Assembly: GCF_010119975.1 (NCBI RefSeq)
Contig: NZ_CP048222.1
Span: forward strand, 5,742,501-5,806,500
Length of the DNA: 64,000 nucleotides
Direction of reading: 5' to 3'
From: Rhodocytophaga rosea
GTDB taxonomy: Bacteria; Bacteroidota; Bacteroidia; Cytophagales; 172606-1
This document shows positions 1-64,000 of this stretch, one piece after another. Position numbers and translations under genes: made by a program. How positions within the stretch are numbered: position 1 is the stretch's first letter; the number at the start of each line of letters is the position of its first letter. The notes beneath the pieces are model-generated. The model saw only the letters and a list, made by a program, of their open reading frames with translations, ran no database searches and was not told the origin of the DNA.

Positions 1-899
1 AGGTCAGGATGATTGGTTTGGGCCAGTTGCAGTAGTGTTTGCAGCGAATCCATTTGAATGTTGCTGGTTACGGCTTTCGGTTCCGCAGGGATCATGCCTG
101 TTGTAACCTCAACAGGTGTATTATTTTCTGTCCACAAATGATTTGATACGATCAATGAAGCATTTTGGTATTCTACTTCTGCCTGTCGCATCATCACCCG
201 GCGGTTCTGCATTTCAATTTTGGCTTCCACCGAATCTATGCCGGATAAATCTCCCTGTACTACCCGTTCTTTTACGGCTTCAAAGCGGAATTTTGCCAGG
301 TCATAGCCTTGCGAAAACAGTTGCCAGCGGTGGTAGGCAAACATCCAGTCTATATAATCTTTTCCGGCCTGCAGGAGTAATTTGTTGATCATGCTTATTT
401 TTTCAGCTTCTGCCAGATTAACCATCAGTTGTGCCTGTCGGATGGTAGAACGCCTTTCATCAATAATTAAACCTTGTCCGATGGGTACACTGATTCCCAC
501 ATAAGTTAAGCCTTCCGAAGGGGTGAGATTTTCGCCATTTACGTTTACACCACTGTTCCGCTCAAAACCAGCCTTAATATCGGTTCCATACCAGACTGGA
601 ATTTTTAACGTATTATCCCACAAGGTGTAATAATTGGTGCCGCCTAGTTCTTTCCGGTAGAATTTGGAAATTACAGTAGGGTCAAGCATTCCTCTGGCTA
701 TTCGTAATTCCTGTCTGGCTTTTTCGTCCAGTAGGTTAGCTTGCCTGGCTACCGGATGGTATTTAATGATCTGTGCATAATAATCATCCATCCGGAACAC
801 GGCAGTGGTATCGGCCAACAAGGCAGATGGCAGTCCTATACTTGCCAAGAATACAACCCATAATAATTCTTTACAACGCATAGGCTTAATAGCTGTCAT
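1..899 (-). CDS. TolC-family outer membrane efflux protein (3' end outside window)
   Basis: This is an outer-membrane channel protein of a tripartite export system; about 299 residues are visible and the C-terminus lies beyond the window edge. The translation has a signal peptide (positive start, then a hydrophobic stretch ending near ALLA), then long alpha-helical segments typical of the TolC/OEP family, such as HPVARQANLLDEKARQELR. The ATG at 899 overlaps the last codons of the HlyD gene by 14 bp, and a second in-frame ATG at 881 is also possible. It is the last visible gene of the TetR-ABC-HlyD-TolC operon, so it probably forms the exit duct for that exporter. The family call is firm; the substrate is unknown. 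Confidence 0.85.
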   Translation of the reverse strand, partial: MTAIKPMRCKELLWVVFLASIGLPSALLADTTAVFRMDDYYAQIIKYHPVARQANLLDEKARQELRIARGMLDPTVISKFYRKELGGTNYYTLWDNTLKIPVWYGTDIKAGFERNSGVNVNGENLTPSEGLTYVGISVPIGQGLIIDERRSTIRQAQLMVNLAEAEKISMINKLLLQAGKDYIDWMFAYHRWQLFSQGYDLAKFRFEAVKERVVQGDLSGIDSVEAKIEMQNRRVMMRQAEVEYQNASLIVSNHLWTENNTPVEVTTGMIPAEPKAVTSNIQMDSLQTLLQLAQTNHPD

Positions 900-2265
900 T
901 ATTTTCTGTTTTTGAGGCAGAACCCTCTTTCGAAGTAGAAGCATCAACGGCTACATCAGCCATATAATCAGCCGGGAAACCATTTAATTGCCTCCAGATT
1001 TCATACCAGATGGGCACATCATTCAGCATTGCCCAGCCATACACCCCGGAGCCTACCCGTACAGGCTTTGGCCAGGGGTCCTCTTCCGGATCGGGCACCA
1101 CCAGAATGCGGTATTTTCCTTGGCTGTCGATATTATCAATCACGGCTACCTTGCCTCCGAAAGTGCCAAAACTGGTATTGGGCCATCCGGAAAATACCAA
1201 CGCAGGCCATCCGTCGAATTGCAGGCGAACTTTCCTTCCTTTCGTGAGCAGGGGAATATCTACCGGCTTTACGTACAGTTCCACTGCAAGTTCTGGATCA
1301 GCTGGCATTACACTGGCTACCGCCTGTCCTTCTTTCACGGTTTCCCCGATCCCACTTACCAGTGCCTTTACAACATAGCCATCCTGCGGAGCTGTAATGC
1401 CATAAAACGAACTCCTGATCTGCATGTTGGCATACTCATTATTCATCTTGGAAATTTCGCCTTCCGTATCGTACAAATAGCCAAGTGTAGAACTCAAATC
1501 TGATTCTGCTTTGGAGATTTTATCTAAATATTCGGCTTCGAGGGAGTTGAGTTCAATGCGCGAGTTTACCAGTTCGTTTTTAGTAGTATAATACTTGTTT
1601 TCGCTGGATAGCAGTTTGGCAGTAACTTCCTGGAATTTCAGGCGGCGGGTTTCATACTCGGTTAAGGATTTTAAGCCTTGTTTATAGAGTTTTTCCTGGC
1701 GTTCCAGTTGAACCTTGGCGATATCAAAATCGGTTTTGGCGGCCACAAAATCTATGCTGTCGCTTTGTACTTTTAAAGCCGTTTGTTTCACTTTATTACG
1801 GGCTTTATCAAGGCTAAATTTTAGTCCCGATTGCAGGGCTGCAATTTGTTTTTGCAAAGCTTCTGCTTTCTGCCTGGTCGATTTGAGCGTACCTTCTTTT
1901 GCATCAATCTGCTCATCGATTCTTACCAGAAATTCCGGGTCAAAAAACTTGTCTTTTACTTCTGATAGGGTAATAATGGTATCTCCTTTCTTCACAGATT
2001 GTCCTTCCTGCACATGCCATTTTTCGATCCGGCCGGCTATGGTACTGTGAACCGTTTGGGGCCTGTCGGCAGGATTGAGGGTGGTCAGTTTTCCATGGGA
2101 ACGGATGTTCTGGGTCCAGGGCAGAAAAGTACCCAGGATGATAAGCAGTAAAATACCGCCACACCACAGAGATAAAGACTGGGCCAGCCTGGGTTCCTGG
2201 ATCATCCGGAAGGTTTCAAAACCCTGAAAACTGCTGATTTGATGATATTTTGTATCTATGGCCAT
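886..2265 (-). CDS. HlyD-family membrane-fusion (adaptor) protein
   Basis: Periplasmic adaptor that links an inner-membrane ABC exporter to a TolC channel. With the start at 2265 (MAIDTKYHQ) it has 459 residues: a short cytoplasmic N-terminus, one membrane helix near residues 29-50 (SLWCGGILLLIILGTFLPW), a first half-lipoyl domain (GRIEKWHVQEGQSVKKGD), a long coiled-coil hairpin rich in K, E, L and Q, and a second half-lipoyl domain (ITAPQDGYVVKALVSG). The frame is open 55 codons further upstream, but that extension would run into the ABC gene and lacks family character, so the later ATG is preferred. It lies 103 bp after the ABC gene and overlaps the TolC gene. Confidence 0.88.
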   Translation of the reverse strand: MAIDTKYHQISSFQGFETFRMIQEPRLAQSLSLWCGGILLLIILGTFLPWTQNIRSHGKLTTLNPADRPQTVHSTIAGRIEKWHVQEGQSVKKGDTIITLSEVKDKFFDPEFLVRIDEQIDAKEGTLKSTRQKAEALQKQIAALQSGLKFSLDKARNKVKQTALKVQSDSIDFVAAKTDFDIAKVQLERQEKLYKQGLKSLTEYETRRLKFQEVTAKLLSSENKYYTTKNELVNSRIELNSLEAEYLDKISKAESDLSSTLGYLYDTEGEISKMNNEYANMQIRSSFYGITAPQDGYVVKALVSGIGETVKEGQAVASVMPADPELAVELYVKPVDIPLLTKGRKVRLQFDGWPALVFSGWPNTSFGTFGGKVAVIDNIDSQGKYRILVVPDPEEDPWPKPVRVGSGVYGWAMLNDVPIWYEIWRQLNGFPADYMADVAVDASTSKEGSASKTENNDSY

Positions 2266-2368
2266 TTTATTACTAATTCGTTGATGGTTGATGGTATAGG
2301 GCTTAAATACCAAGCATATACCTTGCTTTTGATTGCCGGGAACCTCTATTGCAGAGAACTGGTTTGTT

Positions 2369-4078
2369 TCAAATTTTGATTGTTGTAAGTTCGTCCGCTT
2401 CGGGTATTGTCTGATTGCTAAGTACACCATCCTTCATAACAAATATCTGATCGCATAAGGATAGAATATCCGGGTCGTTGGAGAAGAAAATAATCGTACT
2501 ATTGAATTCATTGCCAGTTAACCGACCCAGTACTTGTTTTCTTAATTTTCTTTCTGCTTTATCAAGCAGGTTGTCGAGAATGAGCAGCCGTGGTTTTTCA
2601 GCAATAATGCGGGCCAGAATCAATTGTTGTACAATACTTTCAGGCAACCAGGCGCCTCCTCCGGACAGATAGGTTTCCAGTCCGTTTGGTAATTCCTGCA
2701 CATATTCAGTAAGCCCAGCCATATCGAGCGCCCATATCACGTCATGCAGGGAAATGTTGCTGCGGTTCATCTGAATGTTTTCCAGTAAGGTGCCATCGAA
2801 CAGGGATTCTTCAGAGTTGTTGGCTGTGTATTCATGTAAACTTTCCCGGTTTATATCGCGCATGGAAATCGTATTGATGGCTACCACTCCTTCATACTCC
2901 TGTAATAAACCAAGCAGAATCTGTATCAGTGCCATTTTACCAGACGTATCTGTACCTGAAATGCTAATCTTATTGCCTGGAGAAATTTGTAAATTTAGGT
3001 TATGCAGGTCGTAGTGCCGGCTGCCTTTAGAGCGGTAAGAAAGGTTTTTGAGCTCGATAGAAACATGCTGACCAGCTGGCAAATGATCCAGGGTAATGTT
3101 TCTTTCTTCTTCTAGGGGCACCTGCCGTACCTGGTCGAGTTTTTCAAGGCTGGTGAGTACATCGTATACCACATCGAGTTTAACAAGCAGCTTTTCTACA
3201 GCCGCCATCATTAAGATGATAATGATCTCGGAGGCTACAAACTGGCCGATATTTATCTCCTGGTTAATTACCAGGATACAGCCCAGAACCAGTAATCCGC
3301 CGGTAATAAAGGTTTTAAATCCTACAAAACTGAGATATTGTGTAACCAGTACCTTGAAATGTTCTTTACGTGCCTGCAGGTATTGGCTTACAAAATAATC
3401 TGTTTTGCTAAGACCAAGGCTTGAATTACCCATAATCTTAAATGAACGGATGGATTTTGCCATTTGCTGTAGCCAGTTGGCCATCTGGTATTTGTATTTA
3501 GATTCAGTTAAACTGCTTTTTAACCCCTGGGGACCTGTAAACCGGATCACCAGAATCAGTATTGCTACCAGGAAAATGCCGAAGAAAATAAAATACGGAT
3601 GATAAAACGAAAGCAGAATTAATCCGAAAATAATCTGTAGTAAGGCGGCAGAAAAATCTATCAGCATCTTGGCAATTCCTTTCTGGAGGCTGATGATATC
3701 AAAAAAGCGGTTCATCAGTTCCGGAGGGTTAGTGCCCATCAGTGATTCAAGACGCATTTTTGGGACCCTGTGTGCAAACTCAAAAGCTGTGCTGGCATAT
3801 AGTTTTTGCTGAATATGTTCTACCAGATAGAGTTGCATTATGGTTAGTCCGCCGGTTACCATAATGCCGATCAGAATAAAAGCGATGAGCACAACCACCG
3901 AAGTAGATACCTGTCCGCTGGAAACAAAGCCAATCATACTTTGAATACCCAGTGGTAAGGATAAGCTGATAATTCCTGCAATAGAAGCATATATCATAAT
4001 ATACCATATCTCTCTTCGCAGAGAGTTCAGCAAGGCGAAGAGTTTGCCTAAAGGCGTATTATTAGTGTTTGATGCCAT
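2369..4078 (-). CDS. ABC exporter (membrane domain plus NBD) with degenerate ATPase motifs
   Basis: A half-size ABC exporter of 569 residues: a membrane domain with about six helices (roughly residues 20-310), then a nucleotide-binding domain (about 340-569). It is probably the inner-membrane component working with the downstream HlyD and TolC proteins. The NBD is degenerate. The Walker A is GTDTSGKM, with Met where Ser/Thr coordinates magnesium. The Q-loop Gln appears to be Ser (NSEESLF). The signature is LSGGG followed by a divergent helix. Walker B reads LLILDN, with Asn for the catalytic Glu. The switch His is missing (FFSNDPD). The domain may bind but not hydrolyse ATP, or be a pseudo-ATPase. 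The start overlaps the TetR gene by 17 bp, so the two are translationally linked. Confidence 0.85.
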   Translation of the reverse strand: MASNTNNTPLGKLFALLNSLRREIWYIMIYASIAGIISLSLPLGIQSMIGFVSSGQVSTSVVVLIAFILIGIMVTGGLTIMQLYLVEHIQQKLYASTAFEFAHRVPKMRLESLMGTNPPELMNRFFDIISLQKGIAKMLIDFSAALLQIIFGLILLSFYHPYFIFFGIFLVAILILVIRFTGPQGLKSSLTESKYKYQMANWLQQMAKSIRSFKIMGNSSLGLSKTDYFVSQYLQARKEHFKVLVTQYLSFVGFKTFITGGLLVLGCILVINQEINIGQFVASEIIIILMMAAVEKLLVKLDVVYDVLTSLEKLDQVRQVPLEEERNITLDHLPAGQHVSIELKNLSYRSKGSRHYDLHNLNLQISPGNKISISGTDTSGKMALIQILLGLLQEYEGVVAINTISMRDINRESLHEYTANNSEESLFDGTLLENIQMNRSNISLHDVIWALDMAGLTEYVQELPNGLETYLSGGGAWLPESIVQQLILARIIAEKPRLLILDNLLDKAERKLRKQVLGRLTGNEFNSTIIFFSNDPDILSLCDQIFVMKDGVLSNQTIPEADELTTIKI

Positions 4079-4769
4079 TGCTATAAAATTTAGGATTAAA
4101 AATTGCCGAAAAAGCCAGGTGTTCTAAAAAAGCAGTAATGCTCGAATAGTCATCGTTGCGGATGCTGGCTTCGGTTAAAGAGGTAAGGTGCTGGGCAAAA
4201 AATATCTGTTTTTTACCTGCTTCAAATAAGGTACTTGCCAGAGCAACCGGATAAGGATAAGAAGAATTGATTTGTAAAATAATGTTTCCCACTTTCTTGC
4301 ACACCGATTTATATTCTTTGAAGAAACCTTCTTTGTTATCCTGATCAACATCTTTTGTTAAATACGCCTTCGAAGATTCTGCAATCACGATCCGGTATAG
4401 GGCTTCTTCATTAATATGGGTAAATGTGTCTAAGCCGGTATTTGTCCTGGAAATAATTTTAATAAAGATCCGGAGTTTCTCTTCAGGATCGCTGATGTTA
4501 TTGGTGCAGAACGTGATCTTATAATCAAGCCAGACCCAGTACCAGGAAATTAAATAGATGAGCAGCTTATGCTTGTTCTCAAAATACCTGTAAACAGAAG
4601 CTTCCGTTGAATTGAGCTTAGCTGCCAGTTTTTTAAATGTAAATTGCTCAAAACCTATCTCATCTATCATACTTATACTTTCGGATATAATATTTCTGCC
4701 TAGTTCCGTCTGCTCAGGGTCACGGAGATATAATTTTTCATTTAACTCTATTTTTATGGTTGCGCTCAT
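4062..4769 (-). CDS. TetR-family transcriptional regulator
   Basis: A 235-residue regulator. Its N-terminal DNA-binding domain (about residues 22-70) has the TetR pattern: IISESISMIDEIGFEQFTFKKLA, then the recognition helix with STEASVYRYFENKHKLL. The remaining helices should bind a ligand, but nothing in them identifies it. It is the first gene of the export operon and overlaps the ABC gene by 17 bp. Local repression of the operon is the simplest role. A 13-bp palindrome upstream (4831-4843) is a possible operator. Confidence 0.88.
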   Translation of the reverse strand: MSATIKIELNEKLYLRDPEQTELGRNIISESISMIDEIGFEQFTFKKLAAKLNSTEASVYRYFENKHKLLIYLISWYWVWLDYKITFCTNNISDPEEKLRIFIKIISRTNTGLDTFTHINEEALYRIVIAESSKAYLTKDVDQDNKEGFFKEYKSVCKKVGNIILQINSSYPYPVALASTLFEAGKKQIFFAQHLTSLTEASIRNDDYSSITAFLEHLAFSAIFNPKFYSNGIKH

Positions 4770-4804
4770 TTGCGTGTGGTATGTAAATTTTTTTTTTGGC
4801 TTTG

Positions 4805-4843
4805 CAAAGATAATAAAACTTCTATTAATGATAGTAATACTAT
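4805..4843 (-). promoter_or_regulatory. Candidate promoter and operator of the TetR export operon
   Basis: Reading the minus strand, TATCTTTG (4812-4805) matches the Bacteroidota -7 element TAnnTTTG and lies 35 bp before the TetR start. No good -33 TTTG is seen at the usual spacing. Just upstream is the odd-centred palindrome ATAGTAATACTAT (4831-4843), placed where a repressor could block RNA polymerase. Both are sequence matches only. Confidence 0.4.
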
Positions 4844-4942
4844 TATAAAAATTTGCTTTACAATCTTACATCGTTATTTAACTATGATTTATATGAATTG
4901 TTAGAATCTTTGTAACAGATATGTAAATAATGTAGCAGGCTG

Positions 4943-4950
4943 TATCTTTG
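4943..4950 (+). promoter_or_regulatory. Candidate -7 promoter element for the small membrane protein
   Basis: TATCTTTG matches the TAnnTTTG consensus 25 bp before the ATG at 4975. The -33 position has no clear TTTG, so the call rests on the -7 box and its position. Confidence 0.35.
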
Positions 4951-4974
4951 CACACTGTATCGCCTCTTTCTCTA

Positions 4975-5148
4975 ATGACCAGGTCTAAAAAAATATTTCT
5001 GATTTTAAGTGCGCTGTTTATTGCGGTGATGATCTATTTTACCATAGATATTTTTTCTAAAACTACTTTCCCCGGCGCAAAAAAACAGCAACCTGAACGG
5101 ATAGAGCAGCAGGTAGACAGCCTTCGAAAGGATACCCTTTCTCAATAA
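4975..5148 (+). CDS. Small single-pass membrane protein, hypothetical
   Basis: A 57-residue protein starting MTRSKKIF. The start at 4975 is preferred over an upstream start at 4948 because it follows a candidate -7 promoter box and gives a normal N-in topology. Residues 5-24 form one hydrophobic helix (KIFLILSALFIAVMIYFTID). The C-terminal half is charged and rich in Q, E, K and D. It is divergent from the TetR operon. No family is recognised and no function can be assigned. Confidence 0.5.
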   Translation: MTRSKKIFLILSALFIAVMIYFTIDIFSKTTFPGAKKQQPERIEQQVDSLRKDTLSQ

Positions 5149-5439
5149 AGTAATAGAATTTACCAATAATGAATAGCTATTGCCTGGAAGTATAAACAAA
5201 CTATACGTGTGGGGTTAAAATTCAAATATAATAGCCATTTCAAGCCACTGTACAGGCTGAATGATACACTTGTTACAAAGCCCTGATGAATTAAATTTAT
5301 ATAGCTAATCGCTTGTATCATAATATATTAATCGATAGCTTTCCTTATCCGCCACTTTGCCATTTCCCAGGTCGATCATCTCTTTTTTTGCCAGCTTGAT
5401 AGAATAGTTTTTTATTAAATAACTATATCCCTTCTGTTT

Positions 5440-6825
5440 ATGGCTACTTTTTCTATTGAAGATTCTGCTGAGAACAAGCAGGAAATCGCTTTTTCAACTG
5501 GTGCTCCTCTTAAAAATAATGACCGCTTGCTGTTGCTGGACTCAATCCGGGGAATTGCCCTGCTGGGAATATTACTTATGAATATTCCTTTTTTTGCAGC
5601 ATCTGAATTACAATCCTTTAATCTGGCCATTATGAACGAATTCAGTGGACCTAATTACTATACTTGGTGGGTCGTAAATGGATTATTTGAAGGAACGATG
5701 CGGGGCTTGTTTTCTATTCTGTTTGGGGCAGGATGTTTATTACTGATCTTCCGGCTGGAACGCAACAACAAAGGCCTTATGCCGGCTGATATTTACTACA
5801 GGCGATTGCTCTGGCTGCTGGCGTTTGGCCTTTTTAATGCATTCGTATTGCTTTGGCCTGGAGATATCTTGTATCCATATGCCTTATGTGGGATGTTGAT
5901 TTTTCCGTTCCGGAACCTGTCTGTTAAACAACTTTTTCTAGTTTTCGGAGTGGTACTAGCCATCACTATTTTCCGGGAAAATAAACCTTTGTTCGACCGC
6001 AAGGAAATGTTTGCCAAAGGACGGGAAGCCGAGCAACTAGAGAAAAAGAAAACGAAGCTCACTGATGAACAGAAAAAACACCTCGAAGAGTGGCAAGGAT
6101 TTGTTAAAAAAGCTTCTATTGAATCGATCAGAAAAGAAAGTGCCAAATTGAATAAGGATATTCAAACCGGGAGCTATTCCAAAATATTCAGCATATACAA
6201 AGAGTTAAATATCAAGTTAGAAACAACCGGATTTTACCTAATTAACATATGGGATATTCTGCTGTTAATGTTTCTGGGCATGATCTTATTTAAAACAGGA
6301 TATCTTACCGGTGAATCATCAATCCGGTTATATGTGATCATGGCTCTTGTTGGCTATGGAATCGGATTAATCCTTAACTATATGAGCCTGAGGTATGCAG
6401 TAGACATAAAATTTGATAGGATTAAATATACGGATACCTGGTACTTCAATTATTACGAAATCCGGCGATTATTCCATACAATGGGGCATTTGTCACTTTT
6501 ACTGGTAATGTACCGGTCTGGGGTATTTAACTGGTTATTCAGTATAATGGCTCCGGTCGGGCAAATGGCTTTTACTAATTACCTGATGCAATCTATCATT
6601 TGCGGTACCCTGTTTTATGGCTATGGTTTTGCACTATTCGGAAAATTAGAACGCTTTCAATATTATGAAGTGATGGCCATTATATGGATTTTTCAGGTCA
6701 TTTTTAGCAATATATGGCTGCGTTATTTTCATTTTGGTCCGTTTGAATGGGTGTGGCGTAGCCTGACTTATGGCCGAAAGCAGATTTTCCTGAAGAAGGA
6801 AACGCAGGCCACTGCTTTAGCGTAA
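5440..6825 (+). CDS. DUF418 (YeiB-like) membrane protein
   Basis: A 461-residue polytopic membrane protein. It has the YeiB/DUF418 layout: an N-terminal LDSIRGIALLGILLMNIPFF helix, several further helices, and a C-terminal DUF418 block including LMQSIICGTLFYGYGFALFG and ending near FHFGPFEWVWRSLTYGR. A hydrophilic, lysine-rich insert of about 80 residues (roughly 185-265) separates the two membrane halves. The family is widespread but has no settled biochemical function, although a transport or envelope role is often assumed. It appears monocistronic. Confidence 0.85.
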   Translation: MATFSIEDSAENKQEIAFSTGAPLKNNDRLLLLDSIRGIALLGILLMNIPFFAASELQSFNLAIMNEFSGPNYYTWWVVNGLFEGTMRGLFSILFGAGCLLLIFRLERNNKGLMPADIYYRRLLWLLAFGLFNAFVLLWPGDILYPYALCGMLIFPFRNLSVKQLFLVFGVVLAITIFRENKPLFDRKEMFAKGREAEQLEKKKTKLTDEQKKHLEEWQGFVKKASIESIRKESAKLNKDIQTGSYSKIFSIYKELNIKLETTGFYLINIWDILLLMFLGMILFKTGYLTGESSIRLYVIMALVGYGIGLILNYMSLRYAVDIKFDRIKYTDTWYFNYYEIRRLFHTMGHLSLLLVMYRSGVFNWLFSIMAPVGQMAFTNYLMQSIICGTLFYGYGFALFGKLERFQYYEVMAIIWIFQVIFSNIWLRYFHFGPFEWVWRSLTYGRKQIFLKKETQATALA

Positions 6826-6934
6826 AATTTCTTATGAAGGTATGATGGCATTGATTTTTTGGAACGCAACCACATTTTAATATTTACTTGGGCTTTTGAA
6901 ATATTTTACTGGGAGTCAACTATAATATAATTAT

Positions 6935-7402
6935 ATGAAAATAAAAAAACTGCCATCGTATGTATTGGTATTCGTTGCATTCCCAGTATTAATGATTTCC
7001 TGTAATTCTGAGCCTAAGAGTAATATTGAAAGCACACCTACTAAAGAAAAAACTATTGTAACACCTTCTGTAACTCCTGCACCGGCAGATTCTTCAGCCT
7101 CACAACTAGCCGATCCGGCATTGGCAGTGGGTGAAAAATTGTATACAGAAAATTGCAAAGTGTGCCATAATTTAAACACGGTAACATTAATCGGACCTGG
7201 TCTGGCTGGTATCAATGAAAGAAGGCCGCAGGAATGGCTGATTCCCTGGATTAAGAATTCGCAAAAAGTTATTGCAAGCGGTGATAAATATGCAGTTGAG
7301 CTGTTCAATAAATACAATAAGGTGCCAATGCCCAATTATGACTATTCGAACGAACAGATCCAATCTATTCTGGCTTACATTGCCAAAAATGAGCAAAAAT
7401 AG
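6935..7402 (+). CDS. Lipoprotein class I cytochrome c
   Basis: A 155-residue lipoprotein electron carrier, presumably anchored in the envelope. The signal peptide ends in a lipobox (LMISC, Cys23), followed by a linker of about 40 residues rich in P, T and S. One haem-binding motif, C74-K-V-C-H78, lies in a typical cytochrome c fold (ENCKVCHNLNTVTLIGPGLAGI). The likely distal Met is in KVPMPNYDYS, and the last helix is IQSILAYIAKNE. Its redox partner cannot be inferred, since no oxidase is nearby. A strong hairpin follows at 7477-7512. Confidence 0.88.
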   Translation: MKIKKLPSYVLVFVAFPVLMISCNSEPKSNIESTPTKEKTIVTPSVTPAPADSSASQLADPALAVGEKLYTENCKVCHNLNTVTLIGPGLAGINERRPQEWLIPWIKNSQKVIASGDKYAVELFNKYNKVPMPNYDYSNEQIQSILAYIAKNEQK

Positions 7403-7476
7403 CCTGCCTATGCTCAAACAGCTTTAAAATTTATTGCCATTGCTGCTTATCTCTGATCTAGCTTATTCTATACCAA

Positions 7477-7512
7477 CAAACCCATGCTGTGGTTTTAAAC
7501 AGAATGGGTTTG
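7477..7512. terminator. Hairpin downstream of the cytochrome c gene
   Basis: A perfect 9-bp stem (CAAACCCAT with ATGGGTTTG) encloses a loop with an inner CTGT/ACAG pairing. It lies 75 bp after the cytochrome c stop in the 319-bp gap before the DUF4142 gene. The T-run after it is weak, so it could be a terminator or another RNA structure. I see nothing else clear in this gap. Confidence 0.45.
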
Positions 7513-7721
7513 CTTTGCTGCAATTTTATTTAGCGGAAATAAAATGTTCTTAAGCAGAACGCTTATTTCAGGCTTTTTTCTATGGTATATGAGAGGCCTT
7601 TGTGCGTTTTCCTATTGAAACTCTCAAAAAAATAGATAACCCTTTTATTTATCCCTCGTATACAATCTTCGGATTCAAATACTTAAAAACTGAACCTTAA
7701 CCTAACCTAAAATTTAAGACC

Positions 7722-8396
7722 ATGAAAAAGATAATGTTAAATAGTTTCTTTGCTATTGCGCTCAGCTTTGCTTTTGCTGCCTGTGATTCTGGACAGAAAT
7801 CAAACAATGATGCGAATTCAGATGCTATGGAAACAGCAGAAGAATCTAACGAAGCAACAGAAGATGCCATAGAAGATAATACTACTAATGCTGGTACTAC
7901 AGCAGATAATGCCGATGCCTCTGTAGATGATGATTCATTCGAGGATGCTGCTGACTTCGCTATGAAAGCAGCAGATGGAGGTATGTTTGAAGTAGAAGCT
8001 GGTAAACTGGCTGCCCAAAAAGCTTCTGCAGCTAACGTAAAAAGCTTTGCAGAAACTATGGTAAAAGACCATTCAAAAGCCAATGATGAATTGAAAGCCC
8101 TGGCAGCTAAGAAAAATATCACGCTGCCTTCAATGGTAAGTAAAAAACATCAGGACAAACTCGATAAACTTGCCAAGTTATCTGGTACTGAATTCGATGA
8201 AGAATACATGGAAATGATGGATACAGACCATGAAAAAGACGTAAAACTGTTTGAAAAAGCATCAAATTCTGATGATATAGATGCAGAAGTAAAAGCTTTC
8301 GCTGCTAAAACATTGCCTACCCTGCGTATGCATGCTGAAATGGCAGATTCAGGAGAAGAAGTAGCTAAAGAAACTGATAGAAAAGCAGATAACTAG
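7722..8396 (+). CDS. DUF4142 lipoprotein
   Basis: A 224-residue lipoprotein. The signal peptide ends at FAFAAC (Cys20). Next comes a low-complexity acidic linker of D, N, E, A and T to about residue 75, then a DUF4142 domain (about 76-215). This domain is a four-helix, ferritin-like bundle, seen here as AADFAMKAADGGMFEVEAGKLA, FAETMVKDHSKANDEL and FDEEYMEMMDTDHEKDVKLF. The histidine and acidic residues are where the family has them. Its function is unknown; family members often appear in stress or envelope settings. The gene is followed by a strong terminator. Confidence 0.88.
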   Translation: MKKIMLNSFFAIALSFAFAACDSGQKSNNDANSDAMETAEESNEATEDAIEDNTTNAGTTADNADASVDDDSFEDAADFAMKAADGGMFEVEAGKLAAQKASAANVKSFAETMVKDHSKANDELKALAAKKNITLPSMVSKKHQDKLDKLAKLSGTEFDEEYMEMMDTDHEKDVKLFEKASNSDDIDAEVKAFAAKTLPTLRMHAEMADSGEEVAKETDRKADN

Positions 8397-8430
8397 TATT
8401 AAGATTTTATTATTATTGTAAATAGTAAAA

Positions 8431-8456
8431 AGCCCCAATTTATTGGGGCTTTTTTA
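8431..8456 (+). terminator. Rho-independent terminator after the DUF4142 gene
   Basis: An 8-bp stem, AGCCCCAA / TTGGGGCT, with loop TTTA, is followed by a run of T. It lies 35 bp after the stop codon. Confidence 0.9.
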
Positions 8457-8566
8457 TAATCTGATTCTGATACGGTTTCTGCTAATAATCTTGGTTAAAG
8501 TTAATATGAGGTGATTATACAATTGTTTGCAAATAACAAATGATAATAATCAGATCATGCTTTTTA

Positions 8567-9514
8567 TCAATAATTTATTGCTTTGGGCATTCCATAATTG
8601 GTAATCCATTCATACAGATATTCGGCATCAGCACGTTTGCATAACTCCGTACCGACATTCATAGTGGCAGCTGTTCCGCAGGCTACGCCAAAACGGATCA
8701 TTTCTTCCAACGAACGTCCTCTGGCCAGACTCAATACCATCCCTGCTACCATACTATCCCCGGCTCCAACGGTGCTCCGTTTGCGTACAGTGGGTGCAGG
8801 CACATGCATAGTTTTTTCTTTCGTCACCAGCATAGCACCGCCAGGCCCCAAAGAGACGGCTACTACTTCGCAATTTCCTCTCGCAATAATACTTCGGGCA
8901 TATTTTTCTACGCCATCTGTCTCTATACTTTCTACGCCGGCAAGTTTGCTGAGTTCACCCAGATTAGGTTTTAGCAAGTATACTCCTTCATTGGCAGCCA
9001 AAGCCAGTGGTTCTCCGGAAGTATCCAGAATAAAGCGGGCACCAATGCTTTTGGATATCCGTGCAATACGTGCGAAAAAATCTATAGGTAATCCCAGAGG
9101 AAGACTTCCGCTGGCTACAATGTAATCTGGTTTCGGATGAATACTGGTAAGTATATCCAGACAAGCCTGCCCTTCTGACTCACTTAATCTAGGGCCGGGC
9201 ATTCCAAACCTGAACTGGTGATTAGAAGATGATTCGACTACAATAAAGTTTTCCCTGGTCCAGTTGGCTACAGGAACAGAACTACAATGTACCCCTTCGT
9301 TTTCCAGCAAACTTTGCAGCAACATCCCGGTATGACCTCCGGCCGGGAATATGGCCAGTGATTCTCCTCCTAATTTCCGGATGGCCCGGGAAACATTTAT
9401 ACCACCACCCCCGGCTTCAAACTTTGGTGTTTCACAACGGAGTTTATGTTCGGGCGCAATACGGTCGACGATAGTACTTTTATCTATGGCCGGATTCAGG
9501 GTGAGCGTTACAAT
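8567..9514 (-). pseudogene. pfkB: 6-phosphofructokinase II (PfkB), 5' end severed by an IS
   Basis: Ribokinase-family phosphofructokinase close to E. coli PfkB. It shows KLRCETPKFEAGGGGINVSRA, AIFPAGGHTGMLLQSLLENE, DTSGEPL, KPNLGELS and the C-terminal catalytic motif TVGAGDSMVAGM. The 5' end is cut by an IS3-family element. The ATG and next two codons now lie beyond the IS at 10784-10792. Joining the flanks with one target copy restores MQSIVTLTLNPAIDK in frame. In the present state an in-frame stop lies in the IS just upstream, and the first internal ATG is at 9325. A product from there would lack about 65 residues, including the sugar-binding GGGG motif. The gene is therefore very probably inactive, although the rest of the frame is intact, which points to a recent insertion. 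Confidence 0.9.
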
Positions 9515-9592
9515 AGATTATAGTGTACCCCAAAAATGGGACAGATAGTTAAGATGGAAACTAATAACTTAACTATTTGAAAAATACAACTA

Positions 9593-9880
9593 ATGGAAAA
9601 CAAACGCAAGCGCTACTCAGCCGAGTTTAAGTTCAAAGTAGCTTTAGAGGCTGTTAAAGAAAGACAAACGATAAGTGAGCTGACAGCAAAGTTCGGAGTA
9701 CATTCTACCCAAATAGGTCTTTGGAAAAAGCAACTTTTGCAAGAGGGGATGGAAGTCTTTAAAGAAGAAACCAAAGGGAAAAAAGAAAATCAGCAATCAT
9801 TGTTAGACCGACTATACCAGCAGATTGGCCAGTTACAGGTAGAACTTGACTGGCTTAAAAAAAAATCAGGTGTGGGATAA
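9593..9880 (+). CDS. IS3 transposase subunit OrfA
   Basis: A 95-residue DNA-binding subunit. The helix-turn-helix reads KRYSAEFKFKVALEAVKERQTISELTAKFGVHSTQIGLWKKQ, followed by a leucine-zipper-like tail (LLDRLYQQIGQLQVELDWLKKK) used for multimerisation. Its end overlaps orfB at a run of nine A. As in other IS3 elements the active enzyme should be an OrfAB fusion made by frame change, but here orfB is in the +1 frame rather than the usual -1 frame. Confidence 0.92.
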   Translation: MENKRKRYSAEFKFKVALEAVKERQTISELTAKFGVHSTQIGLWKKQLLQEGMEVFKEETKGKKENQQSLLDRLYQQIGQLQVELDWLKKKSGVG

Positions 9881-10724
9881 TTCTCAGAAACGATTGCTAA
9901 TAGATCCGACCCATTCCGGTCTCAGTATCGCAAGGCAGTGTGAACTGCTGGGCTTACATCGTTCGGGATATTATTACCGACCTTGCGAAGAAAGTGAGGA
10001 AAACCTATTGCTAATGCGTCTGTTAGACGAACAGTACATGGACACTCCCTATTATGGCATTCGGCGAATGCAGTGGTTTCTAGGACAGAAAGGTTATCAG
10101 GTAAATCATAAGAGAGTTTCCAGATTGCTTAGGACAATGGGGTTAGAAGCAGTTTATCCTAAGCCAAACTTGAGTAAAGCAAATCCGACACATAAAATTT
10201 ATCCCTACCTGTTGAGAGGAGTAAAAATAAAGCAAGTCAATCAGGTATGGAGTACAGATATCACTTATATCCCAATGGCCAAAGGATTCATGTATTTAGT
10301 AGCCGTCATGGATTGGTACTCTAGGTTTGTATTAGCCTGGCAGTTAAGCAACTCATTAGAAGTAGATTTTTGTCTGGATGCATTAGAAAGCTCTTTTCAA
10401 TACGGAAAGCCACAGATTTTCAACTCAGATCAGGGATCGCAGTTTACAGCTACGGCTTTTACTGATAAGTTATCAACTAGAGACATTCGTATTTCTATGG
10501 ATGGCAGAGGTAGAGCTTTAGATAATGTTTTTATTGAACGATTGTGGCGCAATGTTAAATATGAATACGTATATTTATGTGCTCCCATTAATGGAAAGGA
10601 ACTTTGGTCGGGTATCGATCAATACTTTACCCGCTATAACTATCAGCGGCCACATCAGTCGTTAGATTACCTTACTCCTGCTCAGGTATATTTTCAGACC
10701 AACACAGGAAAAGTGCAAATATAG
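9846..10724 (+). CDS. IS3 transposase subunit OrfB (DDE integrase)
   Basis: A 292-residue catalytic subunit. It has an HTH_21-like region (YGIRRMQWFLGQKGYQVNHKRVSRLLR) and a retroviral-type integrase core with all three acidic residues: Asp in STDITYI, Asp in NSDQGSQFT, and Glu in NVFIERLWRNVKYE. The first available start is a TTG inside orfA at 9846, so most product probably arises as a fusion through the A9 tract. The protein looks intact. Confidence 0.93.
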   Translation: MTGLKKNQVWDNSQKRLLIDPTHSGLSIARQCELLGLHRSGYYYRPCEESEENLLLMRLLDEQYMDTPYYGIRRMQWFLGQKGYQVNHKRVSRLLRTMGLEAVYPKPNLSKANPTHKIYPYLLRGVKIKQVNQVWSTDITYIPMAKGFMYLVAVMDWYSRFVLAWQLSNSLEVDFCLDALESSFQYGKPQIFNSDQGSQFTATAFTDKLSTRDIRISMDGRGRALDNVFIERLWRNVKYEYVYLCAPINGKELWSGIDQYFTRYNYQRPHQSLDYLTPAQVYFQTNTGKVQI

Positions 10725-10792
10725 TGAGAAACTTATCCATCTTATTTCTCACCGATTGCTGTCCGAACATCAGGGTACACCTCAGATTGCAT

Positions 10793-11119
10793 GGATCAAT
10801 AAATGTTTTGTTTAACAAAAATATGATTTGTAAATTAGATTACTATTTTTCAATCAGCTTCTAAAATTTTTAATTACAGTAAATTTAATACGGTTATGCA
10901 ATAGACATAACATTGTATTATATTAGTGACTGTACACTTAATGTCTACTTTCTATTTTTGCTTAGTGACTAAATTTAACTTATTTCGCTTAAAAAATTTG
11001 TTATAAACTTTTGGCTTACATTCCTTTACAATCTACACTAATAGGGTATTAAGGAGTAAGAATTATCCTATCTATTCTATTCAGGTTTCTATTACAAACA
11101 CGCTGCAAACTTTACTTTT
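10793..11119. other. AT-rich intergenic region
   Basis: About 330 bp between the IS and the next gene. It should hold the original pfkB promoter on the minus strand and the promoter of the 11120 gene. TATTTTTG at 10953-10960 resembles a -7 box but has no convincing -33 partner. No gene, RNA or strong repeat is seen. Confidence 0.5.
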
Positions 11120-11998
11120 ATGATTGTCAACGACTACGTCTACACCCCTCAACACAAGGTGCTTCAAAGGGAGCTTTATTTTTTATCAAGGTACGCTTTG
11201 CTGTACTTAAAAAATGGATTCAGCCACAAAACCATTTTATTTTACCCACAACTTCCTCTCTGGGAAACTGAAATATTTAAGATTATTAAGTCGCTGGACT
11301 ATAATATTACCAATAATCCACATCAGAAATTTGATATGGTATTTAATTGGGAAGATATAACCTTCCGTAATGAATATCCATTGTTGAAGGAATTAAGTAA
11401 ACGCTATCCTATAATTAATTACAATTGCCATGACATAAGTAAAAAACGAGTGGAGGCAGTATTTCAGGAAATATTTGGTTACAGTTCGTTTGTAGATCCC
11501 ACCACACATCAGGGAGTTTGTGTGCAGAAGAATGATTTAAATGCCAAACATGATGGAAAGATCATCCAATGCCCAATTAAACATATAGAACCTGAGTACA
11601 TTTACCAGAAATTATTAAGCTTTGAAACAGCTGATAAGCTGGTTGCAGATTACCGGATACCTATTTTCGGCTCTATTATTCCTTTTCTGGTCATTCGATA
11701 TAAGCAGCCTGATACACGTTTTACAAAAGTTGTCCGGGTTTCAGTAGTTGATCCCACAGATTTGTTATCGAAAGAAGAGCTGGAAAACATCAGGCTTTTC
11801 TGTCAGAAAATTGGTTTGCAATATGGGGAACTTGATATGATCCGGAATAAGGAAGATGGCCGGCTTTATATTCTCGATGCCAATAATACCCCCTGGAGCC
11901 CTCCAACTTCGGTGGAGTTGAGTAAAGAACAACGGCAATTAATGTTACGTAAAGGAGTAGAAGCATTCCGACATAGCTTTCTTACATCTTTATCTTGA
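11120..11998 (+). CDS. ATP-grasp-like protein, hypothetical
   Basis: A 292-residue protein without a signal peptide or membrane helix. The C-terminal part (about 205-270) resembles an ATP-grasp active site: LQYGELDMIRNKEDGRLYILDANNTPWSPP has the E-x-D...D-x-N spacing of metal-binding residues, and a basic stretch (TRFTKVVRV) precedes it. The N-terminal half is not recognised. If the call is right the enzyme would ligate a carboxylate to an amine or thiol. The substrate is unknown and neighbours do not help. The family call is moderate. Confidence 0.6.
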   Translation: MIVNDYVYTPQHKVLQRELYFLSRYALLYLKNGFSHKTILFYPQLPLWETEIFKIIKSLDYNITNNPHQKFDMVFNWEDITFRNEYPLLKELSKRYPIINYNCHDISKKRVEAVFQEIFGYSSFVDPTTHQGVCVQKNDLNAKHDGKIIQCPIKHIEPEYIYQKLLSFETADKLVADYRIPIFGSIIPFLVIRYKQPDTRFTKVVRVSVVDPTDLLSKEELENIRLFCQKIGLQYGELDMIRNKEDGRLYILDANNTPWSPPTSVELSKEQRQLMLRKGVEAFRHSFLTSLS

Positions 11999-12042
11999 GT
12001 TTTATAGTGAAATTATTTTGAAGAGTTGTCTATTGCTAAACA

Positions 12043-12073
12043 AAACAGGCCAGATCTAAAGTATGGCCTGTTT
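12043..12073. terminator. Bidirectional terminator between the ATP-grasp-like gene and uvrB
   Basis: A perfect 10-bp stem, AAACAGGCCA / TGGCCTGTTT, lies between two convergent genes. A-rich and T-rich flanks would let it act in both directions. Confidence 0.75.
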
Positions 12074-12115
12074 GTTAGATTTAAGTAGGTATTTAGCACT
12101 TACATAGTTTAGCTA

Positions 12116-14137
12116 TTATCTGTTCTGGTGCATTTTCTTGAGATCCATCAATTCATCCCGCAGACGGGCTGCCTCCATAAAATCAAGTTCTTTGGCGGCT
12201 TTCTCCATCGATTTCTGCGTTTTTTGAATCAGTTTCTCCAGTTGTTCTTTGTTCATATAAGCTACTACCGGATCGGCGGCTACGCTGTGTTCCTCTGGTT
12301 CCACATAGTAATTTTTCATCACTTTGTTGGAATCAGCGACCCTGGTCTGGTTCATAATGGCATCTTTTGATTTCAGTACTGTTTTAGGCGTAATGTTATT
12401 CGCCTCATTATGTTCCTGCTGAATTTGCCGGCGACGGTAGGTTTCATCAATAGCTCCCCGCATAGAACCGGTAATTCTATCAGCATACATAATTACTTTG
12501 CCTCTGTCGTTCCTCGCTGCCCGTCCAATGGTCTGGATCAGCGACCGGTTATCCCGGAGAAATCCTTCTTTATCGGCATCCATAATAGCCACCAGGGAAA
12601 CTTCTGGTAAATCCAGACCTTCCCGCAGCAAGTTTACGCCTACCAGTACATCGATCACACCCAGGCGCAATTCCCGCAGAATTTCAACCCGGTCCAGGGT
12701 TTTTACTTCCGAGTGAATATAGCGGCTCTTGATATTAAGTTTATCCAGGTATTTGCTTAACTCTTCGGCCATCCGTTTGGTAAGCGTAGTGACCAGTACC
12801 CGTTCGCTCAATTTAATCCGTTCTTCTATTTCATCCAGCAGGTCATCAATCTGGTTGAGACTCGGACGTACTTCTATTTCAGGATCAATCAAGCCGGTAG
12901 GGCGGATAATCTGTTCTACGACCACGCCTTCAGAACGACGCAGTTCATAGTCGCCGGGAGTAGCGCTTACATAAATTACCTGATTGGTGAGGTCTTCAAA
13001 TTCATTAAATGTTAACGGCCGGTTATCCAGGGCAGAAGGCAAACGGAACCCAAAATCCACTAGATTTACTTTTCTGGAACGGTCACCGCCCCACATGGCC
13101 CTGATCTGCGGAAGGGTAACATGGCTTTCGTCAATTACTAATAAATAATCGTCAGGAAAATAATCGAGCAGGCAGAATGGCCGGGCTCCTGGTAAACGAC
13201 GGTCAAAGTAACGGGAATAATTTTCAATACCGGAACAATAGCCCAGTTCCCGCATCATTTCCATATCGAATTCAGTGCGTTCTTTAATCCGGTTGGATTC
13301 CAGGTAACGGCCTTCGTGCTCAAATAGCTTAATTTGCGATACCAGATCATCCTGAATTTCACGGATGGCCGTATGTAACACATCTTTTCCGGTTACAAAC
13401 AGGTTGGCCGGATAAATAGTAACCGTTTTTTCTTCGCCTAGTTTTTTGCCGGTAGCCGGGTCGATACGCTGAATGGCTTCAATTTCGTCGCCGAAAAAGA
13501 AAACACGGTAAGCAAAATCGGCATACGCTATAAAAATATCTACAGTATCACCTTTTACCCGGAAATTCCCGCGCTTGAATTCCATTTCGGTACGGCTGTA
13601 TAAAATATCGACCAGGGAAAACAGAAAACGGTTCCGGCTGACAACATCGCCTTGTGAAATGCGGATCACGTTTTTGCCAAACTCTTCCGGATTGCCAATA
13701 CCATAAATACACGAAACAGAAGCCACTACAATTACGTCTCTCCGGCCCGACATAAGGGAGGAAGTAGCGCTCAAGCGGAGTTTTTCGATTTCTTCATTGA
13801 TGGAAAGGTCTTTTTCGATATAGGTATTGGTGGTAGCAATGTAGGCTTCCGGCTGATAATAATCGTAATACGAGATGAAATACTCTACGGCATTATCCGG
13901 AAAGAATTGTTTAAACTCGCCGTACAACTGGGCGGCCAGGGTTTTATTGTGACTCAATACCAGAGTTGGTTTCTGTACCTGCTGAATCACATTGGCGATG
14001 GTAAATGTTTTGCCTGAACCGGTTACGCCTAATAAGGTTTGTGATGGCTCACCTTCATTAAGGCCACGAACTAATTGGTTTATGGCTTGCGGCTGGTCGC
14101 CGGTGGGCACATATTCTGAAGTGATATTGAAACTCAT
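12116..14137 (-). CDS. uvrB: UvrABC excinuclease subunit B
   Basis: DNA-damage recognition helicase of nucleotide excision repair; it receives DNA from UvrA and forms the pre-incision complex with UvrC. The length (673 residues) is normal. Visible parts are the Walker A (GVTGSGKT, about 37-44), the beta-hairpin region ([21 protein letters not shown]), the DESHVTLPQ motif, helicase motifs V/VI ([19 protein letters not shown] and QTIGRAARN), and the C-terminal UVR domain ([19 protein letters not shown]) that contacts UvrC. It appears monocistronic. Confidence 0.98.
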
Positions 14138-14210
14138 GCAGGAAAAAGTGCTTTAGATTAGGTTGAATGTGTATTGTATAACACCAAAAAGATGGGAAAA
14201 GTTAGTCTGA

Positions 14211-14951
14211 TCAGAATATAAAACCTGCTCGGATGGATACTCTTTTAAATGTAGATTTTTCGATGATGCCTTCTCCGGGAGTGCCAAAACTGGTAATTCT
14301 GCGAACCTCCTGATGCCGGTAGCCGACATTTACGATAAAGGCACTTCTTCTGCCCATTCGCAAACTTACCCCAATTGCAGGATTCACCATCAGGCCGCCT
14401 TCCGAATTATCTGCCGAATTGAAAATATGGCTATAAAATCCATATCCGGCATCGAGCATGTACAAAGGAGAAATTGGTTTGTTGAATAAAGTGCCATGCA
14501 GGCGTAAATACACGGGTGTTATGGTATAAGAGTTATAGGCGTCAATACCAACTCCGGCCCCAATGGCTAATTCCGGGCGCAATTGCAGGCTATTTACCAT
14601 TTGCAAGCTATAACTAACTGTACGCTGGTTTGCACCTATAGAATTTCCTTTGGGCGTACGGCCAATTAATAGACCATTCTCTAAGGTAAACCGGTAACCG
14701 GTTTGTTTGTAAGCAATGACAGGTTTTTCTTTGGTAACTCCCTTTGCCTCTAAGGCAGGAAAAACAAATATATTTCCACCAGTAATTTCGATCTTAATGG
14801 TATCTGCATTCAACTCAGTCAATTTGCCCCGCAATATGCTTCCGTTTTTCAGGTACAATACATCCTGCATTTGCCGCTGGGCGTATACTTGCGGGCAAGT
14901 CAGGAAGCAGAAAATGAGAAATAGAATTAGTCGGAGAAGAGTGGTTTGCAT
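14211..14951 (-). CDS. Secreted outer-membrane beta-barrel-like protein, hypothetical
   Basis: A 246-residue protein with a clear signal peptide (hydrophobic LLRLILFLIFCFLTC, cleavage near VYA-QRQ). A short N-terminal part (DVLYLKNGSILRGKLTELNADTIKIE) resembles small beta modules found before barrels in Bacteroidota. The rest alternates polar and hydrophobic residues (VSYSLQMVNSLQLRPELAIG, YLRLHGTLF, SAFIVNVGYRHQEV) and ends in Phe (RAGFIF), as outer-membrane barrels do. No enzyme motif is seen. A 13-bp inverted repeat lies just upstream. Confidence 0.65.
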   Translation of the reverse strand: MQTTLLRLILFLIFCFLTCPQVYAQRQMQDVLYLKNGSILRGKLTELNADTIKIEITGGNIFVFPALEAKGVTKEKPVIAYKQTGYRFTLENGLLIGRTPKGNSIGANQRTVSYSLQMVNSLQLRPELAIGAGVGIDAYNSYTITPVYLRLHGTLFNKPISPLYMLDAGYGFYSHIFNSADNSEGGLMVNPAIGVSLRMGRRSAFIVNVGYRHQEVRRITSFGTPGEGIIEKSTFKRVSIRAGFIF

Positions 14952-14971
14952 AGTGAAAAGGAATGTGAAAC

Positions 14972-15011
14972 CGGATTATAAAGTGATAAGTGAAGATTAC
15001 TTTATAATCCG
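14972..15011. repeat. 13-bp perfect inverted repeat upstream of the barrel gene
   Basis: CGGATTATAAAGT (14972-14984) and its exact complement (14999-15011) flank a 14-bp spacer, starting 21 bp upstream of the ATG at 14951. There is no T-run on either side, so a terminator is unlikely. It could be an operator or a leader hairpin. Confidence 0.55.
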
Positions 15012-15068
15012 TAAGATACAATATTACAGGCGTATCTCCATACTGAATTTACATTCCTTTACCTGATT

Positions 15069-15190
15069 CTATGCTGTCTCTTCCTGCTCAATATCATTGA
15101 TATTATACCAGTCGATATCTTTTAATCAATACATTACAACGGCCAGCGTCAATAGCAGGCCTATGTCTCAGCAGAAGGACTTTTGCTTGT
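15069..15190 (-). pseudogene. Remnant of a second creD (3' end only)
   Basis: Positions 15081-15165 align without gaps to 16053-16137 of creD at about 68 of 85 bases. The creD frame reads IGLLLTLAVVMY, a stop, LKDIDWYNINDIEQEETA, a stop. Most differences from creD are synonymous third-position changes, so this was a selected paralogue before decay, not a fresh duplication. Similarity continues weakly to about 15190 through a small deletion that shifts the frame. The rest of the copy is absent, and the lipoprotein gene 15210-16013 now lies between the remnant and intact creD. Confidence 0.75.
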
Positions 15191-15209
15191 GCATTTTATG
15201 CATTTGCAA

Positions 15210-16013
15210 TTATTGTATTTCATATTCATATAACCTAAGATTCATTGTATCACGGTCATACCCATTGCTCTTGGAAGTATAAATTTCATAAGATTCTACA
15301 GGCATTTTGTTATTGTCATACTTGAAAATATATTCACTATTCATCAGTGTATCAAGGTTTGCTTGTATATAGGTATACTTTATTAGATTATTAGGACATG
15401 CGTAGCCAATCAAATCTATTTCCGTATACTTCTCATGTATAGGATCGACTCTAAAGAATGGATTTTTCTTATCATCATATTCGTAACAGCTTTTTGCTTC
15501 TTCTATGCCATCATTGAAATGAGTAGCCTTTTTGATATTCCCTAGATTATCATATTCATATTTAACGATGGATGATGCCTTATTCACTTGAATTACCCTA
15601 TTATTCAAATCATAAACGTATGTAACAACGCTATTTTCAGGAAGCAGGGTGGATTTTACGATCTTATTCGCTTCATAGTCATACTCTACATAATTTTTTT
15701 GAATAAGTGTATGATCAGTATTACTTTGAATTGTATAGTAATTAATTCTATCAACCAAATTATTATCATACTGATAATCAAACTTGTCAATTGTGGTATT
15801 ATCAAACTTATATTCCCTGCTAGAAAGACGGCCTGAGTTATTATAATGGTAATATCTGATTTGATCAGCATTCTGATGATAAATCACTCTTTTTAAATAG
15901 ATACCTGTAGGTATAGAATCCTTCTCCTTGTCACATCCAATCAAACTGACTAATAATAAAAGGATTGATAATTTAGTTGTACTTTTTACTGTTCTGTTGT
16001 AAGTAATTGACAT
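15210..16013 (-). CDS. Lipoprotein with YD/RHS-like repeats, hypothetical
   Basis: A 267-residue lipoprotein. The signal peptide ends in a lipobox (VSLIGC, Cys about 27). The body is built of repeated beta-strand pairs with tyrosine-aspartate steps (YHYNNSGRLSSREYKFDN, DYQYDNNLVDRINYY, YVYDLNNRVIQVNKASS, KYEYDNLGNIKKATHF) like RHS/YD repeats. It lacks the RHS core and any toxin domain. It is AT-rich compared with creD. It probably folds as a surface or periplasmic beta-structure; the role is unknown. It sits between creD and the creD remnant. Confidence 0.7.
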   Translation of the reverse strand: MSITYNRTVKSTTKLSILLLLVSLIGCDKEKDSIPTGIYLKRVIYHQNADQIRYYHYNNSGRLSSREYKFDNTTIDKFDYQYDNNLVDRINYYTIQSNTDHTLIQKNYVEYDYEANKIVKSTLLPENSVVTYVYDLNNRVIQVNKASSIVKYEYDNLGNIKKATHFNDGIEEAKSCYEYDDKKNPFFRVDPIHEKYTEIDLIGYACPNNLIKYTYIQANLDTLMNSEYIFKYDNNKMPVESYEIYTSKSNGYDRDTMNLRLYEYEIQ

Positions 16014-16040
16014 ATGGTTAAAAATTAAATGAAAAGGTTT

Positions 16041-17471
16041 TTACTCCGCTTTTTCCTGCTTCACCGCATTGATATTATACCAGTCAATGTCTTTTGATAA
16101 GTACATCACAACGGCCAGGATTAACAGTAGGCCAATGCTTCCAAGCAGTAAAGCATAGTCTTGTAACTGGAGTAAAGAATAGAAGAATCCATATAGAACA
16201 ACCAGAATGCCACTCACCAGGTAGGTAAGCTTGTTGCTTTTTAACACACTCTTGGCATAAAAAGTAATGAGCAGCAGAATACAGATACAACTGATTAGGT
16301 AAGCCAGATTAAAGCCCACATGTTCGGAAATAGAGAGCAACAGAATGTAAAATAGCGTAATGGCAAATCCGACCAGTAAGTATTGAATGGGATGGATGCG
16401 CTTTTTATTGAGCACTTCCACAAAGAAAAACGCCAGGAAGGTAATAAATATAAACATAATATTGTATTTGGCCGACCGCATGGTTTTCTGGTATTCATCA
16501 ATGGGTAAGAGCAATTTTACGCCAAAAGCTGCACTTTCCACATCTGAACTGCTCACTGATGTTACGGCATAATCGGTATACTCCTCATACTCATTATTGC
16601 GGTTTGGCTGGGTTTTGAAATTCGCAGAGGTGCCTTTCCATTGCTGTGAAAAATTCCGATTCAGGTGCAGCACTTTCCATTGGGCTGTAAATCCATCTGT
16701 ATTCACTTGCCGGTTGTCGGGTAAAAAAGCTCCGATAAAACTCGGATTATTCCAGTTAGAATGTAAATTGACTGTAGTTTCTTTGCCAACTGGTAAAAAG
16801 TGTAAATCCTTACTGCCATTCAGGTTAAGCTTGAAACTAAAGGTATATTTATCTTTTTCATCCAGATTGAGTGGCAAGCTAATGCCCGAAGCAAACACAT
16901 CTTTGGTTACAATACCAGGATTAAAGTAATAGGTGCTGTCGTTCCATTGTAAGGCTACTTTTTCTTTGATGCCTCGCATATCCGGAATACCAATGGAAAT
17001 AAAGGCATCCTGCAGTTGGAGTTTTTCTTTGGGTATTTTAAGCTCCCCATATTTAGGGTAACTGAAATGTCCTTTTGCTTCCAGTTGCGTATTGTACAGC
17101 ACTACCTCATAAATTCCCCGTTTGCGCACTTCAGGTTGTATGCGGCCATTAATAACAAGATCTTCAGGTAAAAAATGAGCATATTCAGTAATAGTTGAAA
17201 CTTTGCCTTTGGCATCTTCCAACACTACTTCATAAGGGATTGTTAATACCGGGCCGCCGATTGTCTGGCTGTCACCCCATTTGCCGCTTACTTCATCAAT
17301 CGCATCATCCCGGTAGCGTTCCCGTTCATAAATGAGAGAAGTGAGCATGGAAGAAGGAATGAGCAGAATCAGAATGAGAATGCCAATGGATATGAGCTTT
17401 AAGGTAATGGACGTTCGTGCCCAGTTATTGAACCGTTCAAAAATGGAGGGTTTTTCTAGTACCGGTTGCAT
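16041..17471 (-). CDS. creD: CreD-family inner membrane protein
   Basis: A 476-residue envelope protein. It has an N-terminal membrane helix (about 25-45), the conserved stretch MLTSLIYERERYRDDAIDEVSGKWGDSQTIGGPVL split over a large periplasmic domain (about 55-335), and five to six C-terminal helices (about 340-465). In other bacteria creD belongs to the CreBC/BlrAB envelope-stress regulon, but no such two-component genes are beside it here. It ends near a 3' duplicate (15069-15190). Confidence 0.9.
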   Translation of the reverse strand: MQPVLEKPSIFERFNNWARTSITLKLISIGILILILLIPSSMLTSLIYERERYRDDAIDEVSGKWGDSQTIGGPVLTIPYEVVLEDAKGKVSTITEYAHFLPEDLVINGRIQPEVRKRGIYEVVLYNTQLEAKGHFSYPKYGELKIPKEKLQLQDAFISIGIPDMRGIKEKVALQWNDSTYYFNPGIVTKDVFASGISLPLNLDEKDKYTFSFKLNLNGSKDLHFLPVGKETTVNLHSNWNNPSFIGAFLPDNRQVNTDGFTAQWKVLHLNRNFSQQWKGTSANFKTQPNRNNEYEEYTDYAVTSVSSSDVESAAFGVKLLLPIDEYQKTMRSAKYNIMFIFITFLAFFFVEVLNKKRIHPIQYLLVGFAITLFYILLLSISEHVGFNLAYLISCICILLLITFYAKSVLKSNKLTYLVSGILVVLYGFFYSLLQLQDYALLLGSIGLLLILAVVMYLSKDIDWYNINAVKQEKAE

Positions 17472-17607
17472 AAAGAAAAAATAGAAGTATTCTGTTAAAA
17501 ATAAAGTTTGGAATTGATTGAGTCATGAACAATATCATGCATGTAGATAGGCTACTTGTCTAAAAAGCTTGATTGATGTATGGATTTGGGAGTTAGCTAC
17601 AATTTAA

Positions 17608-18252
17608 CTACTGTTCTTTAAGTTGATTCTTTGTAAGATTAGCTAACAACATAAGTAGGGCAGATAAGGCCAAACAAAAACTACTTAACATTCCAAATGA
17701 TACCTTTTCAAATTTAAAGATGAATACTATGATTGCTATTATTAATTCCATACACAATATATAAGCCAATACCTTTGCCCAGATTGTCTGATAAAAATTG
17801 CTTCGCTTAATAGGTAAATTATTCGTTGTTTTATTAAATCCTGCTAAATAATGAAAAAAACACCGGGTTATTTCTTCGAAAATATCTCTGTCTAAAGAAT
17901 CTAAGTTAATCATTAGATACAATGGAAATCTTTTTCTGGGTTTGATAGTGAGGATAGCAAATACCCCATTATACTCGATGTCATAACTCTTAATTTCTGA
18001 CCATTTTACCAGTGTATCATTGATACTTATACTTTGATCATCGATTTGTATACTTGCCTGATAGGTTACTAGCTTTTTATAGCAAAAATACAAGCTTAAC
18101 ATTCCTCCAATCCATATAAAAGAAAGCCATTCATTAGATACATTGAGAGATTGTTTGAATGTTCCAGAAAGTATACCTAATGCACCAAACCCTATAACAA
18201 GAAAGAGAATAAATCTAGTAGGAGAAACTAATCCCAACTTATATATATTCAT
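17608..18252 (-). CDS. Membrane protein with a PH-like middle, hypothetical
   Basis: A 214-residue protein. Two hydrophobic helices lie near residues 12-32 and 42-57. A beta-rich soluble segment follows (about 65-135: SIQIDDQSISINDTLVKWSEIKSYDIEYNGVFAILTIKPRKRFPLYL), which resembles bacterial PH-like or YcxB-like modules. Two more helices are near 155-180 and 185-205. No catalytic motif is seen. It is AT-rich and apparently monocistronic. Confidence 0.6.
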   Translation of the reverse strand: MNIYKLGLVSPTRFILFLVIGFGALGILSGTFKQSLNVSNEWLSFIWIGGMLSLYFCYKKLVTYQASIQIDDQSISINDTLVKWSEIKSYDIEYNGVFAILTIKPRKRFPLYLMINLDSLDRDIFEEITRCFFHYLAGFNKTTNNLPIKRSNFYQTIWAKVLAYILCMELIIAIIVFIFKFEKVSFGMLSSFCLALSALLMLLANLTKNQLKEQ

Positions 18253-18351
18253 TTTACCAAAGTGGCTAGATAATAAATTCTATCGTTTCTACAGAAGTTG
18301 TTCCAGACAGGTCATTTTAATATTTAATTCAATTTAATATTGAGCATTTGA

Positions 18352-19755
18352 TTACTTTTTCTTCAGCCAGGAATACTGATTCAAAAACTTTTCTGCCTGG
18401 GTGGGTTGTACCATATGAATGAAAGCCCAATATCCTTGTGCATACCGCTCGGCATCTTTACCTAATTTCTGACTCATAGCGGCACTTCCATTCTTTTCCA
18501 TCTGATGCAGAAATGCCCGGAAACGGCGGATATCCTCACGGGAAACCCTGGGCTCTGTTCCATTTACTACAGCACCAGTTACGGTCTGGCGTTGATGCTG
18601 GCGCATCACGCTAGTTTTTTCCTGGTTAATTTCAAACCCTTCATCTTTGATGATTTTATTCATCAAGCCTAACAGGGATTTGAGGTTATCTTCGGTTATA
18701 TTGGTAGAGAAAACCAAGTCATCGGCATAACGGGTATATGTCCAGTCTAATTTTTCTCCTAATCTGGTGAGGCGGTGATCTAAATAACCTGTATCCCCGC
18801 ACAAAATATTGGTAATGGCTGGTGAAGTACAGGCACCTTGCGGCAGAAAGCGTTCGCCTAAAGCAACAAAATACGCCTTCCCATCCAGGCTGGCTCCAAT
18901 TCTGGTGGCATCGGTACAAACAAGCGCTAATACCGTAGCTATGCCTTCACTGTATCCCCATGATTTGAATAAGCCTTTTACTCTTGGGAATTTAACGGAT
19001 GGGAAAAAATCCTTTAGATCTACCCTTACAACCGTATGCTTACCGGTATGCTTTTCGGCATTATGCCGGATGTTTTTTCCTGGCAAAAACGCCATGGCAT
19101 TGGGGTGAATAGGTCTTTTATTCAATATATTTTCCAATATCCATTGCTGGGCGATACGCAGGGTTTTCTTAGGTGAGGCAATATTGCGCAAGCCTCCCTT
19201 TTTCTTAGGAATCTGAAACCTGGTATAATGATCAATACCTGCTACCCTGCGGTGATACGATAACCAGACCCATTGTTTCATTTCCAGTTTACTGAACTGA
19301 GCCAGATCTTCTAAGGTATGTAAAACCGGTAAACCTGCCTGCGATAATTTTTCTGTATCTGTTTCATCAAACCGCAAGCCTTTGGATACACCTTCGCCCA
19401 GATGATAAGGTGTTTTTTGTTTTTGTAAGGCTATTTCTGCTTTTTTTGCCTGTGATACCCTGGCTTTCTCCACCTTGCGGATGGCCCGTTTGGCTCTCAC
19501 CCGTTCAATGCGGTTTTTGCGGATTTCCTTTAATAATGGCGTAATGTCTTCGGTGCCTTTCAGCTCAATATTCAGCTTTTGCAACTCGCCATTAATCTCA
19601 TTGAGCCTTGTGTAACTATCCTGCAAGGTTTTGTATTGTTGCTGGCTGAGGTCCAGAAAACCCAGCCGGATCATTTCTTCGATTACGAAATAATCGCGGC
19701 CTAAACGCTGGAGCCGTGCCCGCCAGTTTTCTGTGGTAGAAGGAGTAAGTTGCAT
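18352..19755 (-). CDS. Retron reverse transcriptase
   Basis: A 467-residue RT that would copy an msr-msd RNA into multicopy single-stranded DNA. An N-terminal extension of about 170 residues with a charged coiled coil (35-115) precedes the RT core. It carries both retron-specific marks: NAxxH (NAEKH, 232-236) and VTG (392-394, in TVTGAVVNG). Standard motifs are VDLKDFFPSV (245-254), LPQGACTSP (304-312) and the catalytic YADD (343-346). There is no maturase or endonuclease domain, which excludes a group II intron, and no diversity-generating repeats are seen. It is the last gene of the HEAT-SWIM-RT set, 242 bp after the SWIM gene. Both retron marks and the partners make this a confident retron RT; type XIII assignment is from memory. 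Confidence 0.93.
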   Translation of the reverse strand: MQLTPSTTENWRARLQRLGRDYFVIEEMIRLGFLDLSQQQYKTLQDSYTRLNEINGELQKLNIELKGTEDITPLLKEIRKNRIERVRAKRAIRKVEKARVSQAKKAEIALQKQKTPYHLGEGVSKGLRFDETDTEKLSQAGLPVLHTLEDLAQFSKLEMKQWVWLSYHRRVAGIDHYTRFQIPKKKGGLRNIASPKKTLRIAQQWILENILNKRPIHPNAMAFLPGKNIRHNAEKHTGKHTVVRVDLKDFFPSVKFPRVKGLFKSWGYSEGIATVLALVCTDATRIGASLDGKAYFVALGERFLPQGACTSPAITNILCGDTGYLDHRLTRLGEKLDWTYTRYADDLVFSTNITEDNLKSLLGLMNKIIKDEGFEINQEKTSVMRQHQRQTVTGAVVNGTEPRVSREDIRRFRAFLHQMEKNGSAAMSQKLGKDAERYAQGYWAFIHMVQPTQAEKFLNQYSWLKKK

Positions 19756-19806
19756 ATTATAGCTGGTAATGGGTATAGAGTATATAATTGTAATTAATGA
19801 TGAAGG

Positions 19807-19958
19807 TACACACCCCTACCCCTCTTGTTAGAGGGGAATTTGCTCCGTTATTCCTGTAAAACTTTAAACTATTATCTGATGATTTATAATACATTTTATA
19901 GATAAAAAGAGTGGATCGCATATGAATTCCCCTCTAACAAGAGGGGTAGGGGTGTGTA
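19807..19958. repeat. 34-bp perfect inverted repeat (REP-doublet-like) upstream of the RT
   Basis: Arms 19807-19840 and 19925-19958 are perfect complements over 34 bp, separated by 84 bp. Each arm also folds on itself (CCCCTC / GAGGGG with loop TTGTTA). This arrangement of two palindromic units in opposite orientation is that of an interspersed REP doublet. It occupies most of the gap between the SWIM and RT genes and would form a strong hairpin in the transcript, 52 nt before the RT start. Confidence 0.85.
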
Positions 19959-19997
19959 TTTTAGCAAGTGAACATCAATGCATTTCTTATAAGAATA

Positions 19998-21632
19998 TTA
20001 TCTCGCTATCTGAATTAAAGAGGCCATAATATGTGCACAAGGACCCTGGCGTAACTTATTTCTGCGGTGAAAACTACAGGCACATTCGGCAAACCGGATT
20101 CGCCCATCCAGATCCAGGCGAAGGGTAGTTTTATACAAATTTTTGCCTTGCACTTCCAGATGGTATTCTTTGAGTCCATTTTCCAGACTGCTTTTATCAA
20201 TTATGGTTACATGGCCTTCTTTCACCAGGGAGGCAGCATATTTCTGGCGCTCATCTTCTTCGGAATTACTGATTACCATTTCCTGGTTGAGCAATTGCCG
20301 CCAGCGGTAAGTATTATGCAAATGGTCGTACATTGCCTGCCCGTTCCGGCATAACTCCTGTAAAGCAAAAGTGGCAGCAGCCCTGTTTATTTGAAGCACT
20401 TCAGAAACCTGTTGCGGACTGAGGGCTAATTTATCAATCAATAGTTTTTCTACTTGTTTGATGTCTACCTGCAGGGTTTTACCAGCAGAGGCAATCAGGT
20501 CGAAGTTTCCTTTTTTTGCCCAGTCATTGGCTGTCCAGCCGGAAAGTCCTAAGTCGAAACGGTGTCCATCGAGTGCTATGGTCCAGTAGGAGGGCATTCC
20601 GGTACCTAATAATTTTACCTGTACCTGGTCAGTATAGGGAAGTAAATCCTTCAGCGTAAGCAATCTTCTGCGTCCCCAGATGCGGATTTCGCCTTCAAAG
20701 TCTCCCTGATAGGCTAGTGTGTCTTTGATTTCGATATTCCAGGGATCAATTACCAAAGTTGCTGCCTGCCCTTTTTTTAGCAGAAAACGGATGGAACGGG
20801 GGCCACCTTTTTCTTTTCTTTGCTCCAGTTGAGCAATTACCTGAGCCAGTGTCTGAGAGTGAAGAGATAATGAAACGCCCTCAATGGTAGAGGCCGATTG
20901 TACCTGCAAAAATCCCCGTACCCAGCTTTCGGGCAGATCTATTTTTTTCTCTACCGCAGCCCCCACATCTGTAGACAGTTCTACTTTCTCAAAAGCTACT
21001 TTTAACCAGGCAGGACGGTAACTACGAACCCGGTAAATTTCAGCAGCCAGTGCCGCACTGAAATCTATGTTGGTGGTGCCAAAGCGAGTTTCTCCGAACG
21101 TTTGTAACAAATTAGAAGGCACGGTTACCCGGCCATAACTAGATTCATCCTGTGAGAAACATTCAAATATCACGGCATCCGGGTGAACACTGATCACCGG
21201 GTCGAAGATGAATAGCTTCTCCCGGTCGTATTTTCGTACCCATTCATAATATTTACTGCGAGCTGCCCATATTTGTGTACGGATGGGTTTTACAAAGCTT
21301 TCAATGGTTTTTCTTTCTTCTTTCAGCTTGTTTTTCTGCTCATTCAACTTTAGTCTGCCGACTTCCATATTTTTCAGGTGTGCCGGCAGTTCTTCCAGGT
21401 ATCGTTCCTGCACCCAGGCCTGATACGCTGAATGGTCTTTTACTTTGTTTCCCAAGTTACTCAATACTACCTGCCGCATGGCGAGCATAATTCTGGCATA
21501 ACTCAGGCTATTTCCGATCAGTGCATCCAGTTGTACAGGCGGACGGGATTGTTCGGCCGAAAAGTTGAATTGCATGCCATCGGAGGTTGTGGCGACAGAA
21601 CTGGGTTGAGTATAGGATTGGGTAAGTTGCAT
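19998..21632 (-). CDS. SWIM zinc-finger protein of the retron
   Basis: A 544-residue soluble protein. The C-terminus has a complete SWIM zinc motif, C517-x-C519-x12-C532-x-H534 (ECACSFHRRNKLRQGPCAH). Before it, about 400-450, is a helical segment compatible with a winged helix (LSPQQVSEVLQINRAAATFALQELCRNGQ). The first 300 residues are not recognised; residues 85-115 look coiled-coil. SWIM domains bind nucleic acid or protein. Between a HEAT-like gene and a retron RT this fits the WHSWIM partner I recall for retron type XIII. Whether it is effector, sensor or antitoxin is not evident. Confidence 0.82.
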   Translation of the reverse strand: MQLTQSYTQPSSVATTSDGMQFNFSAEQSRPPVQLDALIGNSLSYARIMLAMRQVVLSNLGNKVKDHSAYQAWVQERYLEELPAHLKNMEVGRLKLNEQKNKLKEERKTIESFVKPIRTQIWAARSKYYEWVRKYDREKLFIFDPVISVHPDAVIFECFSQDESSYGRVTVPSNLLQTFGETRFGTTNIDFSAALAAEIYRVRSYRPAWLKVAFEKVELSTDVGAAVEKKIDLPESWVRGFLQVQSASTIEGVSLSLHSQTLAQVIAQLEQRKEKGGPRSIRFLLKKGQAATLVIDPWNIEIKDTLAYQGDFEGEIRIWGRRRLLTLKDLLPYTDQVQVKLLGTGMPSYWTIALDGHRFDLGLSGWTANDWAKKGNFDLIASAGKTLQVDIKQVEKLLIDKLALSPQQVSEVLQINRAAATFALQELCRNGQAMYDHLHNTYRWRQLLNQEMVISNSEEDERQKYAASLVKEGHVTIIDKSSLENGLKEYHLEVQGKNLYKTTLRLDLDGRIRFAECACSFHRRNKLRQGPCAHIMASLIQIAR

Positions 21633-21697
21633 GGAGATTGAATGTTTTAAATTTTATGTAGTAGAATAAGCTGTTTGCTTAAACTCTTGCGCTGTCT

Positions 21698-21731
21698 TTA
21701 CTTTTCTTTTGTATGCCCAAAAGAAAAGTAA
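21698..21731. repeat. 14-bp inverted repeat in the HEAT-SWIM gap
   Basis: TTACTTTTCTTTTG and its perfect complement are separated by 6 bp, in the 286-bp space between the HEAT and SWIM genes. The form resembles short interspersed hairpin repeats common in Bacteroidota. It has no T-run on the minus strand, so it is not an obvious terminator. Confidence 0.65.
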
Positions 21732-21918
21732 CAAAAGAAAAAGGCAGCATCAACAAAGCCTGTTTTACGCATGAATAGGCCAAGCCCACAAACCTCCGGC
21801 TAACGCACAAGGCCAAAACCGGCCACACTGTTGCTGCACCATCCACCGCACTCTTTCTGAATCTATATTTTTCAATTAGCATTTGCTTATAGATATTATT
21901 GAGCTGGACATAAAATAA

Positions 21919-24702
21919 TTACTTCAACTCAAAGCCTGGGATTTGTTCGCCGGAAAGAGTGCGTTGGGTAAGTTGCCATATGGCCCATTCGGCATCCTGC
22001 TTTTGCTTGCTTTTTGCCATTTCGAGCAAGGTATCGGTAGCTAAAGTTGGGTTTTGTTGCTGGCGGTGCTTGATGTTTTCTTTGGCTTTGCGGCTTTTGT
22101 TTTTCATGCGCAGTACTTCCTTATCGAAGCGTTGCACAAAAGATGATTCTGCTTGCTGAGTGACTAACTCTTTGGCTACCCAGTTGTGTATGATGGGGTC
22201 GGCATGTTCTGATAAAAACTCGAGTAATTCCAACTGTTTCCGGTCTGTCCACTGCTGTTTCCGTTTATGAAAATAATCCATTCCTAATTTGCGGGTAGAT
22301 GTATTTGGACTGTCGCACATGGCAAGAGTGGCTTCCCATTCTTTGGTAGAACCAGCTTCCAGTGTATCCAGATAGGCAAAAGCGGCTTGCTGGGTGGCAG
22401 GCAGATCGCTTTCCAATAATCGAATGGCGAAGGAAATACTGATCCCCAGGCTGGTAGCTTGTGTGAGTGCCAGGTTCCGGATGGATGGTAGTTTGTGAAT
22501 ACTGGCCTTATATAACTGAGCAGAATCTTTTGTAAAGATATTCAGATGTTTCTGCATCCATTGGCTAAGTAATTCTTCGACTGCAGGATGTTGTATCTCT
22601 AATATTTCGGAAGTGCTTTTCTCCAGAAACAGCTGCCTGAAGGCTTCATCCTGGAATAAGCGGGTAAGTAATAGATCGCCTGCCTCTGATTCTATTGCTT
22701 TTTGTAAGGCTTCACGCCAGAATAAACCAGGTTGTGCTACGTTTTTGATTCGATTCAGCACAGGTTCTTTTACCAGAAGCCAGGTGTCGTTGTGCAACGA
22801 AGCAAGTAATTCGAGTAAACTGGAAGGAGACGCATTGTTTAGTAAACTGGTAACAATGCTTTTATCTACACTTATGATTAGTTTAGGTTGTGTAGCCAGT
22901 AAGTGTCCGGCTTCCTCCAGAAACCATTTTTTTCGCTGTTCATCTTTCAACAGCGGCAGGTTGGTGAGCAGTTTTTGAAGGATAGCTGGATTGGCAGCCG
23001 CAGACTGAAATATATCTTTTACATAATCCCGTAGTACGATGCTTTCCTCCAATAGATAAAAAAGTATTTTCCAGAAAGCTTCATTGCCGCCATTTTCCGC
23101 CTGTTGTACGGTATAGAAGAAAGCGTTTCCAGCAAATATATGAATCGTCCGGATGGCTGGAGCAGCTCTTTGTAATACGTCTTTGCGTATAGCTTCTGAA
23201 CAATGGCTTAGTAAAGGCAACCATCTAAGAGGCTCCTGTTTAAAACCTTGCCATAATTTCTGGAACAGGAATTTCTTGAATGCATCATTACCCCTTTCCA
23301 GAATAAAAACATATGCCTGATGAGGGAAACGGGTATTATCTGTTAATTCATAATCATAGTTCTTATAATATTTCTCAAATAACTCGGCTGCAGAACCAGA
23401 CTGGATAGTATTCATTAAGTGAATCTCCAGTTTGGGCTGTTTTACACCCTTATACAGTTTTTCCCAGAAAGGCTGCAACATATAATAATTGTTCTGGAAA
23501 TTGTTTTTTAATAGATCCCACCCAAATTGACAAACAATAAATGCCGGATGAAAAATAAAGGGCTTTGCAGTATCGGCAGATACTCTGGTATTTTTGAATT
23601 TATAGGTGAACAGTTGTGACAGCCGGGCTAATTGGTACTCTTTTGAGGCAGCGTTGAACCAGTTGAGAGCATCTTCTTTGGCTGCTTTTTCTGCGGAAAC
23701 TAGTGTCCATTCTTCCAGATCTTTTATGCCGGAACTGAATAATATAGCTGCTATTTCTAAAATCTTACTGGCTTCCAGCTGTTGCTTCAAGTTTGCATGC
23801 AAAAATTGCAGTAACTCATTCGCTCTTCTGGAAGAAGATTCTCCTGCGGAAAGTTCGATTACCTGCTTGTGTAAGTAGGTGGCTACTTCTTCCCGCCAGG
23901 CGTTGGGTTGTTGACTAATATTTGATTGTAGAAACTCCTGTTGTGCCGCTTTAGTGCCATAGGCAAAAGTGCCAGCCCATTCCAATGCTGTCAGGCGTTT
24001 GCCTTGTTTATATTCACTGTACGTTTGCTGAGCAGCGGTTTGTTTGAGAATGAGGGATGGTATGTTGAAAAAACGGCTGATCTGTTCGCCTGAAAATACT
24101 GGCAACTTTTGCGTGTTACGAGTCAGGATTTTTACGGCAAATTCCTGGATAGGCCAGGGTATATTTTTGGAAAGCAATTGCCGGATGAAATCAATATGAG
24201 CATCCCATACCTGTGGCCGCCTTTCTTCGGGTTCAGGCAGCTGGTAAGTCATACTTTGGAATACAACTTTGCCACGGCCATGTCCTTGATGTGTAAGCCT
24301 GGGAGAATTTCCCAGTAGTATATCGGCGATTACCCAGCGGTAATTAAAATTTAGCTGAGTTCTATTTTCGCAGGCTGAAAGAATTTGAGATGTGATCTGA
24401 AAATACAGCGCATCATCTTTGAGTGTATTCAGAAAACGTCTGGCCCGGCGTTTCATATAGGCCATTGTTTTCTGGGTAGGATATGTTTCCTGTAACCCTT
24501 CAATCGTAGACTGATCTATGGCATGGATAATGGATGCAGTAATGGCTGCATCCTGAGTAGTTTCGTATTGTTTGTAAATGGTTTTGAGTACTTTCCAGTG
24601 ATCTGGAGCAATAGGAGCGGTACGGATGTAGTTGAGTAAAGTTTGCCTTTCGATTTCGTTGGTGGCAGGAATAATGGCAAGCAGATCAAGCGGCTGGTTC
24701 AT
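21919..24702 (-). CDS. HEAT/ARM-like helical repeat protein of the retron
   Basis: A protein of 927 residues from the ATG at 24702; a TTG two codons upstream is less likely. It is almost entirely helical with no membrane segment. Repeated helix pairs such as SPSSLLELLASLHNDTWLLVKEPVLNRIKN, STSEILEIQHPAVEELLSQW, SIRNLALTQATSLG and STRKLGMDYFHKRKQQWTDRK look like divergent HEAT/ARM repeats, best kept in the C-terminal third. The C-terminus is basic (RMKNKSRKAKENIKHRQQQ). It is first of the three retron protein genes and lies directly after the candidate msr-msd RNA. As a scaffold it may bind the RT-DNA complex and the SWIM protein; no enzymatic motif is seen. Confidence 0.72.
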   Translation of the reverse strand: MNQPLDLLAIIPATNEIERQTLLNYIRTAPIAPDHWKVLKTIYKQYETTQDAAITASIIHAIDQSTIEGLQETYPTQKTMAYMKRRARRFLNTLKDDALYFQITSQILSACENRTQLNFNYRWVIADILLGNSPRLTHQGHGRGKVVFQSMTYQLPEPEERRPQVWDAHIDFIRQLLSKNIPWPIQEFAVKILTRNTQKLPVFSGEQISRFFNIPSLILKQTAAQQTYSEYKQGKRLTALEWAGTFAYGTKAAQQEFLQSNISQQPNAWREEVATYLHKQVIELSAGESSSRRANELLQFLHANLKQQLEASKILEIAAILFSSGIKDLEEWTLVSAEKAAKEDALNWFNAASKEYQLARLSQLFTYKFKNTRVSADTAKPFIFHPAFIVCQFGWDLLKNNFQNNYYMLQPFWEKLYKGVKQPKLEIHLMNTIQSGSAAELFEKYYKNYDYELTDNTRFPHQAYVFILERGNDAFKKFLFQKLWQGFKQEPLRWLPLLSHCSEAIRKDVLQRAAPAIRTIHIFAGNAFFYTVQQAENGGNEAFWKILFYLLEESIVLRDYVKDIFQSAAANPAILQKLLTNLPLLKDEQRKKWFLEEAGHLLATQPKLIISVDKSIVTSLLNNASPSSLLELLASLHNDTWLLVKEPVLNRIKNVAQPGLFWREALQKAIESEAGDLLLTRLFQDEAFRQLFLEKSTSEILEIQHPAVEELLSQWMQKHLNIFTKDSAQLYKASIHKLPSIRNLALTQATSLGISISFAIRLLESDLPATQQAAFAYLDTLEAGSTKEWEATLAMCDSPNTSTRKLGMDYFHKRKQQWTDRKQLELLEFLSEHADPIIHNWVAKELVTQQAESSFVQRFDKEVLRMKNKSRKAKENIKHRQQQNPTLATDTLLEMAKSKQKQDAEWAIWQLTQRTLSGEQIPGFELK

Positions 24703-24729
24703 ACGCAAATAATTGATCGTTATTTTATT

Positions 24730-24749
24730 GGCAACTCATGAAAGTTGCC
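24730..24749 (-). other. Small leader hairpin before the HEAT gene
   Basis: GGCAACT and AGTTGCC pair around a 6-nt loop, 28 nt before the ATG and after the terminator at 24770. Only a read-through or separate transcript would contain it. It could tune translation of the retron proteins. Confidence 0.4.
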
Positions 24750-24769
24750 TTTAATTATTCAATACAGAT

Positions 24770-24801
24770 AAAAAAGCCTGCAAGGGTTGAAGCTTGCAGG
24801 C
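24770..24801 (-). terminator. Intrinsic terminator directly after the candidate retron RNA
   Basis: On the minus strand GCCTGCAAG, an 8-nt loop and CTTGCAGGC are followed at once by six T. The hairpin starts 7 nt after the a2 arm of the candidate msr-msd RNA and 68 nt before the HEAT start. It would give the RNA a discrete 3' end and reduce transcription into HEAT-SWIM-RT. Confidence 0.85.
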
Positions 24802-24807
24802 GATGGT

Positions 24808-25063
24808 ATTGTTGAAATTTTTGTTACTAACTCTGCACAGGATTATCTTTCATTACTGTAAGCGGGTGGAGCTACCCATGGGTAGTAATTAGTCTAGACC
24901 AATTGAGCCACTGCTTATTCAGCGATTTTCTAACGAATTACTACCCATGGGTAGAGGAGCACGCTGAATGGCATGAATGTGTAATGAAGTATGAATAGCT
25001 TAACTACAACCACGGCGAAACACCGCAGCATTTATGCTAACAAAAACTTATATTTTCAACAAT
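24808..25063 (-). ncRNA. Candidate retron msr-msd RNA
   Basis: A 256-nt stretch with retron RNA order on the minus strand. The a1 arm (25063-25038) is ATTGTTGAAA, a 7-nt bulge, then TTTTTGTTA. The a2 arm is TAACAAAAATTTCAACAAT (24826-24808). They pair over all 19 bp of a2. Directly after a1 comes TTAGC, so G at 25037 is the candidate branching guanosine. An msr hairpin (CTGCGG, loop TGTTTCG, CCGTGG; 25028-25010) follows. The msd base is TTCATTAC (24988-24981) with GTAATGAA (24856-24849). Its main stem is a perfect 19-bp repeat, 24954-24936 with 24890-24872. A terminator follows a2. Position upstream of the retron genes supports the call; transcription and RT-DNA are not shown. Confidence 0.78.
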
Positions 25064-25257
25064 GAGAAAGAACGTTTGATAAGGCGAGTTTAGGGGAATT
25101 TGTCATAAAAATAAAACTATTTTGTATTTTATTTTTTGCTAACCTAGCCATCATAATTATGTGATTTTTATTGTAAATATTTGTTGGTTAACTATTTATA
25201 GTGTAGGTTGATCTGGATGTTTGCTATTTATAAAATTTCATTACATCTCCATTGCAA

Positions 25258-26163
25258 TTACCCTATAAATTGCTTTACCAAAGGTAAAACTGCTTTCTGC
25301 ATATCCATTCCAAACTTGTTGAATACTGCTTTTTCTCCATTTTCAAACGTGAGTTCAATCTGGAAAATATGGGCATTGTCTACTTCTAACTGTGTTGTCT
25401 GGAAGGCTACACCAGAAGCTTCTTTTTTCAATGTTTTCTCTCCTAACAATTGCGCACTGTCGTATTTGATAGTAGTAGTATTCCAGTTAGGCTGAGATAA
25501 AACCTGGGTCAGATTTTGCCGGGAAAGCGATATATTCCAGGTAAAAGTATAGCCAGAATTTTTAGTGAGAAGTTGATTGGCTACTTGCTCTTTTTTTGTC
25601 ACATTAAAATAGCCAATGCTGCAACTGACTGGCGTTTTGCCCAGTAAATGTCCATACTTTTGCCGGAACTCCAGAGGAGGCCTTGGGTCGCTTGCCTGAG
25701 AAAAACCTTGCTGTGTTTTTTCAGCCATCAAACGGTTAAGTTCCTTAATAGCCAGGCTGTTTTTATAGAATTCAAATTGTTCCTGATTGCCATCTGTACC
25801 TATTTTTCCGCTGTAAATAGTAATGGATCTTTTCTCTGCCTTTGCTTCCCAGAATTCCTGCCCCAGTTCCATGTACACATGTTTTACTTCATTAGTATCT
25901 GCTCCGAACGAGTGCACATTAAACTTACCATTATTGCGGGAAGATAAATTATCTTGGCTTACAATAGCATTTACCATTTGCGATACCTGGTCCTGAAAAG
26001 CCTGAAAGCCCAGTCGGCGTAATTCATTTTTTACATCCAGTGTGGTAGTCGACTGATTCTGAGCTATCAGGTTATATACTACTTCCCGTACATCGTCAAT
26101 GGTATGTGTTTTCATGGAGTTATTGGAGTTACCCAGTAAATTATTCAGGATGCGCTTGATCAT
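25258..26163 (-). CDS. WGR-domain protein
   Basis: A 301-residue soluble protein. The middle (about 95-155: VYMELGQEFWEAKAEKRSIT then YSGKIGTDGNQEQFEFY and ELNRLMAEKTQQGF) matches a WGR domain, a module found in PARPs and bacterial DNA-associated proteins. The N-terminus (20-85) looks like a small helical DNA-binding domain (IDDVREVVYNLIAQ, LDVKNELRRLGFQAFQDQV). The C-terminal 130 residues are not recognised. It lies 107 bp after the WGR-PARP gene in the same direction and ends 194 bp before the candidate retron RNA. It may act with the PARP at nicked or damaged DNA. Confidence 0.72.
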   Translation of the reverse strand: MIKRILNNLLGNSNNSMKTHTIDDVREVVYNLIAQNQSTTTLDVKNELRRLGFQAFQDQVSQMVNAIVSQDNLSSRNNGKFNVHSFGADTNEVKHVYMELGQEFWEAKAEKRSITIYSGKIGTDGNQEQFEFYKNSLAIKELNRLMAEKTQQGFSQASDPRPPLEFRQKYGHLLGKTPVSCSIGYFNVTKKEQVANQLLTKNSGYTFTWNISLSRQNLTQVLSQPNWNTTTIKYDSAQLLGEKTLKKEASGVAFQTTQLEVDNAHIFQIELTFENGEKAVFNKFGMDMQKAVLPLVKQFIG

Positions 26164-26270
26164 AAGGAAAGGCCAATAGTCATTGGTATTCTGCCTTCAG
26201 AAAGATACTAAAAATTCAAAAATTCTAATTCACAGTTTTCACAAATGACCAATGACTATTGACCAATAAC

Positions 26271-27506
26271 CTAATTTCTCACTTCGATCAGGTATTGAAT
26301 GGCACACTGAGCCTGGTTGTACACAATATATTCATTATTGCGCAGATCAGCACCGCCTTCGGCAAACAGAGAATCCAGGTCTTTGCCTTTTTTCTTCAGA
26401 TTTTCCTCCGTTAACTCATAACACCAGGCTGGTTCATGTTTCTGAATATGTAACTGTTTGCCTACGTGTACTTTATACAATGCTAGAAACCCACGGTCAG
26501 CGCTGCCCCTGGTCCAGTAGGAGCCGGAGAGAGAACTGTAGTTTAAAGATTTGCGGAATTTATCTGCAAAGTATAGTCCATAGCCAAACATTTTTCCGGT
26601 AATTACCGCATTCGCCGGGCGCAATACCAGACCAGTTTCCATAATAGAAATCCAGTTTTCGTTGCGGCTTCCATGCCAGAATAGTTCTTCCTTTTTATTG
26701 GGTTTAGCCGTAAACCATTCTTCATAGGCTTTCTGGCTTTTATGATTTTTTACCTTAAATGCCCGGTAGAATTTGCCTGCTTCTTCCTGCATCTTATCTT
26801 TAATCATCTCAATAATCTCTTTCTCTGTAACCGGCTCCACTTCCAGACCCATCGTTTGCAGAATATTGATCTTTTCTTTCTTGCCTTCAGTTGCTTCTTT
26901 TTTCCGGGCATTAATATCTACCTGTCCGCGCATTACGTCAAGGGTTGCCTGTTCATCGGCCAGTACTTTTTCTATCGCGTTTATTTCTTCCTTGGTAGCT
27001 GCCGACTGAATGAGATGGTCTTTTACATTGCCCATTTTCCGGGGAATAACTGCAAATAAACGCAGCAACCCATCATTGAAATCCTTCAGATCCATGCCCA
27101 CTTTTATTTTCGCTACCACATTATCCAGCAAACGCTGTGCTTCTTCTACCTGCTTTTTAGTAACCTGTTCAGCCGTTACGTTATAGTTGGCGCTTACCGA
27201 TTTTTTAGCATACTGCATCAGCATATTAATAAATTCCTGCACCGCCGGGTTATCTACATCTGCCAGTTCTATTTCGTCATCACTGTCTACAAACAGGTGT
27301 GTCTGGTCTTTATAACCTTTGTTTACTTTTTCACGATATTTTTTCTCCCATTCCCGCACAGGATAGGTCTGATACGCAGGTGTTCCGCCAACCCGGCCAT
27401 AGGAAACTTTAAATGTGCCGTCGGCATTTTCTTTCATTTCGTAAAACTTGTTGTTGTTGTCGGAAGTAACCATAATCAGTTTTACCGTCCGTAGATTGGT
27501 ACTCAT
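26271..27506 (-). CDS. Bacterial PARP: WGR, regulatory and ADP-ribosyltransferase domains
   Basis: A 411-residue poly(ADP-ribose) polymerase-like enzyme that should transfer ADP-ribose from NAD+ to targets. Domains in order are a WGR domain (about 5-70, with KVSYGRVGGTPAYQTYP), a helical PARP regulatory domain (85-215) and the catalytic domain (225-411). The H-Y-E triad is intact: His278 (LFWHGSRNENW), Tyr312 (GYGLYFADKF) and Glu392 (LRNNEYIVY). Glu at the third position is compatible with polymer formation, as in PARP1. There are no zinc fingers, so DNA sensing would rest on WGR. It pairs with the WGR gene downstream and an ADP-ribosylglycohydrolase 1.1 kb away, and lies next to a retron. 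Confidence 0.92.
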   Translation of the reverse strand: MSTNLRTVKLIMVTSDNNNKFYEMKENADGTFKVSYGRVGGTPAYQTYPVREWEKKYREKVNKGYKDQTHLFVDSDDEIELADVDNPAVQEFINMLMQYAKKSVSANYNVTAEQVTKKQVEEAQRLLDNVVAKIKVGMDLKDFNDGLLRLFAVIPRKMGNVKDHLIQSAATKEEINAIEKVLADEQATLDVMRGQVDINARKKEATEGKKEKINILQTMGLEVEPVTEKEIIEMIKDKMQEEAGKFYRAFKVKNHKSQKAYEEWFTAKPNKKEELFWHGSRNENWISIMETGLVLRPANAVITGKMFGYGLYFADKFRKSLNYSSLSGSYWTRGSADRGFLALYKVHVGKQLHIQKHEPAWCYELTEENLKKKGKDLDSLFAEGGADLRNNEYIVYNQAQCAIQYLIEVRN

Positions 27507-27674
27507 AGCTTTTGGAATGAATGTGATGTGATTAGTTTAAAAATATCATTGTATGTTATGGTGGCGAAATAGAGTATTGCTAGTCGCAAGTATGGCTCAA
27601 GTTCAAGCTTTAGTTAAATTTAGCTAAGTTACCGGCTTTGCATGATGTTGTAGGCCGTTGTTTATCTTTTGATA

Positions 27675-28457
27675 CTATTGATCCTGAACTGTATACTGAT
27701 ATTTAAAGAAATAATTTCCTACGAGAGTATCTCCAGGAACGGTAAGTTCATATAAAACACCTGTAATATCGTTAAGACCAATATGAGTAGGTTTAACTTT
27801 ATACCTAAAACTTAAATCCTGAGATTTTGCAACTATAATAGTGTCAATAAGTTGGTTCTCATTGTCTAAAGGTCCAAAGTAAAGTGTAATTCTTGTATTT
27901 TTGAGATGAGTATAGTTTAGACCTATAGTCACTTTATGCTCTTCATTGAGCGGATAAAACTCTTTTATATCTTTAGGAATAACACTGATAGGTAGTTTGC
28001 TACCCATGAATACTCCATTTTCATGATAAGTCTTAAGGTAAATTACCTCTCCTTGCTGATGATAATATACTTTATGCAATTTACCACTCTTATAATATTG
28101 ATAAGATAGGCCCTCAGACTTACCATTTTTAAAGTAACCTTCTAATTCTCTAACACCATTGTGGTAATATTTATAAAAAGGGCCATTATACTGGTTGTTT
28201 ACAAAATTGACTCTATCTATTATATTTCCTATACTATCATATCTTATTGCTTCTCCTTCCATTTTACCAAGTTTATATGGGAATTTTTCTTTGATTTTCC
28301 CATTCTCATAATATGTAGTTAATAGCCCATGACGCACTCCCTTTATTGTAGGTACTTCTGCTTTTATGTTCCCATTTTTATAATACTCCCTCTCTTTACT
28401 ACAAGAAATAAGATTGATAAGTATTACAACAAGAAGCGTATTTTTGATAGTGTTCAT
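27675..28457 (-). CDS. MORN/YwqK-like repeat lipoprotein
   Basis: A 260-residue lipoprotein with a lipobox near residue 19 (NLISC). Residues 22-155 are tandem MORN-type repeats (YYKNGNIKAEVPTIKGVRHG, YYENGKIKEKFPYKLGKMEG, YYHNGVRELEGYFKNGKSEG, YYKSGKLHKVYYHQQG), as in proteins labelled YwqK-family antitoxin. The C-terminal 100 residues are not recognised. That label comes from distant similarity, and no toxin partner is seen. The gene separates the PARP from the glycohydrolase and is AT-rich. Confidence 0.75.
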   Translation of the reverse strand: MNTIKNTLLVVILINLISCSKEREYYKNGNIKAEVPTIKGVRHGLLTTYYENGKIKEKFPYKLGKMEGEAIRYDSIGNIIDRVNFVNNQYNGPFYKYYHNGVRELEGYFKNGKSEGLSYQYYKSGKLHKVYYHQQGEVIYLKTYHENGVFMGSKLPISVIPKDIKEFYPLNEEHKVTIGLNYTHLKNTRITLYFGPLDNENQLIDTIIVAKSQDLSFRYKVKPTHIGLNDITGVLYELTVPGDTLVGNYFFKYQYTVQDQ

Positions 28458-28642
28458 CTTTTTAATGGCCTACAATATGTAGATAGACGAATGTACAAGT
28501 ATGAAAATAATCTTTTTAATGCTCCGGACTTTTTGAAAGCAATTCTTACATAATTCAAATCTTTGCATTTTTAGAGACTCTTAATTTTACTTTCCATGAT
28601 AATAATTCCTTCTATCTTTAGCTGCAACATTTTACATATTTT

Positions 28643-29425
28643 ATGCTAGGGGCAATTATTGGCGATATTATCGGTTCGGTATATGAAAAAAGCGGAATGA
28701 AAAAACCGGATTTCCCTCTCTTTGACACGGATTGCCGCTTTACGGACGATACCGTTATGACGCTGGCCATTGCCGATGCTTTGCTGCACAAACGAATATT
28801 CCGGAACAATATCCGCACATTCGGGCTCAATTACCCCAACAGGGGCTATGGCGGTATGTTCCGGGAATGGTTGCAGACAGAAAATGCCAAACCGTATAAT
28901 AGTTTTGGAAATGGCTCTGCCATGCGGGTGAGTCCGGTAGGATTTGCCTGTAAGGAAATGGAAGAAGTACTGGATCTGGCCCTGAAATCAGCCGAACCTA
29001 CACATAATCATCCGGAGGGTATCAAAGGTGCACAGGCAGTGGCCGCAGGTATTTTCTTAGCCAGGCAGGGAAAAAGTAAAGAAGAAATCCGTACGCATAT
29101 AGAAGATACGTTTGGATATAATTTGCACCGGACGGTAGAAGAGATTCGTCCCGGCTACCAGTTTGATGTGACATGCCAGGGTTCTGTACCCGAATCTATT
29201 ATTGCTTTTCTGGATAGTGAGGATGTAGAAAGCGCCATCCGGTTAGCTGTTTCGCTGGGTGGAGATGCCGATACAATGGCTGCTATTGCTGGTGCCTTAG
29301 CTCAGGCGTATTATAAAAAAATCCCACTTGACTTTATTTACCGCACTAGTCAGATTCTCACGCCTCCCTTGTGGAAAATCGTAGTGAGTTTTAATAAGAA
29401 GTATCAGATTTCAACTTCTAAATAG
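28643..29425 (+). CDS. ADP-ribosylglycohydrolase family protein
   Basis: A 260-residue DraG/ARH-type hydrolase that should remove ADP-ribose from proteins or other acceptors. Metal-binding acidic motifs are present at both ends of the fold: GDIIGSVYE (about 7-15), RFTDDTVMT (32-40) and the C-terminal GGDADTMAAIAGALAQA (about 212-228). The central HNHPEGIKGAQAVAAGIFLA is typical of the family. It is on the opposite strand from the PARP, 1.1 kb away, so a writer/eraser pair is plausible but co-regulation is not shown. Confidence 0.9.
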   Translation: MLGAIIGDIIGSVYEKSGMKKPDFPLFDTDCRFTDDTVMTLAIADALLHKRIFRNNIRTFGLNYPNRGYGGMFREWLQTENAKPYNSFGNGSAMRVSPVGFACKEMEEVLDLALKSAEPTHNHPEGIKGAQAVAAGIFLARQGKSKEEIRTHIEDTFGYNLHRTVEEIRPGYQFDVTCQGSVPESIIAFLDSEDVESAIRLAVSLGGDADTMAAIAGALAQAYYKKIPLDFIYRTSQILTPPLWKIVVSFNKKYQISTSK

Positions 29426-29551
29426 TAATTAAGCTGCTTGCTCGATATGGTGAAGTTTCTTATCAATTAAACTAAATCCTCCTCCTGTACCTGTGTAAAA
29501 GTTCTCAAATAAATTTTCATTTTCAGCATAAACAGCTCATTGCTATTTGTG

Positions 29552-29592
29552 AAGCCACTCGCCTATAAAAATGATTTACAGGCGAGTGGCTT
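29552..29592. terminator. Perfect 13-bp hairpin after the glycohydrolase gene
   Basis: AAGCCACTCGCCT pairs with AGGCGAGTGGCTT around a 15-nt loop. It lies in the 417-bp gap 29426-29842. The T-run is short, so termination is likely but not certain. The rest of the gap is AT-rich and should hold the promoter of the PSD1 gene; I see no clear -7 box or further gene there. Confidence 0.6.
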
Positions 29593-29842
29593 TGGAACTT
29601 TCTGCCATTCTATGTGCTTACTTAAAGTGAAGCACCCTGAATTTGATGTTCTGTTATTAGGTTATTACCAGCAAATTTGCTTTTATAGAAATAGACATAT
29701 TGGAAGAAATAGTTGAAAAAAATGAATAAAAAGAGTAATTTTACAATCATTTAGTATGTTCATACATATAAACAAACTATAGATAAGAAAGCGACTTATT
29801 TATCGAATGTAATCTGTAGTATTTTTAAAATATAATATAGCC

Positions 29843-32800
29843 ATGAAGAGGCAACTTACCCAATTCCTGACATCCGCCAGCCTATTGATTTTTGGAATAG
29901 CTGTATTCTATGGTTCTGGTGGCTGCAAGCGTGAGCAGAAACCCATTGCTGATAGCTTGCAGGCTATGCTTCCGGCGAAGGTGGATTTTAATTTTCATAT
30001 CAAACCCATTCTTTCCGACCGTTGTTTTGCCTGCCATGGACCGGATGTAAATAAAAGGGAAGCCAATCTTCGTCTGGATACAGAAGAGGGCGCATTTGCT
30101 GCTTACGACAGCCTGGGAACATACCATGCGATTGTTCCGAAAGACCTGGAGGCAAGCCAGGTATTCCAGCGCATTATGACTACCGATCCGGATGAGAAAA
30201 TGCCTCCGGCTAATTCTAATCTCTCACTATCTAATTACGAAATTGCCCTGATTCAGAAATGGATCGAACAAGGCGCCGAATGGAAAGAACACTGGTCATT
30301 TATTGCTCCCCAAAAACCAGAAATTCCCAAAGTAAAGCAGGAGAAATGGGTAAGGAATCCGATAGATAATTTTGTATTAAGCCGCCTGGAGCAAAAGGGC
30401 TTACAGCCTGCTCCGGAAACCTCTAAAGAAACCCTGCTGCGCCGGGTGAGTTTCGATCTTACCGGTTTGCCACCTAGTGTTGCCCAGGTAGATTCATTTC
30501 TGAAAGATAATTCGCCCAATGCTTACGAAAATGCGGTTGATCGTTTGCTGGCTTCTCCGCATTATGGAGAGCGAATGGCCGTAGAATGGCTGGATGTAGC
30601 CAGGTATGCCGATTCACATGGCTATCAGGATGATGGCATGCGCAATAGCTGGCCCTGGCGTGATTGGGTGATCAATGCCTACAATAAGAATCTGACCTAC
30701 GATAAGTTTATTACCTGGCAACTGGCCGGAGATATGCTGCCAAATGCCACTAAAGAACAAATCATTGCTACCTCATTTAATCGAAATCATCCCCAGACAC
30801 AGGAAGGTGGCGTAGTAGATGAAGAATACCGCGTAGAATATGTGGCTGACCGTACCGCTACATTTGGAAAAGCATTTTTGGGCCTTACTGTAGAATGTGC
30901 CCGTTGCCACGATCATAAATATGATCCTATTTCACAGAAAGACTTTTTCTCGCTCTATGCCTTCTTTAATAATAACCACGATTCCGGTATTATTCCTTAT
31001 AACGGTGAGGCTTCTCCTACCATTATCCTGCCGAGTGAGGAAGCGGAATCTAAGCTGAAATTCATCCGGGAGCAGATTACACCGCTGGAGAAAGTGCTGG
31101 AGCCAGAAAATTACCGCAAGAACTATGAAACCTGGCTTGTACAGGCAGAGAAAAATCCGGCAAATTATGCCAGAAATAACGCAGCATTAGTAGGCTGGTT
31201 TCCTTTTGAAGAACCACAGGATGCCAAAGAATATAAAAACAATGTGCACACTAAGCTGAAGGCCAAATTAGGTGGCGATCCAGATAAAAAACCAGTTATC
31301 GTTCCTGGTGCAGTTGGGAATGCCCGTAAACTCATTGGCGATGCCGGGATAGATTTTACCCGTGAACTTGACTTCGACCGTCATCAGCCATTCACCGTCA
31401 GTATGTGGACAAATGTGTACAAACTGGGAGAAGAAGGTACCATTTTTGCCAAGTGCAACGGAGAATTTGAGGGCTACCGGGGTTACCGGGTATTACTGGA
31501 AAAAGATGGTTCGCTTTCAGTAAGTTTCAGTTATGTATGGCCTGCCAACTGCATCGACCTGGATATTGAGGAAAAATTAACTCCCGGCAAATGGCATCAT
31601 TTAGCCCTTACCTATGATGGAAGCAGCAAAGCCTCTGGCGTAAAATTGTTCCTGGATGGAAAAGAAACCAAACGCACGGTTATTATCGATAATCTGAATA
31701 AGAGCATATTATACGGCGAGAAAAAAACGCACTGGTCGGATATGCCTTTTATGATTGGAAAAGATATGCGGGGTAGTATTAAAGATGTGGGCGTAGATGA
31801 AATGATGGCTTTTAAACGCCAGCTTTCTGCCCTGGAAGTGCAGGAATTATACGGCCAGAAAGAAGCAATTGCAGCTGTGATAAAAACCCCTAAAGCCCAG
31901 CGCACGCCACAACAGCAAACCGCTTTATTTGAGTATTACCTGCTCAACCATGATACAGAATATGCTACGCAGTTAGCTAAAATTACCAAACTCCGGGATG
32001 AAGAAAACCAGTTGATTACCGACCAGCCGGAAGTAATGGTGATGCGGGAAAGAAAACACCTGAAACCCACTTTTATTCTGGACAGGGGCGCTTATGATTC
32101 TCCTAAAGAACAGGTACAGCCTAATACGCCAGCCAAATTAGTAGCTTTAGATAAAAATGTACCTAAAAACCGGCTTGGTCTTTCCAAGTGGCTGCTGGAT
32201 CGCCGCCATCCGCTTACTTCGCGAGTTACCGTAAACCGTTTCTGGGCGATGTGTTTTGGAAATGGCTTAGTAAGTACGGTGGATGACTTTGGGAACCAGG
32301 GTAGTTTGCCTACACACCCGGAATTACTGGATTACCTGGCTACGCATTTTATGGAATCGGGCTGGGATATAAAGGCTTTTATGAAAATGATGGTGATGTC
32401 AGCTACTTACCGCCAATCTTCTCTTCCTTCCAAACAAGCTTTGGCACTTGATCCGGATAATACATTATTCAGCCGGGGGCATAGTTTCCGCCTGAGTGCT
32501 GAAATGATTAGGGACAATGCGCTAGCTGCCAGTGGATTGCTGGCAAGAAAAATCGGTGGCCCCAGTGTGTATCCCTATCAGCCAGATGGAATCTGGGAAG
32601 CGCTCGCTACCAGAAATAAAACGCATTATGAACAAGGCAAAGGAGATGATCTTTACCGCAGGAGTTTATACACCGTCTGGAAGCGCAGTTCTCCGCCTCC
32701 TTCTATGATGAATTTTGATGCGCCAGACCGGTATCTGTGTGTGGTGCGCCGCCAGAAAACGGCTACACCGCTTCAGTCTCTGGTACTGATGAATGATCCG

Positions 32801-33112
32801 CAATATGTAGAAGCTTCCCGAATACTAGCCGAACGTATGATCAAAGAGGGAGGAAGCGCACCAGAAGACAGGATTACCTTTGCCTTCAAAGCCTTAACCA
32901 GCCGCTTACCGAGAACAGAAGAAATCAATTTAATGAAACAATTGTATGCAGAGGAACTGGCTGATTTTCAGAAGGAACCCGGAAGGGCGAAAGAATTGTT
33001 AACTACTGGGGAGTACAAACGGGATATGAGTTTAAATGCCAGTGAAGTTGCCGCTTGTACCATTATTGCTTCGAGCATTATGAACTTCGATGAGTTTGTA
33101 GTGAAGCGATAA
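29843..33112 (+). CDS. PSD1/planctomycete-type cytochrome c protein with LamG domain
   Basis: A 1089-residue secreted, probably lipid-anchored protein (SGGC near residue 28). Domains in order: a PSCyt1 haem domain with C61-F-A-C-H65, a PSCyt2/DUF1549 region (about 165-380, with LPPSVAQVDSFLKDN and a second CARCH at about 352), a LamG/concanavalin-like module (about 460-660, with GTIFAKCNGEFEGYRGYRV), and PSD1/DUF1553 (about 760-1080, with TSRVTVNRFWAMCFG and the CVVRRQKTATPLQSLVLMNDP signature). Such proteins are found with DUF1501 partners, as here 123 bp downstream. The role is unproven; polysaccharide or sulfate-ester breakdown linked to electron transfer is often proposed. Confidence 0.92.
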   Translation: MKRQLTQFLTSASLLIFGIAVFYGSGGCKREQKPIADSLQAMLPAKVDFNFHIKPILSDRCFACHGPDVNKREANLRLDTEEGAFAAYDSLGTYHAIVPKDLEASQVFQRIMTTDPDEKMPPANSNLSLSNYEIALIQKWIEQGAEWKEHWSFIAPQKPEIPKVKQEKWVRNPIDNFVLSRLEQKGLQPAPETSKETLLRRVSFDLTGLPPSVAQVDSFLKDNSPNAYENAVDRLLASPHYGERMAVEWLDVARYADSHGYQDDGMRNSWPWRDWVINAYNKNLTYDKFITWQLAGDMLPNATKEQIIATSFNRNHPQTQEGGVVDEEYRVEYVADRTATFGKAFLGLTVECARCHDHKYDPISQKDFFSLYAFFNNNHDSGIIPYNGEASPTIILPSEEAESKLKFIREQITPLEKVLEPENYRKNYETWLVQAEKNPANYARNNAALVGWFPFEEPQDAKEYKNNVHTKLKAKLGGDPDKKPVIVPGAVGNARKLIGDAGIDFTRELDFDRHQPFTVSMWTNVYKLGEEGTIFAKCNGEFEGYRGYRVLLEKDGSLSVSFSYVWPANCIDLDIEEKLTPGKWHHLALTYDGSSKASGVKLFLDGKETKRTVIIDNLNKSILYGEKKTHWSDMPFMIGKDMRGSIKDVGVDEMMAFKRQLSALEVQELYGQKEAIAAVIKTPKAQRTPQQQTALFEYYLLNHDTEYATQLAKITKLRDEENQLITDQPEVMVMRERKHLKPTFILDRGAYDSPKEQVQPNTPAKLVALDKNVPKNRLGLSKWLLDRRHPLTSRVTVNRFWAMCFGNGLVSTVDDFGNQGSLPTHPELLDYLATHFMESGWDIKAFMKMMVMSATYRQSSLPSKQALALDPDNTLFSRGHSFRLSAEMIRDNALAASGLLARKIGGPSVYPYQPDGIWEALATRNKTHYEQGKGDDLYRRSLYTVWKRSSPPPSMMNFDAPDRYLCVVRRQKTATPLQSLVLMNDPQYVEASRILAERMIKEGGSAPEDRITFAFKALTSRLPRTEEINLMKQLYAEELADFQKEPGRAKELLTTGEYKRDMSLNASEVAACTIIASSIMNFDEFVVKR

Positions 33113-33235
33113 TAATTGATGGAGAGGCGATAAGATAAGGAGTAAAACAGTACGGAATAGATGGATTGTATTATCATTTTCAACTTTCCATTTGACCAAA
33201 GACCAGATACAAACGACTAAAGACTTATATAGACT

Positions 33236-34693
33236 ATGTCCGATTTTCATCAGCAGATTACACACCAGTTGAACCGCCGGGAATTCCTGAAGGGAAGTGT
33301 ATTGGGATTAGGTGCCGCTGCCCTGGGTTCGTTATTAAACACAGGTATGGCCAAAGGGGCTGCTCATGCTGCCAGTGATGATCCCAGCCATATGATTCGG
33401 CATTTTGTGCCCAAAGCCAAACGAGTAATTTATTTGTTTCAGAGTGGGGCACCCTCCCAGCTGGAATTGTTTGATTATAAGCCGAAATTAAAAGAAATGT
33501 TTGGACAGGAACTGCCTGCATCTGTTCGGGGTAACCAACGTCTCACCGGCATGTCATCCGGACAGCGGTCGTTTCCGCTGGCGTTTGGTAAGTTTAACTT
33601 TGCCCAGCATGGCAACAGCCGTGCCTGGATCAGCGATTTATTACCCTATCACACGCAGATTGCGGATGAAGTTTGCTTTATCAAATCCATGCATACCGAA
33701 GCCATTAACCATGATCCGGCTGTTACTTTTGTACAAACTGGTTCACAGCAGGCCGGCCGGCCTAGTTTTGGTTCGTGGGTAAGTTATGGCTTGGGTTCAG
33801 ATAATGAAAATCTTCCTTCTTTCTGTGTATTGCTTTCCAAAGGAAAAGGGGGTGATCAGCCGCTATATGCTAAATTGTGGGGAAATGGATTCTTGCCTTC
33901 TGAGCATCAGGGGGTAATGTTCCGTTCCGGCAAAGATCCGGTATTGTATCTGAATGATCCTTCTGGTATTGACCGGACCAGCCGCCGCCGGATGCTGGAT
34001 TACCTGGCTAAAATGCACCAGGAGCAATTCAAGCACGTACTCGACCCCGAAATTAATTCCCGTGTTTCACAGTACGAAATGGCTTACCGGATGCAAACCT
34101 CCGTTCCTGAAACTTTAGATATTTCCAGAGAGCCGGATTACATTTATGATATGTATGGTCCGGATTCCAGAATTCCTGGCACTTTTGCTGCCAATTGCCT
34201 CTTAGCCCGCCGTCTTGCCGAACGGGATGTGAAGTTTGTACAATTGTATCACCAGGGCTGGGATCAGCATGGCAACCTGCCGAATGATATTAAGATTATG
34301 GCCAAAAGCGTAGATCAGGCTTCGGCTGCGCTGGTAAAAGATCTCAAGCAAAGAGGTTTACTGGAAGATACGTTGGTGGTTTGGGGCGGTGAATTTGGCC
34401 GGACCAATTATTCCCAGGGCAAACTTACCCCTGAAAACTATGGCCGTGATCACCATCCGCGTTGTTTTACAGTCTGGATGGCAGGTGCCGGTATCAAAAA
34501 AGGTTTCAGCTTCGGCGAAACCGACGATTTTGGTTACAACGTTGTAAAAGACCCGGTTCATGTACACGACTTCCAGGCCACAGCCATGTACTTGCTGGGT
34601 ATCGACCATGAAAAACTCATATTCAAACATCAAGGCCGCCGGTATCGCCTTACTGATGTAGCTGGTAAAGTAGTAAAAGAGATTATGGCGTAA
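33236..34693 (+). CDS. DUF1501 protein with twin-arginine signal
   Basis: A 485-residue periplasmic protein of the DUF1501 family, which shares the alkaline-phosphatase/sulfatase fold. The N-terminus has a twin-arginine motif (NRREFLKGS) followed by a hydrophobic run (VLGLGAAALGSLL), so it is probably exported folded. Family blocks are FQSGAPSQLELFDYKP, HTEAINHDPAVTFVQTGSQQAGRPSFGSWVSYGLG, LYHQGWDQHGNLP and WGGEFGRT with GRDHHPRCFTVWMAGAGIKKG. The His/Asp residues in the last block are likely metal ligands. It forms an operon pair with the PSD1 gene and is followed by a terminator. Confidence 0.92.
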   Translation: MSDFHQQITHQLNRREFLKGSVLGLGAAALGSLLNTGMAKGAAHAASDDPSHMIRHFVPKAKRVIYLFQSGAPSQLELFDYKPKLKEMFGQELPASVRGNQRLTGMSSGQRSFPLAFGKFNFAQHGNSRAWISDLLPYHTQIADEVCFIKSMHTEAINHDPAVTFVQTGSQQAGRPSFGSWVSYGLGSDNENLPSFCVLLSKGKGGDQPLYAKLWGNGFLPSEHQGVMFRSGKDPVLYLNDPSGIDRTSRRRMLDYLAKMHQEQFKHVLDPEINSRVSQYEMAYRMQTSVPETLDISREPDYIYDMYGPDSRIPGTFAANCLLARRLAERDVKFVQLYHQGWDQHGNLPNDIKIMAKSVDQASAALVKDLKQRGLLEDTLVVWGGEFGRTNYSQGKLTPENYGRDHHPRCFTVWMAGAGIKKGFSFGETDDFGYNVVKDPVHVHDFQATAMYLLGIDHEKLIFKHQGRRYRLTDVAGKVVKEIMA

Positions 34694-34714
34694 GGATAGA
34701 TTTTAATATGATAC

Positions 34715-34746
34715 AAATCCCCACGATGCTTGTGGGGATTTTTATT
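34715..34746 (+). terminator. Terminator after the DUF1501 gene
   Basis: A perfect 10-bp stem (AAATCCCCAC / GTGGGGATTT) with a T-rich tail, 22 bp after the DUF1501 stop. It also lies at the 3' end of the convergent gene 34748-35149 and may serve both. Confidence 0.88.
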
Positions 34747-34747
34747 T

Positions 34748-35149
34748 TTATTGCCTTATATGATTGGACTTGCTTAATTGTTTGTAGCGGCCAAGCAACA
34801 CAAACCAGCATAAAGACGAAATCATAAAAATAATCAACCCATATGCGGTTGGTATCATAGATATTTGTAATCCTCCGGCAATAATATGTGGTTTTACTTC
34901 CTGCGTTGAACCGGAGATATACTGCAACATCTGATAAATTCCCATTGTTTGTCCTAGCATTCCCCAGGCAAAACACAAACTTCCGGTAAATAAAATGGCA
35001 TGTAATCCTGTTTTTAAAGAATCTGTGGGTGCATCCTTTTTTACAAATAAATCATAGGCTTTTTTACTAATCAGCATGATACTAAGAATAGCCAGCAGGC
35101 TGATAGGTATCATAAACTGCATTCCGCCTGAAATAAATAATTCCATCAT
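34748..35149 (-). CDS. MotA/TolQ/ExbB-like membrane protein
   Basis: A 133-residue inner-membrane protein with three helices (about 10-28, 50-72, 93-120). The last two resemble a proton-channel domain of the MotA/TolQ/ExbB type (LCFAWGMLGQTMGIYQMLQYI, then IIAGGLQISMIPTAYGLIIFMIS). It is short for the family and has no ExbD/TolR partner nearby, so its role is open. A second Met three bases downstream is an equally possible start. Confidence 0.7.
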   Translation of the reverse strand: MMELFISGGMQFMIPISLLAILSIMLISKKAYDLFVKKDAPTDSLKTGLHAILFTGSLCFAWGMLGQTMGIYQMLQYISGSTQEVKPHIIAGGLQISMIPTAYGLIIFMISSLCWFVLLGRYKQLSKSNHIRQ

Positions 35150-35249
35150 ATAAGCTCCTTTCGTTTTAAATTAATTTTTACAAGCATATACAATAATAGA
35201 TTTGAAAAAATGAGAAGTAGCCCAATAGATAAGTTACTCTGGAATTAAA

Positions 35250-35261
35250 CACCTATAGGTG
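35250..35261. repeat. 12-bp perfect palindrome before the histidine kinase gene
   Basis: CACCTATAGGTG lies between the divergent MotA-like and kinase genes, 128 bp upstream of the kinase start. It is a possible regulator-binding site; no function is shown. Confidence 0.35.
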
Positions 35262-35389
35262 AATATATGCTAAAAACTATTGTAAAGCCTTCAAAACCAG
35301 TTGTAAAATTGCTGTTCGTCTATAATCTTAAAGATGGATTGGAAAAAGAGTCGGAAAAATAGAACTTAGGAAATATTTAAGATAATTCG

Positions 35390-36499
35390 ATGAGTTTTCC
35401 GCTGGAACGATTTTTTTACGGAAAATACAAACTGCCAATACATATTCTTTTCTGGGGGATAGTATTGCTCTTTTATACCATATTCTATGGCCACCAGCGC
35501 CAGGAATACTATAAGACTTTTGTATATGTATGCCTGCTGCTTCCGGTTACCATGGGGATTACCTACCTGATGATCTATTTTCTGATTCCAAGGTTTCTGC
35601 TCAAACGCAGGTATGGTTTATTCTCTTTGCTATTTAGTTATACTTTATTATTGTCTGTCTGGCTGGAATCAATTATTATTTCAATCGCATTTATTACCAT
35701 TGCCGAATACAAAGTGGCTAATCTGAATCCGGCTACTTTCGATATATTCTTTCTGATTGTAAGTATGTATCTGGTGGTGTTTCTGGCTATTGCTATCAAA
35801 TTACTGAAGCAGTGGCACGTTATTCAGCAGGCCAATCACTTGCTGGCAAATGCCAGATTAGAAGCGGAACTGAAGCTGAAAGAAGCCGAGCTCAGCCTGT
35901 TGAAAGCCCAGATTCATCCACATTTTTTGTTTAATACGCTTAACAATCTATATGGCCTTACTCTGGAAAAATCGGAAGAAGCCCCTGAAATAGTTCTGAA
36001 AATTTCGGCTTTACTGGATTATCTGTTATACAAATGTAATTCGCCCAAGGTAGCACTGACACAGGAAATTGAGTATATTCAAAACTATCTCTCGCTTGAA
36101 AAACTCCGGTATAACGAAAATCTGGAAGTTCATTTTATAGTGAAAGGCAAAGTGAAGCACAAACTGATTGCCCCGATGTTGATTCTTCCCTTTGTAGAAA
36201 ACAGCTTTAAACATGGAGTAAGCCATGAACTTGATTCTACAGGCATTAGCATAAATATATTAGTGGAGGGAAATTGTTTGCAGCTACAGGTGATCAATTC
36301 TAAAGTACCAGGGCTTGTAAATACTCCCCAACAGTATACTTCAGGAATTGGCTTGCAGAATGTGAAAAAGCGCCTCGATCTATTGTATGCGGATAAGTAT
36401 CAGTTGAACATACTAGATCAGGAGACCCAGTATCAGGTTCAATTAAAGTTAGAGCTGCAAGAAAGCCAGTCAAATGTAAATACGTACAGGATTATATAG
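35390..36499 (+). CDS. LytS/YehU-type sensor histidine kinase
   Basis: A 369-residue membrane sensor kinase. Four N-terminal helices (about 15-150) carry no extracellular sensor domain. The PF06580-type His-kinase block has the phosphoacceptor in LLKAQIHPHFLFNTLNNLY (about 175-193), an N-box in MLILPFVENSFKHGV, and a G-box in GIGLQNVKKRL. It should phosphorylate the LytTR regulator encoded 20 bp downstream. The signal and target genes are not evident; the neighbouring PIG-L gene is convergent. Confidence 0.92.
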   Translation: MSFPLERFFYGKYKLPIHILFWGIVLLFYTIFYGHQRQEYYKTFVYVCLLLPVTMGITYLMIYFLIPRFLLKRRYGLFSLLFSYTLLLSVWLESIIISIAFITIAEYKVANLNPATFDIFFLIVSMYLVVFLAIAIKLLKQWHVIQQANHLLANARLEAELKLKEAELSLLKAQIHPHFLFNTLNNLYGLTLEKSEEAPEIVLKISALLDYLLYKCNSPKVALTQEIEYIQNYLSLEKLRYNENLEVHFIVKGKVKHKLIAPMLILPFVENSFKHGVSHELDSTGISINILVEGNCLQLQVINSKVPGLVNTPQQYTSGIGLQNVKKRLDLLYADKYQLNILDQETQYQVQLKLELQESQSNVNTYRII

Positions 36500-36519
36500 T
36501 TTTAAACTTCAGATATACT

Positions 36520-37236
36520 TTGAAAACTTCCTGCCTCATTATAGATGATGAACCTATTGCGATAAAAGTCATGCGTTCGCATCTGGAAAAAATTCCCAGT
36601 ATAGAAGTGAAAGCTACCTGTGCACATGCCTTACAGGCGTTTGAAATGCTGCAACATACCAAAATAGACCTATTGTTTCTCGATATTCAAATGCCGCAGC
36701 TGACAGGTATTGACTTTCTGAAATCACTTGGTGCGCCTCCCAAAGTGATTTTTACTACCGCTTACCGCGAATATGCGGTGGAAGGATTTGAGCTGGATAT
36801 TGTAGATTATTTGCTCAAACCCATTTCGTTTGAACGGCTATTAAAAGCACTTAACAAATATTATAAACTAACAGCTGCCAGTTTACCTGTCCTGCAAGCT
36901 GCTCACTCTCCTGTGAACGAAAGCTATATGTATGTAAAATCTGAGAGGAAGGTTATTAAAGTGAATTTAGGTGATATTTTTTTTATTGAAAGTTTAAAAG
37001 ATTATGTAAAAATCCATACAAAAACCGGCATGATCATTACCAAACAACAGATCAGTTCTTTTGAAGAAAAACTTCCGCCAGAGCAATTTATCCGGATTCA
37101 TAGAGCTTATATCGTCGCTGTAGCCTATATCAAAGCATTTACTGCTGACACCATCGAAGTGATGCAGCATGAACTACCTATTGGCCGGAGTTATAAAAGC
37201 TCAACCCTGCATTTTCTGAACTATAAAGCAGATTAA
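36520..37236 (+). CDS. LytTR-family response regulator
   Basis: A 238-residue response regulator. Receiver domain: acidic pocket IIDDEP near residue 8, phosphoacceptor Asp in LLFLDIQMPQ (about 55), then TTAYREYAVEGFELDIVDYLLKP. A LytTR DNA-binding domain fills the C-terminus (about 135-238: VNLGDIFFIESLKDYVKIHTKTG and FIRIHRAYIVAVAYI). The only sensible start is TTG at 36520, as the next in-frame ATG would remove part of the receiver. It is co-transcribed with the kinase. Its stop is 9 bp from the convergent PIG-L gene. Confidence 0.92.
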   Translation: MKTSCLIIDDEPIAIKVMRSHLEKIPSIEVKATCAHALQAFEMLQHTKIDLLFLDIQMPQLTGIDFLKSLGAPPKVIFTTAYREYAVEGFELDIVDYLLKPISFERLLKALNKYYKLTAASLPVLQAAHSPVNESYMYVKSERKVIKVNLGDIFFIESLKDYVKIHTKTGMIITKQQISSFEEKLPPEQFIRIHRAYIVAVAYIKAFTADTIEVMQHELPIGRSYKSSTLHFLNYKAD

Positions 37237-37245
37237 GAATATTAC

Positions 37246-39927
37246 TCACTTTTTTCCTAATGATACAAGGTTTGCCAGAATACGGTAGGCACCTGGTACT
37301 CCATAGGGTAATTGCCGGTGTAAGGCATACGCAAAATAAGTATAATTTCCCTTGCCATAAGTTGCCATGAGCCAGCCACCTTTCTGGGGAGCTTGACCAT
37401 GATCCTGAGTAGAAATAATAGGTGTATAGGCAGCATCCCAGGTGGAAAAAAACTTAGAACCCCGTTGCTCTACCCAGTTATCAAAATCTGCCAGGGTAAT
37501 TTTGTTGGGCGTATTTAGTGCCGGATGCGAAGCTGATAGAATTTGAATGGAGCTGTTTTCTTCAGAGGTTTCTTCTGCATTAAAAGGCAAGCTGGCAGTA
37601 TAGGGAGCCATTTTTTCGGGGACAAATTCCTGTGTCTGGTATAATACAATCAGGTTTCCTCCGGCTTTTACATAGTCCATCAGGCGCTGGTGATAAGTCT
37701 GCAGTTCTGGCCGTACGGCATAAGCCCTGGTTCCGATAAGAATTGCATTAAAATTTTGCAGATCTTGGGCAGCTAAATCATTTGCACTTAGCAATTGTAC
37801 TTTTGCCCCTAGTTGTTCCAGGCCTTTCGGTACATCATCTCCGGCACCCATGATATAACCAATCGTAAGTCCTGGTGCGATTTTTACATCAATCGCACTC
37901 ACATGAATAGTCGACGGGCGGAAAAGCAATTGATAATCCAGGTCCTGGTGTTCAATACGGGTATAGCCCATCGAAAAATCTTTTCCATTCACAGTAGCAA
38001 CAGCCGAAAGTTCATAGGTTTGCTTACCTGTTTTGGGTATGGTCAATTGAAATGTATAGCTGTTCTTTTCACCAGCCTTTGCAAATGCAAAAGGGGTTTG
38101 CTCTGGGGTGATCTTCCATCCGGAAGGTGCTTTCAAACGGAGTTTTCCATTTATATTTCCATCTGCATTACTGAGCAGTTCGACTTGTAGCGGAATAGTT
38201 ACTGGCTTATCGGAAAGGGGGATAACAGCAGAGGCAGGCTGCACATTTACGGCAATTTCCGGTAATACTTTCAGCGTATATAAACTATAGCCATACGGCA
38301 GATTCACTTTGCGGGTGAGTACCGGCTGTTGTACCTGTATTTTTTCGTTACCCATTATATATGAACTTACCGCCATTACCACAGGTGGTTCCAGGGGCAA
38401 AGGATAGGCAGATTTCTGTTTGAGCTGATAGCGGTTTTCCTGCAAAGAATTTCGTGTGAAATAGGCTTGTGAAACCGGCGTATTGGCAGCTGCTGTAACT
38501 GTAAATAGTTGCTCTGTTTTTTCATGTGGTTCTAAACGTTGCGCCGCAACTGTACTTGTTTGTACTTGCCATCCGGAAGGCATCTGTAAAGTAATATTCC
38601 CGGCTTGCAATAGCTGGTTGCTGTTATTCACTATACTAACCTGTACCTTAAAAGTCTGTCCTGGTACAACTGCTTCCAATACTGGGGGTGGCTGGTAAAA
38701 ATGTTCTGTTCCTGTAAAAGACATGGGTAATGCCATTGCTTGAATCTCAATACCTGAGGCAGCATGAATTGTTTCCAGCACCTGCCGTTCTTTAATCTGC
38801 ATCAGAAACAGCGCTTCTTTTTGGGATTGGCTCAGCGAAATAGCTTTTCTGAGGTTCGATAAAGCCGAAGTGAGGGGAGGAATAACAGCTGATAATTGAG
38901 CAGGCTGAAAACCGGCTATGGCTTTTTTTATATCATTTTCTGCCTGACTGAGCAAATCAATTAACTCTTTGGGTGCTGTTTCACCAGTTAGTTTGAATAT
39001 GCCTGGCAGTGAGGTGTCTATTCCTTCAAAAAAATCTTTTTCCTGGACTGCATTCTTAGTATCGAGCCTTTCATAATATGGTCTGGAAGAACCAGCCATC
39101 TGAAACCGTACACCTCCGAACTGCGACCGGTGGAAGCTATAGCCCAGAAAAGCAAAATTCCCGTAAGTATCTCCCAGCCAGGGCGAGTATTCACCAGTTT
39201 CTACACTTACCTGCCAGGGTTCGTCCGCTTTTACGCCGCCCCGGTATACTTTCAGCGCTTTCCAGGGCCGCAAGCCTTCAGTAATTTGTTCGGGAAAAAC
39301 GTTTGGATCACCTGCCAGCCGGAAGGCTTCTGGCGTTAATTCGCCGGCTGCCTGGTGATTGCCATGCCCATCCCGCTCAGACCCATGAAACCTGGAAACA
39401 ATCACCATCGGCCTGTTGATGCGGATCACACGTACCATTTCTTTTAGCACTTGTTCTTTGCCCCATTTTTCATAGGCTTCCTCTACCCGTTTGGAATAGC
39501 CGTAATCGGCAACATCTGTAAAATATAAGTCATCTAAGCCATAATAAGCACCAGCCAGCAATAATTCTTCCGTACGGAGTAAACCGAGGCCATCAAAGAT
39601 TTCACTTCCCAGTACGTTTGCTCCGCCTTCTCCCCGGTTTAAGGATAATAAGGAAGTGCGTACTCCTTTTCCCCGGCTGAGTTGCGTAATCATATCAGCC
39701 TGTTCATCGTCGGGATGGGCTACCGTGTGTAATACACTGGCGGTAGTAGTCAGTTTTTGTAATTTTTGCCACACTCCAGACATGCCCTGGTCTTGTGGTA
39801 TATTTCTGGCACCTGTTTTACCAGATTGTAAATTCAGCACATGGCCAGGCAAAGACGGAAAGTCTTGTGCCGAAACTGGTATAATCAGCAGGCAGTATAT
39901 GAGCAGGAGGCTTGTTAAATATTTCAT
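37246..39927 (-). CDS. Secreted PIG-L/LmbE-family deacetylase, large
   Basis: An 893-residue protein from the ATG at 39927 (MKYLTSLLL), chosen because it gives a clean signal peptide ending near VSAQ. The N-terminal third is a PIG-L deacetylase domain with the zinc motif HPDDE (VAHPDDEQADM) and a later SRFHGSERDGHGNHQAAG that supplies catalytic His/Asp residues. The middle has NPCBM/NEW3-like beta domains (LQMPSGWQVQTS, LRLKAPSGWKITPEQTPFAF). The C-terminus (about 665-890) looks like a glutamine-amidotransferase-like fold (AILIGTRAYAVRPELQ, VKAGGNLIVLYQTQEF). It probably removes N-acetyl groups from extracellular sugars or glycoconjugates; the substrate is unknown. Confidence 0.88.
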   Translation of the reverse strand: MKYLTSLLLIYCLLIIPVSAQDFPSLPGHVLNLQSGKTGARNIPQDQGMSGVWQKLQKLTTTASVLHTVAHPDDEQADMITQLSRGKGVRTSLLSLNRGEGGANVLGSEIFDGLGLLRTEELLLAGAYYGLDDLYFTDVADYGYSKRVEEAYEKWGKEQVLKEMVRVIRINRPMVIVSRFHGSERDGHGNHQAAGELTPEAFRLAGDPNVFPEQITEGLRPWKALKVYRGGVKADEPWQVSVETGEYSPWLGDTYGNFAFLGYSFHRSQFGGVRFQMAGSSRPYYERLDTKNAVQEKDFFEGIDTSLPGIFKLTGETAPKELIDLLSQAENDIKKAIAGFQPAQLSAVIPPLTSALSNLRKAISLSQSQKEALFLMQIKERQVLETIHAASGIEIQAMALPMSFTGTEHFYQPPPVLEAVVPGQTFKVQVSIVNNSNQLLQAGNITLQMPSGWQVQTSTVAAQRLEPHEKTEQLFTVTAAANTPVSQAYFTRNSLQENRYQLKQKSAYPLPLEPPVVMAVSSYIMGNEKIQVQQPVLTRKVNLPYGYSLYTLKVLPEIAVNVQPASAVIPLSDKPVTIPLQVELLSNADGNINGKLRLKAPSGWKITPEQTPFAFAKAGEKNSYTFQLTIPKTGKQTYELSAVATVNGKDFSMGYTRIEHQDLDYQLLFRPSTIHVSAIDVKIAPGLTIGYIMGAGDDVPKGLEQLGAKVQLLSANDLAAQDLQNFNAILIGTRAYAVRPELQTYHQRLMDYVKAGGNLIVLYQTQEFVPEKMAPYTASLPFNAEETSEENSSIQILSASHPALNTPNKITLADFDNWVEQRGSKFFSTWDAAYTPIISTQDHGQAPQKGGWLMATYGKGNYTYFAYALHRQLPYGVPGAYRILANLVSLGKK

Positions 39928-40070
39928 GGAGAGAACACCAGACGTAAGGGAGTGTAACAAACCATAATTTAATAGATTCTCCTATAATTTGTATAAGTTG
40001 CCAAACAAATGCCGCTAACAAAAGCTATTTGTGAGCGTTTTGTAAATGAACCAAAAGATACTATTTCAAT

Positions 40071-40733
40071 ATGATCAGATATATTCTTTTATATAGTTGC
40101 TTTTTGTTTATGCTGGGAAGTTGTAGTGAAAATAACAGCAGCCGGGGAATCGATAGTAAAGAGGTAGCACAGGAAATTAAAAACCGGGAAGTGAGGCATA
40201 TTCCACAGGCGCAAATTGTAGAAACTGCTACCCAGAAAGGGCAACTTATATCCGATACGATACAGGCGACACTCACCCATACTTTAACCAGAGTGTTACA
40301 GGAGAAAGGAATTGAAGAAGCAGCAAAATATTGCAATCTTGAAAAGCTTGAATCTGTAAAAGGACTAGAAAAACAATACCTGGCAACTATCAAAAGGGCT
40401 AGGTTGAAGGGTAAAAAATCAGGCCAGAAGCTCAATGAGATGGAAGCCCAGTTGCTGGATGCGTACCGGTATAATGCAGAAAATAACCTGCCCCTGGAAA
40501 ATAATGTGCAAAAATCTGGTCCGGAATACCTGCTTTTTACGGCTCCGATTACTTTAAATAATAGCGTTTGCCTGAAATGCCATGGAAAAGTAGGACAGGA
40601 TATTTCAGAGAATGATTGGCTCATCTTACAAAAAGCCTATAAGTTGGATAGTCTGGTAAATTACCAACAAAACCAGCCTATAGCTATCTATAGTATTTTA
40701 TTCCAAAGGAAAGGTATTATTGCTGATTTGTAA
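40071..40733 (+). CDS. Tll0287-like (DUF3365) haem lipoprotein
   Basis: A 220-residue lipoprotein (lipobox MLGSC, Cys near 18). The body matches the DUF3365/Tll0287-like fold. That fold is PAS/globin-like and binds haem c through a single C-x-x-C-H, here NSVCLKCHGKVG near residues 166-175. The adjacent GPEYLLFTAPITL is a conserved lead-in. Such proteins are suspected redox or gas sensors, or electron carriers. No partner gene adjoins it. Confidence 0.85.
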   Translation: MIRYILLYSCFLFMLGSCSENNSSRGIDSKEVAQEIKNREVRHIPQAQIVETATQKGQLISDTIQATLTHTLTRVLQEKGIEEAAKYCNLEKLESVKGLEKQYLATIKRARLKGKKSGQKLNEMEAQLLDAYRYNAENNLPLENNVQKSGPEYLLFTAPITLNNSVCLKCHGKVGQDISENDWLILQKAYKLDSLVNYQQNQPIAIYSILFQRKGIIADL

Positions 40734-40757
40734 TAGCACTGTTTCTTGTGAGCGAAG

Positions 40758-41168
40758 ATGAAAATAATAAATGAATATAAGACTCATTGGATTGAGCTTG
40801 AAAAAAGTGAGGAAGAAAACTATTATTATTTATCTGTTGGAATAAGTGTTCAAATAAAGACAAAACAATTGAATTGCTTTTTTGAAACAATTTGGATTGA
40901 GCAAGATCAAATAGATAGTTTTATTACTGCATTACAAGCATTAGATGAAAAACGGGTAGGGAAAGTTGAGCTAAAAGGCATGTCTCCTGATGCTTTTTCA
41001 TTATCTATACAAGCCATTGACGAAAGGGGACATTTAGCAGTTGGAATATGTATTGAATCACCCATTTATATAGTAGCTGGTATGAAAGAGCGAGTACTGA
41101 CTGGATTTGAAATTGACCCAACTTCTATACCTGAGATAATAACAGGATTAAAAAAGATAAAAAATTAA
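40758..41168 (+). CDS. Small soluble protein, WapI-immunity-like, hypothetical
   Basis: A 136-residue cytoplasmic protein without signal or membrane helix, mixed alpha/beta and acidic (ELEKSEEENYYYLSVGISVQI, FITALQALDEKRVGKVELKGM). The layout recalls small WapI-type immunity proteins, but only weakly. No contact-dependent toxin gene is in the window, so if the call is right it would be an orphan. It lies 24 bp after the haem lipoprotein gene. Confidence 0.5.
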   Translation: MKIINEYKTHWIELEKSEEENYYYLSVGISVQIKTKQLNCFFETIWIEQDQIDSFITALQALDEKRVGKVELKGMSPDAFSLSIQAIDERGHLAVGICIESPIYIVAGMKERVLTGFEIDPTSIPEIITGLKKIKN

Positions 41169-41240
41169 ATACCAACATTAAGCCACATACTAGTGCTGAC
41201 TAAACGGCATGTTATCTTCTAAACGTGGGCTTTTCTATTT

Positions 41241-41888
41241 CTATGCGGAAAACTGATTCGGTGACTTTACCGGCATCAACGTCACCTGGGCATGAACAGG
41301 TGCAGATGATTCTGCAGCCACAACAGATGATTTTTTCTGCAGTCTGGCATGTTTCCAGGCCGACCAGCCTACATATCCACCCAGTACGATGAAGAATACA
41401 CCCAGCAAAATGCTCACAAACTCCGAAATAGAATCGGGGTTATTAAATAAGATAGCCCCCAGCAGCACAGTGAGAATACCACTGTAGATCAGTACCCCTT
41501 CCTTTATTTTAAAAGTATGTATATCAAAGGCAAGGGCAATTTGCATCAGGCCAATGCCTACAGCTATCCCTCCCAGAATCCCCATAAATATACTTATGGC
41601 TGTTTGCCGAAAACCTAAAATGAGCATACCCAGAATAAAACTGGCAATGCCTTCGTAATGAAATAGGGCGAAATGCCGGAATGATATTTTCTCCTTCGCT
41701 ATGGTGAGCAGGCTAATCAGTCCGCTGACGAGGGTAAAAATACCTAAGGTATAAGCCAAAAAAGTAAAATTTCTATTGTCGAGGAAAATAGAAATGATGC
41801 AGGTAAGGCCAAAAATTGCACAAAGCGAACCTTTTACCGCAATTAATTTATTTTCAATTTCATTTAATAACTGTAATCTGGTGATCAT
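41241..41888 (-). CDS. HdeD/DUF308-like membrane protein
   Basis: A 215-residue protein with six membrane helices in three repeating pairs, each with small-residue-rich turns (FTLVSGLISLLTIAKE, MGILGGIAVGIGLMQIALAF, LLGVFFIVLGGYVGWSAWKHA). This is the HdeD/DUF308 pattern linked to acid resistance in enterobacteria. The C-terminal 30 residues are polar and alanine-rich. The physiological role here is unknown. Confidence 0.8.
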   Translation of the reverse strand: MITRLQLLNEIENKLIAVKGSLCAIFGLTCIISIFLDNRNFTFLAYTLGIFTLVSGLISLLTIAKEKISFRHFALFHYEGIASFILGMLILGFRQTAISIFMGILGGIAVGIGLMQIALAFDIHTFKIKEGVLIYSGILTVLLGAILFNNPDSISEFVSILLGVFFIVLGGYVGWSAWKHARLQKKSSVVAAESSAPVHAQVTLMPVKSPNQFSA

Positions 41889-42047
41889 AGATGTGTTTCC
41901 TCCTTGTCAGGCTATTGGTGAAGGATAGCCAGCAATATATACGGATGTGCAGGGAGGGAGTTTTGCCATTGATCATTGTCATTAGTTATACGTAAGTACT
42001 CTTACTGATGATTGGCCCATAACAAAGGCAATTGACGAATGTCTGTC

Positions 42048-43232
42048 TTACTGGGAAATGTTGGCTTCCTTGCGGAATTGAGAAGGGGTGGTTTGGGTGA
42101 ACTTTTTAAACGCAGTATTAAAAGCAGATTTGGAATTAAACCCGGTTTCGAAAGCAATTTCCTCTATTTTCAGATGGGCTAGTTTAGGGTCGTGCAGTTT
42201 CCGTTTAATTTCTTCCACCCGGTACCTGTTTATAAAATCAAAAAAGTTCAGCTTGAGCTGTTCGTTGATGAGCTGCGAAAGATGATGTGTAGACAACGAT
42301 AAAGCTTCTGCCAGTTCACCTTGCCCTAATTCGCTATTCAGATACGGTTTTTCGGTTTCCATATAAGCCAGTAACTTCTTAAGCGATTTTTCCGCCTGTT
42401 CAGCCTGAAGCGTTGATTTTTCATATTTCTTTTTAGGCTCCTGTACCTGGTGACCAGCCGACAATACCTGAGAGTGAATCACCACCTGGAAAGTGATGGC
42501 ATAAAATATAACAGAAATAGCCGTTGCAATGTAAATATCTCCCAGGTCGTGGGTGTCGGTGAAGGAAAAAGCTGCAAATACCACAAAAATGCTGGTCAGG
42601 TATATTGAAGTGCGCACTAGCCAGTTGAGTTGAATATTATCGGTAGCAAACAGGTTTGTATGATGCTTGCGGGTATACAAGTACACCATGCGAAGGCTGA
42701 TCAAATTAAAAATCACCGACCAGATAAAAACCAGAATATCCAGTAATTCGCCTGAAATACTCAATACATGAGGAAACCACCAGATAGGAGCAGCTTTTAC
42801 CCGAGGAACAAGATTCCGCTGATATGCTACCGATACATCGTATAATTTAAAGGCATTACTTTGTAGATAAAATGGAATCCGGTGGATCAGGTAGGCTACA
42901 GCCGGAATAAAATAAAGCAGGTGTTTTTTTTGGAATGCAAAACCAGGCTTAGTTAAAGCCAGCGTATAGAGCAGAATCAGTGGCCCATACATAAAGGCAA
43001 AAGATTCAGTAGTATTAATCAGCCAGGGTACATAATAGATATAGCCAGTATAGCAAAGCCATATTTCCAGAATATCTGCCGAAAAGCAAAATAACATAAG
43101 TGCCAGAATCCGGTTGGCGAGCTTATTTGATTGTTTGGCAAATAGAAAAATAACCGCTAGAAAAAGCCCCTGGACAACACCCAAAAAATTAATAACTGAT
43201 AAAAAATCCAGGAATATTTGATGTGTAGGCAT
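42048..43232 (-). CDS. Membrane-bound AraC-family regulator
   Basis: A 394-residue protein typical of Bacteroidota. It has seven hydrophobic helices (about 8-255), a linker rich in K, E and Q, and a C-terminal AraC DNA-binding domain (about 290-392) with two helix-turn-helix motifs (ELAEALSLSTHHLSQLINEQL and IEEIAFETGFNSKSAFNTAFKKFTQTTPSQFR). It presumably senses a signal at the membrane and controls genes directly. Targets are not evident; glpD is divergent 314 bp away. Confidence 0.9.
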   Translation of the reverse strand: MPTHQIFLDFLSVINFLGVVQGLFLAVIFLFAKQSNKLANRILALMLFCFSADILEIWLCYTGYIYYVPWLINTTESFAFMYGPLILLYTLALTKPGFAFQKKHLLYFIPAVAYLIHRIPFYLQSNAFKLYDVSVAYQRNLVPRVKAAPIWWFPHVLSISGELLDILVFIWSVIFNLISLRMVYLYTRKHHTNLFATDNIQLNWLVRTSIYLTSIFVVFAAFSFTDTHDLGDIYIATAISVIFYAITFQVVIHSQVLSAGHQVQEPKKKYEKSTLQAEQAEKSLKKLLAYMETEKPYLNSELGQGELAEALSLSTHHLSQLINEQLKLNFFDFINRYRVEEIKRKLHDPKLAHLKIEEIAFETGFNSKSAFNTAFKKFTQTTPSQFRKEANISQ

Positions 43233-43546
43233 ACGATATAGTCAGTAGTCACTGCTCATTAGTATTTATCCAGCTTATACCCAGAGAACCAATTCGAATT
43301 TACATGATCTTCTGCCGGAAAACAAAGATGAGAGACGTAGATGTAGAAAATACGAGGCATAAGTGTTAATAGGCTGTAACTATTGCGCCGAAATCAATCA
43401 TAAAATTACCTGCATGGACAACTATTTATAACCAGCAATGTTATCTCATAAAGGCAAAACCGCTAACTTACAGGCAGCAGGATAATAAAAACAGGTATAG
43501 CTTTTATTCCCATTTTTATAGTTTTCTGCCAACGCTACTCACAACT
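43233..43546. other. Divergent intergenic region, AraC regulator / glpD
   Basis: This 314-bp region should hold both promoters. I see no complete TTTG...TAnnTTTG pair, RNA gene or strong repeat, only the short palindrome AATTCGAATT near 43291. Confidence 0.4.
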
Positions 43547-45220
43547 ATGAACTACATATTTTCATCTGCCCAACGACATGCCTATCTGCAACAAATGCAG
43601 CAAGCCAGTATTGATTTACTTGTAATCGGAGGAGGGATTACCGGGGCAGGTATTGCCCTGGATGCACAAAGCCGGGGCATGCAGACTGCCTTACTCGAAA
43701 TGCAGGATTTTGCTGCTGGTACGTCCAGCCGTTCTACCAAATTAGTTCATGGCGGGTTACGCTACTTGAAACAGTTTGAGTTTGGATTAGTAGCAGAAGT
43801 AGGCCGGGAAAGAGCCATTGTGTATGAAAACGGCCCGCATGTGACCAAAGCCGAACCTATGCTATTGCCCCTGGTAAAAGGCGGAACACTGGGAAAACTG
43901 GGAGCTTCCGTCGGACTGAGCTTATATGATACACTCGCTGGGGTAAAATCTAAGGAAAGACGGCTGATGTTGAATGCTGCTGAAACGCTGAGCAGAGAGC
44001 CATTGCTGCGTAAAGATGGCCTGTTGGGAGGAGCCTATTATTATGAATACCGCACCGATGATGCCCGGCTTACCATAGAAATTCTGAAAGAAGCTGTACA
44101 AAGAGGTGCATTAGCCTTGAACTATATAAATGTTACCGGATTTACTTATACTGATGGACGTATCACCGGCGTAAAAGCAGAAGACCAGCTGACTGGCCGG
44201 ACATTGCAAATAGCAGCAAAAAAAGTAGTGAATGCTACTGGTCCCTGGGTGGATGCTCTGGATGGTATCAACGATTCGACCAAAGGAAACAAACTGCACA
44301 TTACCAAAGGCGTACATATTGTGGTAGATTACCAGAAGTTCCCGCTCAAACAGGCCGTTTATTTCGATACGCCCGACCGACGGATGATATTTGCTATTCC
44401 CCGCGATGGAAAAACCTATATTGGCACTACGGATACAACCTATACCGGCGATCTTGTTCATCCACAGATCACTGAAGCGGATATCAGTTACCTGATCCAA
44501 GCGGCCGGCTATATGTTTCCCCAATCTGCCCTGGAGCGGCAGGATATAGAATCCAGCTGGGTAGGCTTGCGCCCCTTGATCAGGCAGCCTGGCAAAGGAC
44601 CTACCGATATTTCCCGCAAAGATGAGATTTTTCAGTATGAATCCGGATTAATTACTATTGCTGGTGGCAAACTCACCGGTTACCGCAAAATGGCCGAACG
44701 GGTAGTAAATGTGCTGGCAAAGGCTTTTCAGAAAGAAGAAGGCCGGTCCTTCCCGGCTTGTTTTACAGATAGAATTAGTGTTTCCGGCGGACAGGTAGGT
44801 GGCTCGGCTGGTTATGGCGCCTTTGTGAAGCAGAAAACAGAAGCAGGTATAAAATTAGGTTTACCGGCAGAAGAAGCCAGTAGATTAACGCACCGCTATG
44901 GCTCTAATGTAGATAAAATATTTGAGAGAGTCGCTTCCAGTGAGTCAAAAACATCCGGCTTACCAGCAGTATTATTAGCACAACTCTTATATAGTATGGA
45001 AGAAGAGATGGCGGCTACGCCTACCGATTTTTTCATCCGCAGAACCGGCGCTTTGTATTTCAATATACAATGGGTACAACAATGGCAGCAGGCTGTTATT
45101 CATTATATGGCAGATTATTTTCACTGGGATGATCCTACCACTGCCAGACACCAGCAAACCTTACAAAATCGTATCCGGGAAGCCAAAGGAGAAGCGGTGG
45201 CCTTACAAACTACTGTGTAA
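43547..45220 (+). CDS. glpD: Glycerol-3-phosphate dehydrogenase (FAD, quinone-linked)
   Basis: A 557-residue flavoenzyme that oxidises glycerol-3-phosphate to dihydroxyacetone phosphate and feeds electrons to quinone. The FAD-binding Rossmann motif is VIGGGITGAGIALDAQSRG (about 26-44). The GlpD signature follows (FAAGTSSRSTKLVHGGLRYLKQFEFGLVAE). Others are GPWVDALDG, RDGKTYIGTTDT and SWVGLRPLIRQPGKGPTDISR with GGKLTGYRKMAE. The length is normal. No glpF or glpK is beside it. Confidence 0.95.
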   Translation: MNYIFSSAQRHAYLQQMQQASIDLLVIGGGITGAGIALDAQSRGMQTALLEMQDFAAGTSSRSTKLVHGGLRYLKQFEFGLVAEVGRERAIVYENGPHVTKAEPMLLPLVKGGTLGKLGASVGLSLYDTLAGVKSKERRLMLNAAETLSREPLLRKDGLLGGAYYYEYRTDDARLTIEILKEAVQRGALALNYINVTGFTYTDGRITGVKAEDQLTGRTLQIAAKKVVNATGPWVDALDGINDSTKGNKLHITKGVHIVVDYQKFPLKQAVYFDTPDRRMIFAIPRDGKTYIGTTDTTYTGDLVHPQITEADISYLIQAAGYMFPQSALERQDIESSWVGLRPLIRQPGKGPTDISRKDEIFQYESGLITIAGGKLTGYRKMAERVVNVLAKAFQKEEGRSFPACFTDRISVSGGQVGGSAGYGAFVKQKTEAGIKLGLPAEEASRLTHRYGSNVDKIFERVASSESKTSGLPAVLLAQLLYSMEEEMAATPTDFFIRRTGALYFNIQWVQQWQQAVIHYMADYFHWDDPTTARHQQTLQNRIREAKGEAVALQTTV

Positions 45221-45301
45221 CATTTCTTTTAGTTGGTTTCTGATGAATGTATGGATATAAAAAACCGCTGACTTAATAGTAGAACTCTAACCATTCAATT
45301 C

Positions 45302-45333
45302 TTGTCGTGTTACATAAAAAATGACTAGTTTTG
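45302..45333 (+). promoter_or_regulatory. Candidate promoter of the orphan ABC ATPase gene
   Basis: TTG (45302-45304), a 21-bp spacer and TAGTTTTG (45326-45333) match the Bacteroidota -33/-7 pattern. Transcription would start about 40 bp before the TTG start codon. Confidence 0.55.
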
Positions 45334-45378
45334 ATATACTTCAAAGAATCTATATTGTCTATCTAAAAACCTGCTATT

Positions 45379-46317
45379 TTGAACATATTAGAAGCCCAGC
45401 ATATCATCAAGCGTTACGCTAACCATACAGCTCTGGATGATGTAAGTATAAGTATTCCCAAAGGAAGTATTTTTGGCTTGTTAGGCCCCAATGGGGCAGG
45501 TAAAACTTCGCTCATCCGGATCATTACCCAGATTACAGCCCCCGATTCCGGACAAGTGCTTTTCAATGGTGAACAATTAGCTCCCAGACATATTGCCCAG
45601 ATAGGATATTTGCCGGAAGAAAGAGGGTTATATAAGAAAATGAAGGTGGGTGAACAACTTCTGTATCTGACTCAGTTAAAAGGAATTCCCAGAGCTGTAG
45701 CCTTGGAAAAGCTGAAAATCTGGTTCAATAAATTTGATATTCAAAGCTGGTGGAATAAAAATATTGAAGACCTTTCCAAGGGCATGCAACAGAAAGTGCA
45801 GTTTATTGCCACAGTGCTTCATAATCCTTCCCTCATTATTCTCGATGAACCCTTTACAGGCTTTGATCCTATTAATGCCAACGTGATCAAAGACGAAATT
45901 CTGCAACTCAAGCAACAGGGTAGTACCATTATTTTTTCTACCCATCGCATGGAATCTGTAGAAGAACTCTGTGATTATATTGCGTTAATAAATAAATCGA
46001 AAAAAATACTCGATGGCTCTACCAAAGAAATTAAAAACCGCTTCCGCACCAATACTTATATAGTGGAAGGTGAGGGCAGTAATTTTGAGCTAAGCAGCGA
46101 TTTTGAGGTGATTTCCAGGGAAGAACTGCCGGATAATTATTTCAGGGCTAGCATCCGCCTTCAGCCTGGTATTACTGCCAATCAACTTATTGCGCATTTA
46201 ATCAATCAGATACAGATTCATTCTTTCATTGAAAGCATTCCCACTATGAACGATATCTTTATCCGAAGTGTAACTGGGCAATCGAGTGTGAATGTCGGAA
46301 GAGAAATCGAAGTGTAA
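45379..46317 (+). CDS. ABC transporter ATP-binding protein, no permease nearby
   Basis: A 312-residue ATPase of the ABC-2/Nat type: Walker [10 protein letters not shown] (about 35-43), signature [11 protein letters not shown], Walker B LIILDEPF, and switch [14 protein letters not shown]-terminal DUF4162-like domain follows (about 225-305). The start is TTG at 45379, which gives the usual N-terminus ([23 protein letters not shown]). The permease that normally follows is missing: purT comes next after 35 bp. The partner must be encoded elsewhere, or the protein has another role. Confidence 0.9.
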
Positions 46318-46352
46318 GACGTATTAAAATATCCATAATAGTATCCAGCTAT

Positions 46353-47516
46353 ATGCAAAAGAAAATTTTATTGTTGGGTTCGGGAGAACTAGGCAAAGAG
46401 TTTGTGATCGCCGTTAAACGTCTGGGCCAGTATGTAATTGCCGTAGATTCGTATGCAGGTGCACCAGCCATGCAGGTAGCCGATGAGAATGAAGTAATAG
46501 ATATGCTTAATGGCAGCGAACTCGACAGAATTGTTGCTGCACATTCTCCCGATATTATTGTTCCTGAAGTAGAAGCCATCCGGACGGAACGGTTTTATGA
46601 CTACGAACAACAGGGCATTCAGGTGGTTCCCAGTGCCAAAGCAGCTAATTTTACGATGAACCGCAAAGCCATCCGGGATCTGGCGGCTAAACAATTAGGC
46701 TTACGTACAGCAAAATATACCTACGCAAGTAATCTGGATGAACTGAAGGATGCTGTAAAATATACCGGATTGCCTTGTGTAGTTAAACCGCTCATGTCCT
46801 CCTCCGGAAAAGGGCAGTCTGTGGTGTGGACGGTGGAAGATATACCGGTAGCCTGGGAAATTGCCTCTACCAAAGGACGTGCTGATTACGGGGAAGTAAT
46901 TGTAGAAGCTTTTGTACATTTTCATTCTGAAATCACCTTGCTTACAGTAACTCAGATGCATGGCCCGACGATTTTTTGTCCGCCTATCGGGCACCGGCAG
47001 GAGAGGGGAGATTACCAGGAAAGCTGGCAGCCAGCCAGAATAGAACCAGCTCAGCTGGAGGAAGCCAAACAAATGGCACAGCAGGTAACAGCTGCCTTAA
47101 CAGGTGCCGGTATCTGGGGAGTAGAATTTTTTCTGGCTGAGGATGGCGTCTATTTTTCTGAACTTTCGCCCCGGCCTCATGATACTGGCATGGTGACACT
47201 GGCTGGTACACAGAATTTTTCTGAATTCGAACTACATGCCCGTGCTGTATTGGGTTTGCCTATCCCCGAAATTATTCTGGAAAGAGCTGGTGCCAGTGCT
47301 GTTATTCTGGCCAAGCAGGACGGAAAAAATCCTACTTATTCTGGTATTGCAGAAGCCTTGGCACAGCCCAGATCTGATATCCGCATTTTCGGCAAACCTA
47401 CCACCAGGCCTTACCGCCGGATGGCTGTAGCGCTCGCTTTCGACAGAATAGATTGCAACATTACTGACCTGGTAGAAAGAGCCAAACAGATTGCCGGGAG
47501 GGTACAGGTGAAGTAG
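46353..47516 (+). CDS. purT: Formate-dependent GAR transformylase
   Basis: Phosphoribosylglycinamide formyltransferase 2, an ATP-grasp enzyme that uses formate and ATP to formylate GAR in purine synthesis. It has 387 residues, as expected. Characteristic parts are [57 protein letters not shown] (P-loop lid), [31 protein letters not shown] (metal-binding), and [16 protein letters not shown]. It lies 35 bp after the ABC ATPase gene and may share its transcript. Confidence 0.95.
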
Positions 47517-47643
47517 CCATTGGTCAATAATTAGTAGCAAAATGTAGATGTCGGTTCTGTGTTGGTTGGGCATACATGAGATTGAAATTAGTATACGAAG
47601 GATGAATCATTTTTTCTAGGCAACCTCTATAAATCTATTCATC

Positions 47644-48465
47644 CTATCCTGTGTATTGGCCAATAGTCATCAATGCTTGTGGCAATTTAGCAGCATCAAA
47701 TACAACTTCTTCAATCTGCTTAATAGCCTGAATACCGGAGATGTTAGAACAAAATACAGCTTCTGCTTCCAGAATACTTGATTCTGGAAATAACCCTTCT
47801 TCTAGCGGAATGGCTAATTTATTAGCGTGATTCATAATTTGTTTACGCATTACTCCGGCGATGCAGCCGCTTTGCAGGGAAGGGGTATACACAATGCCAT
47901 TTTTTATCCAGAATATATTAGAAGCAATACATTCTGAAGTATGTCCTTGATTATCTAGCAAGATCATATCATCTGCATCGGTATTTGTTTTAGCAATCCC
48001 TGCCATAATATAAGGCAAAGCATTACAGGTTTTGAGGGAAGAAAGAGGCGAATACTGCAAGCGGATATCTCTGTAAAATAACACTTTTTCTTTCTCCATG
48101 GGCGTCTCCACAAATGGCTGGGCACTTATATAAAATTCAGCTTCCTTTTGGGTAGGCGTATATAAGCCTCCGCTTTTCCGCCATACCTGTAAACGGATTC
48201 TGGCTCTGGGAAACAAGTCATTCGCTTCTACAAGTTGTGCAATGGCTGTCTCCAGATAGTAAAGGGAAAAATCAGATGGAAGTTTCATCTGTAATACTTC
48301 TAATCCTGCGGAAAGTCTTTCCAGATGGTCTTCCAGAAATAAGATTCTTCCTTCCTGAAAACGCATCGTTTCGAATAATCCGTCGCCGTATTGAAAGGCC
48401 CTGTTGTGAAAAGGCACAGAAACCATTGTTTCTTCGGTAAGTTGGAAGTTATAAATACATTTCAT
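47644..48465 (-). CDS. Class IV aminotransferase (PabC/IlvE-like)
   Basis: A PLP enzyme of 273 residues from the ATG at 48465; a TTG one codon upstream is less likely. Fold-type IV marks are NRAFQYGDGLFETMRFQEGRILFLEDHLERL near the N-terminus, the likely Schiff-base Lys in SLKTCNALPYIMAGI, and the cofactor-binding DGHTSECIASNIFWIKNG-like block. The length and layout suit aminodeoxychorismate lyase (PabC, folate synthesis) or a small branched-chain aminotransferase; sequence alone does not decide. Neighbours give no support for either. Confidence 0.85.
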   Translation of the reverse strand: MKCIYNFQLTEETMVSVPFHNRAFQYGDGLFETMRFQEGRILFLEDHLERLSAGLEVLQMKLPSDFSLYYLETAIAQLVEANDLFPRARIRLQVWRKSGGLYTPTQKEAEFYISAQPFVETPMEKEKVLFYRDIRLQYSPLSSLKTCNALPYIMAGIAKTNTDADDMILLDNQGHTSECIASNIFWIKNGIVYTPSLQSGCIAGVMRKQIMNHANKLAIPLEEGLFPESSILEAEAVFCSNISGIQAIKQIEEVVFDAAKLPQALMTIGQYTG

Positions 48466-48599
48466 CAAACCATCTAATCATTTTGCCATTTATCATTATT
48501 TTATTCGGATGTATAAAATTAGTATGTAATATTGAAGTATCAGGAATTTTCCTGGTTTTGTACCTTTTATTTTGTGTTCAAGACCAGAAGTAATACACC

Positions 48600-49277
48600 A
48601 TGTCTGGAAGAAGCAGCATTTTTGATATGATTGGCCCGGTTATGATAGGTCCTTCCAGTTCACATACAGCAGGAGTGGTACGGATTGCAAGAGTAGCCCG
48701 CCATATCCTGGGAATACAACCAACGGAAGCTATTATTACTTTTTATAACTCCTTTGCCCGTACATACGAAGGACATGGCAGTGACAGGGCAGTAATTGCA
48801 GGATTGATGGATTATAAAACGGACGATGTGCGGATCAGAAATTCTTTTGATTTTGCCAAAGAACAAAATCTGGTTTATTCTTTCCGTTCGGTTGGCAATG
48901 CCTCTACTTTTCATCCAAATACGGTGAAATTGAATGTAAAAGCCGGAGAAAAAGCAGTAGAAATAATAGGAGAAAGCAGGGGAGGTGGATTAATTACGAT
49001 TGCACAGGTAAATGGTTTCCGGGCTGGTTTTTCAGCACAACTCCATACACTGATTATTACGGCTGAAGACGTGAAGGGAAGTATTGCTTTTATTGCGGAT
49101 GTGGTAGCCCACGACGATTGTAATATTGCCTCTATGAATGTATCCAGAAAAGGCAAAAATGACCTGGCCTGCCAGTTTATTGAGATGGATTCCAGCATCA
49201 GGCCAATTACGCTGGAATATATCAGAAGCCTGCGGTGGGTAAAAGAAGTGATTTATATTCCGGTATTGAATGACTAA
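48600..49277 (+). CDS. sdaAB: L-serine ammonia-lyase, Fe-S type, beta subunit
   Basis: A 225-residue subunit of a two-component serine dehydratase that deaminates L-serine to pyruvate. The beta-subunit block IFDMIGPVMIGPSSSHTAGVVRIARVAR and YEGHGSDRAVIAGLMDYK are clear. A C-terminal ACT domain (about 150-222: HTLIITAEDVKGSIAFIADVV) is the probable serine sensor. The alpha subunit with the Fe-S cluster is not in this window. Confidence 0.93.
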   Translation: MSGRSSIFDMIGPVMIGPSSSHTAGVVRIARVARHILGIQPTEAIITFYNSFARTYEGHGSDRAVIAGLMDYKTDDVRIRNSFDFAKEQNLVYSFRSVGNASTFHPNTVKLNVKAGEKAVEIIGESRGGGLITIAQVNGFRAGFSAQLHTLIITAEDVKGSIAFIADVVAHDDCNIASMNVSRKGKNDLACQFIEMDSSIRPITLEYIRSLRWVKEVIYIPVLND

Positions 49278-49334
49278 CCAAGAAATAATAGAATTACAGA
49301 CTTACAGAAGGTCAGAATAAAAAAATAAAATTAT

Positions 49335-49459
49335 AATTCAGTAATTCAGTAATTCAGTAATTCAGTAATTCAGTACAGTAATTCAGTAATTCAGTAATTC
49401 AGTAATTCAGTAATTCAGTAATTCAGTAATTCAGTAATTCAGTAATTCAGTAATTCAGT
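49335..49459. repeat. Octanucleotide microsatellite (AATTCAGT), 15 copies
   Basis: Five copies of AATTCAGT (49335-49374), a 5-bp truncated unit, then ten more perfect copies (49380-49459). It ends 61 bp before the TolC start, so it lies in the promoter or leader of the efflux pair. Unit number is prone to change by slippage. Confidence 0.97.
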
Positions 49460-49520
49460 AAAACTTGTAACCAATTTCTAATTTATATCATCTAAAGCGC
49501 AACATTTACTTTAAACCAAT

Positions 49521-50954
49521 ATGCCAACGATTAAATCTTTTTTAATAGGCTGTTTGCTCCTGGCAGGAGTGAGCAGCGGATTTGCTCAGGCCCAAAAAGA
49601 ACAATGGTCTTTGCAGGAATGTGTAGATTATGCTTTTGCCAATAGTATTACTATAAAAAGAAGCGAGCTTCAGGTACGTAATAATGAAGCTTTACTCTTT
49701 CAGTCAAAAGCCGGTTTTCTGCCAACCGCCAGTGTCAATGGACAACATGCCTATAATTTTGGCCGTTTCGTAGATCCTACAACTAACCAGTTTACCGATA
49801 TTACTACCCAGACCAATAACTTTAGTTTGAATAGTAATTTACTGCTGTTTCAGGGAGGCGCCCGTTTAAATGATATCAAACAGAGCCAGACGGATGTAAA
49901 AGCCAGCCGTCTGGATGTAGAGCAATCTAAATATGATGTAGCTTTATCAGTAGCCGTAAACTATCTGCAAGTGCTTTCCAATGAAGAATTATTAGTTATT
50001 GCCAAGAATCAGGTAGATCAATCACAACTTCAGGTAGAACGTACCCAGAAACTGGTAGAAGCAGGCTCTTTGCCACAAACCAATCTTCTGGATTTACAAT
50101 CTCAGCTGGCTATAGATAAAGCCTCTCTGGTAACGGCTCAGAACAATCTGAATATTTCTAAGATAAATCTGATGCAGGCCATGAATCTGCCGGCTCAGAG
50201 TAATTTTAATATAGTGCGGGTAGAATTACCAGATCCAAACCTGGACCCTTACCAACAAAATACCGAAGAAATCTATAAGATTGCCCAGCAGACACTTCCC
50301 AGTGTGCAAAGTGCTGATCTGAAAGTGAAAAGCAGTGAATATGGGGTGGCTTCTGCCAGAGGCTTTTTGTATCCAAGACTTTCCGTAGGTGCCGGTTTTA
50401 ACACCTATTATTCTGACCAGAGAAATCTGAATATTTTAAATGGCTCCAGAACAGAAACTATCGGCTTTGTGAATGGCGATGCTGCCTCTCCGGTGGTTAC
50501 TCAAGTACCTAATTTTATCTCTGAAAAATATTCTTTCCGCGATCAGTTAAAAGATAACCTGGGTAAATACATTTCTGTTAACTTAAGCATTCCAATCCTT
50601 AACGGATGGCAGACCCGTACTCAGATCAGCCGTTCAATTGTGCTGAGAGAAACTTCTAAGTTAGATGCCCAAAATACCAGGATTCTACTACGTCAAAACA
50701 TTGAATTAGCCTATAACAATATGCTGGCGGCGGCTGCTTCTTACAATTCTTTCCGTGAGCAGGTAGCTTCATTAGACCTTGCATTTAAGGCTACTGAGAG
50801 CCGCTTTAATGTAGGATTGCTAAATTCTGTTGATTATAACCTGGCGAAAGTAAGGCTGGCCGGTGCCCAGGCAAACCTGATACAAGCTAAATATAATTAT
50901 ATTTTCCGGACTAAAATATTAGACTTTTATCAGAATAAACCTTTATCTTTCTAA
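49521..50954 (+). CDS. TolC-family outer membrane efflux protein
   Basis: A 477-residue channel protein. The signal peptide (LIGCLLLAGVSSGFAQA) is followed by two outer-membrane efflux repeats with long coiled coils. The N-terminal WSLQECVDYAFANSITIKRSELQVRNNEALLFQSKAGFLP is a strong family signature, and the second repeat begins near SVQSADLKVKSSEYGVASARG. It is co-transcribed with an adaptor 16 bp downstream. A microsatellite in its upstream region may alter expression. Confidence 0.93.
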   Translation: MPTIKSFLIGCLLLAGVSSGFAQAQKEQWSLQECVDYAFANSITIKRSELQVRNNEALLFQSKAGFLPTASVNGQHAYNFGRFVDPTTNQFTDITTQTNNFSLNSNLLLFQGGARLNDIKQSQTDVKASRLDVEQSKYDVALSVAVNYLQVLSNEELLVIAKNQVDQSQLQVERTQKLVEAGSLPQTNLLDLQSQLAIDKASLVTAQNNLNISKINLMQAMNLPAQSNFNIVRVELPDPNLDPYQQNTEEIYKIAQQTLPSVQSADLKVKSSEYGVASARGFLYPRLSVGAGFNTYYSDQRNLNILNGSRTETIGFVNGDAASPVVTQVPNFISEKYSFRDQLKDNLGKYISVNLSIPILNGWQTRTQISRSIVLRETSKLDAQNTRILLRQNIELAYNNMLAAAASYNSFREQVASLDLAFKATESRFNVGLLNSVDYNLAKVRLAGAQANLIQAKYNYIFRTKILDFYQNKPLSF

Positions 50955-50970
50955 TAAAATCTAACCTCCA

Positions 50971-52371
50971 ATGGCTAAACGCAAAAAATCAAATAAACTG
51001 CTTATTATTCTGGGTTCAGTAGTGGTTGTGCTGATTGCTGCCTCGCTTATTGCCAAGCAAGCCGGCTGGATCGGAAAAGAAAAACCGGTTGAGGTAGAAA
51101 TGGCGAAGGCCAAACGGACAGAAATTATTGAGAAAGTGAGTGCTTCCGGAAAAATTCAGCCAGAAGTGGAAGTAAAAATCAGCCCGGATGTGTCGGGAGA
51201 GATTATTGAATTAAAAGTAGCTGAAGGGGATTCTGTTACCAACGGCCAACTGCTGCTGAAGATACGTCCGGATAATTATCTCTCTGCCGTAGACCGTGCT
51301 CAGGCTAATATGAATAATAACCGGGCTAACCTGTCACAAACCAGGGCGAGATTATCGCAGGCTAAAGTACAATTGGAACGTTCTAAAATTGAATATGAGC
51401 GTAATAAAAAATTATATGACCAGAAGGTAATTTCCGATGCTGACTATGTTACCGCTGAAACCAATTTCAAAGTAGCCCAGGAAGAAGTAACTTCTGCCGA
51501 GCAAAATCTGGAAGCAGCTAAATATCTGGTACAGAGTGCAGAAGCTGGTTTACGGGATGCTCAGGAAAACTTAAGGAAAACATCCATATTTTCTCCGGTG
51601 AATGGCACTGTTTCTAAACTGAGTGTAGAAAAAGGCGAACGGGTAGTAGGAACTTCACAAATGGCTGGTACAGAAATGTTGCGCCTGGCTAACCTGAATA
51701 ATATGGAAGTGCTGGTGGATGTGAATGAAAACGATATTGTACGGGTGCAATTAGGTGATACCGCCATTATTGAAGTGGATTCCTATGCTAATATGGACAA
51801 GCAGTTTAAAGGGATTGTAACTGAAATTTCTAATACGGCCAAAACAGCCGTTACTCAGGATGCTGTAACAGAATTTGAGGTAAAAGTGCGGATACTTAAT
51901 GAATCCTATGCCGACCTGGTAAATAAGAAAAGTAAACTTTCTCCTTTCCGTCCGGGTATGACGGCTTCAGTGGATATTATCACTGAACGCAAGGAGAATA
52001 TATTATCTGTACCATTGGCAGCTGTTACTACCCGTAACCCCAATGCCCCTGTAGGTGGCCCGGAAGGTCCTGGCCAGGGTAATGAACAAGCTACTAATTC
52101 CAATACTCCTGCAAAGCAGGTTTCCAATAAAGCCGACGAAACCAAAGAAGTTGTATTTGTTCACAACAATGGTAAGGTAGAAATGCGGGAGGTAAAAACT
52201 GGTATCAGCGATTTTGAGAATATTGAAATCATTAGTGGCCTGAAAGAAGGCGATGAGGTAATTTCAGGTCCTTTCCTGGTAGTATCTAAACGGCTGAATA
52301 GTGGCGATGCGGTAGCAAAGAAAGAACAGGGTAAAAACGATAATAAAGACAAAGGCAAACCCAGTGCCTAA
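50971..52371 (+). CDS. Efflux periplasmic adaptor (HlyD/AcrA/MacA-like)
   Basis: A 466-residue adaptor with an N-terminal membrane anchor (LLIILGSVVVVLIAASLIA). Lipoyl halves are VKISPDVSGEIIELKVAEGDSVTNGQLL and TSIFSPVNGTVSKLSVEKGERV, with a coiled-coil hairpin between. Beta-barrel and membrane-proximal domains follow, with a low-complexity G/N/P/T/A loop near 355-385 and a charged tail. This looks like the MacA/YknX branch, which usually works with a MacB permease. No pump gene follows, and a terminator lies 73 bp downstream. Confidence 0.93.
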   Translation: MAKRKKSNKLLIILGSVVVVLIAASLIAKQAGWIGKEKPVEVEMAKAKRTEIIEKVSASGKIQPEVEVKISPDVSGEIIELKVAEGDSVTNGQLLLKIRPDNYLSAVDRAQANMNNNRANLSQTRARLSQAKVQLERSKIEYERNKKLYDQKVISDADYVTAETNFKVAQEEVTSAEQNLEAAKYLVQSAEAGLRDAQENLRKTSIFSPVNGTVSKLSVEKGERVVGTSQMAGTEMLRLANLNNMEVLVDVNENDIVRVQLGDTAIIEVDSYANMDKQFKGIVTEISNTAKTAVTQDAVTEFEVKVRILNESYADLVNKKSKLSPFRPGMTASVDIITERKENILSVPLAAVTTRNPNAPVGGPEGPGQGNEQATNSNTPAKQVSNKADETKEVVFVHNNGKVEMREVKTGISDFENIEIISGLKEGDEVISGPFLVVSKRLNSGDAVAKKEQGKNDNKDKGKPSA

Positions 52372-52443
52372 GTCTAAGGGAAATAAATATTAGTCTGAAA
52401 TCTGGTTCATTACCAAACTAAAACTAAAACAAACTATCTTTAT

Positions 52444-52478
52444 AAATCCGGCTATAACTATAGCCGGATTTGTTTTTT
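52444..52478 (+). terminator. Terminator after the efflux adaptor gene
   Basis: A 12-bp perfect stem (AAATCCGGCTAT / ATAGCCGGATTT) with a 4-nt loop is followed by six T. Confidence 0.93.
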
Positions 52479-52534
52479 ATCAATACCTAAGTAGGTTGGT
52501 GGAAGCAATTTCCAGCTAAGTTCTGTTTAGTAAG

Positions 52535-52786
52535 CTATAATAAGGAATACACTTTAATCAGCGCTACAATTGTCATAACCAGCCATATGGTGTTCAAAAC
52601 TGAATTAGCATATGCCTTCTTATAATAGGTATAAATAATCAGCATGAAACAACCAAGTACATTCATAGCTAAATACTCCTTGGATTGACTTAAAATAACA
52701 TTTAAGCTATTTAAACTATAGGCTAAGAGAGAAAACAAAGCGCCAGTCCAGCCTATTGATTCCAGTATATATCTTCTGTAAAGCAT
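52535..52786 (-). CDS. CBU_0592-like small membrane protein
   Basis: An 83-residue protein with three hydrophobic helices (about 8-28, 40-53, 63-80). The start ESIGWTGALFSLLAYSLNSLN and the middle MNVLGCFMLIIYTYYKKAYANSVLNTIWLVM fit the CBU_0592-like family, which has no known function. It is divergent from the LysR gene. Confidence 0.7.
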   Translation of the reverse strand: MLYRRYILESIGWTGALFSLLAYSLNSLNVILSQSKEYLAMNVLGCFMLIIYTYYKKAYANSVLNTIWLVMTIVALIKVYSLL

Positions 52787-52878
52787 TTTATTGTGCGTTT
52801 TAACAAATATAACAGGTTCTTTTAATGCATGAATTGCTAATTTTTCATAGATTAATGCATAAAACGAATTAGTGACTG

Positions 52879-53790
52879 GTGGACTTACAACAAATCAAAT
52901 TCTTCCTGGAATTATCCAAGGAATTGCATTTTGGCAATACTTCTGAAAAAGTTTTTATTACACAATCAGCCCTTAGCCGTCAAATAAAGGCGCTGGAAGA
53001 AGAATTGGGGGTTACACTTTTTGAGCGTACCAAAAGGAGTGTAAAACTCACTGCCGCCGGGCAATTTCTCAGAGAGAGGTGGCAACGATTAGTGGAGGAT
53101 ATCAATAGTATACATAAGCAGGCTCAGCAAATACATGAAGGCACCTATGGAGCTATTAGTATTGGCTATCCGGGCTCTATTGTATATGGGTTTTTACCAG
53201 AACTTTTGATCCATATTCATCAAAACATTCCGCACCTGAAAGTAGAATTAATCGAACCTACCGATATCACCTTCGAACATTTGTTATTGAATTACCAGAT
53301 GGACCTCGGATTCCGGAGAGAGCCTGGCGTAAATCCCACTTTACGCTCTACCTGCCTGTATTCTGAGAGTTTTGCCTTGATTGTGCCTGCCTCTCATCAA
53401 TTGAACCAGGAAAACTTTACCAGCTTAGCTGAATTGAAAGATGAAAAGTTTATACTATCTGGTCTGCATCATAATACTTTTTATGTGCAAAGCCTGAATG
53501 CCATTTTTCAGGAGTATCAATTTTCTCCTAATGTATATATTGAATCTGATTTTGGAGCTACTATTTTGAGCCTGGTTGCTAGAGGGCTGGGCGTATCCAT
53601 TCTGCCTGGTTCGTATGCGTTTAGTGCACAACCTGGCATCAGGTTTATTCAACTTCCGCAAAAAGCCAGTTTATATGCGATCTGGCGCAAAGATGACAAT
53701 AATCCAATGCTAAAAAATGTGATGCATCTGGTGCATCTGGTGAGCGAGAAGTTTAAGTTGCTGGAAGACCAAGTAGTAAATAATTCCTGA
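52879..53790 (+). CDS. LysR-family transcriptional regulator
   Basis: A 303-residue regulator with an N-terminal winged helix (MDLQQIKFFLELSKELHFGNTSEKVFITQSALSRQIKALEEELGVTLFERTKRSVKLT) and a periplasmic-binding-type effector domain (about 90-295). The start is GTG at 52879. LysR proteins often control a divergent neighbour; here that is the small CBU_0592-like gene 92 bp away. The ligand is unknown. Confidence 0.93.
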   Translation: MDLQQIKFFLELSKELHFGNTSEKVFITQSALSRQIKALEEELGVTLFERTKRSVKLTAAGQFLRERWQRLVEDINSIHKQAQQIHEGTYGAISIGYPGSIVYGFLPELLIHIHQNIPHLKVELIEPTDITFEHLLLNYQMDLGFRREPGVNPTLRSTCLYSESFALIVPASHQLNQENFTSLAELKDEKFILSGLHHNTFYVQSLNAIFQEYQFSPNVYIESDFGATILSLVARGLGVSILPGSYAFSAQPGIRFIQLPQKASLYAIWRKDDNNPMLKNVMHLVHLVSEKFKLLEDQVVNNS

Positions 53791-53811
53791 AAGTTATAGT
53801 ATTAGAAGGTG

Positions 53812-54669
53812 TCAGGGTTTGGCTCCCGTAGCAATCGGCCTGTCAGTCCTGGACCATTCACCCCATGAGCCTACGTATAAACCGGGTATTTCCATGCCTG
53901 CGTGATCCATAGCCAGCAATGTATGACAGGCTGTTATTCCTGAACCGCAATGCACAATAACCTGTTTAGCGTTCCGGTTTTCCAGTGCTTGCTTATAGGT
54001 ATGCTTGAGTTCATCTGGCTTTAGAAAAAATCCATTACTATCTAAATTTTTACTGAAAGGAATATTTACAGCCCCGGGAATGTGGCCGGCAATCAGGTCA
54101 ATCGGTTCTTTTTCACCCCGGTAACGTTCTGCGTCCCGTACATCAATCACAAGAAAATCTGAATCCTGTACTGCCTTTTCAACCTGATGTATATCAACAG
54201 TGGGCAAAAGCCATTCTTTCACAGGATAAATACTTGTAGTGGCTGGTACTTCTTCTCCGGAATAGGTAGGAATACCAGCTGTAATGGCAGCCTGATATCC
54301 ACCATCCAGTACCTGTACCGCCTGATGCCCTATTGCCCTGAGCATCCACCAGAACCTGGCGGCGGCATTAGCTCCATTCTTATCATCATATACGACCACA
54401 TGACTATCCGGGCTTATACCAAGCCTTTGTAACAGTTGAGCAAATTGCTCAAGATAAGGAAGCGGATGGCGGCCACCTTGGGCAGGCTCTTTTTTAGGCC
54501 GGGCAAGTTCTGTTTCTATATCAACAAACCGGGCACCTGCCAGATGCGAAGCTGCATACGTTTCCTTTACCTGTGGACCTACCCGGGCATCGATGATAAC
54601 TACTTTTTTTTGCTGCATGAGCGTAGCCAGTTCTGCAGGTTTTATAATCGGTGGTATTTTAGTAGCCAT
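53812..54669 (-). CDS. 3-mercaptopyruvate/thiosulfate sulfurtransferase
   Basis: A two-domain rhodanese of 285 residues from the ATG at 54669 (MATKIPPIIKP); ten upstream codons are in frame but unlikely. The N-terminal inactive domain has VVIIDAR and HLAGARFVDIETELA. The C-terminal domain has the active-site loop VIVHCGSGITACH. A CGSG(V/I)TA loop is typical of mercaptopyruvate sulfurtransferases (SseA) rather than CRKGVTA thiosulfate rhodanese. It should transfer sulfur from a donor to thiols or cyanide. Confidence 0.9.
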   Translation of the reverse strand: MATKIPPIIKPAELATLMQQKKVVIIDARVGPQVKETYAASHLAGARFVDIETELARPKKEPAQGGRHPLPYLEQFAQLLQRLGISPDSHVVVYDDKNGANAAARFWWMLRAIGHQAVQVLDGGYQAAITAGIPTYSGEEVPATTSIYPVKEWLLPTVDIHQVEKAVQDSDFLVIDVRDAERYRGEKEPIDLIAGHIPGAVNIPFSKNLDSNGFFLKPDELKHTYKQALENRNAKQVIVHCGSGITACHTLLAMDHAGMEIPGLYVGSWGEWSRTDRPIATGAKP

Positions 54670-54797
54670 GGTTTCAGAGGTATGAATGCAAGTTAACAAA
54701 AGTAATATCGGTGAGACAAACTGGAGATGATTAACTCAAATATTTATTTGAACCTCATTCATACACTTTGTATTTGCTTTCCCCGGTAATAGTTATC

Positions 54798-54836
54798 AAA
54801 CAAAAACGCCTGGCTATTAACCAGGCGTTTTTGTTT
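54798..54836 (-). terminator. Terminator at the end of the rimP-nusA-infB operon
   Basis: A perfect 16-bp stem (AAACAAAAACGCCTGG with its complement) and a 7-nt loop, 17 bp after the infB stop. The T-rich stem end serves as the U-tract. It is symmetrical and could act in both directions. Confidence 0.92.
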
Positions 54837-54852
54837 GGTAATACCGTACTTG

Positions 54853-57800
54853 TTATAAAGTACGTTTAGTCTCTCTTTGTTCAAAGGCTTCAATAGTATC
54901 GCCTGGGTTGATGTCATTAAAGTTTTTAATACTGATACCGCATTCGTAGCCATATTTTACTTCGGATACATCGTCTTTAAAGCGTTTCAGGGCATCAATA
55001 TCACCAGTATAAACCACAATACCATCCCGTACCACCCGTACCTTATTACTACGCTTGATGGTACCTTCAGTAATATAACAACCGGCAACTGTACCTACTT
55101 TGGTAATCTTGAACACATCTCTTACATCGGCATTCCCTACAATCACTTCTTCTACTTTCGGTGCCAGCATACCTTCCATGGCATCTTTTACCTCATTAAT
55201 GGCATCGTAGATAATTGAATACAAGCGTATTTCAATCTCTTCCTGTTCAGCAAGTCTTCGTGCATTGGTAGAAGGACGAACCTGGAAGCCTACAATAATA
55301 GCATCAGAAGCGGATGCAAGCAAGATATCAGATTCAGAGATCTGGCCTACACCTTTGTGAATAATGCGGACTTGTACCTCATTGGTAGATAAATTGAGCA
55401 GGGAATCGGAAAGTGCCTCTACTGAACCATCCACGTCACCTTTTACGATCACGTTCAGTTCTTTGAAGCTTCCTATGGCCAGACGTCTGCCAATTTCATC
55501 CAGGGTAATGTGCTTTTTAGTCCGGATGGTCTGTTCACGAAGGATCTGTTCCCGTTTGTTTGAAATCTCTCTGGCTTCCCTTTCAGATTCCATTACATTG
55601 AACTTATCACCTGCCTGCGGTGCACCCGACAAACCTAATACCTGTACTGGTGTAGAAGGGTCTGCTTTTTTCAGCCGCTGCCCTCTGTGATCTGCCATCG
55701 CTTTTACCCGTCCATAATGAGCCCCTGCCAGCAATATATCTCCTATATGTAAAGTTCCGGATTGTACCAGAACAGTAGTTACATACCCACGACCTTTGTC
55801 GAGAGAGGCTTCTATTACAGTACCTACCGCATTCTTGTTCGGATTGGCTTTCAGGTCTAATAACTCAGCTTCCAGTAATACTTTTTCAAGCAGTTCAGGA
55901 ATACCTTTTCCGGTTTTGGCAGAAATCTCTTCACACTGGTATTTACCACCCCACTCTTCCACCAGAATATTTTCCTTGGCGAGTTCTTCCCTGATTTTAT
56001 CCGGGTTCGCATTCGGTTTATCCACTTTATTAATAGCAATCACAATAGGCACACCGGCTACCAAAGCGTGGTTAATAGCTTCTTTTGTCTGAGGCATCAC
56101 ATTGTCGTCGGCAGCAACTACAATAATTACTACGTCTGTAACTTTAGCACCTCTGGCACGCATGGCTGTAAATGCTTCGTGACCAGGTGTATCTAAGAAG
56201 GCAATGCGTTTACCTGTATCTGTGGTAACGTCATAGGCACCAATGTGCTGGGTAATTCCTCCAGCTTCGCCAGCCGTAACTTTAGAGCGCCTGATATAGT
56301 CCAGTAAAGATGTTTTACCATGGTCAACGTGACCCATAATAGTAACAATAGGTGCTCTGGGCTGTAAATCTTCATCTTTGTCTACTTCTTCCAGCACCAC
56401 ATCCGCTTCATCTTCTGCTGAAGCAAATTCTACATCGTATCCGAATTCATCCGCAATTACTGTAATAGCTTCTGCATCCAGGCGCTGGTTAATGGAAACG
56501 AACATACCCAGATTCATACACACTGAGATTACTTCGTTCACAGATACGCCCATTAAAGAAGCCATATCGTTGGCAGAAATAAACTCTGTTACTTTCAATA
56601 CTTTCGCACTTTCCTGCTCCTGTAACAAACGTTCCTCTTTGGCAGCAGCGATAGCAGAACGTTTCTGCCCTCTATACTTAGCCCGGTTTGCCTGACCAGC
56701 CGGATTCTTATTGCCACTCAGTTTAGCCAGCGTAGCTTTAATCTGATCTTGTATCTGCTTGTCAGAAACTTCTTCTTTTTCAAAAGGCTTACCTACCGGC
56801 TTGTTTTGCTGAGCAGGCTTATTCCTGTTGAAATTACCCTGATCCGGACGGTTTCCACCTGTATTTGGCCGGTTGCCGGAATCAGATCTATTCCCACCAA
56901 AAGGTGGTTTATTGCCTAATGGCGGACGCTGTGCAGATGGATTTGAACCAGCAGGTGGATTACCAGGTCTTTGCTGAAAAGGAGGTGTATTACCAGTCCT
57001 TTGCTGAAAAGGTGGTTTATTTCTGTCGGCTGCCGGAGTATTTTCCTGAGGAGAATCTCCAATACGTACCCGTTTGCGTTTCCTCTTATTTTTCTTTTTA
57101 TCATCTGCTGAAGCAGCACCAGAAGAAGCGGGCGGAGGTGTAGGACTGCCATTCTTCTTTTTATTTCTATCTCTTTCTACAGGTAATTCTATCTTACCTA
57201 CTACTGTCAGACCTTTGAGTTGGTCAGCTTTGGCTCGTGTAACCAGTTCGGTTTCTAACTCCTCCTTATAAGGGGGCATATCTGCTTTTGTTTTTTCTAC
57301 TTGTAATGGTTCTTTAGCCGTTACTTTTTCAGGTACTACAACTTCTGATTCCACTGGTTTAACAGAAACAGAGGGTTGTTGAACTGTGGGCGCAACTTCT
57401 TTGACAGGTTCTTCTTTTGGAGGGAGCTGGTTTTCGACTGGTTTTTCAGCAACCGGGGCTGCAACTTCAGGAACTTTCTCTTCCTTGACAGGAGCAGGTG
57501 TTTCTGCCGGTTTGTTTTCAATAACTTTATTTTCAACGACTGGTACAGGTTCTGTTTTCTCAACAACTGGCTGTACAGGTTTTTCCTCTACTTTTTTAGG
57601 TTCCTCCTGCACAGGCAATGTTACCTTTTGTTGTGGAGCAGCAGGTACTGGAGTAGCCTGAGGCACAACCGGTTTTTTGTTCAGGTCAATATTGCCTACT
57701 ACCTTTATGCCTGGTAGTTTAGCCTTTATTGTTTCAGGTTCCTCTTTAGTCGGTTTAGTCTCATTCTGGGTTGGTTTAACAGAGGAATCTCTGTCAGATA

Positions 57801-58086
57801 CAGTACTTTTTGTAAAAATGTCTTCTTTTTCAACATGGGTGTTCCCATTCACACCAAGTGTGTCGGTGTGTTTTTTACCGAAATTAAGTCCGGTTGCTTC
57901 TTTTTTCTCTAATGCTGAGGATTTAAATTCCTTAGCCAGCATTTCGAATTGTCCATACGTAATCTTTGAATTATGATTATTCTCCACCACAAAACCTTTA
58001 GCAGCAAGGTGGTCTACGATCGTAGAAATACCTACGTTCAATTGCCTTGCTACCTGGCCAAGCCTCATCATTTTGTCATCTGCCAT
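54853..58086 (-). CDS. infB: Translation initiation factor IF-2
   Basis: GTPase that brings initiator tRNA to the ribosome. It has 1077 residues, long for the family because of an N-terminal region (about 90-440) rich in P, E, K, V and T. An IF2_N module lies at the start ([26 protein letters not shown]) and a second at about 495-545. The G domain has GHVDHGKT near residue 583, DTPGHEAF and NKVDKPN; domains II-IV follow and end at [16 protein letters not shown]. The low-complexity part gives several long antisense frames that are not genes. Confidence 0.98.
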
Positions 58087-58298
58087 ATAAAAAATTTATC
58101 CTTTTCTGTTTTAGTTACCTGATTTATTAAAGTTATTGAGCCATCAAGAAAGAGCAAAGTAATTACGAAAATTTAAAGAGTAGAAAGGTAGAAGATTTAC
58201 TTTTATTAATTGAGATTAAGCACAGGTTAATCTTTTAAATCTTGCAATATTCTAATCTGTTAACTTCTTAACAGCTCAATAAGTTAATAACACATAAC

Positions 58299-59543
58299 TC
58301 AGCTTTCAAATTCCTGTTTCAGGATCTGAAGTACTTCTTCAATTGTTTCTTCTTCGAGTTCAGTTCTCCGCAAAAGCTCATCTTTTGTAACTGCCAGTAC
58401 ACTTTTAGCAGTATCCAAACCTACTTTGCGCAGTTCATCAATTACCCAGTCATCAATTTCATCATCAAATTCTGACAGGTCAATATCTTCTTCAGCATAT
58501 TCTTCAGCTTCCCGGAACACATCTATTTCCATACCTACCAGCCTGCCTGCCAGCTTAATATTCTGGCCACCTTTACCAATAGCCAAAGAAACCTGGTCTG
58601 GCTTCAGATATACCGATACCCGGTTATCTTCTTCGTCTATCTTCATGCTGCCGATCTTAGCAGGACTCAAAGCCCGGCTGATGTACAACTCCAGATTATC
58701 AGTATAATTAATTACATCTATATTCTCATTCTCCAGTTCACGTACAATGCTGTGGATTCTGGAACCTTTCATACCCACACAAGCACCTACCGGATCAATA
58801 CGGTCATCATATGATTCTACGGCAACTTTGGCTCTTTCGCCTGGTTCCCTCACCACTTTTTTTATAATGATTAAGCCATCATATATCTCTGGTACTTCGT
58901 TTTCAAATAATCTTTCCAGGAATGCAGGCGACGTACGCGATAAGATGATGCGTGGTGTACCGTTCACCATTTCTACCCGGTGAACAATCGCTTTAACGGA
59001 ATCTCCCTTACGGAATCTGTCTTTAGGAATCTGCTCTGATTTGGGCAATACTAATTCGTTGTTTTCCTGATCAATCAGTAGTATTTCTTTTCCAAGGATC
59101 TGGTATACTTCTGCAACAATGATTTCGCCAACAAGTTCCTTATATTTCTGAAAAAGTGTCTCTTTTTCTAAATCTTTTACCTTTTGTATCAGTGTCTGGC
59201 GGGCTGTTTGAACTACACGCCTGCCGAAGTCTTCCAGTACAATCGGTTCAGCTACTTCTTCGCCTTCTTCAAAGTCGGCTTCGATCTTTTGTGCTTCTGA
59301 TAAAGGTATTTTGTCAAAATCCCAGATATCTTCCGAATCGTCTGAGACAATCTCGCGGAAACGGATTATTTCAAGGTCACCATTGTCCACATTTATGATT
59401 ACATCAAAATTCTCATCAGTACCATATTTTTTCCGGATCATTGTTCTGAATACATCTTCCAGAATGCGGATCATGGTGGGCCTGTCGATGTTTTTGAGCC
59501 TTGCAAACTCAGCAAATGACTCAATTAATTCTCTGCTATTCAT
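58299..59543 (-). CDS. nusA: Transcription termination/antitermination factor NusA
   Basis: A 414-residue RNA polymerase-binding factor. Parts in order are the N-terminal polymerase-binding domain (MNSRELIESFAEFARLKNIDRPTMIRILEDVF), S1 domain (about 130-200), KH1 (GACVGMKGSRIHSIVRELENENIDVI) and KH2 (QVSLAIGKGGQNIKLAGRL). The acidic C-terminal tail is short, as usual in Bacteroidota. It sits 11 bp after rimP, and infB follows after a 212-bp gap. Confidence 0.97.
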   Translation of the reverse strand: MNSRELIESFAEFARLKNIDRPTMIRILEDVFRTMIRKKYGTDENFDVIINVDNGDLEIIRFREIVSDDSEDIWDFDKIPLSEAQKIEADFEEGEEVAEPIVLEDFGRRVVQTARQTLIQKVKDLEKETLFQKYKELVGEIIVAEVYQILGKEILLIDQENNELVLPKSEQIPKDRFRKGDSVKAIVHRVEMVNGTPRIILSRTSPAFLERLFENEVPEIYDGLIIIKKVVREPGERAKVAVESYDDRIDPVGACVGMKGSRIHSIVRELENENIDVINYTDNLELYISRALSPAKIGSMKIDEEDNRVSVYLKPDQVSLAIGKGGQNIKLAGRLVGMEIDVFREAEEYAEEDIDLSEFDDEIDDWVIDELRKVGLDTAKSVLAVTKDELLRRTELEEETIEEVLQILKQEFES

Positions 59544-59554
59544 CCTTCTGTTAA

Positions 59555-60025
59555 CTAAATAAATGAAACCAAAACAAATGTTTTATCTATATCTGCCAGC
59601 TTTATTTCGGCTGGAGGTTCTGTTTCGCTTTTCTTTTTTGCTTTTTTTTCTTCTGTTAGTAATATGCTGTCTTCCTGCACATGTGTTAAGGTGCCAGTTT
59701 TAATCGTACCATCTTTCAGCGTTACTTTTAACTTACGGCCAGTATGTTGCTTGTATTGCCTGAACCATTTCAGAGGCTGATCTATTCCGGGAGAAGATAC
59801 TTCCAGCGTATAAGCAGTAGGTATCAATTCCCTTTCTTCCAGCTGATTGCCTAATTTACGGCTGATTTCAGCACATTTATCAATACTTACGCCTTCATCT
59901 CCATCTATCCATACCGTGATTTTAGGAACAGATTTTACACCCGCAATCACTACATTCACTAAAAAATAAGGAGACCCTTTCAACTGCACAGCAACCAGGT
60001 CCTCTATTTGTTCTTTTAACTCCAT
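59555..60025 (-). CDS. rimP: Ribosome maturation factor RimP
   Basis: A 156-residue protein from the ATG at 60025 (MELKEQIEDLV); five upstream codons are in frame but fall in the leader hairpin side. It helps assemble the 30S subunit. The N-terminal domain has ITVWIDGDEGVSIDKCAEISRKLGNQLEE and YTLEVSSPGIDQPLK, the family signature. A C-terminal Sm-like domain carries GRKLKVTLKDGT, with a lysine-rich insert (KKAKKKSETEPP). It is the first gene of rimP-nusA-infB. Confidence 0.95.
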   Translation of the reverse strand: MELKEQIEDLVAVQLKGSPYFLVNVVIAGVKSVPKITVWIDGDEGVSIDKCAEISRKLGNQLEERELIPTAYTLEVSSPGIDQPLKWFRQYKQHTGRKLKVTLKDGTIKTGTLTHVQEDSILLTEEKKAKKKSETEPPAEIKLADIDKTFVLVSFI

Positions 60026-60040
60026 GATAAAGTAATGCAA

Positions 60041-60061
60041 AGAGGGGACTAAGTCCCCTCT
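60041..60061 (-). other. Leader hairpin before rimP
   Basis: AGAGGGGACT and AGTCCCCTCT pair perfectly (10 bp, minimal loop). The hairpin lies between the promoter at 60086-60117 and the rimP ATG, 16 nt before the start codon. It has no T-run, so a translational or RNA-stability role is more likely than termination. Confidence 0.7.
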
Positions 60062-60085
60062 CCATCAAAAATCTGCTTATTCGTA

Positions 60086-60117
60086 CAAAGGTAAGTTAAA
60101 AATGCTTCTTAAACAAA
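60086..60117 (-). promoter_or_regulatory. Promoter of the rimP-nusA-infB operon
   Basis: On the minus strand TTTG (60117-60114), a 20-bp spacer and TACCTTTG (60093-60086) match the Bacteroidota -33/-7 consensus exactly. It would give a leader of about 55 nt. Confidence 0.85.
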
Positions 60118-60234
60118 TATTTATCAATATCTTAATAGCTTTGTTTGGAGCAGGACTGTTATTCCTTATAATTTTACGTATAATAGACTTTATGAAGCAA
60201 ACGAACTTAGCTTTGCTTATCCAGTAAGAACAAT

Positions 60235-61392
60235 ATGAATAGTCATACATATTCAGATAAGGAGCAGAGAATGCGTGTATTTGGCCGTATGCAGGAAAAA
60301 TCTATCAAGGCTTTTTCAAAACTGCTGTTTACGGTGCATGTACTTCTGAGTATTTACACGCTTGCTGCTTACGTTTCTGTATACGTTTCACCGGCTTCCT
60401 TCTGGCCTGCCGGATTTGTGGCTTTATCTCTGCCGGTTGTTATCATCATTCACCTGATTTTTTTTGTTTACTGGCTGCTCAATGCAAGAATAAAAGTATT
60501 ACTGCCGCTTGCTATTATTTTAATGGGATTTCCTTTGTTTCAGCGTACACTGGCATTACACTTTGAAAAACCTGTTATTGCAGCAGACTCAACGTTTAAA
60601 GTGCTCAGCTTTAACGCCCGCATGTTCAATTTATATAAGGATAAAAAAAGCCTGCGTTCTACAGAAGTAATCTCCTGGGTAGCCGATAATGATGCAGATA
60701 TTAAATGCATACAGGAGTTTTATAATTTAAGCGGCTCCAAAATTTTTGGTACCATACAAAAAATTGCAAAAAAAGGAAATTACCAGTTTTATATGGAGCC
60801 CCTGCAAAAAAGAAATGGAAGTAAAGGCGGCTTTCTGGGCGTTACTATTTTTTCAAAGTTTCCGATTGTAAACAAAGGGGAAGTCGTATTTGAGAAAGCT
60901 TCTTATAAAGGTATTTATGTAGATGTACGTGTGAAAAAAGATACGATCCGTATTTTTAATGTGCATTTGCATTCCATGAGCATTCCGGCAGACAGCCTGT
61001 TTGAAAATGAGAATTATCAAGAGATTAAGGAAACCTCTCTGGACGTATTTAAACGCCTGAAAACAGGCTTTATCAAACGGAGCTATCAAATCGCTGAACT
61101 TGAAAAACACATTAAATCGAGCCCATATAAAGTGATTGTGTGTGGTGATTTTAATGATATTCCCTATAGTTATACGTATCAGAAAATGCGCAGTATGCTG
61201 AATAATTCTTTTGAAGATGCCGGCAGGGGATTTGGTTTTACCTATAATGGCAAACTCTTCTTTCTGCGGATTGATAACCAGTTTTATGACGACCGCTTAT
61301 CAGTACTCGATTTTTATACCCATCGTACCATTCCTTATTCAGATCACTTTCCGATTTCAGCCATCTATTCACTAAAGCCAACAGAAGAATAG
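60235..61392 (+). CDS. Membrane-anchored endonuclease/exonuclease/phosphatase-family protein
   Basis: A 385-residue protein with three N-terminal helices (about 22-115) and a periplasmic or outer-face EEP-fold domain (about 120-380). Fold motifs are VLSFNARMFNLY, IKCIQEFYNL (metal-binding Glu), IRIFNVHLHSM, VIVCGDFNDIPYSYTY and a final YSDHFPISAIY (catalytic Asp-His). The reaction is Mg-dependent phosphodiester cleavage. The substrate may be a lipid, nucleotide or nucleic acid. TAGCTTTG at 60208-60215 is a possible -7 box. Confidence 0.88.
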   Translation: MNSHTYSDKEQRMRVFGRMQEKSIKAFSKLLFTVHVLLSIYTLAAYVSVYVSPASFWPAGFVALSLPVVIIIHLIFFVYWLLNARIKVLLPLAIILMGFPLFQRTLALHFEKPVIAADSTFKVLSFNARMFNLYKDKKSLRSTEVISWVADNDADIKCIQEFYNLSGSKIFGTIQKIAKKGNYQFYMEPLQKRNGSKGGFLGVTIFSKFPIVNKGEVVFEKASYKGIYVDVRVKKDTIRIFNVHLHSMSIPADSLFENENYQEIKETSLDVFKRLKTGFIKRSYQIAELEKHIKSSPYKVIVCGDFNDIPYSYTYQKMRSMLNNSFEDAGRGFGFTYNGKLFFLRIDNQFYDDRLSVLDFYTHRTIPYSDHFPISAIYSLKPTEE

Positions 61393-61460
61393 TTTCCTGC
61401 CGATAGTCAATTGTTATTAGTACTTATTTGCCAGGTTACCTGATGTTACAGTTCTTCCCT

Positions 61461-62006
61461 TTAATAATTTAAGCTTTTATTCAAGCTCTTTAAAAGAAAA
61501 TATGTTTTGAGTCCTTTATTATAGGCCCTAAATTTATTGTCTTTATCAGTTAAACTTTCATAAAACTGTTTGTTTACTACCAATTGCTTATCTACAAATT
61601 CATAAAAAGCCTGGTAACATTCGTGAGACACAGATATATTTGTCTTAGGTTCTTCTTGTTGAATATCATTTTTGTTTTTAGTATAAAAAATGATAGAACT
61701 TGATTCAATAGATTTCCTTGTAGCAATGCCGCAAGCCGTATAATCTTCCACTATTAATGAATCTTTGCTATTGCCAGATAAAATAATATATCCTTTTAAC
61801 TCAGATGCTCTACAGGTATCTTCTTTTTCATATAAAAAGCCTACACAACCTCTTTCATAAATATAAAAATCAGTTACTCCCCTATCGAATAGCTTTAATA
61901 CAACCCGGTAAGTATCTTTCTTTAAATAATCTTCAATGGAGTAAATTTTACTTTGACTAAAGCAATTGGTTGACACTAGCAGACATAGAAATATCAATCT
62001 GTTCAT
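61461..62006 (-). CDS. Secreted hypothetical protein
   Basis: A 181-residue protein from the ATG at 62006 (MNRLIF); a TTG start at 62015 would overlap dapF. The signal peptide LIFLCLLVSTNCFSQ is clear, with cleavage near FSQ-S. It has several cysteines (GCVGF, EDTCRAS, DYTACGIA, SHECYQ) that could form disulfides. No family is recognised. It is AT-rich and seems to be co-transcribed after dapF. Confidence 0.65.
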   Translation of the reverse strand: MNRLIFLCLLVSTNCFSQSKIYSIEDYLKKDTYRVVLKLFDRGVTDFYIYERGCVGFLYEKEDTCRASELKGYIILSGNSKDSLIVEDYTACGIATRKSIESSSIIFYTKNKNDIQQEEPKTNISVSHECYQAFYEFVDKQLVVNKQFYESLTDKDNKFRAYNKGLKTYFLLKSLNKSLNY

Positions 62007-62011
62007 TTTTA

Positions 62012-62812
62012 TCAATGCCCGCTAATGAATGACTGCTCACCTACTTCTATAGTTCCTTCGTATACTTTTTGAGCCGGGCCAATCAGATAAATATTGGTAA
62101 ACTGTTCCGGAGAGCTGGATTGAAAGGCAACCTGTAAATTACCACCCAGCGTTTTGATATTTACCGGGCTTTGTAAATGCCGGGCACTGGCGGCTAATGC
62201 GCAGGCTGTTACACCCGTTCCGCAGGAATAAGTTTCGTCTTCTACGCCCCGCTCATACGTGCGTACAAAAAGGGTATTATCACTTAGTTGTTCTACAAAA
62301 TTGACATTAGTGCCGCCTGGAGCAAACACTGAATCATAGCGTATGGCTTTGCCTTTACCAACTACATCCAGTTCAGAAAGTTTATCTACAAAGGCTACAT
62401 AGTGAGGAGAACCGGTGTTGAGAAAATCGTAGGCAGGCATATGTTTTACCTGATGTACATCTCCCATTTTCAGGTGGATCAGGCCGTCTTTTACATGAGC
62501 TTCATGTCTGCCATCTGCAGCCTCAAAGGTAGTGCTGTCTGCTATTACTCCCAGGTCTTTGGCAAACTGCACGGTGCAGCGTCCGCCATTGCCACACATG
62601 CTGCCTTTTTTCCCATCGGCATTGAAGTATACCATCCTGAAATCATATTCAGGGTGGTTTTGTAATAAAATCAGACCATCGGCACCAATGCCAAAACGCC
62701 GGTGACATAGCTTGGCTACCAGTGTAGTATCCTGAGGAAAAGTTTCAGAGCGGTCGTCGATCATTACAAAATCGTTGCCGGTTCCCTGATATTTATAAAA
62801 ATGAATCAGCAT
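62012..62812 (-). CDS. dapF: Diaminopimelate epimerase
   Basis: A 266-residue enzyme that converts LL- to meso-diaminopimelate for lysine and peptidoglycan synthesis. Both catalytic cysteines are present in their motifs: GSMCGNGGRC (about residue 72) and YSCGTGVTACALAAS (about residue 213). The start FYKYQGTGNDFVMIDDR is typical. A -7-like TACTTTTG ends only 5 bp before the ATG, so the message may be leaderless. Confidence 0.97.
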   Translation of the reverse strand: MLIHFYKYQGTGNDFVMIDDRSETFPQDTTLVAKLCHRRFGIGADGLILLQNHPEYDFRMVYFNADGKKGSMCGNGGRCTVQFAKDLGVIADSTTFEAADGRHEAHVKDGLIHLKMGDVHQVKHMPAYDFLNTGSPHYVAFVDKLSELDVVGKGKAIRYDSVFAPGGTNVNFVEQLSDNTLFVRTYERGVEDETYSCGTGVTACALAASARHLQSPVNIKTLGGNLQVAFQSSSPEQFTNIYLIGPAQKVYEGTIEVGEQSFISGH

Positions 62813-62816
62813 AGTG

Positions 62817-62824
62817 CAAAAGTA
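62817..62824 (-). promoter_or_regulatory. Candidate -7 element placing the start site at the dapF ATG
   Basis: TACTTTTG on the minus strand matches TAnnTTTG. With the usual 5-7 bp to the start site, transcription would begin at or beside the ATG at 62812. No -33 TTTG is seen. Confidence 0.35.
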
Positions 62825-62861
62825 ATTTTCTGTTTCTTCCTGACAGGTTGCAATTTAAATG

Positions 62862-62889
62862 AAAAAAGCCATCCAAACAGACGGCTTTT
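62862..62889 (-). terminator. Terminator after rplS
   Basis: On the minus strand a 10-bp stem with one mismatch (AAAAGCCGTC with GATGGCTTTT) is followed by a T-run, 24 bp after the rplS stop. Confidence 0.8.
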
Positions 62890-62912
62890 GATGAAAATAT
62901 CTGAAATACAGA

Positions 62913-63269
62913 TTATGATTTGTTTTCTTTGATACGAGCAGCTTTTCCGGATTTGCCTTTCAGGTAATATAGCCTGGCTCTTCTCACGATACCTTTACGT
63001 ACCAGTTCGATTTTTTCGATGTTGGGTGATAAAATCGGGAAAATTCTTTCAACACCTACACCATTGGATACTTTACGGACAGTAAAAGTTTCTCCGTTGG
63101 TATTCAGATTTTTACGCTGAATAACGGTGCCCTGGTATTGCTGAATTCTTTCTTTGTTTCCTTCGCGGATTTTTACGTGAACATTCACTGTATCGCCTGA
63201 TTTAAATTCAGGAATACCACCTCTTTTTTCCTTGCTTTCCGCTTCTATCATTCTGATTATCTCGCTCAT
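62913..63269 (-). CDS. rplS: 50S ribosomal protein L19
   Basis: A 118-residue large-subunit protein at the subunit interface. [50 protein letters not shown] split over the KOW-like core and the C-terminal [19 protein letters not shown] are diagnostic. It appears monocistronic, with its own promoter (63329-63359) and terminator. Confidence 0.98.
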
Positions 63270-63328
63270 GATCTGTATGTATTATCAATATCTTTGTGTA
63301 TAAATTGCCTGCCGGCTTAAAAGGAGTG

Positions 63329-63359
63329 CAAATATAGAAATTGTTTTTCAATTTGAAAA
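63329..63359 (-). promoter_or_regulatory. Promoter of rplS
   Basis: On the minus strand TTTT (63359-63356), a 19-bp spacer and TATATTTG (63336-63329) match the Bacteroidota pattern with one -33 mismatch. The leader would be about 50 nt. Confidence 0.7.
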
Positions 63360-63566
63360 TTTGAGATTTATAAATATTTAATTTATTTAATAAACTGCCT
63401 GACAGACAAGTATCATTATGTCAACAGTTTAAAAAGAGCAGACAGTATTATTATATGGATTATTGTAAATTTTGCCACAATTTTACCGGCGGTCAAACTA
63501 AACATTAGGTATAGGGGTTAAAAAGCAAGAGGCATATAGTTTAACCTGCTTAAGAAATTATTATAC

Positions 63567-64000
63567 ATGGAGATAGTAGACGTACTTATTGTAGGCGGTG
63601 GTCCCTGCGGGCTAGCTTGCGCTATTGAGGCAGCCCAGCATAATTTATCACATATTGTTCTGGAAAAGGGCAGCATTACCGAATCCATACGGAAATATCC
63701 CAGCCGGATGCGGTTTTTCTCTACAGCGGAAAATATAGAAATAGGAGGAATCCCTTTTCCCACTGCAACCGGAAAGGCATCCAGAGATGAAGCCCTCCAA
63801 TATTACCGCAAGGTAGCAGCTTATTTCAAACTAAACTTGAGGCTATTTACCGAAGTAACACGTATAGAAAAAACGGAAGACCTACTGGAAGTGCATACCA
63901 AAGGCGGACAAGTGTTCTATGCCCGGAATGTAGTGATTTCTACCGGTTATTTTGATTTTCCCAGAATACTCAATATTCCTGGTGAACCACTGCCGCATGT
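63567..64000 (+). CDS. ypdA: YpdA-family FAD-dependent disulfide reductase (3' end outside window)
   Basis: The first 144 residues of a flavoprotein. The start MEIVDVLIVGGGPCGLACAI is a Rossmann FAD-binding motif, where the Cys after GGGP is typical of YpdA. SIRKYPSRMRFFSTAENIEIGGIPFP and VVISTGYFDFPRILNIPGE follow the family. YpdA reduces bacillithiol disulfide in Firmicutes, and Bacteroidota homologues are usually named after it. The rest of the gene lies beyond the window. Confidence 0.8.
   Translation, partial: MEIVDVLIVGGGPCGLACAIEAAQHNLSHIVLEKGSITESIRKYPSRMRFFSTAENIEIGGIPFPTATGKASRDEALQYYRKVAAYFKLNLRLFTEVTRIEKTEDLLEVHTKGGQVFYARNVVISTGYFDFPRILNIPGEPLPH

Follow-up and report, generated by a model that had tools for sequence, protein, structure and literature searches.

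Which RNA is the template of the retron reverse transcriptase (RT) encoded in the window, the stretch of 64,000 nucleotides of the Rhodocytophaga rosea genome analysed here, and does this RNA have to lie beside the RT gene? The window encodes a type XIII retron, reportedly a class in the scheme of Mestre et al. (2020), as shown by the PADLOC scores of its RT and SWIM proteins, which are encoded on the minus strand together with a HEAT protein that matches only weakly. The RT (18352–19755) matches the RT_XIII model with an e value of 2.9e-154 and 512.5 bits, with the next family reaching 287.8 bits, and the SWIM protein (19998–21632) matches SWIM_XIII with an e value of 8.9e-170 and 563.6 bits. 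The HEAT protein (21919–24708), which is 929 aa long from a TTG start with a later ATG being possible, gives weak matches to WGR_XIII (5e-19) and HEAT-ARM_XIII (6e-19). YADD, NAxxH, and VTG are hallmarks of retron RTs. The window RT has YADD, NAEKH, and VTG, and among the RTs of its lineage NAxxH and YADD are present in 14/14 and VTG in 13/14, with LTG in the remaining one (G772); the RT and SWIM protein of a related locus (L048) likewise match RT_XIII and SWIM_XIII. The genome is a single contig of 8.98 Mb, and this RT is present in it in one copy. In minus-strand order the locus consists of a PARP gene (27506–26271), a WGR gene (26163–25258), a structured stretch (25063–24770), HEAT (24708–21919), SWIM (21632–19998), and RT (19755–18352). 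Our reading is that 25063–24770 is very probably the msr-msd RNA of a type XIII lineage and the template of the RT, as a unit independent of the RT gene; production of RT-DNA is inferred. This reading rests on the RT_XIII and SWIM_XIII scores, the RT motifs, the stability of the fold, a homologous locus, covariation, and the co-occurrence of the RNA with the retron genes.

An initial annotation made from the sequence alone had proposed an a1-msr-msd-a2 unit on the minus strand here, and most of its elements held. In the MFE fold the a1 arm (25038–25063) pairs with the a2 arm (24808–24826) over 19 bp with one 7-nt bulge, as had been claimed. A G lies immediately 3' of a1 at 25037 in an AGCA context, and the G, C, and A of this motif are invariant in 26/26 units (alignment A4). 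Known retrons have a branching G after a1; a branch at G25037 is inferred from them, and the branch chemistry is likewise an inference by analogy. The msr hairpin, placed at 25028–25010 with a TGTTTCG loop, was confirmed there as a 9-pair helix with a TTT loop (25009–25029). All 19 of the 19 positions proposed for the inner msd stem pair (24936–24954 with 24872–24890), the two arms being hypervariable between units, and the claimed T-run terminator corresponds to an intrinsic-terminator-like hairpin with a 10-bp stem, an 8-nt loop, and a T run (about 24802–24770). The outer msd stem held only in part: the proposed pairing of 24988–24981 with 24856–24849 is possible, but homologues correct the register to 24977–24973 with 24853–24849. 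The corrected stem lies outside a conserved msd base helix formed by AGCG (24965–24962) opposite CGCT (24864–24861), which is followed by a conserved TACAG (24860–24856). We also observed that in many units ATTCAGC in the msd base (24962–24970) and GCTGAAT in the loop of the hairpin are complementary, possibly allowing an alternative pairing.

A 311-nt region containing the RNA folds at −95.2 kcal/mol compared with a mean of −64.5 kcal/mol (sd 5.35) for 100 dinucleotide shuffles, none of which folded as well (z −5.7). Searches against Rfam 15 gave no match at the gathering score in the window and only three chance-level matches (E 2.5–3.7, searched to E 5) in 24700–25260. In a SWIM-guided search that returned 16 loci we identified a metagenome-assembled genome (MAG) locus, L010, with the same RNA-HEAT-SWIM-RT order. 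Its RNA retains TTTGTTAGC, the msr hairpin, CATTCAGCG, and CGCTTACAG, differs from the window in the sequences of a1/a2 and of the msd arms while keeping their pairing, and folds with a z of −9.2.

Comparison of homologous units shows that matched changes on both sides preserve pairing in the msr hairpin, a1/a2, and the msd stems. In the msr hairpin 91.7% of cells are paired, 37 cells are doubly changed, and the covariation score is 0.53, each of which was reached in 0/500 shuffles; the numbers of doubly changed pairs (175/500) and of pair types (427/500) do not exceed those of shuffles. The remaining helices were analysed in 24 units, a set that excludes one degenerate unit (L122_9467), one without a hairpin (L129_6143), one cut by a contig end (L118_5688), and two near copies of L121 units (L122_9195 and L122_9788), and that never included the weak matches L118_5497 and L133_3023 or the canonical L132 units. 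The a1/a2 statistics come from an anchored stem finder, the first automatic finder having given poor stems for some units. An a1 arm pairs with its own a2 at 10.7 of 14 positions on average versus 8.2 (sd 0.30) for permuted partners (0/5000), and within arrays of units 9/20000 permutations reach the observed total. Pairing is not private everywhere, as the L128 units and L123_9566 pair equally well or better with another unit. For the outer msd stem, in-register offsets give z values of 6.8–8.1 against permuted partners, whereas among 12 slid offsets the best reaches 4.1 and the others range from −2.5 to 2.8. The msd base helix is kept in 24/24 units as AGCG or AGTG opposite CGCT, CGCC, or CACT. 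A lack of compensatory changes among homologues, which the initial annotation had named as grounds for refuting the retron RNA, was thus not observed: the msr, a1/a2, and msd base stem covary.

To determine the distribution of the RNA we used two covariance models, R1, built from the 84-nt msr of the window and L010, and R2, built from 26 units and applied with stricter filters by which weak matches may be lost. A search with R1 near the SWIM genes of 37 sources revealed no further RNA, the remaining matches having E values of 0.39 or worse. When R1 was used against whole genomes (21 entries, with G658 and G770 being one genome entered twice), the RNA was found in 15 of 16 distinct genomes with a SWIM gene of this lineage and in 0/4 genomes with only canonical SWIM (G040, G024, G004, and G082). 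The one exception, G771, is a fragmentary MAG in which SWIM, RT, and PARP are present and no RNA was matched. The R2 survey of the order covered 390 genomes and detected the RNA in 14, namely all 13 that encode a lineage SWIM (547–599 bits in this survey) and G169, a genome that is 79% complete and in which SWIM was not found at E 1e-60. A Fisher test of this association gives 2e-23, kinship being uncorrected. A lineage-type RT was identified in 13/15 genomes searched and as a 43% fragment in a 14th (G771); the lineage RNA and SWIM of G115 are accompanied only by a canonical RT. Covariation and this co-occurrence with SWIM and RT support the earlier proposal that the RNA is the template of the RT at 18352–19755, with RT-DNA still inferred.

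These data also bear on the possibility that the structure has no relation to the RT and is a mobile palindrome of the MITE or REP kind. Long tandem palindromes at unlinked places would fit such an element. However, the 9-Mb genome of the window contains one copy of the RNA, three helices covary, presence of the RNA tracks the SWIM lineage, and copies differ in their arms while keeping their flanks. We consider this explanation all but excluded and return to the retron RNA reading.

The RNA is not adjacent to the RT gene in the window, HEAT and SWIM lying between them, and the initial annotation was correct that it is displaced to a position upstream of HEAT; this placement recurs in five relatives (L010, L121, L122, L123, and L126), giving 6/15 lineage genomes in which HEAT directly follows the RNA. 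HEAT is 4 kb from the RNA in another (L125, genome G185), no HEAT was found beside the RNA in 7/15 (G097, G128, G177, G088, G115, G123, and G061), and in G152 the contig ends beside the RNA. We observed separately that at four loci (L005, L006, L007, and L050) neither HEAT nor RT was found close to a lineage SWIM. Regulation of HEAT in cis, with the structure acting as a leader or attenuator, would account for the placement seen in the six genomes, but the terminator closes the RNA ahead of HEAT, nearly half of the lineage genomes have no HEAT beside the RNA, and the RNA co-occurs with SWIM and RT. A cis-acting leader is therefore very unlikely.

We find instead that the RNA accompanies the SWIM and RT genes of the lineage even when it is on another contig. 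Among 14 RNA-bearing SWIM-lineage relatives, the RNA is on a different contig than SWIM in 12 and on a different contig than RT in 11, G115 being without a lineage RT. All 14 are draft genomes, and because most relatives are draft MAGs, some of this separation may be an assembly artefact. In G658 the RNA contig and the SWIM-RT contig share at least 100 bases at their ends, and the two are therefore probably neighbours; in G772 RNA, SWIM, and RT are all in one place. Clear unlinked cases are few. They are G088, in which RNA (C62), SWIM (C57), and RT (C2) are each more than 30 kb from contig ends, G102, in which RNA and HEAT are on C34 more than 40 kb from an end and SWIM and RT on C28 9 kb from an end, and, for SWIM, G061. 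In two genomes (G185 and G128) RT is also on another contig than SWIM, and in G115 the lineage RT was not found.

It could also be argued that the RT in fact copies a different structured part of the locus, for example the SWIM-RT gap (19756–19997). This gap is a near-perfect inverted repeat that folds with a z of −7.6 (40 shuffles), and canonical type XIII loci have the RNA directly upstream of RT. Yet the gap is without any conserved msr feature, R1 gives no match there, part of it is found again elsewhere in the genome (G000:C1:5923168; 33 nt, 88%), and the corresponding gap is merely 13–120 nt in L003, L004, L010, L048, and L051. It looks like a small repeat element, and its being the template is very unlikely. 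A 17-bp inverted repeat (z −6.9) was also noted in the PARP-WGR gap (26164–26270).

With 25063–24770 taken as the retron RNA, its relatives also depart from a one-template plan. Tandem arrays of three or four units are present in 5/16 RNA-bearing genomes, with four units in G140 and G185 and three in G047, G102, and G061; G128 and G088 have two units each on different contigs. Within arrays msr identity is 0.73–0.99 and hairpin arm identity is 0.26–0.59, mostly like that of shuffled arms. The msd stems have 19–29 bp, and mean arm identity is 0.45 both within arrays (18 pairs) and between genomes (258 pairs). Similar arms with matched changes on both sides were read by eye in L127/L130 and in L120/L125_6547. 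A search of phage DNA to E 0.1 gave no match to the window RNA or to the L125 array, and there is thus no sign that arms were copied from the phages searched. The element TAnnTTTG, the −7 box of Bacteroidota, is present no more than 40 nt ahead of the branching G in 9/17 first or solitary units versus 1/13 inner units (a 40-nt limit chosen after inspection; the chance is about 0.06 per 77 nt). Neither the window unit nor the L010 unit has this element. The pattern is compatible with one transcript per array starting at the first unit, which we regard as a possibility.

The arrays can be interpreted in two ways. In the first, the RNA is a retron RNA and the arrays arose by ordinary duplication, their palindromic stems losing and regaining pairing neutrally, without any repertoire function. 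In its favour are a unit without an msd hairpin whose base is joined (L129:6143–6225) and the degenerate second unit of the L122 array (9195–9869), the first unit of which has a 3' arm end resembling unit 2 of L121, a chimera that is likely the result of recombination between units. Also in its favour, the identity of some arm pairs from the same array exceeds that of shuffles (0.59 versus 0.44, sd 0.06), and unit 3 of G047 and unit 3 of G102 have the same arm, which indicates that arm turnover is not fast. Against it, 586/593 arm positions are Watson-Crick pairs while sequences are unrelated between units, the pairing figure being partly by construction since arms were picked as the best inverted repeats. 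Word use is also biased, GGTA being present in 18/22 non-redundant msd arms versus 9.3 in dinucleotide shuffles (0/400), albeit as the best of all 4-mers and picked after looking. In addition, GTAC is present in 10/22 arms (4.4 expected). GGTA was rejected as a word of type XIII as a whole, canonical arms having it in 9/22 and not among their top words against dinucleotide shuffles. On balance the evidence leaves neutral duplication a little short of an even chance. The second interpretation takes the differing hairpins as a hint that one enzyme makes several sensor DNAs. In this bolder reading, a repertoire retron, an RT encoded elsewhere would act on a multi-unit transcript whose units have private a1/a2 and different hairpins, and the cell would display several msDNAs, every one of them acting as decoy or sensor for a different phage factor and all coupled to the same SWIM, HEAT, and WGR-PARP effectors. 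We put it forward tentatively as a single joint proposal that is less likely than not.

The genes upstream of the RNA are possible additional parts of the system. They encode a stand-alone WGR protein (25258–26163, minus strand; Pfam WGR 3e-7) and a WGR-PARP protein (26271–27506, minus strand; PARP 5e-26, and WGR at 0.0015, below its cut-off). In canonical type XIII loci an N-terminal WGR is fused to the HEAT protein in 3/3 tested, and the protein of one canonical locus (L060) matches WGR_XIII over its length, unlike the HEAT protein of the window, which has no WGR domain by Pfam. WGR relatives are found in 11/17 RNA- or SWIM-lineage genomes versus 0/7 others, and WGR-PARP in 11/14 RNA genomes versus 24/376 others of the order, kinship being uncorrected in both comparisons. 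A 64% homologue of WGR-PARP lies, with a WGR gene, between SWIM and RT in L009. PARP as a strict part was rejected on account of the 24 of 376 genomes that have it without the RNA. Membership of WGR and WGR-PARP in the system is thus possible, plausible without being proven. An ADP-ribosylglycohydrolase beside the PARP gene (28643–29425, plus strand; Pfam ADP_ribosyl_GH 1e-36) is a weak candidate. We also observed the same WGR-PARP-ADPRH neighbourhood without retron genes nearby at L151 (G097).

The lineage resembles canonical type XIII retrons in its RT and SWIM families, in having a HEAT protein, and in the plan of its RNA, which combines a1/a2 with a long msd palindrome and a GC hairpin whose loop is TTTCG-like. 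It differs in that its SWIM proteins share only 33–38% identity with the canonical ones from the order, its RTs form their own group (support 98/97), WGR is separate from HEAT, and its RNA has another consensus (R1 scores of 43–109 bits versus 18–28 bits for canonical RNAs) and lies upstream of HEAT or unlinked rather than directly upstream of RT. Tandem msr-msd units are not exclusive to the lineage, as two-unit arrays are present in 4/27 canonical loci with a detected unit among 38 scanned (L066, L176, L183, and L132); unlike those of the lineage, these are upstream of RT and have a higher arm identity (0.50–0.80). Eco1, Eco2, and Eco8 share the a1-msr-msd-a2 plan, the branching G, and the RT motifs with the lineage. 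They have one RNA adjacent to RT, and their effectors differ. Adjacency of template and RT, common in known retrons, is not needed for the mechanism. No RT relative was found in viral contigs, where three PARP relatives (34–37%) were detected, and SWIM was found in seven plasmid records with a best identity of only 34%. New here are the RNA unlinked from SWIM and RT and the tandem arrays with differing msd stems. The titles and abstracts searched contain no description of retron arrays or unlinked templates; a prior description is not excluded, as Mestre 2020 and the 2024 retron census were outside this search. No report of the type XIII effector was found in the literature searched.

In the mechanism that we propose, the lineage RT would bind the RNA, prime from the 2'-OH of G25037, and copy the msd into hairpin DNA. 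By extension from other retrons, the RT-msDNA complex would keep an effector silent, consisting of SWIM and HEAT and possibly also of WGR and WGR-PARP, and disturbance of the hairpin by a phage factor would end this silencing. In the array-bearing relatives one RT would make several msDNAs with common handles and a different duplex in each. The lineage is likely a multi-template, partly dispersed type XIII retron, its msDNA being inferred from sequence. The usual picture of a retron is a compact cassette whose single template adjoins the RT, and this is the arrangement that defence finders search for. A lineage with an unlinked and multiplied template would be missed or called incomplete. If WGR-PARP is indeed a part of the system, one candidate for the output of type XIII retrons is ADP-ribosylation. 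The arrays, with constant handles and different duplexes, allow the purpose of the msDNA stem to be asked about directly, and their units are naturally orthogonal templates with which one RT could make several DNAs.
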